Shown here piece by piece: positions 1-64,000 of a stretch of 64,000 bases of DNA (the first letter of the stretch is position 1; every line of letters begins with the position of its first letter). Position numbers and translations under genes: made by a program. The DNA is taken from the NCBI GenBank assembly GCA_013299105.1, contig JAAFJY010000009.1:62001-126000 (forward strand). The letters run 5' to 3'. Below the pieces are notes generated by a model. It ran no database searches and was not told the DNA's origin. It saw only the letters and a program-made list of their open reading frames with translations. The DNA is from Chitinophagales bacterium (lineage in GTDB: Bacteria > Bacteroidota > Bacteroidia > Chitinophagales > Saprospiraceae).

Positions 1-147
1 TTTTCCCGCATTGAACAAACAAGAAAGGCTGAAAAAGACAAAAGAAAGCCTTTGCCTGAATCCAAAAAACAGGATAAGGTAAAAAATGGCCGAAGTAATG
101 AGCACCCCGGATAGCAAGAGCAAGGTAGAGCTGAGGCTAAAAAGCAT
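1..147 (-). CDS. N-terminal part of a multi-pass membrane protein (cut by window edge)
   Basis: Incomplete gene running off the left edge; 49 codons are visible from the ATG ending at 147 and the frame is open to base 1. The residues form two hydrophobic stretches (about 4-28 and 34-47) separated by the basic turn GFRQR, so this is the start of an integral membrane protein. No domain can be named from so little. A LytTR response regulator lies about 700 bp upstream on the same strand, so a LytS-type membrane sensor kinase is one possibility, but this is inference only. A TACCTTTC sequence, close to the Bacteroidota -7 consensus, lies just before the ATG, and hairpin repeat copy A1 lies 40 bp upstream. 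Confidence 0.5.
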   Translation of the reverse strand, partial: MLFSLSSTLLLLSGVLITSAIFYLILFFGFRQRLSFVFFSLSCLFNAGK

Positions 148-186
148 GGTGAAAGGTAGGGTGATTTGAACACAAACCACCCCTTA

Positions 187-319
187 GGGAGCGTAAAAAA
201 TAAGGTGGACGGATTTGGGGTTAGTGAAAAAAGAAAAGCAACTGACCGGAAGGAAGTTGTGTTCTTTTTTTGCTAACCCTCAAAAGCAAATACGTCCATT
301 TTATTTTAGCTCAAATACT
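187..319. repeat. Hairpin repeat family A, copy A1
   Basis: This near-palindromic element of about 133 bp begins GGGAGCGTAAAAAATAAGG and ends TTTTATTTTAGCTCAAATAC. The arms pair over most of their length: GGTGGACG on the left faces CGTCCATT on the right, and GGGGTTAG faces CTAACCC closer to the loop. Related copies lie at 36251-36384 and 57315-57446, with a left half at 51226-51267. It fills the gap between two minus-strand genes. The only other content of bases 1-327 is the truncated membrane gene. Confidence 0.85.
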
Positions 320-327
320 GAATAATG

Positions 328-756
328 TTACATTTTCTTATTTTCCTCAAAAAAGAAAGACTTGTTGATGATCTTCCAAGTACCGTTGATTTTAAGCAAA
401 GTCATGTAATCGAAAAAAGCGCCACGAGGGTTGACAATGTGCAATTTGGCAAAAGCCGCATGGCCATTTACTTCGATCGACAAGACTGCGGTTTTGCGTT
501 CTTGGGCAGGGCCAGGCTTGATGCGCTCGCGGAAAAACTGGGCGGCATTGACCTCCGTATATTTGCCCTCATCGAGGTAAATCATCCGGGCATTGGGGTG
601 AAAAGCACTGGCTAGGCGCTCAGCGTCATTTTCGGTACCACCAATTAGATAGTCGTTGCAAGTTTTTTCGATCGCGAGCAAGTCGCTGCTTTGAGCAAAT
701 ATGCCCAAGCTAAACATTAGGGCCAAGGCCAGGAAAAAGGATTTTTTAGAAACCAT
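328..756 (-). CDS. Secreted NTF2-like (lumazine-binding/SnoaL-fold) protein
   Basis: A 142-residue protein with an N-terminal signal peptide (MVSKKSFFLALALMFSLG, cleavage likely after IFAQ) followed by one NTF2-like cone-fold domain of the putative lumazine-binding type: a helix with NDYLIGG, then FHPNARMIY, an FFRERI helix and a terminal strand GTWKIINKSF. Such domains bind small ligands or are catalytic, but no substrate can be inferred. The frame continues upstream for 39 codons, but the start at 756 is chosen because it directly precedes the signal peptide. The gene lies 85 bp downstream of the LytTR regulator on the same strand, and a hairpin repeat follows 8 bp after its stop. Confidence 0.75.
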   Translation of the reverse strand: MVSKKSFFLALALMFSLGIFAQSSDLLAIEKTCNDYLIGGTENDAERLASAFHPNARMIYLDEGKYTEVNAAQFFRERIKPGPAQERKTAVLSIEVNGHAAFAKLHIVNPRGAFFDYMTLLKINGTWKIINKSFFFEENKKM

Positions 757-841
757 TTTTATGTGTTTTCTACAAAAATGATAGCTTAAAAATTCATTTG
801 TGTGTTTTTCGGTCGAACTGCACCTGGTTGATGTGAATTGT

Positions 842-1531
842 TTAGTCGGCTTTGCGCAAGGCCCGATAAGCAATTCTGCTCACAGGTATTTCAAAACCAC
901 CTTGTACAATAGCCCGGTACTTGCCCGCACCATAGTTGACTACTTTCTCCAAAAACAATCTGTTGATCAAGTATGAACGGTGGATGCGAACAAAGTGTGC
1001 GGGCAAGATCAGGTTCAGCTGATTGAGGTTTTTTTCGTGGAGCCAAGTTTTGTCGTCGCAAGTGTAGAGTTCTGCATAATTGCCGGCGCCCTTGATCATT
1101 CGTAGGTTAGCAATCTCGACCAGGTAGAGGTTATGGCCTTTTTTGACTGCCAGGAAACGGGCATTTTTCTTTTCTTCCAGACCATCGTAGCGCTCAATGG
1201 CTTTTTGCAAGCGCTCAACAGTAAAGGGTTTGGGAACAAAATCTAGAACACCGTATTCAAATGCTTCGATTGCTTTGTCGGTATATGCAGACACTATGAT
1301 GGTTTGAAAGGCCCCAGCAGCGAGGTTTTGCAGGATTTCAAAACCGTCTTTTCCATTCAAGTTGAGGTCCAAAAGCAGTAGATCTACCGGATTTTCGGAC
1401 AAAAAAGCACGACCGCTGGCCATAGTGAGGCAATGTTGCACCTGGGAAATACGCCCCCCCAACACCTCACGGGTCAAGCGTTCCAGGCGTTGAGCTACGG
1501 TAGCTTCGTCTTCGATGATCAAGATTCTCAT
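842..1531 (-). CDS. LytTR-family two-component response regulator
   Basis: A 229-residue regulator. The N-terminal receiver domain (1-120) has the acidic pair ED at 7-8, phospho-acceptor D55 in LLLLDLNLNG, S81 and K101 in PKPF. The C-terminal LytTR DNA-binding domain (about 130-229) has the typical pattern of AVKKGHNLYLVEI, ELYTCDD, LNQLNLIL and FVRIHRSYLIN. Proteins of this type are phosphorylated by LytS/YehU-like membrane histidine kinases and bind direct repeats upstream of target genes. No complete kinase gene lies in the window; the truncated membrane gene at the left edge is the only nearby candidate. The divergent DoxX-like gene starts 160 bp away. Confidence 0.93.
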   Translation of the reverse strand: MRILIIEDEATVAQRLERLTREVLGGRISQVQHCLTMASGRAFLSENPVDLLLLDLNLNGKDGFEILQNLAAGAFQTIIVSAYTDKAIEAFEYGVLDFVPKPFTVERLQKAIERYDGLEEKKNARFLAVKKGHNLYLVEIANLRMIKGAGNYAELYTCDDKTWLHEKNLNQLNLILPAHFVRIHRSYLINRLFLEKVVNYGAGKYRAIVQGGFEIPVSRIAYRALRKAD

Positions 1532-1691
1532 ATGATTATGTAACGAAATAAATAGCTGAAAGGTGTATCAGGATGGACTCACCTGAAAAACCTTGGGTCA
1601 AATTTTTTCATTTTACAGCTTTTATTTAGTTTGCATACTGAAAAAGCAGTTGAAACCAAAACTGCGCAACACCTACCACGCTAAAACCATC

Positions 1692-2975
1692 ATGGAGGCC
1701 ACACCTTACCCTAAAGTACGTTGGAGCGGAGGCGCAAAAATAGCCATGCGCTTCTTCAGTATTTATTTTCTGCTCTACATTTTTCCTTTCCCACTTGACT
1801 TGATCATTCCTAAGTTCAGTTCATGGTTAAGTGGTTCCTGGATGATTCCGATCAAGTGGATGGGCAAAAACCTGCTGCATTTGCCCTACGAAATCACCAT
1901 CAAACCCAATGGCAGTGGTGACACTACCTATAACTATGTACAAATCTTGCTTTTTGCCATTTTGGCGCTGGTCGGGACCCTCGTTTGGTCCATTTTAGAC
2001 CGCAAAAGGCCCGATTATCACCAATGGTCTTATTGGATCAGGGTGGCTTTGCGCTTCTATCTCTTTTCGACCATGTGCAGTTATGGTTTTTATAAGGTGA
2101 TCAAGATGCAATTTCCATTTCCAGGCTTGGGCGATTTGTTGCAACCACTGGGCACTTCGAGTCCCATGGGCCTGGCTTGGAATTTCATGGGCTATTCAAC
2201 TGGATACAACCAATTTACAGGCTGGGCTGAGGTGATTTCGGGGATTTTGCTTGTTTTTCCTCGTACTGTATCCTTGGGTGCATTGATGACGATGATGGTC
2301 ATGGGCAACGTCATGGCGCTCAACTTTTTTTACGACATTCCGGTCAAATTGTATTCAACGCACCTGTTTTGTATGGCCCTTTTTATCCTCTGGCCAGACT
2401 TGAACCGGGTTTTAAATTTCTTTGTTTTCAACCGCGAAATCAAACCAAAGCGTTTTGTGCCTACTTTTGAATCAAACGGCTTGGTGATCGCCAAAAACGT
2501 ACTAAAATGGGGCTTTGTACTTGCCATTTTGGGATATTTCAACATCTACTCCGTCCTCCAAGCAAGTAAACAATACGGCGATGCGGCCCCCAAACCCCCG
2601 CTTTATGGCATTCACGAAGTGCAAAATTTCGTTCACAATGGTGATACCATCCCGCCATTACTAACCGATACGAGCCGCTGGCGGTACCTGGTCGTCAATT
2701 GGCCTGAATTTGCAAGTACCCGAATGGTCAATGACAGTGTTTATGGTTATGAGTTCAAAGTGGATGAAAAGAATCGGGTGATCAATATGAAATATACCGA
2801 AGACACCACGATCCAGTACGAATTCAAATACCTTTATAGCCAAAACCGCCTGCGGCTTGAGGGTGGTAGAAAGCGGGATACATTCTTGATTGAATGTCAG
2901 CTGTTGCCCAGAGAACGATTTTTATTGGTCAATCGTGGGTACCATTGGGTGAATGAAAGGCCGTTTAATCGTTAG
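1692..2975 (+). CDS. DoxX-like multi-pass membrane protein with C-terminal soluble domain
   Basis: A 427-residue inner-membrane protein. Hydrophobic segments occur around 18-40, 83-102, 120-137, 175-205, 212-232 and 268-285, with the GWAEVISGILL signature near the fourth. This arrangement resembles the DoxX/DUF417 superfamily, whose functions are mostly unknown. The last 130 residues are hydrophilic and beta-rich (RWRYLVVNWPEF and following), probably a periplasmic domain. The ATG at 1692 is chosen over an in-frame codon 33 residues upstream because the extra residues do not look like a signal or membrane segment. The gene is divergent from the LytTR regulator and may be its target (inference). 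Confidence 0.7.
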   Translation: MEATPYPKVRWSGGAKIAMRFFSIYFLLYIFPFPLDLIIPKFSSWLSGSWMIPIKWMGKNLLHLPYEITIKPNGSGDTTYNYVQILLFAILALVGTLVWSILDRKRPDYHQWSYWIRVALRFYLFSTMCSYGFYKVIKMQFPFPGLGDLLQPLGTSSPMGLAWNFMGYSTGYNQFTGWAEVISGILLVFPRTVSLGALMTMMVMGNVMALNFFYDIPVKLYSTHLFCMALFILWPDLNRVLNFFVFNREIKPKRFVPTFESNGLVIAKNVLKWGFVLAILGYFNIYSVLQASKQYGDAAPKPPLYGIHEVQNFVHNGDTIPPLLTDTSRWRYLVVNWPEFASTRMVNDSVYGYEFKVDEKNRVINMKYTEDTTIQYEFKYLYSQNRLRLEGGRKRDTFLIECQLLPRERFLLVNRGYHWVNERPFNR

Positions 2976-3204
2976 GGCAGTCTTCAAATGTAATGCTGAT
3001 TTGCGCTGAAACCGCTTTAAATAGCCTTGTAGATCCCATGAACTAGTGGCACGGGAACGAAATTAAAATGTGTTAATGCATGCTCCAAGCTCGCCAATGC
3101 GTCGAAAGCCCGCACAGGGCAGTCCCCGTCAGGAGAGAACTCGCAAGAACTTATCAATTTAAAATTTCAAAAATCTCAGACCCTGCAAACGAAAACCCAA
3201 AACA

Positions 3205-3285
3205 CGACAAATTACCCCAGCGAACCTCTAAATCATGTGCCGTAAGTCGTATGTCGTCTATCGTATGTCAAAAAAAAATAACAAA
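3205..3285. repeat. Dispersed repeat family C, copy C1
   Basis: A stretch ending in the words CGTATGTCGTCTATCGTATG matches 32721-32795 over about 75 bp with scattered differences. It lies in the convergent gap between the DoxX-like gene and miaE. The short CGTATGTC/CGTCTATCGTA words repeat internally. The rest of the 2976-3302 gap shows no gene, RNA or clear terminator. Confidence 0.65.
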
Positions 3286-3302
3286 CCATAACTCAGGTTA
3301 AT

Positions 3303-3920
3303 TTAATGCATCCGATCTCCTCTCAAGCTCAAGCCATCCAAAATTCGCGCTTCTTCCTGCAAGTAGGCCTGCCAGCGTTCGCGTACCAGGGTCTCGTCGT
3401 TGTATAGCTTGGCCAGGTCAATGAACAAACGGTAATGACCTGCCTCAGAGACCATGAATTTGTGGTAAAAATCCTGCAAATGCGCATCGTTGATGTGCAG
3501 GGAAAGCAGGCGAAAGCGCTCGCAACTGCGGGCTTCGATCAAGGCACAAGTGAGCAATTTTTCGAGTAAACGATCTTCTCTTGAACCAGATTTCTGCTGA
3601 AAGTTAAGTAGTTGGTTCACGTATTCGTCTTTTCGCTGGCGGCCTAGTTTGAGGTTGCGGCGATCTAGTTCGGCAAGCACCAAGCGGAAGTGGCCCCATT
3701 CTTCGGTCACAATAGGGGCGAGTTCTCGAACCATTTCTTCCTTATCAGGATAACCTTGAATGAGGGAAATGCAGGAAGTAGCGGCCTTTTGCTCACAATA
3801 AGCATGGTCGGTCAGGATTTCGGCCAAGTCCATTTCAGCCAGGTTCACCCAGCGTGGGTCAGTAGGCAACTTGAGGCCCAACATACGGACAGTATAAAGT
3901 TCCTTTTCTGCTTGATCCAT
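3303..3920 (-). CDS. miaE: tRNA-(ms2io6A)-hydroxylase, diiron enzyme
   Basis: A 205-residue protein matching MiaE, which hydroxylates the isopentenyl group of 2-methylthio-N6-isopentenyl-adenosine at position 37 of tRNAs reading UNN codons, using O2 and a diiron centre. The ferritin-like four-helix fold is evident, with candidate iron ligands E43 (CEQKAA), E74 and H77 (EEWGHF), E129 (IEARSCERF), and E159 and H162 (SEAGHYRLF). The N-terminal WVNLAEMDLAEILTDHAYCE block is highly characteristic of the family. Length is normal. A TACCTTTG promoter element lies 24 bp upstream of the start. Confidence 0.95.
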   Translation of the reverse strand: MDQAEKELYTVRMLGLKLPTDPRWVNLAEMDLAEILTDHAYCEQKAATSCISLIQGYPDKEEMVRELAPIVTEEWGHFRLVLAELDRRNLKLGRQRKDEYVNQLLNFQQKSGSREDRLLEKLLTCALIEARSCERFRLLSLHINDAHLQDFYHKFMVSEAGHYRLFIDLAKLYNDETLVRERWQAYLQEEARILDGLSLRGDRMH

Positions 3921-3943
3921 TGGTTTTGAGTGTATTTAGAAAC

Positions 3944-3951
3944 AAAGGTAG
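3944..3951 (-). promoter_or_regulatory. Bacteroidota -7 element of miaE
   Basis: On the minus strand this reads TACCTTTG, an exact match to the TAnnTTTG consensus, 24 bp before the miaE ATG. No convincing -33 TTTG is present. Confidence 0.6.
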
Positions 3952-3952
3952 A

Positions 3953-4013
3953 GAAAAGTTGAAGAATTAGATGCTCTCGCAGCCTCAATGGCGGCCTATC
4001 TCTTCAACTTTTC
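3953..4013 (-). terminator. Inverted repeat after the coiled-coil gene, possible terminator
   Basis: GAAAAGTTGAAGA (3953-3965) is repeated inverted as TCTTCAACTTTTC (4001-4013), a 13-bp perfect stem with a 35-base loop. It lies between the end of the 4032-5177 gene and the miaE promoter, on the same strand. Short TTGAAGAG/TTGAAAAG words recur around it, so it could equally be a simple-sequence repeat. Confidence 0.45.
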
Positions 4014-4031
4014 AACCTTAATCTCTTCAAC

Positions 4032-5177
4032 CTATTTATCCAGGCACTTCAGTTGGCGCATGAAAAAGTCCATTTGGTACACTTCATATTCCTCATAACC
4101 GGAACTCCAAAATACCCGAATTTTATCGACCTCGTTTTTTTCCAAAAATCCCAACTGATCGGCGGAAATATTGTAGGTCACGCGGTACATAAGGGTGTGC
4201 GATTGGGTATCGAAACTGCCGCGATCCATCGAGCCAGATTGGAGGTTGATGAAACCACCATTGAGCAATCGGATGGTCAGGATGCTGCCTTTTTCAATAA
4301 AACCATAAGCCTCGCGGGCGTTGGGGGAGGAGAAACTGAACTCCAAGGTCAAGACTCGGAACCCACCGTCAACCGAGCTAAGGAAGCCCTTGCAGCTCAA
4401 GTATTCCTTGTCTTTTAAAAAGAGCTTGAGTTTTTCATCGGTAAAACTGAACAAATGCTGCGATTCTAGGTCGCGGCGGGTACGACCATTATTGGGGTCT
4501 TTGCCCTCAAAAGCGAAGCGGCAAGGTGCAATTGTAGGCAATTTTCCATAAGGATTGGCTTTAGTAAAATCATCATAATAAGTAGTCGAAGGCAAAACCG
4601 AGGCAAACAAATCTACGGACAAAGCATTGGCATTGGGGGCATACACTTTTTGGTCACGCTCGGCTTGGGCCTTTTTAAAAATACTGAGGATGTCGCCTTT
4701 GTGGGTCAGCTCTTCTGCAGTGCTAAGTTCGGTTTTAGCCAGCCCTACTTCTGCTAAAGCCTCAGATTCAGTGCGTTTTGATGCCTCTAAACGCACTTGC
4801 AGGTGGCGCAGGGTTTCGGCATCGTTGCGGTTGGCTTGGCGCATTTCTGCTTCCAGTTTTAGGCGTTGTTCGGTGGCTTTTTCGGCGCGTGCCTGGGCAA
4901 TGCTGGCAGCTTCACGGGCCAATTGAGCTTGGCGGTTGGCAATTTTGCGGGCGTCTTCCTCCGTCAACATTACAGGCTGTTCAAATGGCAAAACCTGGGC
5001 TTGGTACACCGGATAATCTTTGCCACCCCCGGTTTGGTTGAAGTAGCGCCAACTACCATCGGGATAAACAATGATTTTTTCGCCTTTTTCGTTTTGGCGA
5101 ATGACTTGGGCTTCGAGGCAGTGGCTTGAAAGACCCAAAAACAGAAAAACAAGGAATAATCGGTACATTTGCGTCAT
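4032..5177 (-). CDS. Exported protein with coiled-coil region, function unknown
   Basis: A 381-residue protein with an N-terminal signal peptide (YRLFLVFLFLGLSSHCLEA). After it comes a short module EKIIVYPDGSWRYF, a motif often found in Bacteroidota envelope proteins. Residues about 70-165 are rich in A, E, R and Q (AEKATEQRLKLEAEMRQANR) and should form a coiled coil. A globular beta-rich C-terminal half contains CRFAFEGKDP, a repeated FSFTDEKL/LEFSFSS pattern and an RVFWSSGYEEYEVYQMDFF ending. No known domain was recognised. Starts at 5168 and 5177 are both plausible; both give a good signal peptide. Confidence 0.65.
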   Translation of the reverse strand: MTQMYRLFLVFLFLGLSSHCLEAQVIRQNEKGEKIIVYPDGSWRYFNQTGGGKDYPVYQAQVLPFEQPVMLTEEDARKIANRQAQLAREAASIAQARAEKATEQRLKLEAEMRQANRNDAETLRHLQVRLEASKRTESEALAEVGLAKTELSTAEELTHKGDILSIFKKAQAERDQKVYAPNANALSVDLFASVLPSTTYYDDFTKANPYGKLPTIAPCRFAFEGKDPNNGRTRRDLESQHLFSFTDEKLKLFLKDKEYLSCKGFLSSVDGGFRVLTLEFSFSSPNAREAYGFIEKGSILTIRLLNGGFINLQSGSMDRGSFDTQSHTLMYRVTYNISADQLGFLEKNEVDKIRVFWSSGYEEYEVYQMDFFMRQLKCLDK

Positions 5178-5360
5178 GGTGAACATTGAAGCATGAAAGA
5201 TAAAATCTAATTTCAGGCCGTAAGGTCTATTTTTTAGAACAAACGCATTTTTTCCTGCTTTCATGTATGTCGATAGTTATCGCTTGTGGATTTTTCAAAT
5301 TAGCCAACTTTTGACGTCAAAAGCACGGGTTCGTTACAAAAAGTCATCAGGATATAATCC

Positions 5361-6155
5361 ATGATCTTAGCTTTTAAAATAGGTTTTTTACCCATCCGAA
5401 TTTGGGATTTGCTGGATGTGCTCATTGTGGGCTACCTGCTGTACCAAATTTACCGCCTGCTGAGGGGCAATATCGCCATGAACATCTTCCTGGGGGTCGT
5501 GCTTCTGTACGTGGTTTACTGGATCGTGGAGCAGTTGGAAATGGAATTGCTGAGTTGGGTGTTGGAGAAATTTGTAAGTGTGGGTGTGATCATCATTGTG
5601 ATTATTTTTCAGCAAGAGATGCGCAATTTTCTGCTTTTTCTGGGCAAAACCACACTCAAACAACGCAGCAACGTGATCGCCCGCTTCATGGATTTTACAT
5701 CGCAAGACGACAAGTTGAAAGAAAAAGAAAGCCAGGACCTCAGCCGGGTCATTTTGCGACTAAGTAAAAGTAAAACTGGAGCCCTGATCCTCTTGGCCCG
5801 CGACGAAAACTTGGATGGCGTGGTGTTGCAAGGCACTGAGCTCAATGCGCAATTGAGCGAGACCTTGGTTGAAACGATTTTTCACAAAAATAGCCCTCTG
5901 CACGATGGGGCTATGTTGCTCCGGCATGGCATGATTTCCAAAGCAGGCTGCGTTTTGCCCCTTTCCGAACGAACCGACTTGCCCAAAAAATTTGGCCTGC
6001 GCCACCGAGCCGCCATCGGATTCAGCGAAAAAGTGGACGCGGGGGCGATCGTGGTATCAGAAGAAAGTGGTAGGATTACTTGGGTGAAAGATGGGCGCTT
6101 TCAAACGGTGAAGGAAGAAAGCGAGTTGACCAAAATTTTACTGGGTCACCTCTGA
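5361..6155 (+). CDS. cdaA: Diadenylate cyclase CdaA (c-di-AMP synthase)
   Basis: A 264-residue membrane-bound diadenylate cyclase that condenses two ATP into the second messenger c-di-AMP, which controls potassium and osmotic balance. Three N-terminal membrane helices (about 18-34, 38-56 and 70-86) are followed by the DAC (DisA_N) domain from about 100, with the catalytic DGA motif at 182-184 (PLHDGAMLL) and the ATP-binding RHR motif at 214-216 (LRHRAAIG). Length and topology match CdaA rather than DisA. It is monocistronic here, convergent with the next gene with 6 bp between them. The usual Firmicutes partners cdaR and glmM are absent. Confidence 0.95.
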   Translation: MILAFKIGFLPIRIWDLLDVLIVGYLLYQIYRLLRGNIAMNIFLGVVLLYVVYWIVEQLEMELLSWVLEKFVSVGVIIIVIIFQQEMRNFLLFLGKTTLKQRSNVIARFMDFTSQDDKLKEKESQDLSRVILRLSKSKTGALILLARDENLDGVVLQGTELNAQLSETLVETIFHKNSPLHDGAMLLRHGMISKAGCVLPLSERTDLPKKFGLRHRAAIGFSEKVDAGAIVVSEESGRITWVKDGRFQTVKEESELTKILLGHL

Positions 6156-6161
6156 TCTTGC

Positions 6162-6695
6162 TTAGTATATGATCTCAAACTCCATGATCTGTAAGCCATT
6201 TTCAAAAGCTTCGCTGTTGATCAAATCCGTTTTATATGCCTTTTTTGAATTGCCAAACAAGCGGGTACCTTCGCCGATGATGACTGGGTTCAATTTTAGC
6301 TTCAACACGTCAATTTGCTGATTTTCCAATAACCAGCCCGCCAATTTTCCGCCACCACAAAGGTAAATATCGCTGCCTTCCTCTTTTTTTAGCGCAAAAA
6401 TGGTCTCCAACTCGAGTTTACAAACATGCAGCCCTTCTGATGGATTTTTCAAAGTGAGTCTGTTTGAAAAAATGTAGTGCTTCATATGCGGATAGGGCTT
6501 TTGACCTTGCACAAGGCCAAACTTGTAGCCGAACTCATAGGTTTTTCGCCCCATGATCACTGTGTCAAACTTTTTTAAGTCATTGATGTACTGCAAAACT
6601 CCAGTACCTGAGCTTACAAATTGCCCCATGTCCTCATTAAGTCCCATGATATATCCATCAAGGGAACTGGCTACGTAATAGACTATTTTTCTCAT
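6162..6695 (-). CDS. Dihydrofolate reductase-fold (RibD C-terminal domain) protein
   Basis: A 177-residue single-domain protein of the RibD_C/DHFR-like family (YyaP/YwjB type). It starts KIVYYVASSLDGYI, the standard N-terminal strand and substrate loop, and includes FDTVIMGRKTYEFG and DIYLCGGGKLAGWLL, the NADPH-binding GGG turn. Family members are NAD(P)H-dependent reductases of unknown natural substrate and are not true FolA. It is read towards cdaA, with the two stops almost touching. No promoter element was found. Confidence 0.88.
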   Translation of the reverse strand: MRKIVYYVASSLDGYIMGLNEDMGQFVSSGTGVLQYINDLKKFDTVIMGRKTYEFGYKFGLVQGQKPYPHMKHYIFSNRLTLKNPSEGLHVCKLELETIFALKKEEGSDIYLCGGGKLAGWLLENQQIDVLKLKLNPVIIGEGTRLFGNSKKAYKTDLINSEAFENGLQIMEFEIIY

Positions 6696-6881
6696 GCTTT
6701 GTAGTTTTTTTTTGTTTAGGTGGTCTCAAATAAACACAATCGGATGTTTAAAAGTGACCGATGGTTTGGTTTGTAAAAACTAGGACACACCAGACATGAC
6801 AACAAAAAACCGGAGTCGGATTCACATACTTTTCCACTAAGTCGCACGTTGGTAAATCAAATTACACTCAAACTGCTCCCA

Positions 6882-7415
6882 ATGACCATCGAAAACCGCG
6901 CCGCTTACCAACTGAGTATCAATGAACAAAAGCAGGTTGCCGAGCTTTTGGCGGAATGTTTTCCGCACTATCCAGCCGGGAAGACTTTTTTTCGCCAAAT
7001 CCCACACTTTCATTTACTGGTCCGTTCGGCCCAGCAAGAGCTGTGGGGCCAACTCTCGGTCGAATACCGTCAAATCAACAACCAAGGTCAAATTATGCAG
7101 GTATTTGGTATCGCCGACCTCTGTGTTTTACCTCAACAACGCAACAAGGGTATCGCAAGTAAGTTGATCGCCCACCTCGAAGCCTTGGCGATTAACAATG
7201 GGGTAGAAGCCATCATCACTTTCGCGGGAAAACAAAAAGTCTACCTCAAGAATGGTTTCGTGGCTGCTGAAAACGAATGCAAGTGGCTCTTTATCCAAGG
7301 AGATGAGAGCATGGGCGTGTTGAAAAGGCGCATTCCTGGTGGCTTAATGGTTAAAATGCTGGGCGAAAAAAGCTGGCGAGGAGAGCATATGGATTTGATG
7401 GGGCATATTTTTTAG
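6882..7415 (+). CDS. GNAT-family N-acetyltransferase
   Basis: A 177-residue acetyltransferase. The acetyl-CoA-binding core is at about 80-130: GIADLCVLPQQRNKGIASKL contains the strand-4 bulge and the RxxGIA pyrophosphate loop, followed by the LEALAINNGVEAIITF and YLKNGF motif of the last strand and helix. It belongs to the general GNAT group, with weak resemblance to aminoglycoside 2'-acetyltransferases; the acceptor substrate is unknown. A TTG codon at 6849 is in frame, but the ATG at 6882 begins at the first conserved residues and is preferred. Confidence 0.8.
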   Translation: MTIENRAAYQLSINEQKQVAELLAECFPHYPAGKTFFRQIPHFHLLVRSAQQELWGQLSVEYRQINNQGQIMQVFGIADLCVLPQQRNKGIASKLIAHLEALAINNGVEAIITFAGKQKVYLKNGFVAAENECKWLFIQGDESMGVLKRRIPGGLMVKMLGEKSWRGEHMDLMGHIF

Positions 7416-7519
7416 TTGAGGGGGTTTAGGGTTGAAAATTTTTCAAAATAAATCGCAGATCTTGTCCGATTTACCCGGTTTGGATCGTCATACACATGAA
7501 TTTTACAAAAACTTGTGCT

Positions 7520-7966
7520 ATGAAAAAGTTTATCAATTTCTTCAGCTTCCTCTGTTTGCTGATTTTTTGCTTTGCTTGCCAGCAAAAAACAACACCAACC
7601 CAGCAAGAAAACAAGCTTGCGCCCCTGGTCCGCCAATATTTTGACTATTTTAACCAGCACGATTGGGAAAAAATGGCCAGTATGTACGCTGATTCGGCCA
7701 GTTTTCTCGATCCATCATTTGGCGTGGAAAAAGTGAAACAAAGCCATGCTGAATTCGTGACAAAATACCAGCAATTGCAAGAAGCCATACCTGACATCAA
7801 GGATGAGATCGTGCAGCTGTATCCCTCCGGTGCTGATTGCATCATCGTCGAATTTTTGGGAACCGGAACCGGACCAGACGGCAAATTTTTTAAAACGCCA
7901 ATTTGTGCCATCCTGAAATTCAAAGATGGCAAAATTATAGAGGACCTGACTTATTACGATGAGTGA
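7520..7966 (+). CDS. SnoaL-like (NTF2-fold) lipoprotein
   Basis: A 148-residue protein with a signal sequence ending in a probable lipobox (FCFAC, C20), so likely anchored to a membrane and exported. The mature part is one SnoaL-like domain: VRQYFDYFNQHDWEKMASMY, ASFLDPSFG, a helix with VTKYQQLQEAIPDIKDEI, and strands FKTPICAILKFKDGKIIEDLTYYDE. These domains act as ester cyclases, isomerases or ligand carriers; the role here is unknown. The ATG at 7520 gives a compact signal peptide. Repeat family B copy B1 starts 14 bp after the stop in the same orientation. Confidence 0.8.
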   Translation: MKKFINFFSFLCLLIFCFACQQKTTPTQQENKLAPLVRQYFDYFNQHDWEKMASMYADSASFLDPSFGVEKVKQSHAEFVTKYQQLQEAIPDIKDEIVQLYPSGADCIIVEFLGTGTGPDGKFFKTPICAILKFKDGKIIEDLTYYDE

Positions 7967-7980
7967 TTCAATGTAAGCAA

Positions 7981-8235
7981 CAAACCACGAATAAACCTTT
8001 CCAATTCACAACTGCATATTCTATAGATTATTCCCTCGCTGTACGAGGCCATTTTTAGCACACGGATAAAATTGGGTTTGGGCGTGTTTGTTTGGGTGTG
8101 AGTGTGCATCCCCCATTTCCAATTCTGAGTCGATAGATTCGGCTCGAAGCCCCCACACTCAAACTCACACGTACACACTCCACACCCTTTCTTGCGGATT
8201 TCCAGCATGACCTTGACCATGATGTTGACAACAAG
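7981..8235 (+). repeat. 3'-flanking repeat family B, copy B1 (with internal TG/CA-rich insertion)
   Basis: It begins CCACGAATAAACCTTTCC, has a stem-loop CCTCG-CTGTA-CGAGG at 8034-8048 followed by CCATTTTTAG, and ends with GCGGATTTCCAGCATGACC and GTTGACAA. It matches, in opposite orientation, 30451-30600 and 36495-36612. Between about 8075 and 8190 it carries a roughly 110-bp TG-rich and CA-rich segment absent from the other copies. It follows the SnoaL-like gene in the same orientation; the hairpin plus T-run may serve as that gene's terminator. Confidence 0.75.
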
Positions 8236-8284
8236 GTCTGATCAGGAATAAATTAAAAACGTTTATTTTTTGACCGTTACAAAG

Positions 8285-8318
8285 TGGTGTGTGCTTAAAA
8301 CGATTTGGGCGCACACCA
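8285..8318 (-). terminator. Terminator hairpin of the ltaE-ydbS-ydbT operon
   Basis: TGGTGTGTGC (8285-8294) pairs with GCGCACACCA (8309-8318), a 10-bp stem with one G-T pair and a 14-base loop. It begins 5 bp after the stop of the YdbT-like gene on the minus strand. The following T-run is short. Confidence 0.55.
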
Positions 8319-8322
8319 TTGT

Positions 8323-9831
8323 TCACCTTCCGCCTTCGGTCGCTTCCAAAGTGTACAATACATAGTCTCTCAATTGTTTAGCTGTCTCGAGGGTTAAGTA
8401 TTTGATGGCCACCTCACCAGAGGAGGTTGTGAATTCAAGATCAGCACTGCCTCGCCTGATTTGTAGCCAGGATTGGCTCAAGCGAACACTTTTTACATTG
8501 TTCCAGCGCAAAAGGGTATCGTTTTCGGTAAAAAAACCACTTTTGATCCACAGGCCATCGGCGTGTAGGCCATAGGCGCGTTTGCGGGCGTATTTGTGCT
8601 GGTAAAACCAGGTCAAAGGCAGCCAAAGTGCGCTGATGGTCAACCAAATCCAGTGGAAATCCAGGATTGTTTTGGCCAATAAAAACAAAAAGGGGAATAC
8701 ACCAAACCAGAAAAAACGGCCAATGAACAAACTGCGGGTAGGGTGGTGCCAGGTCCAAGTTTCAACATTGGTGTCCTCAAAATAGGCTTCGCGGATGATC
8801 TGCAATTGCTGGGTGCGACAACCAGGAGCGTGCAAGGCTTGCTTGCCACTCATGTCGTATCCGCCAGCCTGGTACAAGTGTACGGCAAAGACTTGGAAAA
8901 AGCGTTCTAAAGGGTGCGCACTCCAACGGATGTACTGAATTTTGGGCAAAGTCGCCGCCTGTTCACGCCGGGTAAATAAACCAGCTTCGACCCGAAAACC
9001 TCTTCCCGTTTGTACAAACTTCAAGTTGTAGTAGCGTACAATTGTCCTGATTAGCGAGGTGACAATGGAGATGATCAAAGCGACAATGATCAGAATACTC
9101 AAGAAATTCCAGAGATTTTGCCAGTTGATACCCCAGTTTTCGATCATTTTATTGGCCGACTTGCCCATGATGGCCTGTATTTCGCGGTAAAGCCCAAAAC
9201 CAATGCCAAACAAGATGGCACCTGATCGGATGTGGTTTTGTCCTAGGCCAATGAGGATTAAATCACCTAAATCAAGCTGCCAGAGTACTTTTTCATCATT
9301 TGCACTCAACGGAGTTTCTGGCATCACATCATCGCCTGAAATGGGAACTGTTTGGCTTTGCCTGCCCAACAAGTGAGTGCGCAGGGCCTCGGCTTTGGCC
9401 CGATCTAAAGCTAGGAGTTCGATTTCACTACCTTTGCCACTGCTGGTGTCAATGGAAACGCTGACCACATTCAACAGCCGATGAAGGAAAGTTTGCTGAA
9501 AACTAACGGTCTGGATTTTGTCCAATGGCACTTGCACCAACTTGCGAAACAAACCACCTCTATTGAGCACCATTTCGCCATTTTCTACATGAAACCAGGT
9601 GCGGAAATAAGCAAGCAACGATAAAATCATTACCACACCACCAGCACCCAATCCAGCATAAACCCACCATTGCGTTGTGCCAGACCGTCCGCGGAGCAAC
9701 AGAATGACCACTACTGGCCAAAACTGCCTAACGATTCGAACTATGAAACGCAAAATGATAATCGCCAAAGCTGCTGGCGATTGTCGTGAGGGCGTTTCAA
9801 AAGGATTGTTTATAGTAGTATCATTGCTCAT
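8323..9831 (-). CDS. YdbT-like membrane protein with bacterial PH domains
   Basis: A 502-residue inner-membrane protein of the YdbT/DUF304 family. N-terminal membrane segments (about 23-70) are followed by a bPH_2 domain with the strand pattern VENGEMVLNRGGLFRKLVQVPLDKIQTV. A second pair of helices (about 195-260) precedes another PH-like domain (GRGFRVEAGLFTRREQAATLPKIQYI), and a third repeat follows two more helices (about 370-405): LWIKSGFFTENDTLLRWNNVKSV. It overlaps the upstream YdbS-like gene by 11 bp, the usual pairing for this family. In Bacillus, YdbS/YdbT are linked to resistance to some antimicrobial peptides; the biochemical role is unknown. Confidence 0.88.
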   Translation of the reverse strand: MSNDTTINNPFETPSRQSPAALAIIILRFIVRIVRQFWPVVVILLLRGRSGTTQWWVYAGLGAGGVVMILSLLAYFRTWFHVENGEMVLNRGGLFRKLVQVPLDKIQTVSFQQTFLHRLLNVVSVSIDTSSGKGSEIELLALDRAKAEALRTHLLGRQSQTVPISGDDVMPETPLSANDEKVLWQLDLGDLILIGLGQNHIRSGAILFGIGFGLYREIQAIMGKSANKMIENWGINWQNLWNFLSILIIVALIISIVTSLIRTIVRYYNLKFVQTGRGFRVEAGLFTRREQAATLPKIQYIRWSAHPLERFFQVFAVHLYQAGGYDMSGKQALHAPGCRTQQLQIIREAYFEDTNVETWTWHHPTRSLFIGRFFWFGVFPFLFLLAKTILDFHWIWLTISALWLPLTWFYQHKYARKRAYGLHADGLWIKSGFFTENDTLLRWNNVKSVRLSQSWLQIRRGSADLEFTTSSGEVAIKYLTLETAKQLRDYVLYTLEATEGGR

Positions 9832-10342
9832 CTACTCCTACTTTTTTGGCGATGAAAGCTTTGATGCGCTCGGCCTCTTCATAAGTAATGCCGGAAATAC
9901 TCAAATCCCCACTGGAATCACCAGCCGTATAAACGGTAACAGCGCCCAAGCCAAAATAGCGTGCAATGGGACCTTGTTCCAATTCAATGTGCTGGATGCG
10001 TAAGTAAGGTACGGTCAGCTGGTTTTTCCACCAATGGCCTTTTTTGTGCAGGATGTCTTTGTCGCGCAAAGCATAACCTTCGGCGCGGTAGCGATTGTGG
10101 GCCATCCACATGAAATACCAGGCTTGCAAAGCCCAAGCAATTGGAATGCCTACAAAATGCCAGATTGTCAATTCCTTGCGCAAGACCAATAAACTGATCA
10201 CCATGCCAATTAGCATCAAGCCCTGGATAATGCCCCAATTGATCAGGCGTACTTTAAGTGCAGCGGGAGCGAGGACTTGAAACTCCACTTCTTCAATCTG
10301 AGGGAGGGTATTGAGGTCAATTTGAGGATTTTGGAAGAGCAT
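9821..10342 (-). CDS. YdbS-like membrane protein with bacterial PH domain
   Basis: A 173-residue partner of the YdbT-like protein. Two membrane helices (about 36-54 and 60-80) precede one bPH_2 domain: YRAEGYALRDKDILHKKGHW, then LTVPYLRIQHIELEQGPIAR and FGLGAVTVYTAG, the family's characteristic strands. It starts 14 bp after the ltaE stop and its end overlaps the YdbT-like gene, so the three form one transcription unit with likely translational coupling of the last two. Confidence 0.88.
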   Translation of the reverse strand: MLFQNPQIDLNTLPQIEEVEFQVLAPAALKVRLINWGIIQGLMLIGMVISLLVLRKELTIWHFVGIPIAWALQAWYFMWMAHNRYRAEGYALRDKDILHKKGHWWKNQLTVPYLRIQHIELEQGPIARYFGLGAVTVYTAGDSSGDLSISGITYEEAERIKAFIAKKVGVDEQ

Positions 10343-10356
10343 AGATTCAACTTTGT

Positions 10357-11370
10357 TTACAAGCTTTTCAAAACAGCGGTGGTTTGTTCAATCATGGCCG
10401 GACTGACGTCTAAATGCGTGACAAAACGTACCGTTTGGAGCCCAAAAGGTGAGGCGTTAATCCCCTTTTCGGCCAATTTTGTTAAATATGTTTCAGCTGT
10501 GTAAGGTGCTTTCACGTCGAAGATCACAATATTGGTTTGAACGGGCCGTACATTTTCGACGTAAGGAAGATTTTCCAAGATTTTCCCTAGTATTTTGGCA
10601 TGATCATTGTCAGTTTTGAGGCGTTGTACTTGGTGTTCCAAAGCATAAATGCAAGCTGCCGCTAAAAAACCGGATTGCCTCATGCCACCGCCCATTACTT
10701 TGCGCACCCGCCGAGCTTGGCGAATAAATGCTTTGGGGCCAATCAAACAGGACCCAACCGGAGCACCCAGGCCTTTTGACAAACAAATGGAAATGGTGTC
10801 AAAAGCTTTGCCTACTTCTAAGGTACTTTCTCTAGTTTCAACCAAGGCATTGAACAAGCGTGCCCCATCAAGGTGCAAGGCCAAGCCCCGCTCTTTGCAC
10901 AAAGCTGAAATGGGCTGGATTTCAGCAAGGGTATAAAAACTGCCCCCGCCTTTGTTGCAAGTGTTTTCCAAAACGACCAATTTACTGATCGGCAACCAGT
11001 CATGTACGGGTTTGATCACTGCGGCTATTTGTTCAGCGGTGATTTTACCATTTTGGCCTTTGATCAGATTTACTCCAACGCCTGCATTGTAGGCATAGCC
11101 AGCGGTTTCGTATTGGTACACATGCGAGTATTCATCGCAGATCATTTCGTCCAGCGGTTGGGTATGGACTTTGATTGCAATTTGGTTGGTCATGGTGCCA
11201 GAGGGGCAAAACAATGCGGCTTCTTTGCCGAACATGGCGGCCATTTTCGCTTCAAGGGCATTTACACTGGGGTCTTCTCCAAAAACATCGTCGCCAACTT
11301 CGGCATTGATCATGGCCTGGAGCATACCAGGCGTAGGTTTGGTAACGGTATCTGAAATGAGGTTGATCAT
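10357..11370 (-). CDS. ltaE: Low-specificity L-threonine aldolase
   Basis: A 337-residue PLP enzyme of the beta-eliminating lyase group that splits L-threonine or L-allo-threonine into glycine and acetaldehyde. It begins with the typical MINLISDTVTKPTPGM, has GDDVFGEDPSVNALE (28-42), the PSGTMTNQ phosphate-site loop (56-63), HLDGARLFNA (166-175, with the PLP-ring aspartate D168) and the Schiff-base lysine K199 in CLSKGLGAPVGS. Fourteen further upstream codons are in frame, but MINLISD is the conserved start of the family. It is the first gene of an operon with the ydbS/ydbT-like pair. Confidence 0.94.
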   Translation of the reverse strand: MINLISDTVTKPTPGMLQAMINAEVGDDVFGEDPSVNALEAKMAAMFGKEAALFCPSGTMTNQIAIKVHTQPLDEMICDEYSHVYQYETAGYAYNAGVGVNLIKGQNGKITAEQIAAVIKPVHDWLPISKLVVLENTCNKGGGSFYTLAEIQPISALCKERGLALHLDGARLFNALVETRESTLEVGKAFDTISICLSKGLGAPVGSCLIGPKAFIRQARRVRKVMGGGMRQSGFLAAACIYALEHQVQRLKTDNDHAKILGKILENLPYVENVRPVQTNIVIFDVKAPYTAETYLTKLAEKGINASPFGLQTVRFVTHLDVSPAMIEQTTAVLKSL

Positions 11371-11420
11371 CTTTCTGACTAAGTTTGGGTACGGTTTTGA
11401 TTTGGGGAACAAGTCTAATA

Positions 11421-11461
11421 AAAAAAGGGCGAAGCAAGTTTCCTCGCTTCGCCCTTTTTTT
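11421..11461. terminator. Rho-independent (bidirectional) terminator
   Basis: AGGGCGAAGC (stem) with a 10-base loop pairs to GCTTCGCCCT, followed by seven Ts on the plus strand and preceded by an A-tract that gives Ts on the minus strand. It lies between the secreted BACON-like gene and ltaE. The 11462-11658 interval between it and that gene shows nothing else recognisable. Confidence 0.8.
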
Positions 11462-11658
11462 AAGAATAAAATTGTAAAAGCTTACCCCACTCACATTTCG
11501 GCCAAAAAAGGCCAACTTCGAATCAACTAAGTCGCCCCCTCTGCACCATCTTTTTACGCCGATGCTGGGCATCGACTCCAAAAAATGGCTTGATGGGACT
11601 AAAATTGTCATCTTTTTTGTCTCGAAACCGTTGGGCTAAGCTTTTACATGAAATTGAC

Positions 11659-13455
11659 TTATTGCACCAACAAACGAATTGCCTGGTTCAAGCTTGGTGT
11701 TTGAACTCGTACAATATAGGTTCCAGGTACTAGATGTTCGGTGCCAATTTCTTGCTTATTTTGGCCTTTGTACAAGTTGATCCGACTTTGGGCCAGCACT
11801 TCTTTGCCCTGTAAATCAAACACCTGGATCAGCGCTTCGCCACTGACGGGGCTGCTGATGCTCAGCGAAGTTAAGCCTTGGCTAGGATTGGGAAAAATGC
11901 TGATGCTGCCCAAATTACCCGCCGTGCTGCCGTCGCTGGGGCTGAATTGCGTACTTGATCGGCCCCTTTGGCGAACCAAAACATTTTTGGCCTCGGTGCC
12001 ACAGCTCAATTTGATGATTTCCTGACGTAGGCCAGCATCATCGTTGCGGATTACATTCAGATTCATGCTGCCATTTTTGACACCACTGCTTGGTGTCAGG
12101 GTCAGCCAGCTCAAAACTGGTGCTGCACTCCAAGGGCCAGCTGCACTGATATTGAGAGTTTGATTGCCCCCCATGAAGCTGAAGTCGATGGTATCTCTGC
12201 TGGTTTTAAGGTTGCAAGGAACAGTATCGCAGCTCACTTTCAGGTTAAAATTGGCTGTTGTCATAGCCATAGCCGCATCAACGATCAGTAAATAAGAGCC
12301 CGCAGGAACATTGGCCCTTAGCGTACGAATAGTGGTCAAAAAACTCTCATCGGCTTGGGCCACACAAGCATTGGCTGGGATGTGGTGCATTCTCACACCC
12401 GGCATGGTGCAAATGTCCTTGGCTAGCATCATGCGCAGGTTTTGATTCAGGGAGGTGATGTCCATTTCGGCATAAATGGAGCCAGGTTTGTCCAATTTGA
12501 TGCGATAAACACGGTCATTGCCAAACATGTCAAAAGCACCGTCCCCACAGATCCACTGAAACACCCCGTTTCCGGATCCAATGGTGGTTTGGTTTTTGAG
12601 TACAACTCCACACTTGATGTCCTGGGCTTTTGAGCACATGTCGTCGTCGCGGCAAGTCATGCCGAGTGAGAACTTGCCCGCATGAGAGGCGTGTTTGGAG
12701 TCGATGACCACCAAGTAACTGCCTGGTTCGAGGCGGGTGCAGATGCTTTGTCGGCGAGTGCCTCCACCAACAGAGGATTCGATGCAATCTTTTTCAAGGG
12801 CCTTGGGGTAGTGCCAGGCGTAACGGCACACATCGCGCAGCAAGAACAGGTCCAAATCCAGGCCGCTATCAAGAATGTCCAAATCCAGACAGACTTCCTG
12901 GGCGCTTTTTATTTCAAGACGGTACACTTTTTCTGGGCCGTACATGTGCCAGTCCTCACCCAGGCATTCATAAGAAGTGAGGCGATTTTGCTCTCCCCAA
13001 GTGTTGCCATTCACCTTTCGACCACATTCCAGCCAGCCACTGCTGCGTTCACAGAAGGGACCAGTTGGTTGTGGCTTTACTTCAAAGCAGCGATTGGGTG
13101 GATAACTGGTGCTAATGCTGGCTCCTCCAGTGATTTTGATGCAAAACTCACCAGTATAGGAAATGCCACGGCTCATATTGATCACCAGTGAAAAAGGCTT
13201 CAGGGCTTGGCCACATGGAGGAGCGCTCTGGGTAGTTTTCAGGTTCAAGTCGATCTCATCGTCCCAAACAGTAGCCCGGTTGAGGCTGATGGTTTGATAA
13301 CATTGGTTGGGAAACTTTCCTTTCAAAGTGATGGTAAAAGCCTGACCAACCTGCGGGCTGCTGGGGTTGATGATGATTTCTTCCACTACTTGCGCATTGA
13401 GCACGAAGCCGCTTAACAGCAGGAAAAAGGAAAGGAGGGATAAAAAGTTTTTCAT
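11659..13455 (-). CDS. Secreted type IX cargo protein with pre-peptidase-like and BACON-like domains
   Basis: A 598-residue exported protein. It has a signal peptide (MKNFLSLLSFFLLLSGFVLNA), a beta-rich region with disulphide-type cysteines (about 25-130), and two repeats resembling bacterial pre-peptidase C-terminal domains, each with a DLDLFLL/NLRMMLA core and a GSYLVVIDS/GSYLLIVDA strand (about 130-280 and 280-420). A BACON-like Ig domain follows (WLTLTPSSGVKNGSMNLNV, about 430-510). The last 85 residues are a Por secretion-system sorting domain (SISIFPNPSQGLTSLSISSP ... GTYIVRVQT). Its ligand is unknown. It is transcribed alone, with an inverted repeat 23 bp upstream of the start. Confidence 0.82.
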   Translation of the reverse strand: MKNFLSLLSFFLLLSGFVLNAQVVEEIIINPSSPQVGQAFTITLKGKFPNQCYQTISLNRATVWDDEIDLNLKTTQSAPPCGQALKPFSLVINMSRGISYTGEFCIKITGGASISTSYPPNRCFEVKPQPTGPFCERSSGWLECGRKVNGNTWGEQNRLTSYECLGEDWHMYGPEKVYRLEIKSAQEVCLDLDILDSGLDLDLFLLRDVCRYAWHYPKALEKDCIESSVGGGTRRQSICTRLEPGSYLVVIDSKHASHAGKFSLGMTCRDDDMCSKAQDIKCGVVLKNQTTIGSGNGVFQWICGDGAFDMFGNDRVYRIKLDKPGSIYAEMDITSLNQNLRMMLAKDICTMPGVRMHHIPANACVAQADESFLTTIRTLRANVPAGSYLLIVDAAMAMTTANFNLKVSCDTVPCNLKTSRDTIDFSFMGGNQTLNISAAGPWSAAPVLSWLTLTPSSGVKNGSMNLNVIRNDDAGLRQEIIKLSCGTEAKNVLVRQRGRSSTQFSPSDGSTAGNLGSISIFPNPSQGLTSLSISSPVSGEALIQVFDLQGKEVLAQSRINLYKGQNKQEIGTEHLVPGTYIVRVQTPSLNQAIRLLVQ

Positions 13456-13477
13456 CAGAACTAGTTTTTGGTTTTAG

Positions 13478-13500
13478 GTAACTATTTACTTGATAGTTAC
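13478..13500. promoter_or_regulatory. Inverted repeat upstream of the BACON-like gene
   Basis: GTAACTAT-N7-ATAGTTAC is a perfect 8-bp palindromic pair in the leader of the minus-strand secreted-protein gene. Size and spacing suit a dimeric repressor or a short RNA hairpin; no known operator was recognised. Confidence 0.4.
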
Positions 13501-13699
13501 GATGATAAGTTTTAAAGACAAGAATTTTTCTTGCAAGGTATCGGTTTTTAACTTCTCCGACAAGACCCAGACGTGGATTTAATAAGCATTGGTTGGAAAA
13601 GCTGGTAGATTTTTAGCTTTCTAGCGACTCACCCCTTGAAAACAACTAAGGCAAAAATTCACAATTTGCCTATCTTGCCCCTTCAATTGTGACGAGCAG

Positions 13700-14311
13700 A
13701 TGAATTTTTCATCCAAACTTTTGGAAGAAGCGGTCAACGCTTTTGCAAGTTTGCCAGGAATTGGCAAAAAAACGGCTCTGCGCCTGGTTTTACACTTGTG
13801 CAAAGGAGAACTGGAAAACAGCGAAACCTTTGCCAATGCGATCCTTAATATGCGTCGGGGTATCAAATCGTGCAGCAAGTGCCACAACTTGTCTGATGAG
13901 GAAGTTTGTGTCATTTGTCGTGATCAACGCCGCGAACAAGGGGTAATTTGTGTAGTAGAAAGCATCCGAGATGTGATGGCGATCGAAGACACCGGGCAAT
14001 TCCGGGGGGTGTACCACGTTTTAGGCGGGGTTATCTCTCCTTTGGAAGGGGTTGGTCCAGGTGAGTTGAACATCGACTCTTTGGTACAGCGCATTCAAAC
14101 CGGGGAAGTACGCGAAATCATCATGGCCATCAGCCCCACTATTGAGGGTGAGACCACGATCTTTTTTATTTCCAAAAAACTCCGCGATCTGCCCGTGCAA
14201 ATCAGCACCATTGCCAGGGGAGTGTCCTTTGGTGGTGAATTGGAATACGCCGATGAACTGACTCTTGGGCGAAGCATTACCGCTCGGGTGCCTTATCGGA
14301 ATGTTGATTAG
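13700..14311 (+). CDS. recR: Recombination mediator protein RecR
   Basis: A 203-residue RecR, acting with RecO (and RecF) to load RecA on single-stranded DNA at gaps. The N-terminal helix-hairpin-helix carries LPGIGKKTALRLVLHL (18-33). A four-cysteine zinc finger is at C58, C61, C70 and C73 (CSKCHNLSDEEVCVIC). The TOPRIM domain follows with CVVESIRDVMAIEDTG and YHVLGGVISPLEGVGP, and the C-terminal Walker-B-like region ends LTLGRSITARVPYRN. Length is normal. A TATCTTGCC word just upstream (13671) also precedes ligA. The glycosyltransferase gene follows after 25 bp and is probably cotranscribed. Confidence 0.96.
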   Translation: MNFSSKLLEEAVNAFASLPGIGKKTALRLVLHLCKGELENSETFANAILNMRRGIKSCSKCHNLSDEEVCVICRDQRREQGVICVVESIRDVMAIEDTGQFRGVYHVLGGVISPLEGVGPGELNIDSLVQRIQTGEVREIIMAISPTIEGETTIFFISKKLRDLPVQISTIARGVSFGGELEYADELTLGRSITARVPYRNVD

Positions 14312-14336
14312 TTGAGGGGAATTTTTTGGAGATTCA

Positions 14337-16286
14337 ATGGTTATTTCTTTGAAGCTTTCCATCGTCATTGTCAATTATCAGGTGGCCTGGTTTTTACAGC
14401 AGGCGCTTTATTCGGTGCAAAAAGCCATTTTGGGGCTAGAGGCCGAGGTATGGGTGGTTGACAATGCCTCCTCCGACCATTCAGTCGAAATGGTCAAGCG
14501 GGATTTTCCTTGGGTCAAACTCATTGTAAGCCCTCAAAATCTGGGTTTTTCCAAAGCAAATAACCTGGCCATCGGACAATGCCTGGGGGAGTATGTTTTA
14601 CTGCTCAATCCTGATACCCTTTTGGCTGAAAATACCCTTCGACTTTGCCTGCAAAAAATGGAGTCTGATCCTGCTGTTGGTGGATTAGGTGTGCACATGA
14701 TTGATGGATCCGGAATTTTCCTGCCCGAATCAAAGCGTGGATTTCCCTCGCCTTGGGTCGCTTTTTGCAAAACTTTTGGTCTTTCGTGGCTTTTTCCAAG
14801 GTCTCGTCTTTTCAATCGCTACCATTTAGGTTTTCTCTCTGCTGACGAAGACCAGGAAGTGGACGTGCTATCTGGGGCTTTCATGCTGATGCGAAAGTCG
14901 GTTTTGGACCAAATCGGCCTGCTTGATGAGCAGTTTTTCATGTACGGCGAAGACATCGACCTTTCTTACCGTATCCAAAAAGCAGGTTACAAAAACATTT
15001 ACTTGGCGGGTACAAAAATCATCCATTACAAAGGGGAAAGCACCAAAAAAGGCAGCCTCAATTACGTGCGGGTGTTCTACCAAGCCATGATCCTCTTTGC
15101 CCGGAAACATTTCCGTGGGGTAGGAGCGAGGGGTTTTGTGTTGATGTTGCAAATGGCGATCTATTTTCGAGCGGTATTGACCCTTGTGGGGAACCTGTTC
15201 AACCGATCCAGGGCATTGCTGCTTGATTTGTTCTTGCTGTGGGCCAGTCTTTCGTTTTGGAAGCACCGTTGGGGCATTTATCGTTATGACGATGCAGCGT
15301 ATTTCGACAATGCACCATTTTTTCAGGTCAACATGCCCTTGTATCTGGGGATGTGGATCTTGGGTTTGGTTTTTAGCGGTGCTTATCGCGTGCGGGGAAA
15401 TTTGCAGCGCGTTTGGCGGGGTATGTTGCTAGGGGCAGTGGCTATTGCAGCGGTGTATGGGTTTCTGGACCAATCCTTGCGCAGTTCCCGGATGCTGATT
15501 TTATTGGGTACCATCGGTGGTTTATTCAGTTTGAGTGTTTGGCGGGCTCTACTGAATCTTTACTTGGAAGGGCATTGGAATTTTGGCCAAAAAAAACGCC
15601 ACCGCTTGGCCATTGTAGGAAATGAGACCCAAGTTGACCAAGTACAAAAGATTTTGGAAGCCGCACAAGCCCCAGTTTTTACCTTGGGTAGGATTGAACC
15701 TGATCGCTACAAATTGGCCGCAAACAGCTTGGGCAACCTTGAGCAGCTTTATGATTTACAAAGAGCCTATCAGCTCAATACCTTGATATTTTGTGCGGAA
15801 AACCTGTCTAACCAGCAAATCATTGAATGGATGGCCCTCTATGCCAAAAAACTTCAGTTTAAAATCATGCCGCCTGCCGCCGAATGCATCATCGGCAGCC
15901 ATTCAAAAAACGAAAGTGGCGAATTGTACACCTTAAAACCCGTTTTTGCAATTGAACAAGCAGATCATCGTTTCAACAAAAGGGGGTTTGACTTGTTTTC
16001 AGCATCATTATTGGTAGTGCTGTTACCATTTCTTTTTTTCTTCGTCTTTAAAAAAAGGGCGATTTGGCTACAATGTGGCCGAGTACTAATAGGGAAAGAA
16101 ACCTGGGTTGGCTATAGTCAAAAAAACAATGTTCTGCCTGTTATCAAGCCGGGAGTTTTGACTACCAATGCATTGTCTTACGGGTTAAAGTCTGAAGCGA
16201 ACCTCCATCAACTGGATTTCGCCTATGCTCGAAACTATTCTTGGTGGCAAGACTTCAGGATTCTTTACCTTAGCTTGATTGCTTAA
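14337..16286 (+). CDS. Family 2 glycosyltransferase fused to a degenerate sugar-1-phosphate transferase-like module
   Basis: A 649-residue two-part protein. Residues 1-260 are a GT2 (rhamnosyltransferase-like) domain: SIVIVNYQ, VVDNASSD (nucleotide site, 40-47), NLGFSKANN, LLNPDT (89-94) and FMYGEDIDLSYR. Residues about 275-410 hold four membrane segments, followed by a Rossmann/CoA-binding-like part (RLAIVGNETQ) and a fifth hydrophobic segment preceded by NKRGFDLFSAS. This order copies the WbaP/WcaJ family, and the last 45 residues resemble that family's C-terminus (IKPGVLTTNA ... ARNYSWWQDFRIL). About 60 residues normally carrying the catalytic Asp-Glu pair are missing, so the second part is probably inactive, perhaps a lipid or membrane anchor. 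It likely builds surface polysaccharide. Confidence 0.8.
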   Translation: MVISLKLSIVIVNYQVAWFLQQALYSVQKAILGLEAEVWVVDNASSDHSVEMVKRDFPWVKLIVSPQNLGFSKANNLAIGQCLGEYVLLLNPDTLLAENTLRLCLQKMESDPAVGGLGVHMIDGSGIFLPESKRGFPSPWVAFCKTFGLSWLFPRSRLFNRYHLGFLSADEDQEVDVLSGAFMLMRKSVLDQIGLLDEQFFMYGEDIDLSYRIQKAGYKNIYLAGTKIIHYKGESTKKGSLNYVRVFYQAMILFARKHFRGVGARGFVLMLQMAIYFRAVLTLVGNLFNRSRALLLDLFLLWASLSFWKHRWGIYRYDDAAYFDNAPFFQVNMPLYLGMWILGLVFSGAYRVRGNLQRVWRGMLLGAVAIAAVYGFLDQSLRSSRMLILLGTIGGLFSLSVWRALLNLYLEGHWNFGQKKRHRLAIVGNETQVDQVQKILEAAQAPVFTLGRIEPDRYKLAANSLGNLEQLYDLQRAYQLNTLIFCAENLSNQQIIEWMALYAKKLQFKIMPPAAECIIGSHSKNESGELYTLKPVFAIEQADHRFNKRGFDLFSASLLVVLLPFLFFFVFKKRAIWLQCGRVLIGKETWVGYSQKNNVLPVIKPGVLTTNALSYGLKSEANLHQLDFAYARNYSWWQDFRILYLSLIA

Positions 16287-16351
16287 TTGGTGGCTTATTT
16301 AGGGCCATTGCTATCATAAATCCTTCTTCCTCATCCATTAAATGACTCAAC

Positions 16352-16723
16352 ATGTTCAAGAACTTTATTTCGATTTGCTGTTTGGCAATGCTGATGTTGC
16401 TAGGCTTCGAAGCCTCAGCACAGAGCAGCACACCTGCTTCTTCTACCACCACCACACTTACTGACGAAAAAGCAAAAGATTACGTAGGCAGCTACGACAC
16501 TGGTGGCATGGGCGCAATCAAGGTCTCCTTCGCTGATGGAAAAATGACAGGCGCTATGGATGGCCAAGGCTCTGCTGAGTTATTGCCAGGCAGTACTGCC
16601 GATGTTTTTACGGTATCTGGCTACGACGGTGTTTGTACTTTCATCCGCGATTCAAGCAACAAGGTAGTTGGCTTGCGCTTGGACGTGCAGGGCACGATCA
16701 TTGATGCCAAGCGAGTCGAGTAG
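16352..16723 (+). CDS. Small exported protein, DUF3471-like fold
   Basis: A 123-residue protein with a clear signal peptide (MFKNFISICCLAMLMLLGFEASA, cleavage before QSS). A Ser/Thr-rich linker is followed by a small beta-rich domain: AKDYVGSYDTGG, AIKVSFADGKMTG, DVFTVSGYDGVCTFIRD and VVGLRLDVQGTIIDAKRV. This pattern resembles the DUF3471 domain found at the C-terminus of serine hydrolases, here as a free-standing protein. It may bind a hydrophobic or peptide ligand in the periplasm, but no function is known. A weak terminator follows. Confidence 0.7.
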   Translation: MFKNFISICCLAMLMLLGFEASAQSSTPASSTTTTLTDEKAKDYVGSYDTGGMGAIKVSFADGKMTGAMDGQGSAELLPGSTADVFTVSGYDGVCTFIRDSSNKVVGLRLDVQGTIIDAKRVE

Positions 16724-16730
16724 AAAAACT

Positions 16731-16772
16731 GGGGTGGTAGGTAATCTGAACCCGCCACCTCTTTTATTTTTC
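16731..16772 (+). terminator. Probable terminator after the small exported protein gene
   Basis: GGGTGG (from 16732) pairs with CCACCT (to 16760) around an imperfect loop, followed by CTTTTATTTTTC. The stem is short, so the call is tentative. Confidence 0.4.
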
Positions 16773-16825
16773 TAGTGGTAAGCTGTGCATTATTCTTACT
16801 TTACCTCCCCTAATGCACACTCTTC

Positions 16826-17992
16826 ATGCCTCTTTTCAGCAATCCTACGGCCATTTTTGCGGTATTGATGCTCAACATTGTCTTGGCCGAACAATTGAGC
16901 AAGCTGCCATTTTTTAAATTTGTCGGTACGGCCTTATTGGCCATTTTGATCACGGCCATCACTTCCAATCTTGGCATTATCCCCGCTTCGGTCAATTCTC
17001 CGGCACTTTACGACGGGATTTTTACCTACCTGGCACCAATGTCGATCTTTTTTCTTTTGCTCAGTGTCAACCTTCGCGGCTTGAAACGAGCAGGAGCGCC
17101 GATGATCAGTATGTTTCTTTTGGGTTCAGTGGGTACCATGACCGGGGTTCTTATCGGGATGTGGTTTTTGGGAGGCTCGGCTAAATTTGGGGATTCTTTC
17201 TACGCCTTGGCGGGCATGTTTACAGGCACTTACATTGGCGGGAGCAGCAATTTCAATGCTTTGGCTATCCATTATGGCGTCAACAAAACAGGCAACTTGT
17301 ACGCCGCTGCGGTCGCTGCCGACAACATCATTACGGCTTTGTGGATGGCGGCTACTTTGCTGCTGCCAGTGTTGCTCAAGCGGTTTTTTCCAAGAAAAGT
17401 AGTTAGCAGCCTAAGCGTTGAGGAACAAGCAAAGCTGGATGAAGAAGCCAATTTGCACATCCACGACCAGGAATTGCTCAACCCCCAAGAACTCGCCATA
17501 TTATTGGGCCTGGGGGCTCTTTTTCTTTTCGTCTCGCAATACCTGGCCTCCCTTTTGCCCCAAGTTCCGATGATTATTTTTCTTACCACATGTGCTCTGA
17601 TCCTGGCTCAAGTCCCCATGATCCAGCGTTTGCGAGGTATTCGCACCCTTAGCATGTTCAGCATTTATTTGTTTTTAGCAGTGATCGGCGCATATTGCGA
17701 CTTGGGGGCCTTGTTCAAAGATGGAAGCCTGGCCCTGGCCATGCTGTTGATGGTCAGCATTACGGTGCTTGTACACGGGTTTTTGATTTTTGGACTCGGC
17801 GGACTCCTGCGTATGGATTGGGACCTAATATCTATTGCATCCCAGGCCAATGTGGGAGGCTCTGCTACGGCTTTGGCTTTGTCAAAAAGCTTTAACCGCG
17901 CTGATTTGCACTTGCCAGGTATCTTGGCGGGCGCTTTGGGCAATGCAATTGGCACTTATTGCGGTTTGATGATCGCGGAGTTTTTGAGGTAG
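16826..17992 (+). CDS. DUF819 family membrane protein (YjcL-like, putative transporter)
   Basis: A 388-residue integral membrane protein with about ten hydrophobic segments, matching the DUF819 family. Characteristic stretches are NSPALYDGIFTYLAPMSIFF, the glycine-rich MFTGTYIGGSSNFNALA (134-150), ADNIITALWMA and a near-C-terminal SQANVGGSATALALSKSF, which echo each other as two inverted halves. A cytoplasmic charged loop (about 190-215) separates the halves. The family is thought to be a secondary transporter, with no established substrate. It stands alone, convergent with the NlpC/P60-like gene with 8 bp between stops. Confidence 0.9.
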   Translation: MPLFSNPTAIFAVLMLNIVLAEQLSKLPFFKFVGTALLAILITAITSNLGIIPASVNSPALYDGIFTYLAPMSIFFLLLSVNLRGLKRAGAPMISMFLLGSVGTMTGVLIGMWFLGGSAKFGDSFYALAGMFTGTYIGGSSNFNALAIHYGVNKTGNLYAAAVAADNIITALWMAATLLLPVLLKRFFPRKVVSSLSVEEQAKLDEEANLHIHDQELLNPQELAILLGLGALFLFVSQYLASLLPQVPMIIFLTTCALILAQVPMIQRLRGIRTLSMFSIYLFLAVIGAYCDLGALFKDGSLALAMLLMVSITVLVHGFLIFGLGGLLRMDWDLISIASQANVGGSATALALSKSFNRADLHLPGILAGALGNAIGTYCGLMIAEFLR

Positions 17993-18000
17993 GAGAGGGG

Positions 18001-18852
18001 TTAAGCAAAAAGTTCCCCTTGTTGGGCAAAAACTGTCTCGTTTTCTTGTTCCACCTGCAGTGTTTCGGGCATGAAAGGTAGTACTCGTTTTACCAGCCTC
18101 AACTTTTTACAATATACCTTTTTGTCTTCTTGGTAAATGCCATAGTGATCTACTAAGTCTACGCGTACACTACCATAAGCATGTAGTATGCGATCGTCCG
18201 GTAGTAAAATGCCAACATGGGAGATTTTCCCTTTGCTGTTTTCAAAGAAGGCCAAGTCGCCAGGTTTGGCTTGCTGAACGAAATCTACGGTTTCGCCGTA
18301 TTCGATTTGTAGGGCAGCCTCACGGGGCAACTTGATGCCCGCCATTTGGTAAACTTGCTGCGCCAAGCCTGCACTATCGATGCCAAAGGGGGTGCGTCCG
18401 CCTAAAAGAAAAGGCGTATTGAGGTAACGTTTGGCAATTTTGAGTACCAAATCCGCAGTGGGAGTGGTTTGACCCGGAAAAATAGTTTGCCCGCTGAAGG
18501 TGTAATTCAGGTCACCCAAAGGGAATCTCAGGCCATCGAAATCGGGCAATCGAGCACCCATTGACACCTGAATCACGTGATCCTCCTCTAAAATTGGCTG
18601 CGAAAATTCCAGGCTGTAAGCGAAATTGTCATTGTACCTCAGAAACTCGGAAGGAGTAATGGCCTTGATTTGGCTGCTTTCCATCCAGGCTACAAAGTTG
18701 TCGTTGGCACACCTTACCCGTATCCATTTGCCATTTTTTTCCTCCAAAATATCCACCAATTCGCCAAAAAGCAATTGCGAAACCATTTCGCTGCGGTGCG
18801 AAGGGCTGCTTCGAAGTGGTACAACACTGAGTGGACAAATGCCAAAATGCAT
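18001..18852 (-). CDS. SH3 plus NlpC/P60-fold protein lacking the catalytic cysteine
   Basis: A 283-residue protein. An SH3b-like domain (about 1-65, starting MHFGICPLSVVPLRSSPSH and including GKWIRVRC) precedes a C-terminal NlpC/P60 domain (about 130-250). Family members are cysteine peptidases that cut peptidoglycan peptides, with the nucleophile in a DCSGL motif. Here that motif reads GIDSAGLAQQVYQ, so residue 160 is Ser (codon AGT), while the histidines H212 (SHVGIL) and H224 (LHAYGS) are kept. The protein may be a non-catalytic peptidoglycan binder or use serine. No signal peptide is evident from the start at 18852, which is supported by a TATTTTTG promoter element 34 bp upstream and by the usual family N-terminus. 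Confidence 0.85.
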   Translation of the reverse strand: MHFGICPLSVVPLRSSPSHRSEMVSQLLFGELVDILEEKNGKWIRVRCANDNFVAWMESSQIKAITPSEFLRYNDNFAYSLEFSQPILEEDHVIQVSMGARLPDFDGLRFPLGDLNYTFSGQTIFPGQTTPTADLVLKIAKRYLNTPFLLGGRTPFGIDSAGLAQQVYQMAGIKLPREAALQIEYGETVDFVQQAKPGDLAFFENSKGKISHVGILLPDDRILHAYGSVRVDLVDHYGIYQEDKKVYCKKLRLVKRVLPFMPETLQVEQENETVFAQQGELFA

Positions 18853-18885
18853 AGGATAGGATTTAGCCGAGTACGGCTTTGCTGC

Positions 18886-18893
18886 CAAAAATA
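18886..18893 (-). promoter_or_regulatory. Bacteroidota -7 element of the NlpC/P60-like gene
   Basis: On the minus strand this reads TATTTTTG, matching TAnnTTTG. Transcription would begin near 18880, which rules out coding in the longer upstream frame and fixes the start at 18852. Confidence 0.55.
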
Positions 18894-18994
18894 CTAAATT
18901 TTCTAAATGCCCGTTTTGGTAGCACAGGATTAATGCACCAAAAAGTAATTTTCTCACGAAGAAACCCCGAAATTGCTATTTTTGGTGCCCCAAA

Positions 18995-19023
18995 TTTGGG
19001 TAAAATAGTTGATTCTATTTTTG
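18995..19023 (+). promoter_or_regulatory. Promoter of the PorP/SprF-family gene
   Basis: TTTG (18995-18998) is separated by 17 bases from TATTTTTG (19016-19023), the Bacteroidota -33/-7 arrangement. The ATG lies 30 bp downstream. A second TATTTTTG at 18977-18984 could be an additional start point. Confidence 0.6.
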
Positions 19024-19052
19024 CCCGACTAAATTTTAAAAGTCCCTGTTTT

Positions 19053-20114
19053 ATGCAGAAGTCTTACGGATTGATTGTAGCCAGCTTTTTGAGCTTAATG
19101 GCCTTGGCTTTGCGTGCCCAGGATCAACACTTCACCCAATTTTACGCTGCGCCACTTTACCTCAATCCCGCTTTAACCGGGACTTTTGACGGAAAATACC
19201 GGGCCTCAATGATTTACCGAGACCAGGGTCGGAATTTACTCAATGATCCATTGACCACTTATTCGGCAGCCATCGACTTTCGTTTCGACATGGCAAATTC
19301 AGGAAAAAGTGGGCGTGACGCAGCTGGTTTAGGCATGGTTTTTGTCAATGACCGCTCGGCCTCGCTCAATTTTTACAACAACATCATTGGTATTTCGGGG
19401 GCTTATCACAAGTCATTGAGTCGTTTTGGTGAACAATACCTTTCTTTGGGGGGGCAGTTGAGTATCGGGCAGCGAAACATCAACTATGGCAATATCACCT
19501 TCGATGACCAATTCAATGGCACCGATGGTTTCACCGATCCTACTGGTGAACAATTGCCAGGTAATAATTTCGGTTATGGCGACTTGGCGGTGGGACTCAA
19601 CTATACTTATGCGCCCGAAGGCCGTTTTTCCTTTTTTGCTGGTGGAGCCATGCACCATATACTGCGTCCTGAAGCCAGTTTTTATGCCCGCGAAGAAATT
19701 CAGGAAGAGCGTAACAGCAGTCGCTTGTTTCGAAAGTACTCGGCTTATGTGAATCTGCAATATCCATTGAGTGATAAAGTACAGTTTTCACCACGTGCCC
19801 TGGCTTATTTGCAAGGCCCCCATTTTGCGCTCAATGCAGGTGCAAATCTTCGTTTTTTGATGAGTGATGTGAGCGGGACAGCCTTTCACGTAGGCGGCTG
19901 GGTGCGCCCGGTTCGCAATTTTGATAGTAAATTTTCTCCTGATGCAGTAATCCTTATGACTGGGTTGGAATACAATAATTTTCTGATCGGCTTGAGCTAC
20001 GATGCTCGTTTGGGGAGTCTCAACACCACTGGCCGTCGCCTTGGGGCCTTTGAAATTTCATTGGCATTCTTGGGCAATTATGAAAACAGCGCAGTGCTTT
20101 GTCCTAAGTTTTGA
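19053..20114 (+). CDS. PorP/SprF family type IX secretion system outer-membrane protein
   Basis: A 353-residue outer-membrane beta-barrel protein. It has a signal peptide (LIVASFLSLMALALRAQ) and the family hallmark QDQHFTQFYAAPLYLNPALTGTFDGKYRASMIYRDQ directly after cleavage, then amphipathic strands typical of PorP/SprF and the terminal ENSAVLCPKF. Family members associate with the type IX machinery and tether particular adhesins or gliding proteins at the surface. The ATG at 19053 lies immediately before the signal peptide and just after a good promoter; the 58 upstream in-frame codons are non-coding leader. It stands alone, with no adjacent large adhesin gene. Confidence 0.93.
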   Translation: MQKSYGLIVASFLSLMALALRAQDQHFTQFYAAPLYLNPALTGTFDGKYRASMIYRDQGRNLLNDPLTTYSAAIDFRFDMANSGKSGRDAAGLGMVFVNDRSASLNFYNNIIGISGAYHKSLSRFGEQYLSLGGQLSIGQRNINYGNITFDDQFNGTDGFTDPTGEQLPGNNFGYGDLAVGLNYTYAPEGRFSFFAGGAMHHILRPEASFYAREEIQEERNSSRLFRKYSAYVNLQYPLSDKVQFSPRALAYLQGPHFALNAGANLRFLMSDVSGTAFHVGGWVRPVRNFDSKFSPDAVILMTGLEYNNFLIGLSYDARLGSLNTTGRRLGAFEISLAFLGNYENSAVLCPKF

Positions 20115-20119
20115 AGGCT

Positions 20120-20151
20120 TTTGAATGAATGAATTCGCCCACTTACTTTTG
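20120..20151 (+). promoter_or_regulatory. Promoter of the choice-of-anchor V-like gene
   Basis: TTTG (20120-20123), 20 bases, then TACTTTTG (20144-20151): an exact fit to the Bacteroidota -33/-7 consensus and spacing. It implies a leader of about 135 nt before the start at 20293. Confidence 0.65.
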
Positions 20152-20292
20152 TCGGGTAAATTACAAGTCTGGTATCCAAATGTTATTTTTCTGGTTTTTT
20201 CGTGCTTAGTTTAAACAAAAAGCGATGTGAAGCGTCTAACAAAGACTTGCCTCAATATCATTCCTCTTTGTTTAACGCTTTCATTTTGGATC

Positions 20293-21114
20293 ATGAAAAA
20301 ACATGTACTAACGCTGTCTGTCATCTTTGGCGGACTGTGGATTATTTTAAGCAGCAATGCCAGCGGGGCTGGTCAGGACCAGGGCACCGACCGCACTGGA
20401 TCACCCTTGAGTGGTGACACTTTTTGCGGGGATTGTCACGGTGCCAATGCTTTTCGGCCCACGATTGAAATTGCGGTATTGGATGGTGCCAATCCTATTC
20501 AATCTTACACGCCTGGCCGGGTTTACACTATGCGTGTTACCATTTCTGCTACTACTGGTACCCCTGCAGGTTATGGTTTTCAGGCGGTTGCGCTCAATAA
20601 TGCCAACGGTACCGCTGGTGTTTTTGGCACAACACCTTCTGGGGTAAGGACTATTGACTTGGGCGGAAGACGCTACATTGAGCAAACTCGACGTTCTACT
20701 AGTAATACCTTTTCAATTCCTTGGACTGCTCCAGCCCGTGGCGCTGGTCGGGTGAGGGTTTTCGCTGCGGGGGTCGCTGCAAATGGGAGTGGATCGAGCG
20801 GTGACGGGGCTGTAAAAGGCGAATTGGCCCTGAGCGAGTCAGGTTCTACTTCATTACCAGAGTCTGCACGTTTGAAAGTTGAGGTGGACGTTTTTCCCAA
20901 TCCCGCTACCGATTTTGTACAGGTTCGTTTAAAGGGCACTGATCGCCCCCGCAACTTGTTTGTGGACCTGGTGGATGCGCAAGGTCGTCTATTACAACGT
21001 CAAGTTTTGCCAGAACAAGTAGAATTGGATGTTCGTGCGCTGAGTGCAGGCACTTATTTCTTGCGCATCAGTGATGGACAAAGGCTAATGACCAGGGCCT
21101 TAAGTGTGAAGTGA
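20293..21114 (+). CDS. Secreted protein with CxxCH motif, Reeler/choice-of-anchor V-like domain and type IX sorting signal
   Basis: A 273-residue exported protein. After the signal peptide (LTLSVIFGGLWIILSSNASG) comes a CGDCH motif (45-49), the form of a covalent haem-c site, within GTDRTGSPLSGDTFCGDCHG. The middle (about 55-180) is a beta-sandwich of the Reeler or choice-of-anchor V kind (YTPGRVYTMRVTIS, YGFQAVAL, FSIPWTAPARGAGRVRVFAA). A type IX C-terminal sorting domain follows (VDVFPNPATDFVQVRLKG ... GTYFLRISDGQ). It is probably delivered to the cell surface. Whether the CxxCH binds haem cannot be told from sequence. The start at 20293 gives the best signal peptide. Confidence 0.8.
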   Translation: MKKHVLTLSVIFGGLWIILSSNASGAGQDQGTDRTGSPLSGDTFCGDCHGANAFRPTIEIAVLDGANPIQSYTPGRVYTMRVTISATTGTPAGYGFQAVALNNANGTAGVFGTTPSGVRTIDLGGRRYIEQTRRSTSNTFSIPWTAPARGAGRVRVFAAGVAANGSGSSGDGAVKGELALSESGSTSLPESARLKVEVDVFPNPATDFVQVRLKGTDRPRNLFVDLVDAQGRLLQRQVLPEQVELDVRALSAGTYFLRISDGQRLMTRALSVK

Positions 21115-21132
21115 TTATTGAATAACAGACAT

Positions 21133-21170
21133 GAAAAAGCCTTGGTATACTTGATTCCAAGGCTTTTTTT
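21133..21170 (+). terminator. Rho-independent terminator
   Basis: AAAAAGCCTTGG and CCAAGGCTTTTTTT form an inverted repeat around a 12-base loop, ending in a run of Ts, 20 bp after the stop of the choice-of-anchor V-like gene. Confidence 0.85.
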
Positions 21171-21248
21171 ATGTGCCCAAAAATGTATTTAAAAACATTT
21201 TGTTGATTAAGAAATATTATTATCTTGCCGAAAAAATATCCGAGCCCA

Positions 21249-23390
21249 ATGATGTACTCCCAAGTTGAACAAAAAGCCCTATACGAGTTAAGCAAAAACT
21301 ACCTGCAGGCCGATCATGGTGTGCACAAGCAAGCGCTGCAAGCCCAGTTGGACGAATTGCGCCAACTCATTATTTACCACGAATGGCGTTATTATATTCA
21401 GAACGACCCAGTGGTCAGCGATTATGAATATGACCAGTTGTTCAAGCAAATGGAGGCCATTGAGGCTTTGCACCCTGATTGGATCACTCCAGATTCACCT
21501 TCTCAAAGGGTTTCTGCCGACTTGACTGAAGACTTCTCATCGGTACCACACCTTACACCAATGTTGTCTTTGGCCAACTCTTACAACGCTGAAGACCTAA
21601 ACGATTGGGACGCCTCGATCAAGCGCTTGCTCAACATGCCTGAAGACGTTGAAATAGCTTACGGGGTAGAGCCCAAATTTGATGGCGGCAGCATTGCCTT
21701 GGTTTATGAAAATGACGTGTTGGTGCGAGCTGCTACCCGTGGCAATGGGGTTTTGGGCGAAGAAATTACCAACAACGCCAAAGTCATGCGCTCCATTCCA
21801 CTAAAAGCCGAGTTTTCAAAGTATGGCATTTACAAGGTAGAATTGCGGGGCGAGGTGCTGATTCGCAAGGATGTTTTTGAAAAAATGAACGAAAAGCGAG
21901 CCAAAGAAGGTCTTACTCTTTTTGCCAATGCCCGCAATACAGCTGCTGGTGGTCTGCGCATCAAAGACCCCAAAGAAACGGCTAAACGTGGCTTGGAGGC
22001 CTTTGTTTATACCCTGGGCTATGCGGTGGACCAGGCAGGCAACAACGTCCTTGACCAGTTCAATACCCACATGGAAAGCCTTGATCTATTGGACAAACTG
22101 GGATTTAAAGTACCCGCAATTGAACGCAAACTGTGCAAAAACATCGCTGAAGTGATTGACTTTTGCAATTACTGGCAAGCCCAACGCGATAGTTACCACT
22201 ACGAAATCGACGGTATGGTAGCCAAGGTAAACAGCCGCGAATTGCAGGAGCGTTCGGGGTATACCTCACATCACCCACGCTGGGCCATCGCTTATAAGTT
22301 TCAAGCTAAACAAGCAACTACCAAGCTGTTGAATGTGGAATACCAAGTGGGTAAGATTGGGAGCATCACCCCGGTAGCGAAGTTGGATCCGGTACAATTA
22401 GCTGGCGTAACCGTATCTTCCGTTTCTTTGCACAATGAAGATTTCATTACCAGTAAAGACTTGCGCCTGGGAGATACGGTTTTGGTGGAGCGAGCTGGAG
22501 ATGTGATTCCATACATTGTCAAGCCGATTGAAGAATTGCGTGATGGCTCCGAAAAAATCATCGAATTTCCCAAACAATGCCCAATCAATACTACTGATAC
22601 GCCTATCGATTTGATCCGTGAAGAAGAGGAGGCGGCCTGGCGTTGTCCCAATTGTGTATGCGGAGCCCAAGACTTGCAGCGCATCATCTTCCACGTCTCC
22701 AAAGATGCGATGGACATTGAAGGCTTGGGGAAATCCATTGTGGATCGCTTTTATGAACTGGGCTGGATCCGTACGATTGCCGATGTGTATCGCTTAGACT
22801 ATGCCAAAATTTCCACATTGGAAGGCTTTGGAGAAAAATCGGCAGCCAATTTGAAAGCTTCGATCGACAAAGCCAAAACAAATCCGATCCAACGTTTATT
22901 GCACAGTTTGAGCATTCATCATTTAGGCAAAAAAGTTTCCAAACTGATCGCAGCTGAAATTGGCCACGTTCTGGAATTGAAAAACTGGACTTTGGAAGAC
23001 TTTACTAAAATCAAAGACGTGGGGCCTGTAGTGGCAGCCAATGTGATCCAGTTTTTTCAATCTGACCGCAATGTGGCCATGTTAGAAGAGATGGAAAGCT
23101 TGGGCGTGAACTTGAGTCAAAGTGAAGAAGACCGCCCCAAGGCAGTAGCTGCTGATGCGCCATTAGCAGGCAAGACCATTCTTTTCACTGGAACGCTGAC
23201 CAAAATGGGACGCAAAGAAGCGCAGGAAAAAGCAGAAGCTGCGGGGGCCAAAAACATCAGCGCGGTGAGCAGTAATTTAAATATCTTGGTCGTGGGAGAT
23301 GAAGCTGGTTCCAAGCTCAAAAAAGCACGTGATTTGGGAACGATAGAAATCCTTACCGAGGACGAGTTTTTGGTTTTGATCAAAAGTTGA
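21249..23390 (+). CDS. ligA: NAD-dependent DNA ligase LigA
   Basis: A 713-residue ligase sealing nicks in replication and repair with NAD+. Domain Ia (about 25-90: HEWRYYIQNDPVVSDYEYDQL) binds NMN. The nucleotidyltransferase domain has the adenylated lysine K143 in EPKFDGGS and later AYKFQAKQATT. OB, zinc-finger, helix-hairpin-helix (LEGFGEKSAANL, IKDVGPVVAAN) and C-terminal BRCT domains (GKTILFTGTL ... EILTEDEF) follow. The zinc finger is unusual: C444 is followed by N447 where the second cysteine is expected, and the second half reads CPNCVC (C466, C469, C471), so C469 may substitute. ATGs at 21249 and 21252 are equally good; an in-frame TTG at 21225 is less likely. Confidence 0.96.
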   Translation: MMYSQVEQKALYELSKNYLQADHGVHKQALQAQLDELRQLIIYHEWRYYIQNDPVVSDYEYDQLFKQMEAIEALHPDWITPDSPSQRVSADLTEDFSSVPHLTPMLSLANSYNAEDLNDWDASIKRLLNMPEDVEIAYGVEPKFDGGSIALVYENDVLVRAATRGNGVLGEEITNNAKVMRSIPLKAEFSKYGIYKVELRGEVLIRKDVFEKMNEKRAKEGLTLFANARNTAAGGLRIKDPKETAKRGLEAFVYTLGYAVDQAGNNVLDQFNTHMESLDLLDKLGFKVPAIERKLCKNIAEVIDFCNYWQAQRDSYHYEIDGMVAKVNSRELQERSGYTSHHPRWAIAYKFQAKQATTKLLNVEYQVGKIGSITPVAKLDPVQLAGVTVSSVSLHNEDFITSKDLRLGDTVLVERAGDVIPYIVKPIEELRDGSEKIIEFPKQCPINTTDTPIDLIREEEEAAWRCPNCVCGAQDLQRIIFHVSKDAMDIEGLGKSIVDRFYELGWIRTIADVYRLDYAKISTLEGFGEKSAANLKASIDKAKTNPIQRLLHSLSIHHLGKKVSKLIAAEIGHVLELKNWTLEDFTKIKDVGPVVAANVIQFFQSDRNVAMLEEMESLGVNLSQSEEDRPKAVAADAPLAGKTILFTGTLTKMGRKEAQEKAEAAGAKNISAVSSNLNILVVGDEAGSKLKKARDLGTIEILTEDEFLVLIKS

Positions 23391-23526
23391 GAAAGCCGAA
23401 AAGTATAGAAATCAGAGGCTAATTGTGGGTTACAGCAGAAAAAATGACAAAAATCATTGTTTTCAGGCCTGTTTTGCTAAATTCGTAATCACAACCTCAT
23501 TTTTAAACCAAAATTGAAAACCAATC

Positions 23527-23919
23527 ATGTTCAAGGAGTTCAAGGAATTTGCCCTCAAGGGTAGTTTGATCGACACTGCGATCGCTTTCGTAATGGGTGC
23601 TGCTTTTGGCAAAGTTGTTACGGCTTTTGTGGAAAAAATGTTTGCACCCATCACCAGTTTGCTGCTGGGGGGAGTGGATTTGACCCAACAAAAAATAGTG
23701 CTAAGGGCCGCAGAAGAAGGCAAAGCTGAAGTGGCCATTGCCTGGGGAGAATTCATCACTGCTTGTATTGACTTTTTAGTTGTTGCGCTGGTAATGTTCG
23801 TCATCATAAAAGCCATCAATGCAGCCAAACGCAAAGAAGCCGAAGTCGCTCCTGCACCTCCTCCTGGGCCAAGCGAAACTGATCTTTTGGCAGAAATTCG
23901 CGATTTGCTGAAGAAGTAA
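23527..23919 (+). CDS. mscL: Large-conductance mechanosensitive channel MscL
   Basis: A 130-residue channel opening as an emergency valve under hypo-osmotic shock; it forms homopentamers in the inner membrane. The N-terminal amphipathic helix FKEFKEFALKGSLID leads into TM1 (about 15-45, pore-lining AFVMGAAFGKVVTAFV). A short periplasmic loop (50-70) precedes TM2 (about 72-95, FITACIDFLVVALVMFVIIK). The cytoplasmic end has a proline-rich linker (APAPPPGPSETD) and the conserved helix LLAEIRDLLKK. Length is normal. It is monocistronic with its own terminator. Confidence 0.96.
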   Translation: MFKEFKEFALKGSLIDTAIAFVMGAAFGKVVTAFVEKMFAPITSLLLGGVDLTQQKIVLRAAEEGKAEVAIAWGEFITACIDFLVVALVMFVIIKAINAAKRKEAEVAPAPPPGPSETDLLAEIRDLLKK

Positions 23920-23940
23920 TCGCAACCAACTGGGATAGAA

Positions 23941-23977
23941 AGGGCAAGGCACAAATCAATCGTGCTTTGCCCTTTTT
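23941..23977 (+). terminator. Rho-independent terminator of mscL
   Basis: AGGGCAAGGCAC and GTGCTTTGCCCT form a 12-bp stem with one internal mismatch, a 9-base loop, and TTTTT after the stem, 22 bp past the mscL stop. Confidence 0.88.
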
Positions 23978-24018
23978 AATTTTCTAAACAACGAATCAAA
24001 ATTACGCCTCAAAGGAAC

Positions 24019-24026
24019 TATTTTTG
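24019..24026 (+). promoter_or_regulatory. Bacteroidota -7 element of surE
   Basis: TATTTTTG matches TAnnTTTG 42 bp before the surE ATG. No clear -33 TTTG is visible. Confidence 0.5.
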
Positions 24027-24067
24027 CGTTCGAATTGTTCTCAGCGTTTTTACTCAATACCCTTCGC

Positions 24068-24865
24068 ATGAAAAAGCCCTTGATCCTGGTCACCAACGAC
24101 GACGGTATTACCGCTCGTGGCATCAAAGCCCTGATTGAAGTCGCCCAACAGTTGGGTGACGTGATTGTAGTCGCCCCAGATTCGCCCCGTTCTGGCCAGG
24201 GGCACGCCATTACCCTGGAAATTCCCCTGCGTTTGCACAAAGTGGACTTGTTTGAAGGGATTGAGGCTTATGAATGCAGCGGAACCCCCGTGGATTGTGT
24301 AAAACTGGCTAAGAATGTGCTGCTCAAAGACCGTTTGCCAGATCTGTGTGTTTCGGGCATCAACCACGGTTCCAATGCCTCGATCAATATTATTTATTCC
24401 GGCACCATGTCAGCAGCGATGGAAGCATCGGTAGAAGGAGTGCCTTCGATTGGATTTTCCTTTTTGAATTATTCCCACCAGGCTGATTTCAGCGCTTGTA
24501 AGCCTTTTGTAAAAGCCTTGATGAAAAATACCCTGGAAAAAGGCATGGAACAGGCTAACTTGATCAATGTCAATATCCCAAACCTGCCAGTCGAGCAAAT
24601 CAAAGGCTTCCGGGTATGCCGGGCTGCGGAAGCACGCTGGGTCGAAGAATTTGCCGAAGCCCAGGACCCTCGCGGCCAAAAATACTACTGGCTCACGGGC
24701 CGCTTTGTGAACGAAGACACCAAGGACGATACCGATATCTGGGCCCTGGAGCATGGCTACATCTCAATCGTGCCAGCCATGCATGATCTGACTAATTTTC
24801 CGGCGATTCCTAAGTTTAAATACCTGGAAAGTTTGGTGGCTGATTCTAGCGCTATGGTGGGGTAA
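24068..24865 (+). CDS. surE: 5'/3'-nucleotidase (stationary-phase survival protein) SurE
   Basis: A 265-residue metal-dependent phosphatase that removes phosphate from nucleoside 5'- and 3'-monophosphates. It begins KPLILVTNDDGI with the metal ligands D11 and D12, followed by VVAPDSPRSGQGHAITL (phosphate-binding Ser), YECSGTPVDCVKLA, CVSGINHGSNAS (metal-binding Asn) and YSGTMSAAMEA. Length is normal. The start at 24068 begins at the conserved first strand. The downstream minus-strand gene ends 2 bp from its stop. Confidence 0.95.
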   Translation: MKKPLILVTNDDGITARGIKALIEVAQQLGDVIVVAPDSPRSGQGHAITLEIPLRLHKVDLFEGIEAYECSGTPVDCVKLAKNVLLKDRLPDLCVSGINHGSNASINIIYSGTMSAAMEASVEGVPSIGFSFLNYSHQADFSACKPFVKALMKNTLEKGMEQANLINVNIPNLPVEQIKGFRVCRAAEARWVEEFAEAQDPRGQKYYWLTGRFVNEDTKDDTDIWALEHGYISIVPAMHDLTNFPAIPKFKYLESLVADSSAMVG

Positions 24866-24867
24866 GG

Positions 24868-25755
24868 CTAAAGCAATTCCAGTTTCAGCAATTGAGCAAA
24901 TTGGGCCTTTTCATCTGGACTAAGGCCCAAGATCAAATCAGATCCTTTCAGGTGATAAAACTGATAATCAGCAGTTGCCATTGATGCATTTGCTTCGAGC
25001 AAGATTTGTTTGAAATTTTCCCATTCGTCCTGAGTGAGGATGATTTCCCTGGATTTCTTGTTGAAAAGAAAACTCAAGCTTCTTTTTTGATTGGAATTCA
25101 GGGTTTCAAGAACATCTTCAGGTTTGAAATGTCTTTCGGAAATGCTACTCAGTTTTTTTATAAATTCGGCATAAGTGCCAACTTCTTGAATTTCAGTTGG
25201 TGCAATGAGTACTTTATTGGCGTCACATTTCAAAAGCTGAGCCACGTCTATTTTTTGCTCGGAATCATAAAAAACGAGCCCCTGGCCATTGATTTGCTCC
25301 TCTAGCATCCCTTTTCCCAGAACCATCGCCAGTACATCGTGCTCGGACATTTTTTCCTGACTTTTGAAAAAACCAGCTTTTCTCAAAAAGCCTAATTTCT
25401 GTTGCATGGAACCAAGTGGTATCCAGGTTTTTTTAGAATGATCAATTAACTCATTTCCGATTGATTGAATGAACACCAGAACCAAACAAAGAGGTAAAGT
25501 GTAGGTAAAAAGCATGGCTACCAGTCGCAAATCGGTGTTGGCAATCGATAGGATGCCAAGGCTTAGGTAACGCATCAAAATGAAGAAAAGTCCCAACAGA
25601 CAACCTACACCAATTTGCATCCACAAATTCTGGAAGCCTGCCAACAATCCTGGAATAATTCCACCCAAATTGGGATCTGCTTCGAGTAAGAGTACAATGA
25701 AAATGCCAAGGACGATTAATGCAGCATTCCAGATTAGGTTTTTCCTCATTTTCAA
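24868..25755 (-). CDS. Membrane protein of unknown function
   Basis: A 295-residue protein that I do not recognise. Four hydrophobic segments lie at about 8-26, 28-42, 46-64 and 78-103, the last with a TYTLPLCLVLVFIQSIGNE pattern. The remaining 190 residues are hydrophilic and mixed alpha/beta, ending FAQLLKLELL, with no recognised motif. The soluble part contains KSQEKMSEHDVLAMVLGKGM and a Lys-rich stretch NQKRSLSFLFNKKSR. It may be a sensor or scaffold at the inner membrane (speculation). ATGs at 25755 and 25749 are both possible. Confidence 0.6.
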   Translation of the reverse strand: MKMRKNLIWNAALIVLGIFIVLLLEADPNLGGIIPGLLAGFQNLWMQIGVGCLLGLFFILMRYLSLGILSIANTDLRLVAMLFTYTLPLCLVLVFIQSIGNELIDHSKKTWIPLGSMQQKLGFLRKAGFFKSQEKMSEHDVLAMVLGKGMLEEQINGQGLVFYDSEQKIDVAQLLKCDANKVLIAPTEIQEVGTYAEFIKKLSSISERHFKPEDVLETLNSNQKRSLSFLFNKKSREIILTQDEWENFKQILLEANASMATADYQFYHLKGSDLILGLSPDEKAQFAQLLKLELL

Positions 25756-25810
25756 AGGGATTGGATAATTTTGAATTTGTATTGAGTCTGTTTGTAGTTT
25801 CTTTGAAAAA

Positions 25811-25857
25811 TTTTACCCCGGTATTTCGCCATGAAAAAACGAAATACCGGGGTAAAA
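25811..25857 (-). terminator. Terminator of the 25897-28281 permease gene
   Basis: TTTTACCCCGGTATTTCG pairs with CGAAATACCGGGGTAAAA around an 11-base loop: an 18-bp perfect stem flanked by T-runs on both strands. It lies 40 bp after the permease stop and can also end transcription from the opposite direction. Confidence 0.88.
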
Positions 25858-25896
25858 ATAAGCTAAAACCTCGAATTTTACAACAATATTGAGGTT

Positions 25897-28281
25897 TCAC
25901 TCGCTCCGCAAACTCTTCACGGGATTGTCCAAAGCAGCTTTCACGCTTTGAAATCCCACGGTCAAAACGGCGATCAGCAGCGCCCCGAAACCAACTGCCG
26001 CGAACATCCACCAAGACAAAACAATTTGGTAAGCAAAATCTTGTAGCCACTGCGTGGCAAAATACCAAGCCAGGGGCGAAGCCAAAACCAGGGCAAACAA
26101 GACCAATTTGGCAAAATCTTTGCCCAGCATGTAAGCAATGTTCACAATTCCTGCCCCTAACACTTTGCGGATGCCAATCTCTTTGACCCTCTGCTCGGTA
26201 CTGAAAACCACCAGGCCAAAAAGCCCCAGACAGGAAACCAGGATGGCCAAAAAGGCAAAACTCAGCATAATGCGCCCCACGCGCTGCTCGGATAAGTACT
26301 GGGTTTGCAAGTCCTGATCCACAAAACCGTAGGTGATGGGGCTGAGAGGAGAAAGCTTTTTGTAGGCTTTTTGCACTTGGCTCAATACTTGTTCGGTGCT
26401 GTTCGCTTCGGTTTTAATCAGCAGGGTGAAATAGGATTCCAGGGGGCGATAGCGCAAAATCAAGGGCTCGATTTGTTGGCGCAGGTTTTGAAAATGAAAA
26501 TCTTTGAGCACTCCAATGACCTTGCCTTCCTGCCCGTAGAATTTGATTTTTTTACCCAAAGCCGACTGTGTGTTCCATCCCATTCTTTTCATCGCAGCTT
26601 CGTTGATGAGGTAAGGGATGCTCAAGGCTGAAGTGTCAGCCGTTATTTTAGCTGAAAAATTGCGCCCACTGATGATGCTTAAGCCCGTGGTGGACACAAA
26701 ATCGGCATCCACATTGACTTGGCTCATCAAAAACTCGTCTTTGGGGCTTTGGCCTTCCCATTCAGCAGTACTGGAATTCCCGACATTGACCAAATTACTG
26801 GTCGCGACGGAGGTCTGGGCTACGCCTGGAATTTGGCTGACCACATTTTTGAACAAAGTCGATTTTTCTTGAAGCTCGTCCTTGAGATTGACGTACAAGA
26901 GATTGGATTGGTCAAAGCCCAATTTGTTGTGCTGCATAAAACGCAATTGCTGATAAACGACCAAGGTGCCAATGGCCAAGGCGATGGAGAGTGTAAACTG
27001 CCCAACGACCAATGTTTGGCGAAAGCGCTTGCCGCTCGAAACGTCAAAAACACCTTTCAATACTTTTACCGGACGGAATGAGGACAGGAAAAAAGCCGGA
27101 TAAACCCCAGTTAAGAAACTCAATATGGCCGTAAAAACAAACAGCGCAAGCCAAAAATTGGCATTTACAAATGGAATAACCAGGATCTTATCGGTTAGGA
27201 AATTCAACCAAGGCAAAAGTAATTGAGCCAATAACAAACCCAAGAACAAGGCCAAGCTGGTCATGATGGCTGATTCGCCTAAAAATTGAAAAATCAGGCT
27301 GCCTCGCCCCGCACCAATCGACTTGCGAACTCCCACTTCTTTGGCTTTTTGTATCGACCTGGCGGTGGTCAAATTGATGAAATTGATCGCGGCAATGAAC
27401 AGAATGATCAAGCCAACGATGAGTGCCAGTTTGATGTAAAAATAGTCGCTACGGAACCCCCAATCGGTGCCAAAATCGAATTTGGAGTGCAGGTAAATAT
27501 CGCCCAGGGCCTGGAGTCCGAGTTGGGTATCTTGGTCATCCTTGTACTTGGCGAGTTGCTTTTTGATCGTTTGGGCAAAGGCTGTACCGTCGGCCTCTGC
27601 GCGGAGTTGCAGGTAGGTATGGTAGTTGTTGGAACCCCATTGGTAGCCCCATTCGTCGTAGCGTTGTACAAAAGCGAAAGGAAGGAGTACGTCAAATTGA
27701 AGGTGAGACTGCGCGGGCGGGTTTTTTGCGACGGCAACCAGTTTGAGGGTTTTGTCATTGTTTAGCACGATTTCCCGTCCGATGAGTGGAAGAAATTGCC
27801 AATCTTGGCCAAAAAATCGCTCGGCCATGGCCTCTGTGAAAATAACTTCATGGGGGTCATTGAAAACTTGAGAAGGGTTACCAAGGCGGAGCGGAAAGTT
27901 GAACATTTTAAAAAAACCAGGGTCAACTACGTGCATTTGTTCCGCTTCCAAAGCCTGATCGCTATCGCTCAACAAACCACCCCAACGGCCAACGCGGGCA
28001 AAATTTTGAATCACCGGAAAATCTGCCTGCAAAGCCGGAGCCAAAGGTCCCGGTGTTTGTGCAACCGAATAAATCGCATCCCCTTGCTTTTGTTTTTCGG
28101 TAATGCGATAAATGTTTTCGTAGTTTTGGTGAAAACGATCCGTGCTCAATTCGTCCCAAATGAACAGGCCAATGAGAATGCAACTGGCAATGCCGAGGGC
28201 CAAGCCACCAAGGTTGATCGCTGAGTAAACCTTGCTTTTCAACAATGTGCGAAAAGTGATTTTGAGATAGCTGGAAAACAT
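25897..28281 (-). CDS. FtsX/MacB-type ABC transporter permease (isolated copy)
   Basis: A 794-residue permease. TM1 (about 21-43) is followed by a MacB-type periplasmic core domain. The first FtsX domain has three helices (about 285-400), with the coupling motif KEVGVRKSIGAGRG, and ends PAFFLSSFRPVKVLKG. TM5 (about 425-445) precedes a second periplasmic domain, and the second FtsX domain (about 680-785) has EQRVKEIGIRKVLGAG. The C-terminus is NPVKSLRSE. Relatives work with a MacB-like ATPase in exporting or sensing peptides and lipoproteins; no ATPase gene is nearby. It stands 10 kb from the main permease array, has its own terminator, and has a sigma-54-like site about 100 bp upstream. Confidence 0.93.
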   Translation of the reverse strand: MFSSYLKITFRTLLKSKVYSAINLGGLALGIASCILIGLFIWDELSTDRFHQNYENIYRITEKQKQGDAIYSVAQTPGPLAPALQADFPVIQNFARVGRWGGLLSDSDQALEAEQMHVVDPGFFKMFNFPLRLGNPSQVFNDPHEVIFTEAMAERFFGQDWQFLPLIGREIVLNNDKTLKLVAVAKNPPAQSHLQFDVLLPFAFVQRYDEWGYQWGSNNYHTYLQLRAEADGTAFAQTIKKQLAKYKDDQDTQLGLQALGDIYLHSKFDFGTDWGFRSDYFYIKLALIVGLIILFIAAINFINLTTARSIQKAKEVGVRKSIGAGRGSLIFQFLGESAIMTSLALFLGLLLAQLLLPWLNFLTDKILVIPFVNANFWLALFVFTAILSFLTGVYPAFFLSSFRPVKVLKGVFDVSSGKRFRQTLVVGQFTLSIALAIGTLVVYQQLRFMQHNKLGFDQSNLLYVNLKDELQEKSTLFKNVVSQIPGVAQTSVATSNLVNVGNSSTAEWEGQSPKDEFLMSQVNVDADFVSTTGLSIISGRNFSAKITADTSALSIPYLINEAAMKRMGWNTQSALGKKIKFYGQEGKVIGVLKDFHFQNLRQQIEPLILRYRPLESYFTLLIKTEANSTEQVLSQVQKAYKKLSPLSPITYGFVDQDLQTQYLSEQRVGRIMLSFAFLAILVSCLGLFGLVVFSTEQRVKEIGIRKVLGAGIVNIAYMLGKDFAKLVLFALVLASPLAWYFATQWLQDFAYQIVLSWWMFAAVGFGALLIAVLTVGFQSVKAALDNPVKSLRSE

Positions 28282-28378
28282 ACAACTCCAATTTTAATGA
28301 TCGATACAACTGCACACATTGCAATGGGTTCATCTTCTGGCAAAAACAATAGTTTGAAGGTGAGCCAAGTATCACCAG

Positions 28379-28394
28379 CCAATTATTGTGCCAA
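28379..28394 (-). promoter_or_regulatory. Sigma-54-like promoter upstream of the isolated permease gene
   Basis: The minus strand reads TTGGCACAATAATTGG: a -24 element TTGGCACA, four bases, then TTGG at -12. It is one base from the TGGCAC-N5-TTGC consensus and resembles the sites before two other permease genes (43533-43548 and 46163-46179). The rest of the 28282-28633 gap contains no gene. Confidence 0.5.
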
Positions 28395-28633
28395 TTCTGT
28401 AAGTAGCTGATTGCGAGCCGATAGATAATGAGATTTGTGTTGGGTGGTGTCCGTTTTTGAACAAGCCTTGTGCGAATTTGCAAAACACTTGCTGATTTAA
28501 AAAACGTTTTGTATATTGTGGGTGAATAATGCTATAAATTGGTCTTTTTTAATTTATCCTCCCAACATTGACGCTGATTCATCCCATCTGAACTTCATTC
28601 TTCAGTCTTTTTCACTTGTTAATCAATACACTT

Positions 28634-29050
28634 ATGAACTCTACCAAACTTTTGCTCGGCACCCTGGCTGGTTTCATCGGCTATTTTATGGGTGGTTTCG
28701 TCATGTACACTGTTGTATTCAAGAATGCCCTGGCTAGCGCCATGCCCAATATGGCCGCAGCCCAGGTTCCCGGCCCGAATATGGTGGCTTTGGCCATTGG
28801 GAATCTTGCTGGCGCTTTTTTACTCACCTTGATTTTTGAAAGGTGGGCAGGTATTCGTACCCTGACCGCCGGGGCCATTGCTGGCGCAGTGATCGGGTTT
28901 TTAGTTGCGTTTAGCTTTGACCTCATGTTTTTAGGCACTACCAACCTGATGACCTGGAGTGGAGTAATCCTGGATGGCATTGTTTATGCCATCATCAGCG
29001 CTATTGCTGGTGCCTTGATCGGCTTGACCTTGGGCTATAAGCGCAAATGA
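28634..29050 (+). CDS. Small four-helix membrane protein, function unknown
   Basis: A 138-residue hydrophobic protein with four predicted membrane helices (about 5-27, 47-65, 73-93 and 108-131). The GTLAGFIGYFMGGFVMY and GAIAGAVIGFLVAFSFDLMF stretches are glycine-rich, suggesting tight helix packing. It resembles DUF1761-type small membrane proteins in size and layout, but the family assignment is not certain. The ATG at 28634 is chosen because the six codons before it do not extend the first helix. A TIR-bounded element begins 4 bp after its stop. Confidence 0.65.
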   Translation: MNSTKLLLGTLAGFIGYFMGGFVMYTVVFKNALASAMPNMAAAQVPGPNMVALAIGNLAGAFLLTLIFERWAGIRTLTAGAIAGAVIGFLVAFSFDLMFLGTTNLMTWSGVILDGIVYAIISAIAGALIGLTLGYKRK

Positions 29051-29054
29051 GAGC

Positions 29055-29220
29055 TTAGAGTATGTTTAAAATTTTTTGTTTGCCATAAAACGGCCCAATT
29101 TCACCTAACCTTCGTTAGGAAAATGCTCATTATGCGCTGCATAACTCCGCTTTTCCTACCTCGATTAGTCAAAATTTGCCTCGTTTTCTGACTAAACCTC
29201 CAATATTTAAACACACTCTT
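29055..29220. repeat. 166-bp element with terminal inverted repeats
   Basis: The left end TTAGAGTATGTTTAAA and right end TTTAAACACACTCTT are inverted copies over about 15 bp with one mismatch. Inside are a perfect stem-loop CCTAAC-CTTC-GTTAGG (near 29105) and a palindrome TTATGC-GCT-GCATAA. It has no coding capacity. Small size, inverted ends and intergenic position suggest a MITE-like or folded RNA element. Only one copy is in the window. Confidence 0.55.
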
Positions 29221-29288
29221 AATAATCGTTTGAATCCGCCCTTGTCACATTGCAGCAATACCTGACAAGGGCGGAAAATCATCGTTTC

Positions 29289-30404
29289 ATGGATAACTTG
29301 AGTCGCTTGATGTCAAAAGTAAGCTTGGTAATTGCACTTTTTCTGCTTTTTGACCCCACTGTTTTTGCCCAAAATTCAGTAAAACGCTACCTCTACGTAG
29401 CGGAACCCGGCATTCGCAACTACCTCGAATACGGTGGGCATGGTATCCTGGTGTACGACATAGACGACAACTACAAACTGGTCAAGCGCATTCCCACCGG
29501 AAGCCTCGATGCCAAAGGGCACCCTTTCAACGTCAAAGGCGTATGCGTGAGCCTGGCTACCCAGTGCATTTACGTAAGCACGATCAAGTCGCTGATGTGC
29601 ATCAGTTTGGAAAGCGAAAAGCTGCTATGGGAGAAGGTTTATGAAGCAGGCTGCGACCGCATGGCCATTTCACCGGATGGCTTGACCATTTTTCAACCTT
29701 CTTTTGAAAAGGACCAATGGTATGTTTTGGATGCCAAAACCGGAGAAGTGAAGGAACAGCTTATACTCAAAAACCGGGCCCATAACACACTGTTCGGCCT
29801 GGATGGAAAAAACGTGTATATGGAGGGTCTGGCTTCGCCTTATGTTACGGTGGTCAAGGCCAAAAATACCAGCCAACAGCGTCAAATTGGTCCGTTTTCG
29901 GCCAGCGTGCGCCCTTTTACGATCAATTCCAAACAATTCTTGCTGTTTGCGAATGTGGATGAACTATTGGGCTTTGAAATCGGTGACTTGAAAACTGGGC
30001 AGGTTTTACACCGCGTGGAAGTGCCTGGATTCCAAAAAGGGTTCATCAAGCGCCACGGCTGCCCGAGTCATGGCATCGGCCTCACGCCCAACGAAAAGGA
30101 GCTTTGGGTAACCGATGGCGCCAACCAACAAATGCACATTTTCGATGCTACCCAAATGCCACCTGTTTACCAAAGTTCAGTTGCTTTGCGCGATCAGCCC
30201 GGTTGGATTACTTTCAGCTTGGACGGCCAACACGCCTGGCCCAGTACTGGTGAAATCATTGAGCTTGCCAGCAAACGCATCATTCACCGCCTGGCCGATG
30301 AGAAAGGCGAGATTGTACAAAGTGAAAAAATGGTAGAGATCCACTTCAAAAACGGCAAGGCTGTGGTAAAGGGGGATCAGTTTGGCTTGGGAAGGCGGAA
30401 GTAA
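29289..30404 (+). CDS. Exported YncE-like beta-propeller protein
   Basis: A 371-residue protein with an N-terminal signal segment (VSLVIALFLLFDPTVFAQ). The rest is a seven-bladed-propeller type fold of the YncE/PQQ-dehydrogenase-like beta-propeller group, with repeated blade motifs: GILVYDIDDNYKLVKRIPTG, CDRMAISPDGLTIFQPS, YVLDAKTGEVKEQL, HGIGLTPNEKELWVTDG, MHIFDATQMPP and WITFSLDGQHAW. No cofactor or catalytic residues were recognised; such proteins are often binding modules. An in-frame TTG at 29250 was not used. The 29310 ATG is a second possible start. It is convergent with the MFS gene. Confidence 0.75.
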   Translation: MDNLSRLMSKVSLVIALFLLFDPTVFAQNSVKRYLYVAEPGIRNYLEYGGHGILVYDIDDNYKLVKRIPTGSLDAKGHPFNVKGVCVSLATQCIYVSTIKSLMCISLESEKLLWEKVYEAGCDRMAISPDGLTIFQPSFEKDQWYVLDAKTGEVKEQLILKNRAHNTLFGLDGKNVYMEGLASPYVTVVKAKNTSQQRQIGPFSASVRPFTINSKQFLLFANVDELLGFEIGDLKTGQVLHRVEVPGFQKGFIKRHGCPSHGIGLTPNEKELWVTDGANQQMHIFDATQMPPVYQSSVALRDQPGWITFSLDGQHAWPSTGEIIELASKRIIHRLADEKGEIVQSEKMVEIHFKNGKAVVKGDQFGLGRRK

Positions 30405-30450
30405 GTAAGGGGTTAAAAATAAACCTTTCCAGTTTTTAAGATACACGCAT

Positions 30451-30600
30451 GTCAACGTAACTGTCAACGTCATGTTGGAAATCCGCGAAAATCAGCTAAA
30501 TCCGCGTCATCCGCGTACTAATAACGGCCTCGCGCAGCGAGGGCATAATCTATAAAGTACGCAGTTACAATTTGGGTAAGGTTTATTCGTGGCTTGTCAC
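30451..30600 (-). repeat. 3'-flanking repeat family B, copy B2
   Basis: Read on the minus strand it begins CCACGAATAAACCTTACCC right after the MFS gene, has a stem-loop CCTCG-CTGCG-CGAGG (30528-30542), then GCGGATGACGCGGATTTAGC and TTCGCGGATTTCCAACATG, ending in two GTTGAC words. It aligns with copies B1 and B3 without the TG-rich insertion of B1. A short fragment of the same start (AATAAACCTTTCCA) also occurs on the plus strand at about 30417-30430. Confidence 0.75.
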
Positions 30601-30606
30601 TAAGCA

Positions 30607-31803
30607 TCACGCCACCTGCTCTTTGGGCAAAAATGCAATCGCCACAAACCCTAAAACCGATAAAATAATCAACACCGTGAAACTGGTGGCATAAGACCCC
30701 GTTTTGTCGTGCAAAGCCCCCGCCATGATCGGCCCAAAAGCTTCAGCCAAGCCGTCCATGGTCAATACCAAACCCATCACCCGGCCCATGACGCGGACCC
30801 CAAACAATTCTGCGGCCATCAGGGGGATGATCATGTAATCGCCGCCCAGGCCAATGCCAAACAAGACCGCAAATACATAAATGGCCTTGGGGCTGCTATT
30901 GCTATACAACAACAAAATGGCCAAGCTAACGATCGCATAAATCAGCAACATCACGTATTTTTTGGCAAAACGATCGGCCAACCAACCCATCAGTAAGCGC
31001 CCGATGATGCTGGAACCCAACACCAGCGAGAGGATATTGGCCGCTTGCCCTTGGCTGTATTGCAAGTCCAGGCTCAGGAAGAGCTTGAGGTTTTGACTCA
31101 CTCCCGCTACCGCACCAATGGAACACATGCTCCCAACGACCAAAAGATAAAAGGATGAACTGCGCAAAACCTCCGACAAGGAGACTTTGGGTGCATTTCC
31201 AGAACTGCCAGGATCGTTCGATTCAGGATTTTCTTTCACAAACCAAGCCATGGGCCAGGCGACCACAATGATGACCAACCCCAAAACGATCAATGCCTGG
31301 TGCCAACCCACCTGGACGTTGAGCCAGCGGGCAATGTGGGGCACGAGCATGCCGCCCACTCCAATGCCTAGGTAAACGATGCCCATTGCTTTGCCCCGAC
31401 CCGCATTGAACCAGCGGGAAATCAAAACCTGATTGGGCAAGGGCCCACCACACATGTAACCAAGTGCAATCAGAAAATACAGGCAATAAAACTGCCAGCT
31501 AGAACCCATCAAACCCAGGCCCATGACCGCAACACCTACCATCAAAATACCCGACAACATCAACCTGCGCGGCCCAAAACGATCAACTACCCAGCCTGCC
31601 AAAAAACCAAAAAGTGGCCCCACAATGACCTTGCCAGCCAAATTACCGGAAGTAACCATCGCTCGCGACCAGCCAAACTCCTGGACCCAAAAGTCGTAGA
31701 AAAAGGGCAAACCGTAAAACATGATGCCAACGATTGAAAACAGGCTCAAAAAGCCAGCCGCGCCAACCTTGAGTTGTCCATTGCTGAGTTGAGAATTTTG
31801 CAT
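30607..31803 (-). CDS. Major facilitator superfamily transporter (oxalate/formate antiporter-like)
   Basis: A 398-residue inner-membrane transporter with about 12 hydrophobic helices. The loop 2-3 MFS signature is GFLAGWVVDRFGPRRLM (about 68-84) and its repeat in the second half is GWLADRFAKKYVM. The ISRWFNAGRGKAMGI motif before helix 5 is typical of the monocarboxylate/oxalate-formate group. It is the last gene of the carbohydrate operon, 49 bp after the SDR gene, and probably imports the sugar acid or other organic acid handled by the upstream enzymes (inference). Copy B2 of repeat family B directly follows its stop. Confidence 0.9.
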   Translation of the reverse strand: MQNSQLSNGQLKVGAAGFLSLFSIVGIMFYGLPFFYDFWVQEFGWSRAMVTSGNLAGKVIVGPLFGFLAGWVVDRFGPRRLMLSGILMVGVAVMGLGLMGSSWQFYCLYFLIALGYMCGGPLPNQVLISRWFNAGRGKAMGIVYLGIGVGGMLVPHIARWLNVQVGWHQALIVLGLVIIVVAWPMAWFVKENPESNDPGSSGNAPKVSLSEVLRSSSFYLLVVGSMCSIGAVAGVSQNLKLFLSLDLQYSQGQAANILSLVLGSSIIGRLLMGWLADRFAKKYVMLLIYAIVSLAILLLYSNSSPKAIYVFAVLFGIGLGGDYMIIPLMAAELFGVRVMGRVMGLVLTMDGLAEAFGPIMAGALHDKTGSYATSFTVLIILSVLGFVAIAFLPKEQVA

Positions 31804-31811
31804 CTGAAATT

Positions 31812-31836
31812 AGGTGTTTTGAGGTGTTTTGAGGTG
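31812..31836. repeat. Short tandem repeat (10-bp unit)
   Basis: The unit AGGTGTTTTG occurs twice in tandem, followed by a partial third AGGTG. It occupies the gap between the SDR and MFS genes and may alter their coupling if its copy number changes. Confidence 0.6.
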
Positions 31837-31852
31837 AGTTTTGCAGGGAGAA

Positions 31853-32623
31853 TTACAAACGTGACAGGGTAAGCCCGCCGTCGACCATAAAAACTTGACC
31901 AGTAGAGTAGGGGAAGTGCCCAGCGGCCAAGGCTCCGGCTACTTTTCCCACGTCTTCAGGGGTGCCCCAGCGGGCTTGCACGCAGAGGCCCTGGGCGATC
32001 AAATTGTCGTATTTTTCCACTACCCCCGCAGTCATGTCCGTAGCGATCACGCCAGGGCGAATTTCAAAGACGGGGATATTGTACTCTCCCAGGCGGGCTG
32101 CAAACAATTGCGTAACCATACCTATCCCTGCTTTGGAGACACAGTATTCACCCCGATTGACCGAGGCGACGGTCGCTGAAATGGAAGAAACGTTGATGAT
32201 GCAAGCAAAAAAATCACTTTGAGCTGCTTTTTGCTCAATCATCCAATTGGCAGCAGCCTGGGTGAGGAAATAGCAACTCTTCAAGTTGGTGTCCAATACT
32301 TCGTCAAAACTCTGCTCGCTGGTTTGCAACACATCGCGCCGCTCACGAGGGGCGATGCCCGCATTGTTGACCAGCACATTGAGTTGGCCAAAATGGGCTT
32401 TGACTTGCTCAAGCACACGTGCACGATCCTCGGCCAAAGCTACGTTGCCTTGGCAGTAAATTACATCAACTCCCAGTGCTTTGATTTCAACTAGGGTGTC
32501 GGCTACCGCAATTTCCGGCCTAAGGCCGTTGATCGCGAGGTCATATCCTTGCTGCGCCAAGGCTTTGACGATGCCAAGTCCGATTCCCCTGCTTCCCCCG
32601 GTGACCAGTGCTACTTTTTTCAT
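31853..32623 (-). CDS. Short-chain dehydrogenase/reductase (classical SDR)
   Basis: A 256-residue NAD(P)-dependent oxidoreductase. The Rossmann motif TGGSRGIGLG (8-17), NNAG (86-89), the serine of INVSSIS, and the catalytic Y-x-x-x-K in YCVSKAG are all present, with RPGVIATDMT after it and VDGGLTLSRL at the end. Similar enzymes are named 3-ketoacyl-ACP reductase, but the setting between sugar enzymes suggests it oxidises or reduces a sugar or uronate derivative. The start at 32623 begins at the conserved KKVALVTGG; 30 upstream codons lack conservation signs. It lies 199 bp after the Gfo/Idh/MocA gene. Confidence 0.9.
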   Translation of the reverse strand: MKKVALVTGGSRGIGLGIVKALAQQGYDLAINGLRPEIAVADTLVEIKALGVDVIYCQGNVALAEDRARVLEQVKAHFGQLNVLVNNAGIAPRERRDVLQTSEQSFDEVLDTNLKSCYFLTQAAANWMIEQKAAQSDFFACIINVSSISATVASVNRGEYCVSKAGIGMVTQLFAARLGEYNIPVFEIRPGVIATDMTAGVVEKYDNLIAQGLCVQARWGTPEDVGKVAGALAAGHFPYSTGQVFMVDGGLTLSRL

Positions 32624-32720
32624 TGCAATTCGATTTATCTTATGGGTTGTTTTACGATCGACAAGTTTGTGACCAGTGCGGTTCAAAGATTCCAAACCGT
32701 GAAAGAACAGCACTTATGAT

Positions 32721-32795
32721 ACGATAAAACTTGCCAGCGAGCCCCCCAAATCATATGTCGTATCTGGTACGTCGTCTATCGTAGGTCAAAAACAG
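32721..32795. repeat. Dispersed repeat family C, copy C2
   Basis: It shares with 3205-3285 the blocks CAGCGA and AAATCAT followed by TGTCG, ACGTCGTCTATCGTAGGTC and AAAAA. It lies in the 199-bp gap between the Gfo/Idh/MocA and SDR genes of one apparent operon. Confidence 0.65.
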
Positions 32796-32822
32796 GGTTT
32801 AAACTTCAAAACTCACGTTGAT

Positions 32823-33968
32823 CTAGAGTTCAGGAACATCCACCCAGGCTCGTTTTGCCCAACTTTCCAGTCCCTTTTCGGCCAATTGTACGCCTTTTGC
32901 CCCTGCTTTCAAGTTCCAGGGGAAGGGCTCGTCTTTTACCACGTGTTTCAAAAACAATTCCCATTGGGCTTTGAAGGCGTTGTCGTGTATTTCCTGTTCA
33001 GGTACTTTGGCCCAGCCGCCCATGAAGTCGATGGGCTGCACGATGTCGGGATTCCACACGGGTTTGGGCGTATTGCCATAGTGCTGGGTATAGCATTCGC
33101 GCAAGCCTGCTACTGCCGAACCTTTGGTGCCATCCACTTGCAAAGTCAGTAGGTCATCGCGCCGAACGCGGACCGTCCAGGAGGAATTGAAATGGGCGAT
33201 GACGCCATTTTCTAATTCAAAAGTAGCATAAGCAGCGTCGTCGGCGGTGCATTTGTAAGCCTGGCCATTTTCATCAACCCGCTGTGGGATATGGGTCGCG
33301 CCCAAGCAAGAAACGGCCTTTACTTTGCCAAAAACTTCATCCAAAACGTAACGCCAATGGCAAAGCATGTCCACGATGATGCCACCATCGTCTTCCTTGC
33401 GGTAATTCCAGGAAGGGCGTTGGGCCGGAATGGAATCGCCTTCAAAAACCCAATACCCAAATTCGCCGCGCACGGATAGGATGCGGCCAAAAAAGCCTTG
33501 CTGGATCAAGCGTTTGAGCTTTAGGATGCCTGGCAACCAGAGCTTGTCTTGTACCACCCCGTTTTTCAGACCCGCCTTGGTGCACAAGTCGTACAATTCC
33601 AGCGCTGATGCAGTACTCACGGCCACTGGTTTTTCACAATAGATATGTTTGCCTGCTTGGATAGCTGCTTTGACGGCATCGGCTCTGCGCCCGGTGGTTT
33701 GGGCATCGAAATAGATGCTGTAATTCGGATCTCGCAGCACTTCATCCAGGTCGGTGCTCATTTTTTGTACGCCACTCAGCTTGCAAAGTTGTTTCAACTT
33801 ATTGGCATTGCGACCTACCAAAATTGGATCGGGTATGATGACTTCATCGGCTCCAATTTTTACGCCCCCTTGCTGGATGATGGCTGCGATCGAGCGCAGC
33901 AAGTGTTGGTTGGTTCCCATGCGGCCCGTTACGCCGTTCATGATGATGCCTATGGTGTGATGTTTCAT
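32823..33968 (-). CDS. Gfo/Idh/MocA family oxidoreductase
   Basis: A 381-residue NAD(P)-dependent sugar dehydrogenase. The N-terminal Rossmann region begins TIGIIMNGVTGRMGTNQHL, and the family marker AGKHIYCEKPVAVS (about 106-119) supplies the catalytic Lys of the EKP motif. The C-terminal alpha/beta domain contains DDGGIIVDMLCHWRYVLDE, with the D and H that complete the active site, and later WTVRVRRDDLL. Members oxidise hydroxyl groups of sugars, inositols or glycosides. It follows the isomerase gene by 4 bp, so the two are likely cotranscribed; the substrate is probably the same sugar. Confidence 0.92.
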   Translation of the reverse strand: MKHHTIGIIMNGVTGRMGTNQHLLRSIAAIIQQGGVKIGADEVIIPDPILVGRNANKLKQLCKLSGVQKMSTDLDEVLRDPNYSIYFDAQTTGRRADAVKAAIQAGKHIYCEKPVAVSTASALELYDLCTKAGLKNGVVQDKLWLPGILKLKRLIQQGFFGRILSVRGEFGYWVFEGDSIPAQRPSWNYRKEDDGGIIVDMLCHWRYVLDEVFGKVKAVSCLGATHIPQRVDENGQAYKCTADDAAYATFELENGVIAHFNSSWTVRVRRDDLLTLQVDGTKGSAVAGLRECYTQHYGNTPKPVWNPDIVQPIDFMGGWAKVPEQEIHDNAFKAQWELFLKHVVKDEPFPWNLKAGAKGVQLAEKGLESWAKRAWVDVPEL

Positions 33969-33972
33969 GTTT

Positions 33973-34803
33973 TTAACAGTTCTTGTACGCTTCGATTATT
34001 TTTTGCAAAAACTTTGCTTGGTCTTGTTGCCAATAGAGGTTAGAAAAAATCTCCACTTCCATAAAGCCATCAAAACCAGCTTTTTCGACCCAAGAGCGAA
34101 TCAAAGGAATTGGGACGCAGCCTTCCCCCATCAGTCCCCGGTCGTTGAGTAGGTCAATAGTAGGTGATTTCCAGTCGCAAATGTGGAAGGCAAATAGGTG
34201 ATTATTGGCTCCGCAACGGTAAATTTCCTGTTCCAAACTCGGATCCCACCACAAGTGATACACATCTGCTGCCACCCCTACCCAAGGTGATTGAATGGCT
34301 TCGCACAGGTCGTTGGCTTGGCCTAGGGTATTGATCGCCGAGCGGGTATCGGCGTACATCGGGTGCAAAGGTTCGATGGCCAAACGCACCCCGGCTGCCG
34401 AGGCCTCCGGGATCAATTTTTCGATGCCTTCCCGGATTTGCTGGCGCGAGGTAGCCAAAGCTTGCCCCGGATCGGCACCACAAACCAACACAATCAGGTC
34501 GGTGCCTAATGCATGGGCTTCTTCGATGGCGCGGCGATTGTCGTCAATGGCTGCTTGTCTTTTGACCGGATCCGTGCTGGGAAAAAAGCCGCCCCGGCAC
34601 AAAGAGACGATTGACAAACCCTCGTTCCGCAGCAGATCGCCCGTTTTTTTGATGTCTCGACCAACCAGGGCGTCACGCCATACCGTAATGCCCTTTACAC
34701 CCGCTGCCGCAAAGTTTTTGGCCGATTCTTCAATCGCCCAGGGCTTGGTAGTGATGGTATGGATGCAAAGTCGATCGAGATGGGTGATGGGTTTGGCACT
34801 CAT
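33973..34803 (-). CDS. Sugar phosphate isomerase/epimerase (xylose-isomerase-like TIM barrel)
   Basis: A 276-residue single-domain TIM barrel of the AP-endonuclease-2/xylose isomerase-like family. Typical strands are LCIHTITTKPWAIEESAKNF, GITVWRD, LSIVSLCRGGFF, and the metal-binding residues expected in RLAIEPLHP (Glu), GVAADVYHLWWDP (Asp, His), FAFHICDW and GFMEVEIFS (Glu). Homologues act as ketose 3-epimerases, hydroxypyruvate isomerases or 3-keto-glycoside enzymes. The ATG at 34803 overlaps the TGA of the upstream GH88-like gene (ATGA), which indicates translational coupling and fixes the start. Confidence 0.9.
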   Translation of the reverse strand: MSAKPITHLDRLCIHTITTKPWAIEESAKNFAAAGVKGITVWRDALVGRDIKKTGDLLRNEGLSIVSLCRGGFFPSTDPVKRQAAIDDNRRAIEEAHALGTDLIVLVCGADPGQALATSRQQIREGIEKLIPEASAAGVRLAIEPLHPMYADTRSAINTLGQANDLCEAIQSPWVGVAADVYHLWWDPSLEQEIYRCGANNHLFAFHICDWKSPTIDLLNDRGLMGEGCVPIPLIRSWVEKAGFDGFMEVEIFSNLYWQQDQAKFLQKIIEAYKNC

Positions 34804-36179
34804 TTCACACAATTGTAGAAGGTGTAATAAGGCTCCTCATTGATCAACTTTTGCAAGTACAAGCATACCTCTCGGATGTGGTAGTCGCCCCACATGCTCG
34901 ATTCACCGTTGGCGATTTTGCTGCCAGCGGGCACGTAATCCCAGCCATTGGGTTGGTGGTAAATCGAGTGCAAGAGCAGACCCTGGTGGTTTTCATTGGT
35001 GCTCAAATACGGCTCGTTCAACAGGGTGTCGAGCACTTGAAGTGCGGCCTGGATGTATTTTTCACCTTGTCCGGCCACTTTTTTGTTCAAATAGCGCCCC
35101 AAACGCAGCAAACCTTGTGCTCCAATTGCCGCTGCCGAGCTGTCCACAGGTTCGTAATCGTTGTAGGGATCGGCGGCCCGGCCCAGGTAATCACCTAATT
35201 TGTGGAGATTGGGAGCTCCAGTATCCCAATAAGGCACGCCGTCAACTGGGGTATTTTCAATGAAAAAATCGCAGGTGGCCTGGGCGGCCTTGAGCATCAT
35301 TTTTTCGAGATCGGCTTTGCCTCCAAACGGGGCCAGGCTTGCCTCATCAGCCGTTTCTAGCCATTCCAATTCTTCTGGAAAACCACACATGGCCCAAGCC
35401 AAGCCCCTGGTCCAAGTGGTAAATCCAGAGAATCCCTGCTGTGAATTGGGGCAACGAAAATTGCCATCTTTAACATTGAAAACGCTCTCGTGGGCAGTGC
35501 GGCCCCATTCATCGTAGCTGTCGCGGCCTTCGCCATAAAAAACTGAATATCCTGCCGTAGCCTTGATGTGCAAAAGCGCCCGTTCCAACAAGCTGATTTT
35601 GGCATCGCCTTCCCCCTGGAAAACATGCCCCAATTCATGGCTCACGATCAAGGCCCGGCAAGAGCGGATGGTATCCACAAAAAGGGAATGCGCGCCATTG
35701 AAGGAATGAATAAAGCCTCCGTTTTTGATACTCGTCCAGCGTGATGCTTGCACTGCACCAGAGATTTTCAGCGCCAGTTCGTAAAAGTTCTTTTCCCATT
35801 CGTTGAAAGGGATTTTGCCTTCGCGCATCAGGCGCAGCAAGTTGCCATAGGTGCTCACGTTGTTGAAACCGTGGTCGTGTACGCCGATGTGGCTTACGTG
35901 CGGGGCCATTTTTTCCAAAGTCTGGCGCTTGGCAATTGCCAATACTTCTTGGTCGCCAGTGGCGTCAAAATGCAAAATGACTGAACCGTACTGAAAACCT
36001 TGGGTCCATTCGGTCCAACCACGGGTGGTATAAATTCCCGCAGCGGTAAACACTGGAGAGCCTTTGGATTCGTCGTAGTTTTTGTTGATCAGTTGAATTT
36101 TTTGCCCCGAAAGGGTCCAAAATTTTGCCAGTTTTTTGGATAGGTCTTGAGGGCTACGCTTGGTATCCGTGTTGATCAT
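34800..36179 (-). CDS. GH88-like unsaturated glucuronyl hydrolase
   Basis: A 459-residue protein with an alpha/alpha-barrel pattern of glycoside hydrolase family 88. Matching stretches are HVSHIGVHDHGFNNVSTYG (catalytic Asp in HDHGF), GFTTWTRGLAWAMCGFPEEL, VPYWDTGAP and VDSSAAAIGAQGLLRLG (second key Asp). GH88 enzymes remove unsaturated uronic acid from oligosaccharides left by polysaccharide lyases. No signal peptide is visible, so it should act in the cytoplasm. It is the first gene of the operon and is coupled to the isomerase by an ATGA overlap. The start at 36179 is preferred; 12 more in-frame codons exist upstream. Confidence 0.82.
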   Translation of the reverse strand: MINTDTKRSPQDLSKKLAKFWTLSGQKIQLINKNYDESKGSPVFTAAGIYTTRGWTEWTQGFQYGSVILHFDATGDQEVLAIAKRQTLEKMAPHVSHIGVHDHGFNNVSTYGNLLRLMREGKIPFNEWEKNFYELALKISGAVQASRWTSIKNGGFIHSFNGAHSLFVDTIRSCRALIVSHELGHVFQGEGDAKISLLERALLHIKATAGYSVFYGEGRDSYDEWGRTAHESVFNVKDGNFRCPNSQQGFSGFTTWTRGLAWAMCGFPEELEWLETADEASLAPFGGKADLEKMMLKAAQATCDFFIENTPVDGVPYWDTGAPNLHKLGDYLGRAADPYNDYEPVDSSAAAIGAQGLLRLGRYLNKKVAGQGEKYIQAALQVLDTLLNEPYLSTNENHQGLLLHSIYHQPNGWDYVPAGSKIANGESSMWGDYHIREVCLYLQKLINEEPYYTFYNCVK

Positions 36180-36250
36180 GTTTCTTGTTTGTTGACCAAT
36201 TGATGAAGAAAGCAAGAAAAAGACGAAGGCAATGGCAAATTACCTGATAA

Positions 36251-36384
36251 GGGAGCGTAAAAAAATAAGGTAAACGAGTTTGGGTTTAGTGAAAAAAGAA
36301 AAGCAACTGGATGAAAGGAAGTTGTGTTCTTTTTTTGCTAAACCTCAAAAACAAAGTTGTTTACCTTATTTTAGCTCAAATACT
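36251..36384. repeat. Hairpin repeat family A, copy A2
   Basis: A 134-bp near-palindrome with the same ends as copy A1. Here GGTAAAC on the left pairs with GTTTACC on the right, and GGGTTTAG with CTAAACC, both changed relative to A1 with pairing kept. It lies about 70 bp upstream of the GH88-like start. Together with copy B3 it accounts for most of the 36180-36614 gap, which holds no gene. Confidence 0.88.
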
Positions 36385-36494
36385 ATAAGGTTGATGGTAT
36401 TTTTTGGAAAAGCAGATTCTATGGAACAGAAAAGAAATAAAGTGGACATCTTTGACTTTTGATTAAGCCCTTTGCGTGGCAAGGTTATGGCCAA

Positions 36495-36612
36495 AATCAT
36501 GGTCAACGTCATGCTGGAAATCCGTGAAAATCAGTTTGATCCGTTTTATCCGTGTTCCCAACTAGCCTCGCACAGCGAGGCAACGAAGTTGTCTAGTTTA
36601 TTTAATCTGCGG
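36495..36612 (-). repeat. 3'-flanking repeat family B, copy B3
   Basis: On the minus strand it starts a few bases after the serine hydrolase stop, carries the stem-loop CCTCG-CTGTG-CGAGG (36566-36580), and ends ACGGATTTCCAGCATGACG then TTGACCATGAT. Its orientation relative to the preceding gene is the same as in B1 and B2. Confidence 0.78.
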
Positions 36613-36614
36613 CC

Positions 36615-37871
36615 CTATTTCAACTTCGCAATGGCCTGGTAAACCAAAACCTTGAACTTTTCGCTCAGTTCGGGATGGCTGTTGGGGTATTTTTGGGTCA
36701 TGCACAAGCCAATGATGCCCTGTGTGGGGTCAACCCAATAGTTGGTGCCAAAAATGCCACCCCACTCAAAACTTCCCTCCGAAACAGGAATGCGAGCTGC
36801 TTCTTTGGGCGTTACGAGTGCAAAACCCAGGCCAAATTTGCGCGGGCCAAGCGACAAATCCCCAATTTGATTGCTGGTCATCATTTTGACGATGGCGGGC
36901 GACAAAATCTGCTGGCCGTTGAAGCTGCCTCCATTCATAAACATTTGCAAAAACTTGGCGTAGTCCAGCGTAGTGCCGCTGAGTCCGGCCCCACCAGCAT
37001 AAAAACTGCCCTTGATTTTGGGGTAATCTTGGTAAATAGCTGGCGCTTTGGTGGTTTGTTGCTGTTCATTTTCAGTGTAAACTTGGATCAGTCGATCAAA
37101 TTTAGACTCCGGCAAATAAAAATAGGTATCGCTGATGCCCAAGGGCTTGAAAATGCGGGTTTGGAAAAAATCCTCCAAGGGCAGTCCCGAAAGTTTTTCT
37201 ACCAAATAGCCCAAGACTTCGAGGTTTAGGCCGTAAGTCCAGCGCTCGCCCGGGTTATGCATCAGGGGCAATTTTGCCAAGTTGTTGACTACTTCCTCAA
37301 GCTTGGCGTGAGGGGTGCCAATGCCACCAGGAACCTGGTATTTGGCATAAATGGCATTGGCTTCTTTTGAGCCGATGGTCGGATATCCAATGCCCGAAGT
37401 GTGGGACAGCAAATCCCGGATGGTGATCTCCCTTTTGGCTGGAATGCTGGTAAAACTCGTGTCGCTTTCATTAAACTTATCCAAAACTCTGGGGAATTTA
37501 AATGCGGGCAGGTATTTGGAGATGGGATCGTCAAGCAGGAATTTGCCTTCCTCGTACAGCATCATCACTGCGGTGCTCGTGATCGCCTTGGTTTGAGAGG
37601 CCAGGCGAAAGATGCCATCTTTTGACAATGGTTTTTTGGTATCGGTGTCATCAAAACCGTAAGCTTGGTAGTGTACTATTTTGCCGTCCCGAATAATTAG
37701 CGTCACGCCACCCGGAATCCAGCCTTTTTGAATGTATTCATTGAACACCGCGTCGATGCGTTTGAGCCGGGCCGAACTCATACCCACTGATTCAGGTGTT
37801 GCAAGGGGCAGGTTTTGGGCGAAAACCTGCAAAGAAACCAGGGCAAATAGCAGGCAAAAAAGCTGTTTCAT
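36615..37871 (-). CDS. Exported class C beta-lactamase-like serine hydrolase
   Basis: A 418-residue penicillin-binding-protein-fold hydrolase with a signal peptide (MKQLFCLLFALVSLQVFA). The catalytic SxxK is S92-K95 in RLASQTKAIT; the second motif is near RWTYGLNLEVLG, where Y-G-L replaces the usual YxN. The third motif is probably in FEWGGIFGTNYWVDP. Family members are esterases, D-amino-acid peptidases or carboxypeptidases; true beta-lactamase activity cannot be inferred. A TATGTTTG promoter element lies 27 bp upstream. The NTF2-like gene ends 60 bp before it. Confidence 0.9.
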   Translation of the reverse strand: MKQLFCLLFALVSLQVFAQNLPLATPESVGMSSARLKRIDAVFNEYIQKGWIPGGVTLIIRDGKIVHYQAYGFDDTDTKKPLSKDGIFRLASQTKAITSTAVMMLYEEGKFLLDDPISKYLPAFKFPRVLDKFNESDTSFTSIPAKREITIRDLLSHTSGIGYPTIGSKEANAIYAKYQVPGGIGTPHAKLEEVVNNLAKLPLMHNPGERWTYGLNLEVLGYLVEKLSGLPLEDFFQTRIFKPLGISDTYFYLPESKFDRLIQVYTENEQQQTTKAPAIYQDYPKIKGSFYAGGAGLSGTTLDYAKFLQMFMNGGSFNGQQILSPAIVKMMTSNQIGDLSLGPRKFGLGFALVTPKEAARIPVSEGSFEWGGIFGTNYWVDPTQGIIGLCMTQKYPNSHPELSEKFKVLVYQAIAKLK

Positions 37872-37898
37872 AAGTGTAAGTTGAGTTTTGGAGCATTA

Positions 37899-37906
37899 CA
37901 AACATA
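37899..37906 (-). promoter_or_regulatory. Bacteroidota -7 element of the serine hydrolase gene
   Basis: The minus strand reads TATGTTTG, matching TAnnTTTG, 27 bp upstream of the ATG. Confidence 0.5.
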
Positions 37907-37931
37907 CACTTTTTGCCATAAAACCCTTCAA

Positions 37932-38495
37932 TTATTTCAACGCCTGCCCGGCTTCAAAATCGGCTTTTCCGATGGTACCATCTTCGTCACTGTCGTAGTC
38001 CATCACAATCATCCAGTGCCCAGCCACAAGGCGGTGGATGACGTGAAATTTGCCATAATGATCGGTCTTTGAGCCGTCTTTGCCGATGCTAGTGTAGCGA
38101 TAAATGCCGCGCTCGGAAGCTAAATTTTCGCTGACTGTTCTTTCAAAAAAAGTAAAGGCAATGGCACATGTTCGGCCATTGGCGCGGTTGTAATTGAAAT
38201 GGCGTTGAGAGGAAGCCAGGCTTTCTTCTTTGCCAAAAATATTGTCGGTCATGGCGCGAATGAAATCCTCGCTGTGTAGGGCTTCGTATTTCTCAGCATC
38301 CCCAGCGGCGTAAGCTGCGATGAAGGGGTGCCAAATGTCGCGGTCAATGGCGTTGAGCCGGGCCAGGCTGAGTGAGTCTTTGGGGATTTTGATTTGGGGT
38401 TTGGGCGCAATGGCTTGCCCAGCGGGCATTTGCACCTGCGCAAACAGCCAGGTGCTGAAAGCAAAAAAGAAGGCAAAAGGTAAAAAAGTTTTCAT
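37932..38495 (-). CDS. Exported NTF2-like (DUF4440-type) protein with C-terminal EF-hand-like loop
   Basis: A 187-residue protein with a signal peptide (FLPFAFFFAFSTWLFA). A proline/lysine linker leads to an NTF2-like domain (about 45-165: FIAAYAAGDAEKYEALHSEDFIR and GHWMIVMDYD). Directly after the last strand comes D168-S-D-E-D-G-T-I-G-K-A-D179-F, which fits a calcium-binding EF-hand loop (D at 1, 3 and 5, G at 6, I at 8, acidic at 12). Calcium binding is inferred only. The start at 38495 gives the signal peptide; a TACCTTTG element lies 28 bp upstream. Confidence 0.75.
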   Translation of the reverse strand: MKTFLPFAFFFAFSTWLFAQVQMPAGQAIAPKPQIKIPKDSLSLARLNAIDRDIWHPFIAAYAAGDAEKYEALHSEDFIRAMTDNIFGKEESLASSQRHFNYNRANGRTCAIAFTFFERTVSENLASERGIYRYTSIGKDGSKTDHYGKFHVIHRLVAGHWMIVMDYDSDEDGTIGKADFEAGQALK

Positions 38496-38522
38496 AGCTC
38501 GTTTAGTGAAGTTTGGAAAGTG

Positions 38523-38530
38523 CAAAGGTA
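38523..38530 (-). promoter_or_regulatory. Bacteroidota -7 element of the NTF2-like gene
   Basis: The minus strand reads TACCTTTG, an exact TAnnTTTG match, the same octamer as before miaE. It lies between the permease stop and the NTF2-like start, so this gene probably has its own promoter. Confidence 0.55.
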
Positions 38531-38541
38531 GAACTTTTGAT

Positions 38542-40983
38542 CTACTCACTCTTCAAACTCTTCACCGGATTGGCCAAAGCAGCTTTCACACTTTGAAAAC
38601 TCACCGTCAAAAAAGCAATCGACAAAGCACCAATGCCCGCCAACGCAAAAATCCACCAATCAAGCTGGATGCGGTAAGCAAAATCGGCCAGCCATTGGTC
38701 GGTAAAATAGTATGCAACAGGTGAGGCAAGTACAATAGCAATACCAACCAATTTTAAAAAGTCTTTGGCCAACAAGGCGGTGATGCCAGCCACGCTAGCC
38801 CCCAAAACCTTGCGAATGCCAATTTCTTTGGTCCGCTGCTCGGCCATATAGGTCGCCAACGCGAACAAACCAAGGCAGGCAATGAGAATGGCAAACACCG
38901 CAAAACTGGTGAAAATGCGCCCTTGCCTCTGTACATCGTCGTACATCTTGGCAAAACCTTCATCCAAAAAAGTATAACGAATGGCTTGACCAGGCGATAT
39001 TTTTTTCCATACCTTGGTCACTGCTTCAATGGTTTTAGGCATATCGGCAGTATTGATTTTCAGCGCTGTAATGCCGGGGCTATTGCCCAAACGCAGGCAA
39101 AGGCTGCCAATGTTTTCTTTTAATGACTCGAAATGAAAGTCTTCCACCACGCCAATCACGGTAAAGGACTGGTAGTTGTTGCTGATACGCTGGCCAACGG
39201 GATGGTCAAAATGTAAACTTTTAGCCATCGTCTGGTTGATGATTACTGCTTGCGAGTCGCTCGCCATGTCTTGTGAAAAATCGCGTCCATCCACGATTTT
39301 CATGCCCAAGGTGCTGATGTAGCTGTGGTCAATGTCCCACATTTGCATTCCAATCTCGTCCGAAGTACTGCTTTTTTTGGCATCGCGAAAAGTGTTGCCA
39401 TTTCGCTTCGAACCACTTCCTACGATGGGCAAAAAATCGCTTGAACTCACACTTTTTACCCCAGAAACATGGCTGAGTTCTTGTTTGAAGGTGGAGATTT
39501 TGTCGCCCAGGGTTTGGGTGCCTTGCAACAACAAAACTTGGTCCTTTTCATAGCCGAGTCGAGCATTGGAGATGAAATTCATTTGCCGAAGCACCACAAT
39601 GGACCCAATGACCAAAGCAGCCGAGGTGGCAAATTGGAAAACTACCAGTGCACTTCGCAAAGAGGTGTTTTTCTTGCTGCGATTCAAATTGCCTTTCAGC
39701 ACCCGAATCGGTTGGAAAGCGCACATGTACAAAGCTGGATAAAGCCCAGCCAATAAACCAACTACAATTGCAGCAAGTACAAAAATCGGCAAAAACCACC
39801 AGGCCATCCAAGGCATCGTGAGCGACTTAGCGGCCATGTCATTGAAGAAAGGCAAGCAAATGTGGGCCAAAACCAGCCCCAAAACGAAAGCCCCCAGGCT
39901 CAACAACACCGACTCGGCCAAAAACTGCGTCACCAACTGTATGCGCAGCGAACCTACGGCTTTGCGCACACCCACTTCCTTGGCGCGTTCCATCGAGCGA
40001 GCGGTACTCAAATTGATGAAATTGATACAGGCAAGCAGGAAAATACAAATAGCAATGGTGCCAAACAGCCAAACCATGCGCAGGTCACCATTCGAAGAGC
40101 CATTTTCGATCCCAGCAGAATGGAGGTGGATTTGTGAAATGGGCTGCAATTCAAGCGCAATGGAGCTCCGAACCTTTGCGATAGTGGCCTCACCCATGCC
40201 TTCTTTTTTAAAATAGTCTTTCAAGTATTTGTCAAAAACAGCATCGAGCATTTTTCCTTCAAAAGCTTTTACATCCGTCCCAGCCCGCAAGCTGAGGTAG
40301 GTATGGTAATTGCTGGCCCCCCAATTGGTCTGTTCCCCGGGGTAAAATTCCAAGCCTTTTTGGGAGATAAGGAAATCGAAATTCAAGTGCGAATTGCCAG
40401 GGAAATCTTCTATCACCCCGCCGATCTGGTTGGGGTTTTGGGTGTCGTTGTTGAAAATCAGCGTTTTGCCGACTGGGTTTGCTCCGGGGAAATACTTGTC
40501 ACTGATTTTTTTTGAAATCACAATTGAGTTGGGTTGTGAAAGCGCACTATTTCTATTCCCGTAAACCATCGGAATTTCCAACAGTTCCAGCATCTCCGGA
40601 TCGGCGAAAGTGAATCCCTCTTCGTAGTGGTTTTCTACTTCATCCGCTCGACGAATCGAGTTTCCACCCCCTGTAAACAAGGTATTCGGGTTGATGCGTC
40701 CAATGGTTTCGATTTCAGGTAATAATTCTTTCAGCGCAGGCGCAAAGGGCGCTGGAAAATCTACGCCTCTTCCCTCCAAAGCCCCATCGCGATTGACCCC
40801 AATGACGCGGTAAAGTTGATCCCCATTTTTATAAAAATTATCATAATTCAATTCATGGTGGATAAACAAAGCGATCAAGGTGCAGGCCGCCACACCAATT
40901 GCAAAGCCCCCGACTTTGATGGCGGTGTACATTTTTTGTTTGCGCAGGCTGCGGGTTGCGATTTTGAAGTAGTAGGATAGCAT
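38542..40983 (-). CDS. FtsX/MacB-type permease 1 of the array (close paralogue of the 43697-46138 gene)
   Basis: An 813-residue permease, last in transcription order of the array. It begins MLSYYFKIATRSLRKQKMYT and has TM1 at about 22-44, first FtsX helices at about 300-410 with the MERAKEVGVRKAVGSLR coupling motif, TM5 near 440, and second FtsX helices at about 700-800 with EQRTKEIGIRKVLGAS. The ending is NPVKSLKSE. Its sequence is nearly the same as the gene at 43697-46138 along its whole length, pointing to a recent duplication. The start at 40983 is taken from that paralogue; eight further upstream codons exist. It lies 48 bp after the 41032-43506 gene. Confidence 0.94.
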   Translation of the reverse strand: MLSYYFKIATRSLRKQKMYTAIKVGGFAIGVAACTLIALFIHHELNYDNFYKNGDQLYRVIGVNRDGALEGRGVDFPAPFAPALKELLPEIETIGRINPNTLFTGGGNSIRRADEVENHYEEGFTFADPEMLELLEIPMVYGNRNSALSQPNSIVISKKISDKYFPGANPVGKTLIFNNDTQNPNQIGGVIEDFPGNSHLNFDFLISQKGLEFYPGEQTNWGASNYHTYLSLRAGTDVKAFEGKMLDAVFDKYLKDYFKKEGMGEATIAKVRSSIALELQPISQIHLHSAGIENGSSNGDLRMVWLFGTIAICIFLLACINFINLSTARSMERAKEVGVRKAVGSLRIQLVTQFLAESVLLSLGAFVLGLVLAHICLPFFNDMAAKSLTMPWMAWWFLPIFVLAAIVVGLLAGLYPALYMCAFQPIRVLKGNLNRSKKNTSLRSALVVFQFATSAALVIGSIVVLRQMNFISNARLGYEKDQVLLLQGTQTLGDKISTFKQELSHVSGVKSVSSSDFLPIVGSGSKRNGNTFRDAKKSSTSDEIGMQMWDIDHSYISTLGMKIVDGRDFSQDMASDSQAVIINQTMAKSLHFDHPVGQRISNNYQSFTVIGVVEDFHFESLKENIGSLCLRLGNSPGITALKINTADMPKTIEAVTKVWKKISPGQAIRYTFLDEGFAKMYDDVQRQGRIFTSFAVFAILIACLGLFALATYMAEQRTKEIGIRKVLGASVAGITALLAKDFLKLVGIAIVLASPVAYYFTDQWLADFAYRIQLDWWIFALAGIGALSIAFLTVSFQSVKAALANPVKSLKSE

Positions 40984-41031
40984 CATGGTTTTCTTTTTTT
41001 TGTGCAAGAACAGTTAAGGCATGTGGCTACC

Positions 41032-43506
41032 TCATTCACTTTTGAGAGAAGTAACCGGATTCGCCAGCGCCGCTTTCACACTTTGAAAACCAATGGTCAA
41101 TACCGCAATAACCAAGGCCAATAATCCGACCAACAAAAACATCCACCACTGCATGTCGATGCGGTAAGCAAAATCGGCGAGCCATTGGTTCATGAAATAC
41201 CAGGCAATGGGACATGCCAAAACAATGGCAATCGCCACCAATTTGATGAAATCCCTGGCCAGCAGCGAGGTGATTCCCAGCACCGAGGCACCCAAAACTT
41301 TGCGGATGCCAATTTCTTTGGTGCGTTGTTCGGCAGTGTAGGCCGCAAGGGCGAACAGCCCCAAACAGCCGATGAACAAGGCCAAAACCGTAAACAAAGT
41401 CAAGATGGTAGCACCTTTTTGCTCTTGTTGGTAAAGATTTTTGAAAGAATCGTCCAGAAAACTGTATTCAAATGGTGCATTAGGTAGGTCCTTGGACCAC
41501 AAATTTTGCACCTTTCCAATGGCTGCCTTTTCCGTACCGGGTTGAAGGCGCAAGGACAAATAAGAGGCCCAGGTTTGATAAGTATTGGACGATTCGTGGA
41601 AAATTGCGGTGGGTTCAATTACCGTTTGTACCGAGCCGAGGTGAAAATCCCGCATGATGCCGACCACTTGAAAACGCTGATTTCCGTTGCCTGGATAAGT
41701 AATCCATTTGCCGATGGGGTCTTCCCAGCCGATGCTTTTCGCTGCGGCCTCGTTCAAGATAATCGAAGTGGAATCGCTTTTGGCATTGTTGGGGTAAAAG
41801 CCACGGCCTTTGATGATTTCTATGCCTAGGGTGTTGATGAAATCAGCATCGGTCAAAAACGAACTGAGGGCCATGCTTTTGGTCACCGGACTTTTTTGAT
41901 TGCCTTGTTCGGGCTCGTAAAAATCGCCAAAACTGCCAATGGAAGGCAAAAAAGTGGAATGAGAAGCCGCTTTGATCTCTGGGATTTCCAACAACCTTTG
42001 GCGGAAAGCTTCCATTTCACCTGGTTCGCCTAAGTTGCGCAGCATGGGCAAAATCATCACGTGCTCGCGGTTCAAACCCGGTGATTTTTTCATCGCGTAC
42101 TGCAACTGTTGGTACATCACCCAAGAACCTAACATCAAGGCAATCGACACCGTAAACTGCAAAACCACCAAAGCATTGCGTACACCACCGTGCCCACTGC
42201 GGGTGGAGCTATTTGCTTTCCTGAAAATTTCAGAGACTTTGAATCTTGAGAGGAAAAATGCCGGGTAAGTACCGCCCAGTAAGCCAGCTACAAAAGTCAA
42301 AGCCAGGCCTAAGCCCAATACTTTTAAGTTGAATAGGTCCTTGACGACCAGGTTCATGCCCGCCAAGTTGTTGAACAACGGCAAGGCTACTGCGGCCAAA
42401 ACCAAAGCCAAAATCCAAGCCATCAGGCTGAAAAAGAGCGACTCAGCCATGAACTGACCAATCAAAGTCTGGCGCTGCGAACCCAATGCTTTTCTGACCC
42501 CCACCTCGCGGGCGCGCTGCATGGAACGGGCGGTGGAAAGGTTCATGAAATTGACGCAAGCCAACAACAAGATTAAAGCGCCGATCAAGCCATAAGTACG
42601 CACTTGCTTGCTATTGCCCAAGGTAGTCAACCTGGAAATCAGCGTACCTTGGCCAAGGTGCAAGGTTTTCAAGGGGAAAAGTTTGACATTGTAGCGGTCA
42701 CCTTTTTCCATTTGTTTGATCAAGTCAACACCGATTCGATTGTAGGCTGCTGGCGCGTGGGCTTTGACCATTGATGGAAACTTAGCTTCCAATTCGGCCA
42801 CGGTTGCGGGCGTGGCTTCTTTTCTCAATTTTACCCAAGTATCCATTTGTAGCCAAATCCAACTCCATGAGAAGTTGTCAATGACCCGAAAGGTGTTTAA
42901 GGACAACAAAAAGTCGAACTGAAGCGATGAGTTTTTGGGCAAATCCTCCGTAATGCCAGTGACCGTGTAGGGTGAATCATTGAAAGACATTTGTTGCCCG
43001 ATTGGCGATTTTTTGCCAAAGTACTTTTCGGCCATTTTTTTACTCAGCACCACGCTGTTTTTGCGATCCAAAGCGGTGCTGGCCTTGCCTTCGAGCATTT
43101 GATAGCCAAACAACTCCAGGAAACTAGAATCGGCACCATAAGCCGTATTTTCATTAAAAACCAAGGGTGCTTGCCCCGGAATGTCGCGTCGAACCACCGT
43201 TTCTTGCAAGTAAAAAGTACGGGCAGCCGATTCAATCTCCGGGTAATCCAGCAAAAGCCTGGGACCCAGCGGGGGAGGGGTATTGGTGGTCAAGCCCTCG
43301 TCTTCTCCAAATTTCAGGTCCAAACCCACTGCACAGATCTGGTTTACATCCGGTACGAAACGGTCAAAACTGCGCTCGTTTAACACAAACAAGCCAATCA
43401 ACCAGGTAGCAGCCAAACCAATGGCTAGTCCGCTGATGTTGATGAGCGTGTAGAGGCGGTTCTTTTGAAAATTGCGCAAGGCGATTTTTAGAGCAGTAGG
43501 TATCAT
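41032..43506 (-). CDS. FtsX/MacB-type permease 2 of the array
   Basis: An 824-residue permease. Its N-terminus is MIPTALKIALRNFQKNRLYT, with TM1 at about 25-45. The first FtsX domain (about 305-420) has the coupling motif MQRAREVGVRKALGSQR, TM5 lies near 455, and the second domain (about 710-815) has EQRTKEIGIRKVLGASV. It sits between the two near-identical paralogues but is clearly diverged from both (for example its PYTVTGITEDLPKNSSLQFD segment). The start at 43506 is chosen because a sigma-54-like site occupies 43533-43548, where a longer reading frame would begin. Confidence 0.93.
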   Translation of the reverse strand: MIPTALKIALRNFQKNRLYTLINISGLAIGLAATWLIGLFVLNERSFDRFVPDVNQICAVGLDLKFGEDEGLTTNTPPPLGPRLLLDYPEIESAARTFYLQETVVRRDIPGQAPLVFNENTAYGADSSFLELFGYQMLEGKASTALDRKNSVVLSKKMAEKYFGKKSPIGQQMSFNDSPYTVTGITEDLPKNSSLQFDFLLSLNTFRVIDNFSWSWIWLQMDTWVKLRKEATPATVAELEAKFPSMVKAHAPAAYNRIGVDLIKQMEKGDRYNVKLFPLKTLHLGQGTLISRLTTLGNSKQVRTYGLIGALILLLACVNFMNLSTARSMQRAREVGVRKALGSQRQTLIGQFMAESLFFSLMAWILALVLAAVALPLFNNLAGMNLVVKDLFNLKVLGLGLALTFVAGLLGGTYPAFFLSRFKVSEIFRKANSSTRSGHGGVRNALVVLQFTVSIALMLGSWVMYQQLQYAMKKSPGLNREHVMILPMLRNLGEPGEMEAFRQRLLEIPEIKAASHSTFLPSIGSFGDFYEPEQGNQKSPVTKSMALSSFLTDADFINTLGIEIIKGRGFYPNNAKSDSTSIILNEAAAKSIGWEDPIGKWITYPGNGNQRFQVVGIMRDFHLGSVQTVIEPTAIFHESSNTYQTWASYLSLRLQPGTEKAAIGKVQNLWSKDLPNAPFEYSFLDDSFKNLYQQEQKGATILTLFTVLALFIGCLGLFALAAYTAEQRTKEIGIRKVLGASVLGITSLLARDFIKLVAIAIVLACPIAWYFMNQWLADFAYRIDMQWWMFLLVGLLALVIAVLTIGFQSVKAALANPVTSLKSE

Positions 43507-43532
43507 GGAGAAAATCATTTGTGCGACATAGT

Positions 43533-43548
43533 TCAAAGATTGTGCCAA
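43533..43548 (-). promoter_or_regulatory. Sigma-54-like promoter of permease 2
   Basis: The minus strand reads TTGGCACAATCTTTGA: -24 TTGGCACA, four bases, -12 TTGA. Predicted transcription start is about 15 nt before the ATG at 43506. Confidence 0.5.
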
Positions 43549-43639
43549 TTACTTAAATTATTGTAAATCAGAATTTTAAAATGATAGCTCTTGAGGTTGG
43601 TGTTCGAAATTGTACAATATGGTGTGCGTTATTGACAAA

Positions 43640-43676
43640 CGGCACCAAAACGTACATGGAGTACGTTCGGGTGCCG
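43640..43676 (-). terminator. Terminator hairpin of permease 3
   Basis: CGGCACC pairs with GGTGCCG, and inside it AACGTAC pairs with GTACGTT, giving a 14-bp stem with a 2x2 internal mismatch and a five-base loop. It starts 20 bp after the stop of the 43697-46138 gene on the minus strand. Confidence 0.65.
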
Positions 43677-43696
43677 CATGGGTTGGAACTCAATTT

Positions 43697-46138
43697 TTAT
43701 TCGCTCTTCAAACTCTTCACCGGGTTCGCCAAAGCTGCTTTCAAGCTCTGGAAACCCACCGTCAAAAATGCAATCGACAAAGCACCAATACCTGCTGCTG
43801 CAAAAATCCACCATTCAAGCCGAATGCGGTAAGCAAAATCAGCTAGCCATTGGTCCATGAAATAATAGGCTACCGGAGCGGCGAGTAAAATAGCGATGCC
43901 AACCAATTTTAAAAAATCTTTGGCCAACAAGGCGGTGATGCCAGCCACGCTGGCTCCTAAAACCTTGCGAATACCAATTTCTTTGGTCCGCTGCTCGGCC
44001 ATGTAGGTTGCCAAAGCAAACAAACCAAGGCAGGCAATGAGAATGGCAAACACCGCAAAACTGGTGAAAATGCCCCCCTGCCTTTGTACTTCGTTGTACA
44101 TCTTAGTGAATCCTTCATCGAGAAAAGTGTAACGAATGGCTTGGCTGGGCGACATTTTTTTCCACACCTTGGTCACTGCTTCGATGGTTTTAGGCATCTC
44201 GGCAGCATTAATCTTTACTGCTGTGATCCCAGGACTTGATCCCAAATGCAGGCAAAGGTTGCCGATGTTTTCCTTCATTGATTCGAAGTGAAAGTCTTCT
44301 ACTACGCCAATCACGGTAAAAGTTTGGGAGTTATTGCTTAGGCGTTTGCCAATAGGATTGTCAGAATTCAAAGCTTTGGCCATCGTCTGGTTGATGATTA
44401 TAGCCTGTGAATCACCAGCCATGTCTTTTGCAAAATCACGTCCTTCCACGATTTTCATGCCCAAAGTGCTGATGTAGTGGTGGTCAACGGTCCAGATTTG
44501 CAGTTCGATCTCATTCGAGTTGTCGCCTTTTTCTACATCATGAAAAGTATTGGTATTGCGTTTTGAACCACCTCCAACGATGGGCAAATAATCGCTCGAA
44601 CTCACACTTTTTACCCCCGAAACTTGCCGTAGTTCTTGTTGTAAGGCTGGGATTTTGTCGCCTAAAGCCTGGGTACCTTGCAGCAATAGAACTTGCTCTT
44701 TGTCATAACCCAATCGGGTATTGGAAATGAAATTCATCTGCCGGAGCACCACGATCGCTCCAATGACCAAAGCAGCCGAAGTCGCAAATTGAAAAACCAC
44801 CAAAGTGCTTCGCAAGGAGGTGTTTTTCTTGCTGCGACTCAAATTGCCTTTCAGCACCCGAATCGGTTGGAAAGCACACATGTACAAGGCCGGATAAAGT
44901 CCCGCCATCAAACCAACTACAATTGCTGCAACTGCAAGAAGTGGCAAAAACCACCAAGCAGTCCAAGGCATGGCTAGCGACTTGTCGGCCATTTCATTGA
45001 AAAAAGGCAGACAAATGTTGGCCAAAAGCAGCCCTAAAACGAAAGCCCCCAGACTCAAGATCACCGACTCGGCCAAAAACTGCGACACCAACTGGATGCG
45101 CTGCGAACCTACGGCTTTGCGTACGCCCACTTCCTTGGCGCGTTCCATCGAACGGGCGGTGCTCAAATTGATGAAATTGATACAAGCAAGCAAAAAAATG
45201 CAAATTGCAATGGTGCCAAACAGCCAAATCATGCGCTGATCACCATGCGAAAAAGTGTCTTTGATCTCAGCCGAATGAAGGTGAATTTGAGAAATGGGTT
45301 GCAATTCAAGCGATGTAGAACCCCTGATTTTTGAAATGGCTGCCTCGTCCATCCCCTCATTCTTTAAATAATCTTTATAGAAATTGTCAAAAAAAGCATC
45401 AAGCATTTTTCCTTCAAAAGCCTTTACATTCGTTCCTGCGCGCAAGCTGAGGTAAGTATGGTAATTGCTGGCCCCCCAATCGGTTTGTTCACCGGGCCAA
45501 AAATCCAAGCCTTTTTTTGTGATGAGGAAGTCGAAATTTAAGTGCGTATTGTCAGGGAAATCTTGCATCACGCCCCCGATCTGTTTGGGATTTTGGGTGT
45601 CGTCGTTGAAAATCAGCGTTTTGCCCACCGGGTTTTCACCAGGAAAATACATGTCGCTGATTTTTTTTGAAATGACAATGGAGTTGGGCTGCGCAAGGGC
45701 GCTTTTTCGATCGCCATAAACCATTGATACTTCTAATAAATCCAGCATCTCCGGATCAGCAAACGCGAAGCCTTCTTCGTAGTGGTTTTCTACTTCATTG
45801 GATCGTCGAAAAGAGTTTCCGCCTCCTGTAAACAAGGTATTCGGGTTGAGGCGAGCGATGGTCTCGATTTCAGGCATCAGGTCTTTCATCGCGGGTGCAA
45901 AGGGTGCTGGACAATCCACCCCCCTTCCTTCCAGTGCGCCATCGCGATAGATTCGAACCACACGGTACAAGTGCTGCCCGTTTCTGTAAAAATTATCATA
46001 GTTCAACTCATGATGGATGAACAAGGCGATCAAAGTACAAGCTGCAACACCGATGGCGAAACCGCCAACTTTGATAGCGGTGTACATTTTTTGCTTGCGT
46101 AGGCTGCGGGTCGCGATTTTGAAATAGTAGGAGAGCAT
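43697..46138 (-). CDS. FtsX/MacB-type permease 3 of the array (close paralogue of the 38542-40983 gene)
   Basis: An 813-residue permease of exactly the same length as the 38542-40983 product and nearly identical over TM1, both FtsX domains and the C-terminal half. Differences cluster in the periplasmic domains: for example ESIIL/ESVLL near the first FtsX domain and KRNTNTFHDVEKGDNSNE against KRNGNTFRDAKKSSTSDE. This suggests the two copies keep the transport core but vary in what they recognise outside. It has its own sigma-54-like promoter (46163-46179) and a terminator hairpin after its stop, so it is probably a single-gene transcript. Confidence 0.94.
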   Translation of the reverse strand: MLSYYFKIATRSLRKQKMYTAIKVGGFAIGVAACTLIALFIHHELNYDNFYRNGQHLYRVVRIYRDGALEGRGVDCPAPFAPAMKDLMPEIETIARLNPNTLFTGGGNSFRRSNEVENHYEEGFAFADPEMLDLLEVSMVYGDRKSALAQPNSIVISKKISDMYFPGENPVGKTLIFNDDTQNPKQIGGVMQDFPDNTHLNFDFLITKKGLDFWPGEQTDWGASNYHTYLSLRAGTNVKAFEGKMLDAFFDNFYKDYLKNEGMDEAAISKIRGSTSLELQPISQIHLHSAEIKDTFSHGDQRMIWLFGTIAICIFLLACINFINLSTARSMERAKEVGVRKAVGSQRIQLVSQFLAESVILSLGAFVLGLLLANICLPFFNEMADKSLAMPWTAWWFLPLLAVAAIVVGLMAGLYPALYMCAFQPIRVLKGNLSRSKKNTSLRSTLVVFQFATSAALVIGAIVVLRQMNFISNTRLGYDKEQVLLLQGTQALGDKIPALQQELRQVSGVKSVSSSDYLPIVGGGSKRNTNTFHDVEKGDNSNEIELQIWTVDHHYISTLGMKIVEGRDFAKDMAGDSQAIIINQTMAKALNSDNPIGKRLSNNSQTFTVIGVVEDFHFESMKENIGNLCLHLGSSPGITAVKINAAEMPKTIEAVTKVWKKMSPSQAIRYTFLDEGFTKMYNEVQRQGGIFTSFAVFAILIACLGLFALATYMAEQRTKEIGIRKVLGASVAGITALLAKDFLKLVGIAILLAAPVAYYFMDQWLADFAYRIRLEWWIFAAAGIGALSIAFLTVGFQSLKAALANPVKSLKSE

Positions 46139-46162
46139 GGAAAAAATATTTAAGTTGTACCT

Positions 46163-46179
46163 GCCAAAGACTGTGCCAA
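46163..46179 (-). promoter_or_regulatory. Sigma-54-like promoter of permease 3
   Basis: The minus strand reads TTGGCACAGTCTTTGGC: -24 TTGGCACA, four bases, -12 TTGG followed by C. Predicted transcription start is about 13 nt before the ATG at 46138. Confidence 0.5.
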
Positions 46180-46266
46180 AAGTGCAAGTAATTGATATAC
46201 AGATTATTTAAGTATTTTTATAAATCAATTTTTGTTCGAAAATGAACAATGAGATGTGCGAAAACA

Positions 46267-46308
46267 ACAAACAGCATCGGGTCAAAGCAATGGCCCGATG
46301 CTGTTTGT
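46267..46308 (-). terminator. Terminator hairpin of permease 4
   Basis: ACAAACAGCATCGGG and CCCGATGCTGTTTGT form a 15-bp perfect stem around a 12-base loop, starting 20 bp after the stop of the 46328-48760 gene. A T-rich stretch follows on the minus strand. Confidence 0.82.
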
Positions 46309-46327
46309 TTGATTAAGTCGCAAAAAA

Positions 46328-48760
46328 TTACTCGCTCCTCAAACTTTTTATCGGATTGGCCAAAGCCGCTCGGATGCTCTGAAAGCTCAAAGTCAAAAAT
46401 GCAATGCCCAGTGCGCCAATGCCAGCCAGTACAAAAACCCACCACTGTATTTCAATGCGATAAGTAAATTCTTTGAGCCATTGCTGCATGAAGTACCAAG
46501 CTAGGGGAGAAGCAATGATGATGGAAATCAAAACTAATCGTAAAAAGTCCTTGCTCAACATGGTGGTAATGCCAAAAGTAGTAGCGCCTAATACCTTGCG
46601 GATGCCAATTTCCTTGGTCCTTTGCTCGGTCATGTACGTTACCAAGCCAAACAAGCCCAAACAAGCCAATAAAATCGTCAGAAATGAAAAGCACAATGCG
46701 ATTTTTCCTACCCTCAGCTCGGCGCGGTACATGTTGTTGAAGGATTCGTCCAGGAATTGGTAGTCAAATGGTGCACCCCCCGCCATCGTTTTCCATTTCT
46801 CGGCGATTTGGGGGATCAGCTTGGTGCTTTCAGCGGCGCCAAGTTTGAAAGCTAAAGCCCAATCGTTTGGCCTTAGGCGCATGGCCAGGGGGCCAATTTC
46901 ATTTCGCATGGAAGAGAAATGGAAGTTTTTGACCACCCCAATGATGGTGTAAGGAACCGCGCCGCCCGCGTCTCCCTCGGCAGAGTAGATTTTTTTGCCT
47001 ACTGGATGTGTGAATCCCAAGAACTTGGCTGCTGTCTCGTTGATGATGATACCAGTAGAATCACTGCCATAGGCTTTGGAAAAATTGCGGCCTTCCGAGA
47101 TTTCCATGCCCAGGTTGGGGATGTAGCCTTCGTCCACGTTCCAAATTTGCATGTTGAAGCCATTCTTGGCGTCAATGGTGGATTCTTTTGAAAACGGATT
47201 ATCACTGCGCGCAGAGTTGTCAACGGGTAAATAACCTGCTCCAGAAGCACTTTTCACCCCCTTGAGGCGCAGAATTTCATTCCTGAAGGCCATATTGTTG
47301 TTCATCAATGCATTGGTGCCATTGAGGACCAAGACCTGGTCTTTGTTGAAACCCAAATTGGTTTGCTGGATAAAATTGAGCTGGCGATAGACCACCAAGG
47401 TTGCAATGATCAGCAAAAGTGAAATGCTGAATTGGGTGCTCACCAGTACATTGCGGAAAATGCTCTTACTGGATGCGGCATTGACCTTGCTTTTCAATAC
47501 CTCAATCGGGCGGAAAGAAGACAAGAAAAAAGCCGGATAATAACCCGCCAACAAGCCCACTACTATGGGCAAGGCCAAAACCAAGCCAAAAAATGGAAAT
47601 TGGAACACATGACTCCAAGAGAAGTTTTTACCTGCCAATTGGTTGAAAAAAGGCAACAAGCTCAGCACCAAAAGCAAGCCAAAGACCAGTGAAATGCCGC
47701 TTGACAAGACCGATTCCGCTAAAAATTGCCCCATCAAGGTTTGTTTGCTAGTGCCCATCACCTTGCGGATGCCTACTTCTTTGCTGCGTTTGGCCGAACG
47801 GGCGGTGCTTAAATTGATGAAATTGATGCTGGCAATGAGCAGCAAAAACAATGCTACGATGCCAAAGACCCGAACATACTGCATGTTGCCGTTGACACTC
47901 AATTCTACCGCACGCCCATCACTTCTCAGGTGAATGTCTTGCAAAGGCAGCAAAGAATAAACGATTGAATTACCCGCTTTTTCAAAATCCTCACGGTTTT
48001 TGATTTGCATGAATTGTTGCGCCTGGGGGAATACATATCGGTCAATCAGGTCAGGGAATTTAGCTTCGAGTTTTTTGGCGTCAGCTCCTTTTTTTAACAG
48101 GATGTAAGTATGAAAGTTGTGGCCCAAATAATTACCAAATTGATAGTTCGCATTGTGCATCGAAAAGAGTACATCGAAACGGAAATGCGAGTTGGCAGGC
48201 ATGTCTTCAAAAACTGCGGTAACCTTGTATTTGAGTTTCTCTTCCATGTCTACCACCAGGGTTTGACCAAGGGCCGCACCTTTAAAATACTTTTCAGCCG
48301 CACTCCGGCTGATGGCAACCGTATAAGGCTCGTTCAGTGCCGTTTGGGCCTTCCCTTCGATGATCGGCCTTGGGAAAACATCAAAAAAAGTAGAATCAGT
48401 GTAAGCACAAGCGCTTTCAGTGATCCAATCTTCGCCTTTTCGAATGAATTTTGCACCTTCATTGGCATATATGCGAGTGTATTGCTCTACTTCAGGATAA
48501 TCTCGCTTTAAACTCTCGCCAAACGGATCGGAAGTCACGGCCACCTTCAAATCTGCGCCCCCAAAACTGATGTCCGATTGTACCCGATAAATGTCTTTGG
48601 CACGTGGATAAAAGCGGTCATAACTCAGTTCATCCACAATGAACAAGGCAATGAAAATAAAGGCCGCAAAGCCAAGCCCCAGCCCAAAAATATTGATGAA
48701 GCTGAAGATTTTATTTTTTACGAGGTTTCGCCAGGCGATGGTTAAATAACTTTGGATCAT
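46328..48760 (-). CDS. FtsX/MacB-type permease 4 of the array
   Basis: An 810-residue permease. It begins MIQSYLTIAWRNLVKNKIFS, TM1 lies at about 22-44, the first FtsX domain (about 290-400) has AKRSKEVGIRKVMGTSK, TM5 is near 430, and the second FtsX domain (about 695-800) has EQRTKEIGIRKVLGATT. It ends NPIKSLRSE. It starts 36 bp after the 48797-51205 gene, so those two could be cotranscribed, and a strong terminator follows. No sigma-54-like site was found directly upstream. Confidence 0.93.
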   Translation of the reverse strand: MIQSYLTIAWRNLVKNKIFSFINIFGLGLGFAAFIFIALFIVDELSYDRFYPRAKDIYRVQSDISFGGADLKVAVTSDPFGESLKRDYPEVEQYTRIYANEGAKFIRKGEDWITESACAYTDSTFFDVFPRPIIEGKAQTALNEPYTVAISRSAAEKYFKGAALGQTLVVDMEEKLKYKVTAVFEDMPANSHFRFDVLFSMHNANYQFGNYLGHNFHTYILLKKGADAKKLEAKFPDLIDRYVFPQAQQFMQIKNREDFEKAGNSIVYSLLPLQDIHLRSDGRAVELSVNGNMQYVRVFGIVALFLLLIASINFINLSTARSAKRSKEVGIRKVMGTSKQTLMGQFLAESVLSSGISLVFGLLLVLSLLPFFNQLAGKNFSWSHVFQFPFFGLVLALPIVVGLLAGYYPAFFLSSFRPIEVLKSKVNAASSKSIFRNVLVSTQFSISLLLIIATLVVYRQLNFIQQTNLGFNKDQVLVLNGTNALMNNNMAFRNEILRLKGVKSASGAGYLPVDNSARSDNPFSKESTIDAKNGFNMQIWNVDEGYIPNLGMEISEGRNFSKAYGSDSTGIIINETAAKFLGFTHPVGKKIYSAEGDAGGAVPYTIIGVVKNFHFSSMRNEIGPLAMRLRPNDWALAFKLGAAESTKLIPQIAEKWKTMAGGAPFDYQFLDESFNNMYRAELRVGKIALCFSFLTILLACLGLFGLVTYMTEQRTKEIGIRKVLGATTFGITTMLSKDFLRLVLISIIIASPLAWYFMQQWLKEFTYRIEIQWWVFVLAGIGALGIAFLTLSFQSIRAALANPIKSLRSE

Positions 48761-48796
48761 AGCTTTTGTGTTTTGAATGTTAGTATTTGGGGTGAG

Positions 48797-51205
48797 TTAT
48801 TCGCTCTTCAGCGATTTCACCGGATTGGCCAAAGCAGCTTTGATGGCTTGAAAACTGACCGTTAGCATGGTGATAACCAATGCACCCGCTCCTGCTGCAG
48901 CAAAAATCCACCAGGAGATTTGGGCATGGTAGGTGTATTTTTGAATCCATTCATTCATGAAATAGTAAGCGATGGGGGAAGCGACTACGCAAGAAATAAT
49001 GACCAGAAACACAAAATCCTTCGACAGCATTTGCCATAAATTAGCAATACTTGCGCCCAATACTTTTCGAATGCCGATTTCTTTGGTGCGTTGTTCGGCT
49101 ACAAAACTGGCCAAACCAAAGAGCCCCAAGCAGGAAATAAAAATGGCAAGCATAGCAAAAAGCGTAGCCAAGTGCCCAATGCGTTGCTCGGCTTGGAATT
49201 TGGAGGCATAATCATCGTCTACAAAAAAAGCCATGAATGGGGATGAGGGTATCGTTTTTTTCTGAATGGCCTCAATTTTCGCCAAGGCAGCCTTCATGGA
49301 CATGTTTGGGCTAACTTTTATTTGCATTTGCGACAGGGTGTTGAGGTCTTTTTCTAACCTATAAAAACTTTGTCGAACGGGCTCGTATGGTGACTCACTG
49401 ACCACATCTTCGACTACGCCAATAATTTGGTTTCTCTCGCCTCCGTCTTGAGTGACGAATTCACCAATTGGGTTTTTCAACCCCATGTATTTAATCGCCG
49501 ACTTGTTGACGATGATTTTACTTGAATCGGTGCCAAAATCGCGTGAGAAATCCCTGCCTTCAAGTATTTTCCATTGAATGGTTTTTCCATAATCCTCATC
49601 AATCCAATTGAATGCAAAGCTGGACTCCGCTTGAGGGTCTTTTCCCTTCCAAGTAAAACCTCCCCAATTGTTCCAAATTTCAGTGACCGGGCTATTGGAA
49701 AATGCTACATTACTGGCCACCCCACTGGCTAATAGCTCGTTTTTCATGGTCAGCATGTTGTCTTGAAAATTGAGGTCATTCATGGGAATCCTCACCAGGC
49801 TTTCACGATTGTAGCCCACCGGGCGGTTTTGGACATACTGAATTTGGCGATAAACGATGATCGTACCAATGATCAATACCACCGAAACGGTAAATTGGAC
49901 AACCACCAAAATTTTGCGCGGTAGCGAAGCGTACTTGCCTGCACGAATAGTGCCTTTTAATACCTTAATTGGCTTGAATGAAGAAAGGTAAAAAGCTGGA
50001 TAAATACCTGACAATAAAGATGTTATTAATAAAAATGCACCACTCAAAAGCCAAAAATAAGCATTTGAATAAGGCAGTTCGATGCGTTTGTCGGCCAATT
50101 CGTTAAAGGCACTGATGGAAATCGTCACAATTGACAATGACAAAACAAAAGCGAATAAAACGACCAAAAGCGACTCGCTCAAAAACTGTTTGATCAACTG
50201 CGACTTTAATGAACCAATGGCTTTGCGAATGCCCACTTCTTTGGCCCGTTTTTCGCTGCGTGCAGTGCTTAGGTTCATAAAATTGATGCAAGCAAGGAGC
50301 AATACAAAGGCCCCAACAATGCCAAAAAGCCATACAAAATTGATGCGTCCATCCTTGAGGTATCCATCTTCTATAGCATACAAGTACCAGTTTTTCATGG
50401 GGTGCAACCACAACTCAGACTGGTATATCTTGGCCTCTGCTTGGATATCAGAGGGAGTATCTTTGAGGAATACGTCTTTGATGGCAGCATTGGCCTGCTC
50501 AAGGCTAACATTGTCGGCAAGTTGTACAAATTGGAGTTGAGAGGTATTGCCCCAGTTGTTCTCATTGTTTTTGAGGCCAGGTTCATACGCTTTTTGGTGT
50601 TCAAAGTTGCCAAAAAAGTCAATGTCCCCAAAGCTTGAATTTTTTGGAATATCCGCATACACGCCCGTTATTTTTGTCTCTATTCGGTTATCCAATTTTA
50701 TGGGCTCATTAATGGGGTCTTTGTCGCCAAAAAGGGCCTTGGCCATCGATGTAGAAATCACAATTCCTTGTTTATCATTCATGCTTTCTTTGCTTCCACG
50801 CAGCATTTTCAAGGAAAGTAAATCAATGATGCCATTTTGCACAAAACGCCCATGTTTGGTGAAATGGTTTTCGCCAATTCGAATGGAATAATCGCCCTCC
50901 CAATTTAGAATGATCACGTGCTTGAAAAGGTGCCCATATTTGATTCTCAACACCTCTGCCAGGGGTTGTTGCATGTTATCAAAGTTGGTTACTTTTTTCT
51001 CCAAAGGCTCAATCGAACGAACTTGAAGGCTGGCAATACGCTGATAGTTGGGAAAACAATGGTTATAGCTAAGTTCATCCCAAACCCAGAGCCCAATGAG
51101 CATTGCAACCGCCATACCCAAGGCCAAACCCAAGATATTGATGGAAGAAAAAACCTTGTTTTTTACCAAATTTCGAAAAGCAATTGTAAGGTAGTTGCGT
51201 AGCAT
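48797..51205 (-). CDS. FtsX/MacB-type permease 5 of the array
   Basis: An 802-residue permease with the N-terminus MLRNYLTIAFRNLVKNKVFS, which closely matches the stub at 53656-53781. TM1 is at about 22-43, the first FtsX domain (about 285-395) has EKRAKEVGIRKAIGSLK, and the second (about 690-790) has EQRTKEIGIRKVLGASI. The ending is NPVKSLKSE. The periplasmic parts are more diverged than those of permeases 1 and 3 (INEPIKLDNRIETKITGVYA; NNWGGFTWKGKDPQAESSFA). The left half of a family A hairpin repeat lies 21 bp upstream of the start. Confidence 0.93.
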   Translation of the reverse strand: MLRNYLTIAFRNLVKNKVFSSINILGLALGMAVAMLIGLWVWDELSYNHCFPNYQRIASLQVRSIEPLEKKVTNFDNMQQPLAEVLRIKYGHLFKHVIILNWEGDYSIRIGENHFTKHGRFVQNGIIDLLSLKMLRGSKESMNDKQGIVISTSMAKALFGDKDPINEPIKLDNRIETKITGVYADIPKNSSFGDIDFFGNFEHQKAYEPGLKNNENNWGNTSQLQFVQLADNVSLEQANAAIKDVFLKDTPSDIQAEAKIYQSELWLHPMKNWYLYAIEDGYLKDGRINFVWLFGIVGAFVLLLACINFMNLSTARSEKRAKEVGIRKAIGSLKSQLIKQFLSESLLVVLFAFVLSLSIVTISISAFNELADKRIELPYSNAYFWLLSGAFLLITSLLSGIYPAFYLSSFKPIKVLKGTIRAGKYASLPRKILVVVQFTVSVVLIIGTIIVYRQIQYVQNRPVGYNRESLVRIPMNDLNFQDNMLTMKNELLASGVASNVAFSNSPVTEIWNNWGGFTWKGKDPQAESSFAFNWIDEDYGKTIQWKILEGRDFSRDFGTDSSKIIVNKSAIKYMGLKNPIGEFVTQDGGERNQIIGVVEDVVSESPYEPVRQSFYRLEKDLNTLSQMQIKVSPNMSMKAALAKIEAIQKKTIPSSPFMAFFVDDDYASKFQAEQRIGHLATLFAMLAIFISCLGLFGLASFVAEQRTKEIGIRKVLGASIANLWQMLSKDFVFLVIISCVVASPIAYYFMNEWIQKYTYHAQISWWIFAAAGAGALVITMLTVSFQAIKAALANPVKSLKSE

Positions 51206-51225
51206 TGGATTTGGTTTGTGGATGT

Positions 51226-51267
51226 TAGAGCGCGTAAAAAAATAAGATGGACGGATTTGGTTTGACT
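51226..51267. repeat. Hairpin repeat family A, left-half copy A4
   Basis: AGAGCGCGTAAAAAAATAAG, then ATGGACGGATTTGGTTTGAC, matches the left arm of copies A1-A3. The right arm and loop are missing; the stop of the next permease gene begins 5 bp further on. Confidence 0.7.
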
Positions 51268-51271
51268 AGCT

Positions 51272-53653
51272 TCATTCAGACCTCAAACTCTTCACCGGAT
51301 TAGCCAAAGCCGCTCTCACGCCCTGAAAACTCACCGTCAAAAAAGCAATCAGCAAGGCCCCCAATCCCGCCGTTGCAAACATCCACCACTGGAGTTGGAT
51401 GCGGTAGGCGAAGTCGGCAAGCCATTGGTTCATGAAGTACCAGGCCAGGGGAGAAGCCAATACAATGGCGGCCAAAACCCATTTCAAGAAGTCTTTGGCC
51501 AACATGCCAGCCAGGCCACTCACCGTAGCTCCCAACACTTTACGGATGCCAATTTCTTTGGTGCGCTGCTCTGCCAGGAAGCTGGCCATGCCAAACAAAC
51601 CCAGGCAAGCGATCAGGGTAGCTAAGACGGAGAAAATGCCAAAAACCCGGCCCATGCGTTGCTCCAAGGTGTAGAGCTGGGCAAAATCTTCGTCCAGAAA
51701 GCTATAATTAAAAGTTGCAGTTGGTGCAGCTTTTTGCCAGGCAGCTTTGGTGTCGGCGATGCCTTTCTCCAGTTGCCCCGGCTTGAGTTTGATTGACAAA
51801 TAGCCAATCGGCGGCCAATTGGCCAACTTCAACACCAAGGGTTCAACCGCAGTATGCAAGGATTGATAATTGAAATCCTTCATCACCCCCACTACTTTGC
51901 CCGGATCAAACCCGCCCATGGTCAAAGTTTTGCCGATGGGATCTTTCCAGCCCAAACGTTTGGCCGCAGCTTCATTAATGATGCAAGCTGTGCTGTCGGT
52001 ACCCCTACCTGCTTCAAAATTTCGGCCTTGTACAAACTCAACGTTAAGTGTTTTAGCGAAATCAACATCCACAAATGCATAAGTGAGAGAGGTTTCTTCG
52101 TAGTTGGCGGGCTGTTCTGGTAAAAAGATGGTGCTGTCAAATTCTTTAGAAGGTACACTGGTGCTTGCTCCGATGTGTTCTACTGCGTTTGATTTTTCCA
52201 ACTCGTACCGGAAGGCTTGATAGCTCTCTCCCAGGTCTTGCCCCCTGGAAACGATCAAGACCCTCTCTTTGTCAAAGCCCAGTCGCTTGTTTTGCAAAAA
52301 CTGCAATTGACTGCGTACCGCAACTGCCCCAATGATGAGAGCGATGGAAATGCCGAATTGAGTCACTACCAAGGCGCTGCGCAAGCCCTTTTGTCCCGCC
52401 ATTTTGCCACTCGAAGATTGCCCTTTGAGTACCTTGATGGGCTGAAAACCCGACAATACATAAGCCGGAAAAGCTCCTGCCGCCAGGGTGGTAAAAGCAA
52501 TCAAACCTAAAACCAGCAAGGGCAAAAACGGTGTGCCCAGCCAATCCATGCTCATTTGTTTATCCGCCAAGGTATTGAATGCAGGCATGGACAACTGCGC
52601 CAAAGCGATGGCCAGCAACACCGCCAATACAACTTGGATGAATGCCTCAAACAAAAACTGAAAGATCAATTTTCCTTTGTTCGAGCCCAAAACCTTGCGC
52701 ACACCCACCTCGCGGGCGCGGGTGCTCAGGCGAGCCGTGGCCAGGTTGATGAAGTTGATACAAGCCAAAAACAAAATGAAGCAACCCGTCAAACCAAAAA
52801 TACGCAGGTAAGCATAGCTGCCATTGGGCTTGATTTCCATGTCAATGTCAGAATGCAAATGGATATCAGTCAACTTCTGAAAAGGGAAAGAAGTGTAGTT
52901 TTTGCCTTCCTTGAAATCATTGCTCATGTCATTGCCATCAAGGTACTTTTGCAGTTTTTTTTGCAAAACATCCGCATCCATGCCGGGTTTGAGCAAAAAG
53001 TAAGTCATGCAAGTTGCTGAAGACCAATTGTCGCGGCGCTCTTGCATGGCTTTGCGCGTTTTGATTGGGCGCAGGAACTCAAACTCCAAATGCGATTGTG
53101 CAGGAAGATTTTCGACTACTGCCAATACTTGCAAGCTCTCCCCGTCCTTGTTTTGAATGGACTTGCCCACCACATTGGTTTGGCCAAAATAACGTTCGGC
53201 AGCGCTGCGGCTCAAGATCAGCCCATCGGGTGCACTCATCGCTTTTTGCGCGTCCCCTTCGATGGAGGGCACGCTGAAAAGGTCAAAGAATTTTTCGTCG
53301 ATGTACAAAACTTTCTCTTCCAAGCGGGTTTCTGAGCCCCATTTCAAACTCAGCGATCCGCGAGAAAGTTGGCTGGCTTTTTCGACTTCTCCAAACTGCG
53401 ACTCCAGCAAGGGAGCCAAAGGAGCAGGACCTGCCGTAATCTCCCACTCGTTTTCGCCAAAACGGGCTTTCCAATAAGCACGGTAAACCCGATCAGCTTT
53501 GGCGTGAAAACGATCATAAGACCATTCATCTTTGACCCAGGCAAAAAGCAAAAGACAAACGGCCAAGCCAATGGCCAAGCCAAAAAGATTGAGGAAAGTG
53601 TGGCCTTTGTATTTGGCCAATTGGCGCAAGGCGAGTTTGAAGTTGTTGTTCAT
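51272..53653 (-). CDS. FtsX/MacB-type permease 6 of the array
   Basis: A 793-residue permease, first in transcription order of the array. The N-terminus MNNNFKLALRQLAKYKGHTF differs from the others. TM1 is at about 20-38, the first FtsX domain (about 280-395) has STRAREVGVRKVLGSNK, TM5 lies near 420, and the second domain (about 680-785) has EQRTKEIGIRKVLGATV. The ending NPVKSLRSE is shared. The ATG at 53653 lies 2 bp beyond the stop of a 41-codon permease stub, so translation of the two could be coupled. No ATPase gene accompanies it. Confidence 0.93.
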   Translation of the reverse strand: MNNNFKLALRQLAKYKGHTFLNLFGLAIGLAVCLLLFAWVKDEWSYDRFHAKADRVYRAYWKARFGENEWEITAGPAPLAPLLESQFGEVEKASQLSRGSLSLKWGSETRLEEKVLYIDEKFFDLFSVPSIEGDAQKAMSAPDGLILSRSAAERYFGQTNVVGKSIQNKDGESLQVLAVVENLPAQSHLEFEFLRPIKTRKAMQERRDNWSSATCMTYFLLKPGMDADVLQKKLQKYLDGNDMSNDFKEGKNYTSFPFQKLTDIHLHSDIDMEIKPNGSYAYLRIFGLTGCFILFLACINFINLATARLSTRAREVGVRKVLGSNKGKLIFQFLFEAFIQVVLAVLLAIALAQLSMPAFNTLADKQMSMDWLGTPFLPLLVLGLIAFTTLAAGAFPAYVLSGFQPIKVLKGQSSSGKMAGQKGLRSALVVTQFGISIALIIGAVAVRSQLQFLQNKRLGFDKERVLIVSRGQDLGESYQAFRYELEKSNAVEHIGASTSVPSKEFDSTIFLPEQPANYEETSLTYAFVDVDFAKTLNVEFVQGRNFEAGRGTDSTACIINEAAAKRLGWKDPIGKTLTMGGFDPGKVVGVMKDFNYQSLHTAVEPLVLKLANWPPIGYLSIKLKPGQLEKGIADTKAAWQKAAPTATFNYSFLDEDFAQLYTLEQRMGRVFGIFSVLATLIACLGLFGMASFLAEQRTKEIGIRKVLGATVSGLAGMLAKDFLKWVLAAIVLASPLAWYFMNQWLADFAYRIQLQWWMFATAGLGALLIAFLTVSFQGVRAALANPVKSLRSE

Positions 53654-53655
53654 AG

Positions 53656-53781
53656 CTAGTTGCTTATTTTGTTTATTACCAGATTCAAGATCTCCGCCCT
53701 AAGCACCTGGTCATTGATGCTCGAATAAATATTGTTCTTCAACATATTGCGCCGGGCAATCGTCAGGTAATTACGGAACAT
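53656..53781 (-). pseudogene. N-terminal stub of a deleted FtsX-type permease gene
   Basis: A 41-codon reading frame whose first 23 residues (MFRNYLTIARRNMLKNNIYS then SIN) match the starts of the neighbouring permeases, especially the 48797-51205 product. The remaining 18 residues (DQVLRAEILNLVINKISN) are unrelated and end in TAG two bases before the next permease start. The most likely history is deletion of the body of a seventh array gene; it may survive as a short leader peptide. Confidence 0.7.
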
Positions 53782-53788
53782 GCGGTGT

Positions 53789-53840
53789 AAAGGTGGTGAT
53801 ACAAATAGGTACAAGGATTGCATGCGGGTTCACCACCTTT
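53789..53840. other. Inverted repeat before the permease stub
   Basis: AAAGGTGGTGA (53789-53799) is repeated inverted as TCACCACCTTT (53830-53840), an 11-bp perfect stem with a 30-base loop. It ends 8 bp upstream of the stub's ATG. It may be the terminator of the DUF4249 cluster or a leader hairpin controlling the permease array. Confidence 0.6.
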
Positions 53841-53963
53841 AGCAATTACACTAATCGTGCCATTTTAATAAAAAATTGGTTTCCAGAATTTTATGAAAAA
53901 AAGCTATTGCAACCGTTGTCCATTTTTGAACAAAAAACTGTGCGGTATTGGACAAAATTAGAC

Positions 53964-55043
53964 TTATTGAGGCCAGAATTTGGGCTTGGTTGTGCTACTG
54001 GACAACAGCAACAAGCAATCATCGCAAGGGGTGGGGCGATTAGATAAAGTAGGCGGAAGTGGGCAATAGCGCCTGGGACGACCCGCAGCTTGTGGGGTGA
54101 TAAAGATAGACAATGTATCTTGCTGGGTGGCATAGAAGTAACCAAAGACTTGCGCTGTATTCGATTGTTTATTGACGAAATTGCTGGTGATTTTGCCTGC
54201 GGGAGGATCGAACATACTGCCTGTTCGGGTTGACAATTTTTGAACTTGTTCCCAATAAGCAAAGGCACTGGGACTAAGTGATTCTTGTACAAATTTGAGG
54301 TGGCAACCCTCAGCGTATCGATGGTCCCAAGGGGTTTCAAAAAAAAGTAAGGAATCTAAACGCTCAATGTTGAGGCTAGGGCCATCGTACAAAAAAACTT
54401 TATCAATCCGCTGGGGCTCCTGACAATAGCACACTTTCGAGTATTTATCTGTGAATTTGTAAGTCATGTGTATTTCACGCCGAACAAGCGCTCTTGTTTC
54501 GTTTTTTTGTGGGCGTGTATTGGCCCAAAGGTGATACAACATAAAAGTATCTCGATCAAGTATTCCTTTGAAAGTGATAAATTGCTGGACTTGGTTGCGG
54601 AAAATAATTTTTTCATAGCGGGGAACTGCCAACAATATTTCTGGCGAAGATTCGAATACTTTTCCATCGCGTAAACTTACCCGCAGGCGATAAGTGCGAC
54701 CAACTTGTACTAGGAAATTCGGATTATTCAAAGGGATAGTGGTAGAGTAAATTTGGTTCTGATTGTTTTCAGACAAGCCAATTGATTTTTCTTTTTCGTC
54801 AAACAATAATACTTCGGCCCCGCTGATAAAAGCACCTCCTTCTTGCCCTTCGTAGGTGCCATTTTGAGTGACCGAAACATTGATGGTAGCAGCAGTAGAG
54901 GTAAGCACCAGTCTGCCTTGAATGATCGTTGCCTTGTCGGTGAAACGCTGATTTTTGAGCTCGATCTGGTCTAAACAAGCAAAACTGCCGCTAAGGCATA
55001 GCAGCAATAAAAAGACATGAAAAGTGAAGATGTTATTTTTCAT
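53964..55043 (-). CDS. DUF4249 family lipoprotein (third of three tandem copies)
   Basis: A 359-residue lipoprotein with the signal and lipobox GSFAC (C23), followed by LDQIELKNQRFTDKATIIQG. The mature part is an Ig-like beta domain with VLLFDEKEKSI, YSTTIPLNNPNFLVQVGRTY and LRVSLRDGKVFES, then a beta-rich C-terminal domain with AYWEQVQKLSTRTGSMFDPP and VFGYFYATQQDT, the DUF4249 hallmarks. It ends TKPKFWPQ. Such proteins usually accompany a TonB-dependent receptor at the outer membrane, but none is encoded here. Cysteine pairs (CYC; CDDC) may form disulphides. It lies 35 bp after the second copy. Confidence 0.9.
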   Translation of the reverse strand: MKNNIFTFHVFLLLLCLSGSFACLDQIELKNQRFTDKATIIQGRLVLTSTAATINVSVTQNGTYEGQEGGAFISGAEVLLFDEKEKSIGLSENNQNQIYSTTIPLNNPNFLVQVGRTYRLRVSLRDGKVFESSPEILLAVPRYEKIIFRNQVQQFITFKGILDRDTFMLYHLWANTRPQKNETRALVRREIHMTYKFTDKYSKVCYCQEPQRIDKVFLYDGPSLNIERLDSLLFFETPWDHRYAEGCHLKFVQESLSPSAFAYWEQVQKLSTRTGSMFDPPAGKITSNFVNKQSNTAQVFGYFYATQQDTLSIFITPQAAGRPRRYCPLPPTLSNRPTPCDDCLLLLSSSTTKPKFWPQ

Positions 55044-55078
55044 AAGCTAGTGTCGGGTTGAATTTTGAAAAACACGCT

Positions 55079-56164
55079 CTAAAGTGGCCAGAATTTTGGC
55101 TTGGTCATACTGCTGTTTGAAATATAGGGGCAGAAGACACAAATGGTAGTATCCCTATTTTCAAGGGTCTGCGGAGGCAATGGGCAGTACACCTTGGGGT
55201 ATCCAGCTGCTTTTGGCGTAATGAATAGGGACAAAGAATCGTGCTGGGTTGCGTAAAAATAACCAAAGACTTGATCACTGGGTGAACTGATGGCTTTGAT
55301 GTTGCTGCTGATTTTCCCGGCTGGTGGGTCGAAAAGGTTACCATTGCGCTGGGCAAGCTTTTTGACTTCCTCCCAATATTGAAAAGCACCTGCGCTGAGC
55401 GATTCCTGCACAAATTTGAGGTAAGCCCCCTCAGCATAGCGGTGGTCCCAAAAGGTGTCGAAAAAAAGAAAGGAATCTAAACGCTCCTGCTGAAACCCAT
55501 TTCCATTGTACAGCAAAACTTGTTCCACTTTTGGTGATTCGTTGCAGTAGCAAATCCTTTTGAAATTATCTGTGAATTTGTAGGTCAGGTAAACTTCATG
55601 GCGAAGAACCGCTTTGGGCTCATTTGAGCGCGGGCGAAGTTTGGGCCACAAAAAATAGTGCATAAAGGTATCGCGCTCCAATCTACCTTGGGTGTTGATG
55701 AATGGCTTGAGCAAAGGCTGAAAAGCAATTTTCTCCAAACGCGGGACCTCCAATAAAGTTTCAGGAATCGACTCGAACGTTTTACCATCTCGAAGGCTGA
55801 CTTTCAAATGGTACTTCTTTCCAACTTTGACCAAAAAATCAGGACTGTTCAAAGGAATACTTGCTGAGTAGTTTCGACTTCTGCTGAACTCAGTTAAAAC
55901 GATCGACTTACCCGAATCATCAACCAACAAAACGCGGGTGCCAGAAATAAAAGCGCCTACTTCCTTTCGATCAAATTCCCCATTCTTTGTAATGGATACA
56001 TTGACTGACGCAGTTGTAGCGGTAAGCACCAGCCTGCCTTGAATAATCGTTGCCCTGTCCGTAAAGCGTTGGTTTTTGAGCTCGATTTGGTCAAGGCAAG
56101 AAGCCGCCAAGAAGCTTACAAAGAGGATGATTGAAACAATGATGTACCTGCTTTTGTGCTGCAT
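55079..56164 (-). CDS. DUF4249 family lipoprotein (second of three tandem copies)
   Basis: A 361-residue lipoprotein with lipobox FLAASC (C23) and the same LDQIELKNQRFTDRATIIQG start as the third copy, to which it is most similar. Shared features are FLVKVGKKYHLKVSLRDGKT, AFQYWEEVKKLAQRNGNLFD and VFGYFYATQHDSLSLFITPK, with the ending TKPKFWPL. Cysteines CYC and YCPLPP are conserved with its sister. The start at 56164 is chosen because it directly precedes the signal peptide; 13 in-frame codons upstream would overlap the first copy's stop. Confidence 0.9.
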   Translation of the reverse strand: MQHKSRYIIVSIILFVSFLAASCLDQIELKNQRFTDRATIIQGRLVLTATTASVNVSITKNGEFDRKEVGAFISGTRVLLVDDSGKSIVLTEFSRSRNYSASIPLNSPDFLVKVGKKYHLKVSLRDGKTFESIPETLLEVPRLEKIAFQPLLKPFINTQGRLERDTFMHYFLWPKLRPRSNEPKAVLRHEVYLTYKFTDNFKRICYCNESPKVEQVLLYNGNGFQQERLDSFLFFDTFWDHRYAEGAYLKFVQESLSAGAFQYWEEVKKLAQRNGNLFDPPAGKISSNIKAISSPSDQVFGYFYATQHDSLSLFITPKAAGYPKVYCPLPPQTLENRDTTICVFCPYISNSSMTKPKFWPL

Positions 56165-56190
56165 TGTGCTTATTTTTTGACTAAATCCGT

Positions 56191-57261
56191 TCATTCTGGC
56201 CAAAATTTAGGCTTGACCAGGGTGCTGAAATGTTGTTTCAAACAGTCATCACAAATGCGGGAAATGGAGTTTGGATCTGCACAAAACAGCGTAGGGTAAC
56301 CCATTTCTTTAGGGTTAATGAACATCGGAAGTGTATCTTGTGTAGTCGCATAGAAATATCCGAAGACCCTGTCTTTAGGGTCATTTACGTTGCGGATATT
56401 GGTGGAAATGGTGCCCGGCGGTGGATCGAACATGTTGCCATTGCGTTCCGCTAATTTTTTTACTTCTTCCCAATATTGATAAGCACCAGGGCTAAGGGCT
56501 TCCTGTACATGTTTGATGTAGTAACCCTCGGCGAATTTGAACTCAAAAAAAACATCGAGTACACCATGTTCATCCAATCGATCCTGTTTCAAAAATGAGC
56601 CATTGTAAATGTAAACTTTATCAACAGTTTGAGGCTCATAATTGTAGCAGACTTTGTTTTTGTGATCGGTCAATTTGTACCACACATGAAACTCCCATTT
56701 CAAGTTCGCTTTTGGTGCATCGGCACTTGTTCTCAAATTGGTGCAAACAGAATAACGCACAAAAGTATCCGGAGTTACAAATCCCTTTTCATCAACTACA
56801 TTTTTAAGGACATACTTGTAGATAACTTTTTCCAGCTTTGGCACGGGCATTAAAAGCTCTGGTGCTGATTCATAGACCCGACCATCATTCAAAGCTGCTC
56901 GAACATGGTACTTATGCCCTGTACGTAAAGTGAAAGCAGCACTATTCTGAGGGATTTTTGCGCTGTACAAACGTGTTACCAGGTTTTCAGTCAAATGCCA
57001 AGCTTGGCCTTGCTCATTGACCAGGGTTACTTTGGCTCCAGAAATATGCGATTCTAGCTCGGTTCCAGCCAAAATGCCCGTGGAAGTAAGGGATACTGTC
57101 ACCGAAGCACCCCCATTAGCTTGCACCAATCGCCCCTGTAAAATGACTACTCTGGAGCTGAATTTTTGGTTTTTTAGCTCGATTTTATCTAAACAAGCAA
57201 TGGCTAATAAGGACAAGAAAAAACTGCTCAGGATGTACAGATACATTTTCGTGTAGTACAT
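56191..57261 (-). CDS. DUF4249 family lipoprotein (first of three tandem copies)
   Basis: A 356-residue lipoprotein, first of the cluster in transcription order. Lipobox LAIAC (C23) is followed by LDKIELKNQKFSSRVVILQG. It has the same domain order as the other two but is more diverged in the middle (YKYVLKNVVDEKGFVTPDTF; WYKLTDHKNKVCYNYEPQ). The C-terminus has a four-cysteine stretch ending CDDCLKQHFSTLVKPKFWPE. It lies 26 bp upstream of the second copy, so the three are probably one transcript. Hairpin repeat copy A3 is 54 bp upstream. Confidence 0.88.
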   Translation of the reverse strand: MYYTKMYLYILSSFFLSLLAIACLDKIELKNQKFSSRVVILQGRLVQANGGASVTVSLTSTGILAGTELESHISGAKVTLVNEQGQAWHLTENLVTRLYSAKIPQNSAAFTLRTGHKYHVRAALNDGRVYESAPELLMPVPKLEKVIYKYVLKNVVDEKGFVTPDTFVRYSVCTNLRTSADAPKANLKWEFHVWYKLTDHKNKVCYNYEPQTVDKVYIYNGSFLKQDRLDEHGVLDVFFEFKFAEGYYIKHVQEALSPGAYQYWEEVKKLAERNGNMFDPPPGTISTNIRNVNDPKDRVFGYFYATTQDTLPMFINPKEMGYPTLFCADPNSISRICDDCLKQHFSTLVKPKFWPE

Positions 57262-57314
57262 GAGAGAAAATTGAAATTTTAAAAACTTGTGGTGTAAAGC
57301 CTAAGAGCAGTTTA

Positions 57315-57446
57315 GAGAGCGTAAAATAATAAGGTAAACGAATTTGGGTTTAGTGGAAAAAGATGAGCAACTGACTGAAAGAAAGTTGGGTTCTTTTCTT
57401 GCTTCACCTCAAGAGCAAATACGTTTTTTTATTTTAGCTCAAATAC
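57315..57446. repeat. Hairpin repeat family A, copy A3
   Basis: GAGAGCGTAAAATAATAAGG at the left and TTTTTTTATTTTAGCTC at the right are separated by a diverged centre (GGGTTTAG on the left, CTTCACC on the right), so pairing is weaker than in A1 and A2. It lies between the patatin and first DUF4249 genes. The remainder of the 57262-57548 gap shows nothing recognisable. Confidence 0.82.
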
Positions 57447-57548
57447 CAAGTATGTAAGAAAGGATAGATTTGTGAAAAGGTTGGGATTTAACGTGAAAAA
57501 GTATAGAAGACGACCAAAAGCCTTCAAATTTTAAACCTTGGCCCTCAA

Positions 57549-58379
57549 TCACCTGGCCAACTTCATCAATCGCTCGCAAACCCTGGCCCCATCTCTGTAA
57601 CCTAAATCCAATTGAATCTCTCTTGCTTTGCGAGAAAAATTGATGGGAGAGGGCAGACTCTGCGAAGGTCGAAGGTACATCAAGCGATCCCCAAAACGCC
57701 ACTTGCTGCGCCAAAGCAAGGGCATGAACTTGGAGGCTTCGGCTACATCCAAGCCAATCAACAAGTCGAGATCGTAACGTTCAAAAGCCATTTCAATGGG
57801 CATGATTTTATAGACTCCACCGTCGATGTATTTATTTTCCCCAATTTGATGGCGCTGAAAAACGGGTAAACTGGCCCCAGCGATGATGTATTCTGTCAAT
57901 TGTCCGTTAGGAACTTGATCTTTGAACCAAGCTTCGCCTTTGCGTTGTGAAAGATTATAAACAACAAAACCCAAGTCGATGGGTGAATGTCGAATTTTGA
58001 CCTCATCAAGGTATTCTCGCAACATTTTTTTCAAGCCATCGATGCGGATACCCCCATTTTTGATTCCGTCTTTGAGTAGGCCAAAGACTCCTTCTTCTGG
58101 TTTTTCACGCAGGTGGTCAAAGCCATCTTGGGGCTCGGCTTCGACCCATAGTTTTTTACTTTGTTCCCAGTCGTTTTGCAGCATCAGGGCCGCATTGATG
58201 CCACCAACTGAGGCTCCCGTGATGATTTTTACATTATCACTGATTCCGGATTCTTGCAAGGCCCGCCAAAAGCCCATTTGGTAAGCCCCGCGTGCCGCAC
58301 CACCAGAGAGGGAGAGGCCGATTTTGTGAGGAAATTTTTCAATTCTCTTGAAATTTGTCCAGGGATCAGTAGATTTCAT
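57549..58379 (-). CDS. Patatin-like phospholipase
   Basis: A 276-residue serine lipase of the patatin family with a Ser-Asp dyad. The oxyanion hole is GGAARGAYQ (26-34), the nucleophile elbow is GASVGG with S57, and the catalytic Asp is D186 in YIDGGVY. It ends with helices rich in basic residues (RSKWRFGDRLMYLRPS; GYRDGARVCERLMKL). It has no signal peptide, so it is probably cytoplasmic or membrane-associated, acting on phospholipid acyl chains. It is divergent from the GH16 lipoprotein gene. Confidence 0.93.
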   Translation of the reverse strand: MKSTDPWTNFKRIEKFPHKIGLSLSGGAARGAYQMGFWRALQESGISDNVKIITGASVGGINAALMLQNDWEQSKKLWVEAEPQDGFDHLREKPEEGVFGLLKDGIKNGGIRIDGLKKMLREYLDEVKIRHSPIDLGFVVYNLSQRKGEAWFKDQVPNGQLTEYIIAGASLPVFQRHQIGENKYIDGGVYKIMPIEMAFERYDLDLLIGLDVAEASKFMPLLWRSKWRFGDRLMYLRPSQSLPSPINFSRKAREIQLDLGYRDGARVCERLMKLAR

Positions 58380-58454
58380 GTTTGGACGTTTTGATTCAAT
58401 AACGTTTGAAAAACAAAAATGGCGAGGAAAAGACTAAAATCTATTCACGATTCT

Positions 58455-58462
58455 TACATTTG
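58455..58462 (+). promoter_or_regulatory. Bacteroidota -7 element of the GH16 gene
   Basis: TACATTTG matches TAnnTTTG 16 bp before the ATG at 58478. It lies inside the upstream in-frame extension and so argues for the shorter protein. Confidence 0.5.
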
Positions 58463-58477
58463 GAAAAATTATCAACA

Positions 58478-59356
58478 ATGCAAACCACAATTTACACCCT
58501 TGCAGCATTGTGCTTGATGCTGTCCTGCCAAAACCAGGAATCCCTTGACGACCTGAAAGGCACCCCACGCCCGGTGTCCCCGCAAGCCCTGAACATTTGC
58601 GATTATGACCAGGATGAAGCAGCTTTGCTTGCGGCGGGTTGGAGCAAAACCTTTGAAGACCAATTCAGTACAGACCTGAGCAAATGGAATACTTGGACTG
58701 GAGGTGCCTTCAACAACGAACTTCAACACTACCAGGCCAGCAACATCAGCCTAAGTGGAGGAGTTTTGAACATCCAGGCAAAGCGGGAAAATGTCACGGG
58801 CCAAACCACGCCATTCGACCCGACTCCCAAGAATTTTCAATTCAGCTCTGGCCGGTTAGAATGCAAAACCAACGTATCCGCTTCAACGGCGAATCCTAAA
58901 ATCCGCATGTCGGCCCGGATCAAGTGGCCCAATAGCTATGGCTTGTGGCCAGCTTTTTGGAGCTATGGCGATCCTTGGCCCACTCAAGGCGAAATTGACA
59001 TTCTGGAAGCACGAGGACAGGAACCTTTCAAGTACCAAACCAATTACTTTTATGGCCGTCGTGCCAATACTAACCTGGTGCGCAATGCAGAAGGTTTTAT
59101 CACAAGCAGCGTGAATTTGACCACTTGCTGGCACGTTTACGAAGTAATTTGGTCCAAAACCAGTCTGCAGTTTTACCTGGATGGACAATTGGTGCATACC
59201 AATACCGGCGGTTATGTGGGTAATCTTTTTGGCAAAACTGAAAGAATCACCCTCAATTTGGCGGTAGGCGGCTTGTTTTTCAGCAATTTAATTCCCGCCA
59301 ACATCCAAGACGGCACCATGCAAGTGGATTGGGTAAGGGTTTACCGCTCGAATTGA
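58478..59356 (+). CDS. Glycoside hydrolase family 16 lipoprotein (beta-glucanase/laminarinase-like)
   Basis: A 292-residue lipoprotein with lipobox LMLSC (C17), placing it on a membrane facing the periplasm or the surface. The GH16 beta-jelly roll begins at about 58 (KTFEDQFSTDLSKWNTWTGG) and contains the catalytic EIDILE motif, E172-D174-E177, within PTQGEIDILEARG. Aromatic substrate-binding residues are in GLWPAFWSYGDPWP (155-168), and the fold ends MQVDWVRVYRSN. GH16 enzymes cut beta-1,3/1,4-glucans, agars or carrageenans; the plain EIDILE and W-rich loop favour a glucanase. It converges with the FG-GAP gene with 6 bp between stops. Confidence 0.92.
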   Translation: MQTTIYTLAALCLMLSCQNQESLDDLKGTPRPVSPQALNICDYDQDEAALLAAGWSKTFEDQFSTDLSKWNTWTGGAFNNELQHYQASNISLSGGVLNIQAKRENVTGQTTPFDPTPKNFQFSSGRLECKTNVSASTANPKIRMSARIKWPNSYGLWPAFWSYGDPWPTQGEIDILEARGQEPFKYQTNYFYGRRANTNLVRNAEGFITSSVNLTTCWHVYEVIWSKTSLQFYLDGQLVHTNTGGYVGNLFGKTERITLNLAVGGLFFSNLIPANIQDGTMQVDWVRVYRSN

Positions 59357-59362
59357 TTCATT

Positions 59363-61582
59363 CTATTGCTGTCGGAGCACTTTCCCTACCCAAACTTTGC
59401 CTTCGGCCTGGGCTCGAATCAGGTACCAGGCCAATGGCAGGTTGTGTAAATTGATTCGCCAGGTATCGCCCAGGTTTTCCTGTGGGGCATAAACTTGCCT
59501 TCCCAAAGCGTCAAAGATGCTGATTTGGGCTTTTGGATCCAAACCATTCAAAGTAACCCAATCGTGGACGGGGTTGGGGTAGAATTGCAAGGTTTGGGTC
59601 TTGCTCACCTGGCGATTGGCGGTACTGACGTCTTTCAAAAATGGACTGCGAAAGAGGTTCAAGCCACCTCGAAAGTTGCCTACAATCAGTTCCAACTGTC
59701 CATCAGCATCCAGGTCAGCCAGGATCGGGCGGTAGCGCATACCTACTCGAACTTGGCCTACCAGGGTGTCAATAAGCCGAAAAGTGCCGTTGAAGTTATT
59801 CTCGATGCGGTCGTAAAGCCGCAGTTGTCCCACATCATTGCCCAAAAGCAAGCGCCATTGGCCATTTTGCTTAAAAAAATGCGGAGCTGAATAACCAATA
59901 AAATCACCTGCAACGGTCGCGTCCACCCGCCCCAAGCGTTGGAGATTAGGTGCAATGCGCACGGTGTCGTTGAAGCGGGCTTGGGTAGGGCTTCCCAGGT
60001 TTTGGAAATAATTCACCCGACCATTGCGGTCGCCAATGACCAGGTCGGGGAGCTTGTCTTCGTTGAGGTCGACAATCTGGGGTGCGGCCCCAAAGCCAAT
60101 GTCGATTTTGGAATAGTTGGGCCTAAAGGCAGTAAATTGCATCGCTTTGCCAGGTCCGGCGGTATTTTCAGCGAAAAACAAAGTTCCTAATTCTTCTCCC
60201 ACCAACAAATCTAGATCGCCGTCTGCATCCAAGTCTCCAAAACTGGGAATAAAAGCCAAGTTCGTGCGGCTGTACTGGCTCATGTTCAACCAATCGGGGT
60301 CGCTGAGTTCAAATTGTGGATTTTTGGCGCTGCCCACATTCAACAAAAGGCTCAATTGACAGGCCCTTTGGCCATTGCCTAAGTAGCGTTGGTTGTTGCC
60401 GATTACGAGGTCGGGTAAGCCATCAGCATTCACGTCGGCTACCGCAGGATAAGCCCCCGTACCAAGGTCGAGCATGTCACCCACTAGAAAATTGTCGCGT
60501 TGATAGACAAATGACTGGGCTTCAGCAGGCTCGCTTTGGCCATACACCCAAAGCACCTTTACATCTTCCACGATGTTGACTTCATTGGGTGCTGCCAACA
60601 GTTCGGGACTGCCATCGGCATTCAAGTCAGCAAAAAAGGCTGCTGGGAAATAAGGAATGTTGGCGGCTTTGGAATTTTTTGGAAAATTGACCTCTTGCTG
60701 ATTGATCCAAGACCGGGCACAACTTCCACCATTTTGCAGGTAAATCAGGTTGGGAAAGGAAATGTCACCAATGAAAAGATCAAGATCTCCATCGCGGTCG
60801 GCATCGAAACTAGTGGTAGTTGAGCCTGCATGTAATCCACTGCGCAAGCCAGGAACATCTTGTCGAAAACATTGACCAGTAGCAGGAGCGAGGTTGAGGT
60901 CGGGGGTAAGACCACTTTCAAAAAAGCCACCGTAACAATTTTCTCGGAGCAAAAACTGTAAGCTATCACGTCTGAAACCTCTTTCGACCGACTGGTTTTG
61001 GTAATATTCCATGTAGCCACCACCCAAGTTGAAAGTAAGGATGTCCAGGTCGCCATCGCAGTCCACGTCATTGATATCTGGTAAATCGACCCGACTTACA
61101 TAAATTTGAGCCGTGCCGCCAGTGGACAAAGGAAAAGAAGCCAAAGGAAAAGGCCCCCGAAAAGGATAACGCCTAAAGCGCAAACGCCCATTTTGAAAAA
61201 AGCCCGTAAACACTGAAACGCCATCGATGCCAGGAATGTCGGAATAAGTGAACAAATCCGCCACTCCATCGCCATTGTAATCGCGCAACATAGCCCATTC
61301 ATCGGACTTGGGAAAGTTGCTGACCAACTCGTTTGAGGGCGTCCAGGCCCCATTCACCCGCCGAAAAGCCAGGTGTACATCGCCCAGGCGGTCAAAAACG
61401 TACAGGTCTTTTTGTCCATCACCATCCAAGTCCGCTTCTGAAACCTGGGGCGCATTGAGCCCGCCGCCCCAAGGATTGGAGAGGGTATTGCCCTGGATTT
61501 TGAGGCTGGGAGCAAAAGTGGTGTATTGGGCTTGAAGCTGGGTGAAGAAGAGAATCAGTGAAAAAAACAGCAGTTTTTGCAT
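59363..61582 (-). CDS. Secreted FG-GAP/VCBS-repeat protein with type IX sorting domain
   Basis: A 739-residue exported protein with a signal peptide (QKLLFFSLILFFTQLQA). It carries at least nine FG-GAP/VCBS-type repeats with the calcium-binding pattern DxDxDGxxD(L/I), such as ADLDGDGQKDLYVF, DYNGDGVADLFTY, DADRDGDLDLFIGD, DVNADGLPDLVIGN and DLDADGQLELIVGN, which should form an integrin-alpha-like propeller. The last 75 residues are a type IX C-terminal sorting domain (LQFYPNPVHDWVTLNGL). It is probably a surface-bound or released adhesin or binding protein. The start at 61582 gives the signal peptide; a TATTTTTG element overlaps the only earlier ATG. Confidence 0.9.
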   Translation of the reverse strand: MQKLLFFSLILFFTQLQAQYTTFAPSLKIQGNTLSNPWGGGLNAPQVSEADLDGDGQKDLYVFDRLGDVHLAFRRVNGAWTPSNELVSNFPKSDEWAMLRDYNGDGVADLFTYSDIPGIDGVSVFTGFFQNGRLRFRRYPFRGPFPLASFPLSTGGTAQIYVSRVDLPDINDVDCDGDLDILTFNLGGGYMEYYQNQSVERGFRRDSLQFLLRENCYGGFFESGLTPDLNLAPATGQCFRQDVPGLRSGLHAGSTTTSFDADRDGDLDLFIGDISFPNLIYLQNGGSCARSWINQQEVNFPKNSKAANIPYFPAAFFADLNADGSPELLAAPNEVNIVEDVKVLWVYGQSEPAEAQSFVYQRDNFLVGDMLDLGTGAYPAVADVNADGLPDLVIGNNQRYLGNGQRACQLSLLLNVGSAKNPQFELSDPDWLNMSQYSRTNLAFIPSFGDLDADGDLDLLVGEELGTLFFAENTAGPGKAMQFTAFRPNYSKIDIGFGAAPQIVDLNEDKLPDLVIGDRNGRVNYFQNLGSPTQARFNDTVRIAPNLQRLGRVDATVAGDFIGYSAPHFFKQNGQWRLLLGNDVGQLRLYDRIENNFNGTFRLIDTLVGQVRVGMRYRPILADLDADGQLELIVGNFRGGLNLFRSPFLKDVSTANRQVSKTQTLQFYPNPVHDWVTLNGLDPKAQISIFDALGRQVYAPQENLGDTWRINLHNLPLAWYLIRAQAEGKVWVGKVLRQQ

Positions 61583-61606
61583 GAAGACATGGCTTGGGTG
61601 ATGGGG

Positions 61607-61614
61607 CAAAAATA
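61607..61614 (-). promoter_or_regulatory. Bacteroidota -7 element of the FG-GAP gene
   Basis: The minus strand reads TATTTTTG, 24 bp before the ATG at 61582. Confidence 0.5.
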
Positions 61615-61740
61615 CGCGTTTTTTGTGGATAGAATTGTTGGGTGGATTGCGGAAGGGGGGATTTTTGGGGGGGGATGTGAGTTTTTAGATGCAGAATTGA
61701 GACCATCGGTTAGGCTTGTTTTTAGATGAAACCTTGAATG

Positions 61741-61802
61741 TGACAAATTATTTTTTGTCAAAAATATTGACTTTTTGCTGGAATACACTTAGTTTTGACA
61801 AA
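61741..61802 (+). promoter_or_regulatory. Promoter and palindromic operator-like sites of the ATPase pair
   Basis: The promoter is TTG (61767-61769), 20 bases, then TAGTTTTG (61790-61797). Just upstream is an inverted repeat TGACAAA-TTATTT-TTTGTCA (61741-61760). A further half-site TGACAAA (61796-61802) overlaps the end of the -7 element. This layout suits binding of a dimeric regulator at both ends of the promoter. No regulator gene is adjacent within the window. Confidence 0.55.
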
Positions 61803-61817
61803 AAATTTATTGTTGAA

Positions 61818-62963
61818 ATGAAAAACATCGTAGGTCAGACCCCTCGTGGCGAAAATTTTTATCCTCGAACTCCGGTAATTGACAAGATTTACCGCAGATT
61901 AGACAGCAGCAACCACCTTTATTTGTCGGCGCCTAGGCGTTCTGGTAAAACTTCGATCATGCGGGCGATGGAGGACAACCCTAAAGCCGGGTACATTTTC
62001 ATTTACCTAGATGTAGAAGATTGCACAAATGCAGAGGATTATTTCCGGGTTTTGGCCGAAAAATTAGAAGAGAGTCTCACCAAACACAATCACTTGGCCA
62101 AGTTGAGTGACAAAGCGAAAGGGGTTTTCAAAAAGTTCCTGGAAAACGTCAAGTCGATTAAAATTGCTGGATTAGAACTAGAAACCAGCGGATTGCGGCA
62201 TCAAACGACTTATGCCGAGGCTTTCGAGTTGTTGTTACAAGAATTAGAAGTGGAAAGTACCATTATTGTATTGATGGTGGACGAGTTCCCGGTTGCCGTT
62301 GAAAATATCGCCAAAGCGGAAAGCAGAGAAGCTGCTGCTCGTTTCTTACACGCTAACCGCGCTTTGCGCCAACGAGCACAAAATACCATTCGCTTCATCT
62401 ATACGGGGTCTATTGGACTGCCCAATGTAGCGCGGCAAATTGATGCAAATCCCACCGTCAATGATTTGAACATCATTGAAATTCCACCGCTGAATGAACA
62501 AGAAGGCCTGGACATGAGCCTGAAAATCTTTGAGAATTATGGAATCGTGGTCGAAGAAGAAGTCATCCGATACATGCTGGGAAAAATCGAATGGTTGATG
62601 CCTTTCTTCATTCAATTGGTGATCCAGTTGTTGATCGACGAATCTGAAGCCACTGAAAGTCCGATTTCGAAATCAATGGTTGATGCTGTCCTTCAAAAAG
62701 CCGCCAACCACCGCAACAACGTTTATTTTGCCAGTTACTACGACCGTTTGTCCAAAAATCTGCCGAAGGAACAGTGCGAAACTGCCCACGCCATGCTGTT
62801 AGAGATTGCCAACAAAGGCTCTGCCAAACGCAGCAATTTTACCCAAGAAAATGCTAATGTAGTGCTCGAAACCTTGGAGTACGATGGTTACATCCACCAG
62901 CAAAAAGAAGTATTTCGTTTCAACTCACCGATCCTCAGGATGTGGTGGAAGAAAAATGCCTAG
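61818..62963 (+). CDS. STAND-like P-loop ATPase
   Basis: A 381-residue ATPase of the archaeal-type AAA/STAND group. It begins VGQTPRGENFYPRTPVIDKI, the usual pre-Walker region. Walker A is SAPRRSGKTS (K44), and Walker B is IIVLMVDEFP (D155-E156). A sensor-like arginine region follows (NTIRFIYTGSIGLPNV), and a helical part with a winged-helix-like end (EYDGYIHQQKEVFRFNSPIL, RMWWKKN) closes the protein. Relatives are often found near mobile or defence genes, but their targets are unknown. The ATG at 61818 lies directly before the conserved start and 20 bp after the promoter. The second ATPase gene starts 2 bp after its stop. Confidence 0.85.
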   Translation: MKNIVGQTPRGENFYPRTPVIDKIYRRLDSSNHLYLSAPRRSGKTSIMRAMEDNPKAGYIFIYLDVEDCTNAEDYFRVLAEKLEESLTKHNHLAKLSDKAKGVFKKFLENVKSIKIAGLELETSGLRHQTTYAEAFELLLQELEVESTIIVLMVDEFPVAVENIAKAESREAAARFLHANRALRQRAQNTIRFIYTGSIGLPNVARQIDANPTVNDLNIIEIPPLNEQEGLDMSLKIFENYGIVVEEEVIRYMLGKIEWLMPFFIQLVIQLLIDESEATESPISKSMVDAVLQKAANHRNNVYFASYYDRLSKNLPKEQCETAHAMLLEIANKGSAKRSNFTQENANVVLETLEYDGYIHQQKEVFRFNSPILRMWWKKNA

Positions 62964-62965
62964 CC

Positions 62966-64000
62966 ATGATGAGTCAAAATCAGCCCCAAGGGGCAAGGGT
63001 TGCTACGCTTTACAACCCACAAAACCTGAACAAAACCCAACTTGTGGAGAGTTTTGTGGTGCGGCAAAAGCTATTCGAGAAGCTGTACAAGTCGATCAAA
63101 GAGAGCAAAATGGAGACCCCAGAGCAGCATTACCTGATCTTGGGCCGCCGGGGCATGGGCAAAACCACCCTGATGTTACGCCTGGCAATTGAAATAGAAA
63201 ATGACCCCGACTTGAATAACTGGCTGATTCCGGTGGTGTTCAACGAAGAAGAATACCGAATGCGCCGTCTGTACAACCTCTGGGAAAGGGTCATGGAGAT
63301 TTTGAACAGCAAAAATTTGGCCTTCAATTTCAGTGTAGAAGAAAAAAAGGGTTTATCCGAGCAGTTCAAAAATGATGACACCTACGAACGGGCCTTGTTT
63401 GAATGGCTGATGAAGGAACTGAAAAGCCAAGGCAAAAAAATCATCCTTTTCATGGATAATTTTGGGGATTTTGCCCAAAAGCTAAAGGATGAAGAAGCTC
63501 ATCGCTTACGGAAGATATTACAAACCGAAGCCGATATCCGTTTTTTCGCCGCTTCTTCGGTGATTTTGGACTCGGTTTACGAATACAAATACCCCTTTTA
63601 CGAGTTTTTCAAAGAAGTAGAACTCAAAGGTCTGGACCGTGAAGAAACGCATGAATTGCTGCTGAAACTCTCAGAACATTACAAAAAAGATGCGGTAGCC
63701 AGAATTTTGCAGAACAATCCGGCCCGGATAGAAACCCTGCGCAGTATCTCCGGCGGCGTGATCCGCACGATGGTGATGCTGTTTGAGATTTTTGCCGACG
63801 ATGAAAATGGCACGGCATTCAAAGACCTGGAGGCCATTTTGGACCGCGTAACCCCGCTCTACAAGCACCGCATGGACGATTTGAGCCCTCAACAACAGGC
63901 CATTGTAGAAGCCATCGCCCTCAATTGGGATGCCCTCTACGCCAAAGAAATTGCTGAGCTTACAAGAATGGAGAGTAAAGCGGTATCTGCTCAACTTCAG
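62966..64000 (+). CDS. Second STAND-like P-loop ATPase with C-terminal winged-helix start (cut by window edge)
   Basis: An open frame of at least 345 codons running off the right edge. Walker A is GRRGMGKTT (60-68, K66) after a family-typical HYLILG strand, and Walker B is IILFMDNFGDF (D164). The region IRFFAASSVILDSVYEY resembles the sensor strand of the first ATPase. From about 310 the residues SPQQQAIVEAIAL and YAKEIAELTRMESKAVSAQL look like the beginning of a winged helix-turn-helix, suggesting DNA or regulatory binding. It overlaps nothing and follows the first ATPase by 2 bp, so the two are surely cotranscribed. A second ATG at 62969 is equally possible. Confidence 0.85.
   Translation, partial: MMSQNQPQGARVATLYNPQNLNKTQLVESFVVRQKLFEKLYKSIKESKMETPEQHYLILGRRGMGKTTLMLRLAIEIENDPDLNNWLIPVVFNEEEYRMRRLYNLWERVMEILNSKNLAFNFSVEEKKGLSEQFKNDDTYERALFEWLMKELKSQGKKIILFMDNFGDFAQKLKDEEAHRLRKILQTEADIRFFAASSVILDSVYEYKYPFYEFFKEVELKGLDREETHELLLKLSEHYKKDAVARILQNNPARIETLRSISGGVIRTMVMLFEIFADDENGTAFKDLEAILDRVTPLYKHRMDDLSPQQQAIVEAIALNWDALYAKEIAELTRMESKAVSAQLQ

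Follow-up and report, generated by a model that had tools for sequence, protein, structure and literature searches.

The hairpin family A, which occurs in three full copies and one half copy in a 64,000-nt window (G000:C77:62001-126000, the whole stretch of DNA that was analysed), is best read as a non-autonomous MITE, with the 3-bp target-site duplication (TSD), a transposase of the IS5/IS1031 kind, and dependence on the fold as parts of the same explanation (probability about 0.82). The elements are 133 bp long, within the MITE limit of ~500 bp, have no coding capacity, are present in many copies, and carry inverted ends and a TSD, as MITEs do. A transposase supplied in trans would recognise both ends (GNGAGCG... 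/ ...GCTCNAATAC) and insert the element at TWA, best as C-TWA-G, duplicating 3 bp. Mobilisation, or survival through replication, would depend on good folding: lineages that spread and diverge keep their pairing through two-sided changes, whereas resident copies gather one-sided mutations.

Copies, Folding, and Target Duplication

The family A consensus of the aligned copies is 133 bp long with the borders GGGAGCG…CTCAAATAC. The terminal inverted repeats are imperfect: the outer 11 bp match poorly and are followed by AAAATAAG, located at positions 12-19 from both ends in A2, and then by a long matching stem. All copies reported in the first-pass annotation were recovered at near-identical coordinates (Table 1), and the matched arm changes that it quoted between A1 and A2 were correct on re-reading. 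Its description of one long hairpin per copy holds for A1 (-56.9 kcal/mol, z -9.4) and A2 (-52.0 kcal/mol, z -9.0), each with 0 of 200 shuffles as low on the + strand, but not for the degraded fold of A3 (-31.8 kcal/mol, z -2.8; 2 of 200 shuffles as low). The window has three occurrences of both ends at family A spacing, whereas 100 shuffles gave none. No perfect 3-bp TSD flanks any of the three full window copies. The location between two minus-strand genes agrees with the ORF list for A2 and A3, while the left neighbour of A1 reaches the window edge. The half copy adjoins the 3' end of ORF 51272-53653 (-) and lies between two of the six tandem ORFs of 793-838 aa at 38542-53653 (-); the tested members (41032-43548, 48797-51205, and 51272-53653) are MacB_PCD + FtsX permeases.

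Table 1. Family A copies in the window and parts of the starting copy A2.
Feature	Coordinates	Strand	Remarks
Copy A1	187..318	+	Full length, 132 bp; flanks TTA / TGA
Copy A2	36251..36383	+	Full length, 133 bp; starting copy of the study; flanks TAA / TAT
Copy A3	57315..57446	+	Full length, stem decayed; flanks TTA / CAA
Half copy (left arm only)	51228..51265 (about)	+	By reading; absent from the nhmmer matches
A2 left arm	36251..36283	+	End GGGAGCG; close to the base 5 nt are unpaired, and the outer stem follows; from folds
A2 apical part AAGCAACTGGATGAAAGGAAGTTGTG	36301..36326	+	Alignment, by eye, unquantified: similarity among subfamilies from different genera is among the highest here
A2 3'-arm bulge, ~7 nt, TCAAAAA	36345..36351	+	From folds; the T and E subfamilies have 6 nt
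A2 right arm and end TTTTAGCTCAAATAC	36352..36383	+	

The genome of origin (G000) is a 7.67-Mb draft in 77 contigs, from which an unselected sample of 1.264 Mb was used (400 kb each of C1 and C12, 320 kb of C34, 80 kb of C56, and the window). It contains 67 family A copies by nhmmer, i.e., ~53 per Mb, among which 55 are full length, the 12 truncated matches being omitted from the full-copy counts. By extrapolation, there are ~400 copies genome-wide, so the element is not unique to the window sites, a possibility raised at the outset. A pattern with both ends perfect found 76 copies genome-wide, the right end alone was found 186 times, and BLAST of the same genome listed 437 first-look candidates, 40 of them scored. 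Altogether, 160 distinct full copies were collected from the sample, 40 further stretches chosen for holding known copies, and the match loci.

Among the 55 full copies of the unselected sample, 34 are flanked by a 3-bp TSD (shuffle mean 9.9, largest 19 in 10,000), and in none of the 55 are four flanking bases equal. In the larger set, the TSD is present in 91 of the 160 full copies, mostly as TAA/TTA (shuffle mean 29.6, largest 49), and a perfect one is absent from the other 69. The target is TWA, with T at -3 and A at -1 in 44/55 copies each, and its context is C-TWA-G (C at -4 in 22/55 and G at +4 in 24/55). The non-autonomous mobile palindrome that the first-pass annotation had listed among its options is thus supported by the ~400 copies, the TSDs, the intergenic location, and the random orientation. 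One stretch with two copies (L170) gave no contiguous match across either copy in the four congeners and hence no clean empty site; in a flanking-protein scan of named genomes, the best 80 of 577 homologues are 51-62% identical, which is too distant for empty sites.

REPINs likewise occur as many extragenic hairpins, and the GGAG near the 5' end of family A is the tetranucleotide mark of REP sequences. A REPIN/BIME-like origin, with a RAYT (Y1) transposase moving the element in single-stranded form, is nevertheless very improbable here, given the 3-bp TSD; REPINs are not known to have a TSD of the family A type, and single-strand Y1 transposition is not known to make one of 3 bp.

Other repeats were also observed in G000. 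A CRISPR-like array (G000:C34:139621-145825; L108-L109) has 90 exact repeat cores GTCCAAAATTGATGGGGACTG with ~70-bp spacing. Family B is a frequent repeat, GTnAGTAACGGTTCAAAAATAAACCTTnCCA, with 119 linked k-mer intervals, and family D is a long palindromic repeat of ~190 bp at 16 places in the sample, whose ends resemble AGAGnTGTTTAAA...TTTAAACAnCTCT in the consensus only, an end search giving 0 matches.

Gene Context and the Putative Transposase

Gene context was determined for 145 of the 160 copies, and one was found inside a called ORF, as judged by a crude gene caller. The gene arrangements seen from the element are 47/37/33/20 (137 placed, one in an ORF, and seven without two flanking genes), so that the single orientation of the window copies is chance. 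In the unselected sample, the arrangements are 19/17/13/4 (53 of 55 placed), and co-directional genes border 64% of the intergenic DNA, divergent genes 23%, and convergent genes 14%. Downstream of genes, 66 copies lie on the same strand and 55 on the opposite strand (p 0.36). Of 29 copies that touch a stop codon (-20 to +9 bp), 23 share the strand of the gene (binomial p 0.002), but at 10-29 bp two are on the same strand and eight on the opposite strand. Where a copy is inserted at a stop codon, as some are, a stop remains, formed by TAA or by TA together with the first G of the element. Inserted copies are probably neutral for the most part.

A structured RNA or attenuator that acts on the flanking genes and spreads as a regulatory module would fit the strong + strand fold of A1 and A2, the strand bias of the stop-codon-touching copies, and the apical loop and 3' bulge, which are alike across genera while the stems are changed on both sides. 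This explanation is considered improbable: the overall counts, including the 2 vs 8 at 10-29 bp, give no orientation rule, no terminator-like site was found at A2, Rfam 15 returned 0 matches for the window at gathering scores and 0 for the loci L171 and L040 at E up to 5, and the TSDs show movement. The leader RNA and attenuator options of the first-pass annotation were dropped on the first three of these grounds.

The 3-bp TWA duplication suggests that family A, as a MITE, is moved by a transposase of the IS5/IS1031 kind, and TWA preference is typical of that group. The genome of origin gave one PF13586 and eight PF01609 matches, which overlap; none of its nine transposase loci, when scanned for family A ends, has both around the gene. 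Two of the nine show the broken copy of L075 described below, and at one, L125, a lone left end stands >550 bp beyond the inverted repeats of the IS itself. The intact IS5-type element of G000 (PF13340, PF01609, PF13586) has TTA flanks and the ends GAAGCCGTTTTAAAATCC. At L075 (G000:C1:271188-273800), a copy broken at position 37 is followed by an IS5-type IS (terminal inverted repeat GAAGCCGTTTTAAAATCC, TTA on both sides) and a second stretch matching PF01609. The PF13586 transposase at C1:271647-272495 was rejected as the parent, having IS ends of its own with TTA on both sides, and so was the homologue of this IS in G201, whose ends GAGCCTGTTTAAAA are unlike family A. By reading, the unmatched ends in the 1.264 Mb showed no transposase gene enclosed by family A ends, and neither did the 21 left ends of the complete genome G201. 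The parent transposon may be gone or may lie in the unread part of the genome of origin.

Arm Changes Within and Between Genomes

Paired changes in the two arms were initially taken to mean that folding is selected or that the arms are copied from each other. Among copies of the same genome, this does not hold, recent changes being one-sided. Two-sided changes are more frequent than in shuffles in a set of 27 copies, but two adjacent pairs (GG/CC vs AA/TT) account for 23 of the 27 such cells, for which reason the A1/A2 differences were rejected as general covariation. With 99 copies, a pairing excess over independence is confined to 22/112, 23/111, 26/108, and 28/106, with little or none elsewhere. 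In 49 nearest-neighbour pairs from these copies, paired columns change one-sidedly 293 times and two-sidedly 31 times, and slid-partner controls give 21-29 two-sided changes. Stem columns vary about like unpaired ones (0.078 vs 0.099), and rare stem mutations show no bias towards keeping a G.U pair (9 vs 9 among singletons and 53 vs 66 at up to 5 copies); selection of an RNA fold through a G.U bias was rejected on these counts, and the uncompensated present copies and the similar variation of stem and unpaired columns likewise speak against an RNA. Resident copies decay without compensation. In this, they differ from REPINs, in which two-sided (compensatory) hairpin changes are called common (PMC3116915).

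A covariance model built from 27 copies was run over 60 genomes and then over 248 genomes of the order, the latter with stricter filters and 13 candidates scored per genome listed. The first search matched G000, one weak site in the congener G003 (E 0.006), and one in G048; the G003 match reads as a short terminator-like hairpin. The second matched, besides G000, three genomes (G201, G265, and G232) that all belong to a single other genus. None of the four congeners had a BLAST match, with 21 candidates scored in each, and an exact end-pattern scan gave 0 matches in a set of named genomes from which the genome of origin and near genomes may be absent. The relatives in G201, G265, and G232 are full length, with the same or variant ends and, by reading, mostly a TWA duplication. 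They share a 5-nt unpaired stretch near the left base, a 6-nt right-arm bulge, and a similar apical loop, and their stems are rewritten. In G201, 12 of 21 left ends have a recognisable right end, and 9 of these 12 have a 3-bp TSD.

Between subfamilies, the arms do change together. The consensuses A-T, A-E, and T-E differ by 4, 11, and 12 two-sided and 1, 4, and 1 one-sided changes, respectively, counted at pairs present in both folds. When this restriction is lifted, E forms 38 of the 48 pairs of A (null mean 26.9, largest 37 in 5000) and T forms 41 of 48 (null 35.6, p 0.0004), the T consensus being derived from 5 of 11 T-type loci and the E consensus from 4 of 6, with L206 left out. The first-pass reading of paired changes, which fails within the genome, where 31 two-sided changes stand against controls of 21-29, does hold between subfamilies of different genera. 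As E and T pair above the null with both arms rewritten, the fold seems to be kept in the lineages that spread and not in resident copies. In our reading, the fold matters for movement or inheritance and not for a function at individual sites.

An ordinary MITE whose fold has no role is a possible though rather unlikely alternative, in which new subfamilies are born as fresh palindromes by fold-back synthesis or arm-to-arm copying. It is consistent with the one-sided decay within the genome, and arm copying fits the GG/CC and AA/TT states at 22-23/111-112; in addition, T has a perfect outer stem and no longer shows the 1x1 mismatch found in A (27/107). Internally deleted copies also occur, and one shared insertion has lost its centre. 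Wholesale arm copying, however, would erase the one-sided bulge, yet 6-7 nt of it are kept in three subfamilies.

Size variants were observed in both genera. One insertion is common to two species, G201 (L228) and G265 (L194), with flanks 79% and 84% identical, and the G201 copy is without its centre (74 bp vs 134 bp), a natural palindrome-centre loss. Apical insertions of ~12 bp occur in 31 of the 160 copies of the genome of origin and of ~28 bp in 3 of 9 aligned G201 loci, while short, internally deleted copies are few in the genome of origin.

The match in G048, from another genus of the family, belongs to a hairpin MITE (L171, L174-L182) with the ends NNTTCTTWGACAAAT, unlike those of family A, and with direct repeats of 8 or more bp in five of nine copies, 6-7 bp in three, and none in one. 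By reading, the fold of L171 has the same core layout as family A (5 bp, 18 bp, 26 nt, 18 bp, 7-nt bulge, and 5 bp). Core consensus identity between A and G048 is 34/79 vs 23.9 in pair-preserving shuffles (95 of 5000 reach 34); the alignment score is 56 for L171 vs at most 44 in 500 shuffles and 33 for the G048 consensus, a value reached by 8 of 500. MAFFT did not align the G000 and G048 cores gap-free. The covariance model gives L171 47.1 bits and its antisense 11.8, but the antisense strands of six G000 copies score 31.8-42.5 (those of two L045 copies 17-20), and any kinship of the two families is on this account tentative. At the G048 solo-end loci, visual inspection of the first 60 residues of each ORF >100 aa showed no transposase.

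Hairpin-Axis Linkage and Known Repeats

In 160 copies with 18 common variable sites, association between sites weakens with distance along the hairpin (rho -0.55) and not with distance along the DNA (rho -0.05), with a p value that ignores the non-independence of copies. The 113 unique haplotypes gave rho -0.55 and -0.08, respectively, with hairpin height assigned manually for a few unpaired sites, and the left-right linkage pattern was reached by 0 of 5000 permutations of right-arm site labels. The linked groups are sites 22-23 with 107-112 (84-90 bp apart), 28 with 106, and 60-64 mutually, facing linked positions being 78–90 bp apart along the DNA. The three groups are nearly unlinked to each other, and all eight combinations exist. 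Pairing alone fails to explain this linkage because 28/106 is linked as A-T or G.G (85 and 60 of 160), a combination that is also impossible by arm copying and so counts against fresh palindromes as the source of subfamilies.

Close copies seldom differ at the linked groups (39 pairs), and the linked combinations are for this reason old, while sites 50, 53, and 114 and the 12-bp insert change often. One tentative and doubtful explanation is that the hairpin is the unit of exchange, with tips swapped between copies at equal height on both arms, e.g., by a break or trimming at an extruded hairpin that would be refilled from another copy. Inheritance of variants would then follow the axis of the hairpin instead of the DNA, and continued spread would be limited to fold-keeping lineages. 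SbcCD is known to cut extruded palindromes in Escherichia coli. The linkage was not accepted as proof of such exchange, since the linked groups are old and few events, in copies that are not independent, may underlie them.

Among known systems, the IS5-family (IS1031-like)-derived MITEs of bacteria and their eukaryotic counterpart, the Tourist/PIF-Harbinger elements, are likewise short, geneless, intergenic, and high in copy number, with inverted ends and a 3-bp TWA duplication. According to PMC12730594, canonical Harbinger elements make 3-bp TSDs and IS1031 is listed in the IS5 family. Unlike the IS5/IS1031-derived MITEs, family A consists of little more than a single hairpin, which has a bulge on one arm and an apical loop that is similar in different genera, and no parent IS with matching ends was found in the parts of the genome of origin that were read. 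ERIC/RU-1, RU-2, and YPAL of enterobacteria and the Correia elements of Neisseria are also mobile intergenic repeats of 100-170 bp. The ERIC/RU, YPAL, and Correia elements fold as hairpins, and their ends and TSD differ from those of family A. Their sequence relation to it was checked through Rfam (0 matches), and the sizes of RU elements are given in PMC2759123. No description of family A was found in open-licence papers on MITEs, Saprospir*, and Bacteroidetes/IS5, including PMC10969869.

If the axis linkage holds genome-wide, it would be evidence for extrusion and recombination of long palindromes in vivo, and family D offers a possible independent test of it. The ~400 copies, together with the relatives in a second genus, separate two timescales, i.e., the free decay of residents and the upkeep of the fold in the moving lineage, and make it testable whether the fold of a palindromic repeat serves its moving or the host.
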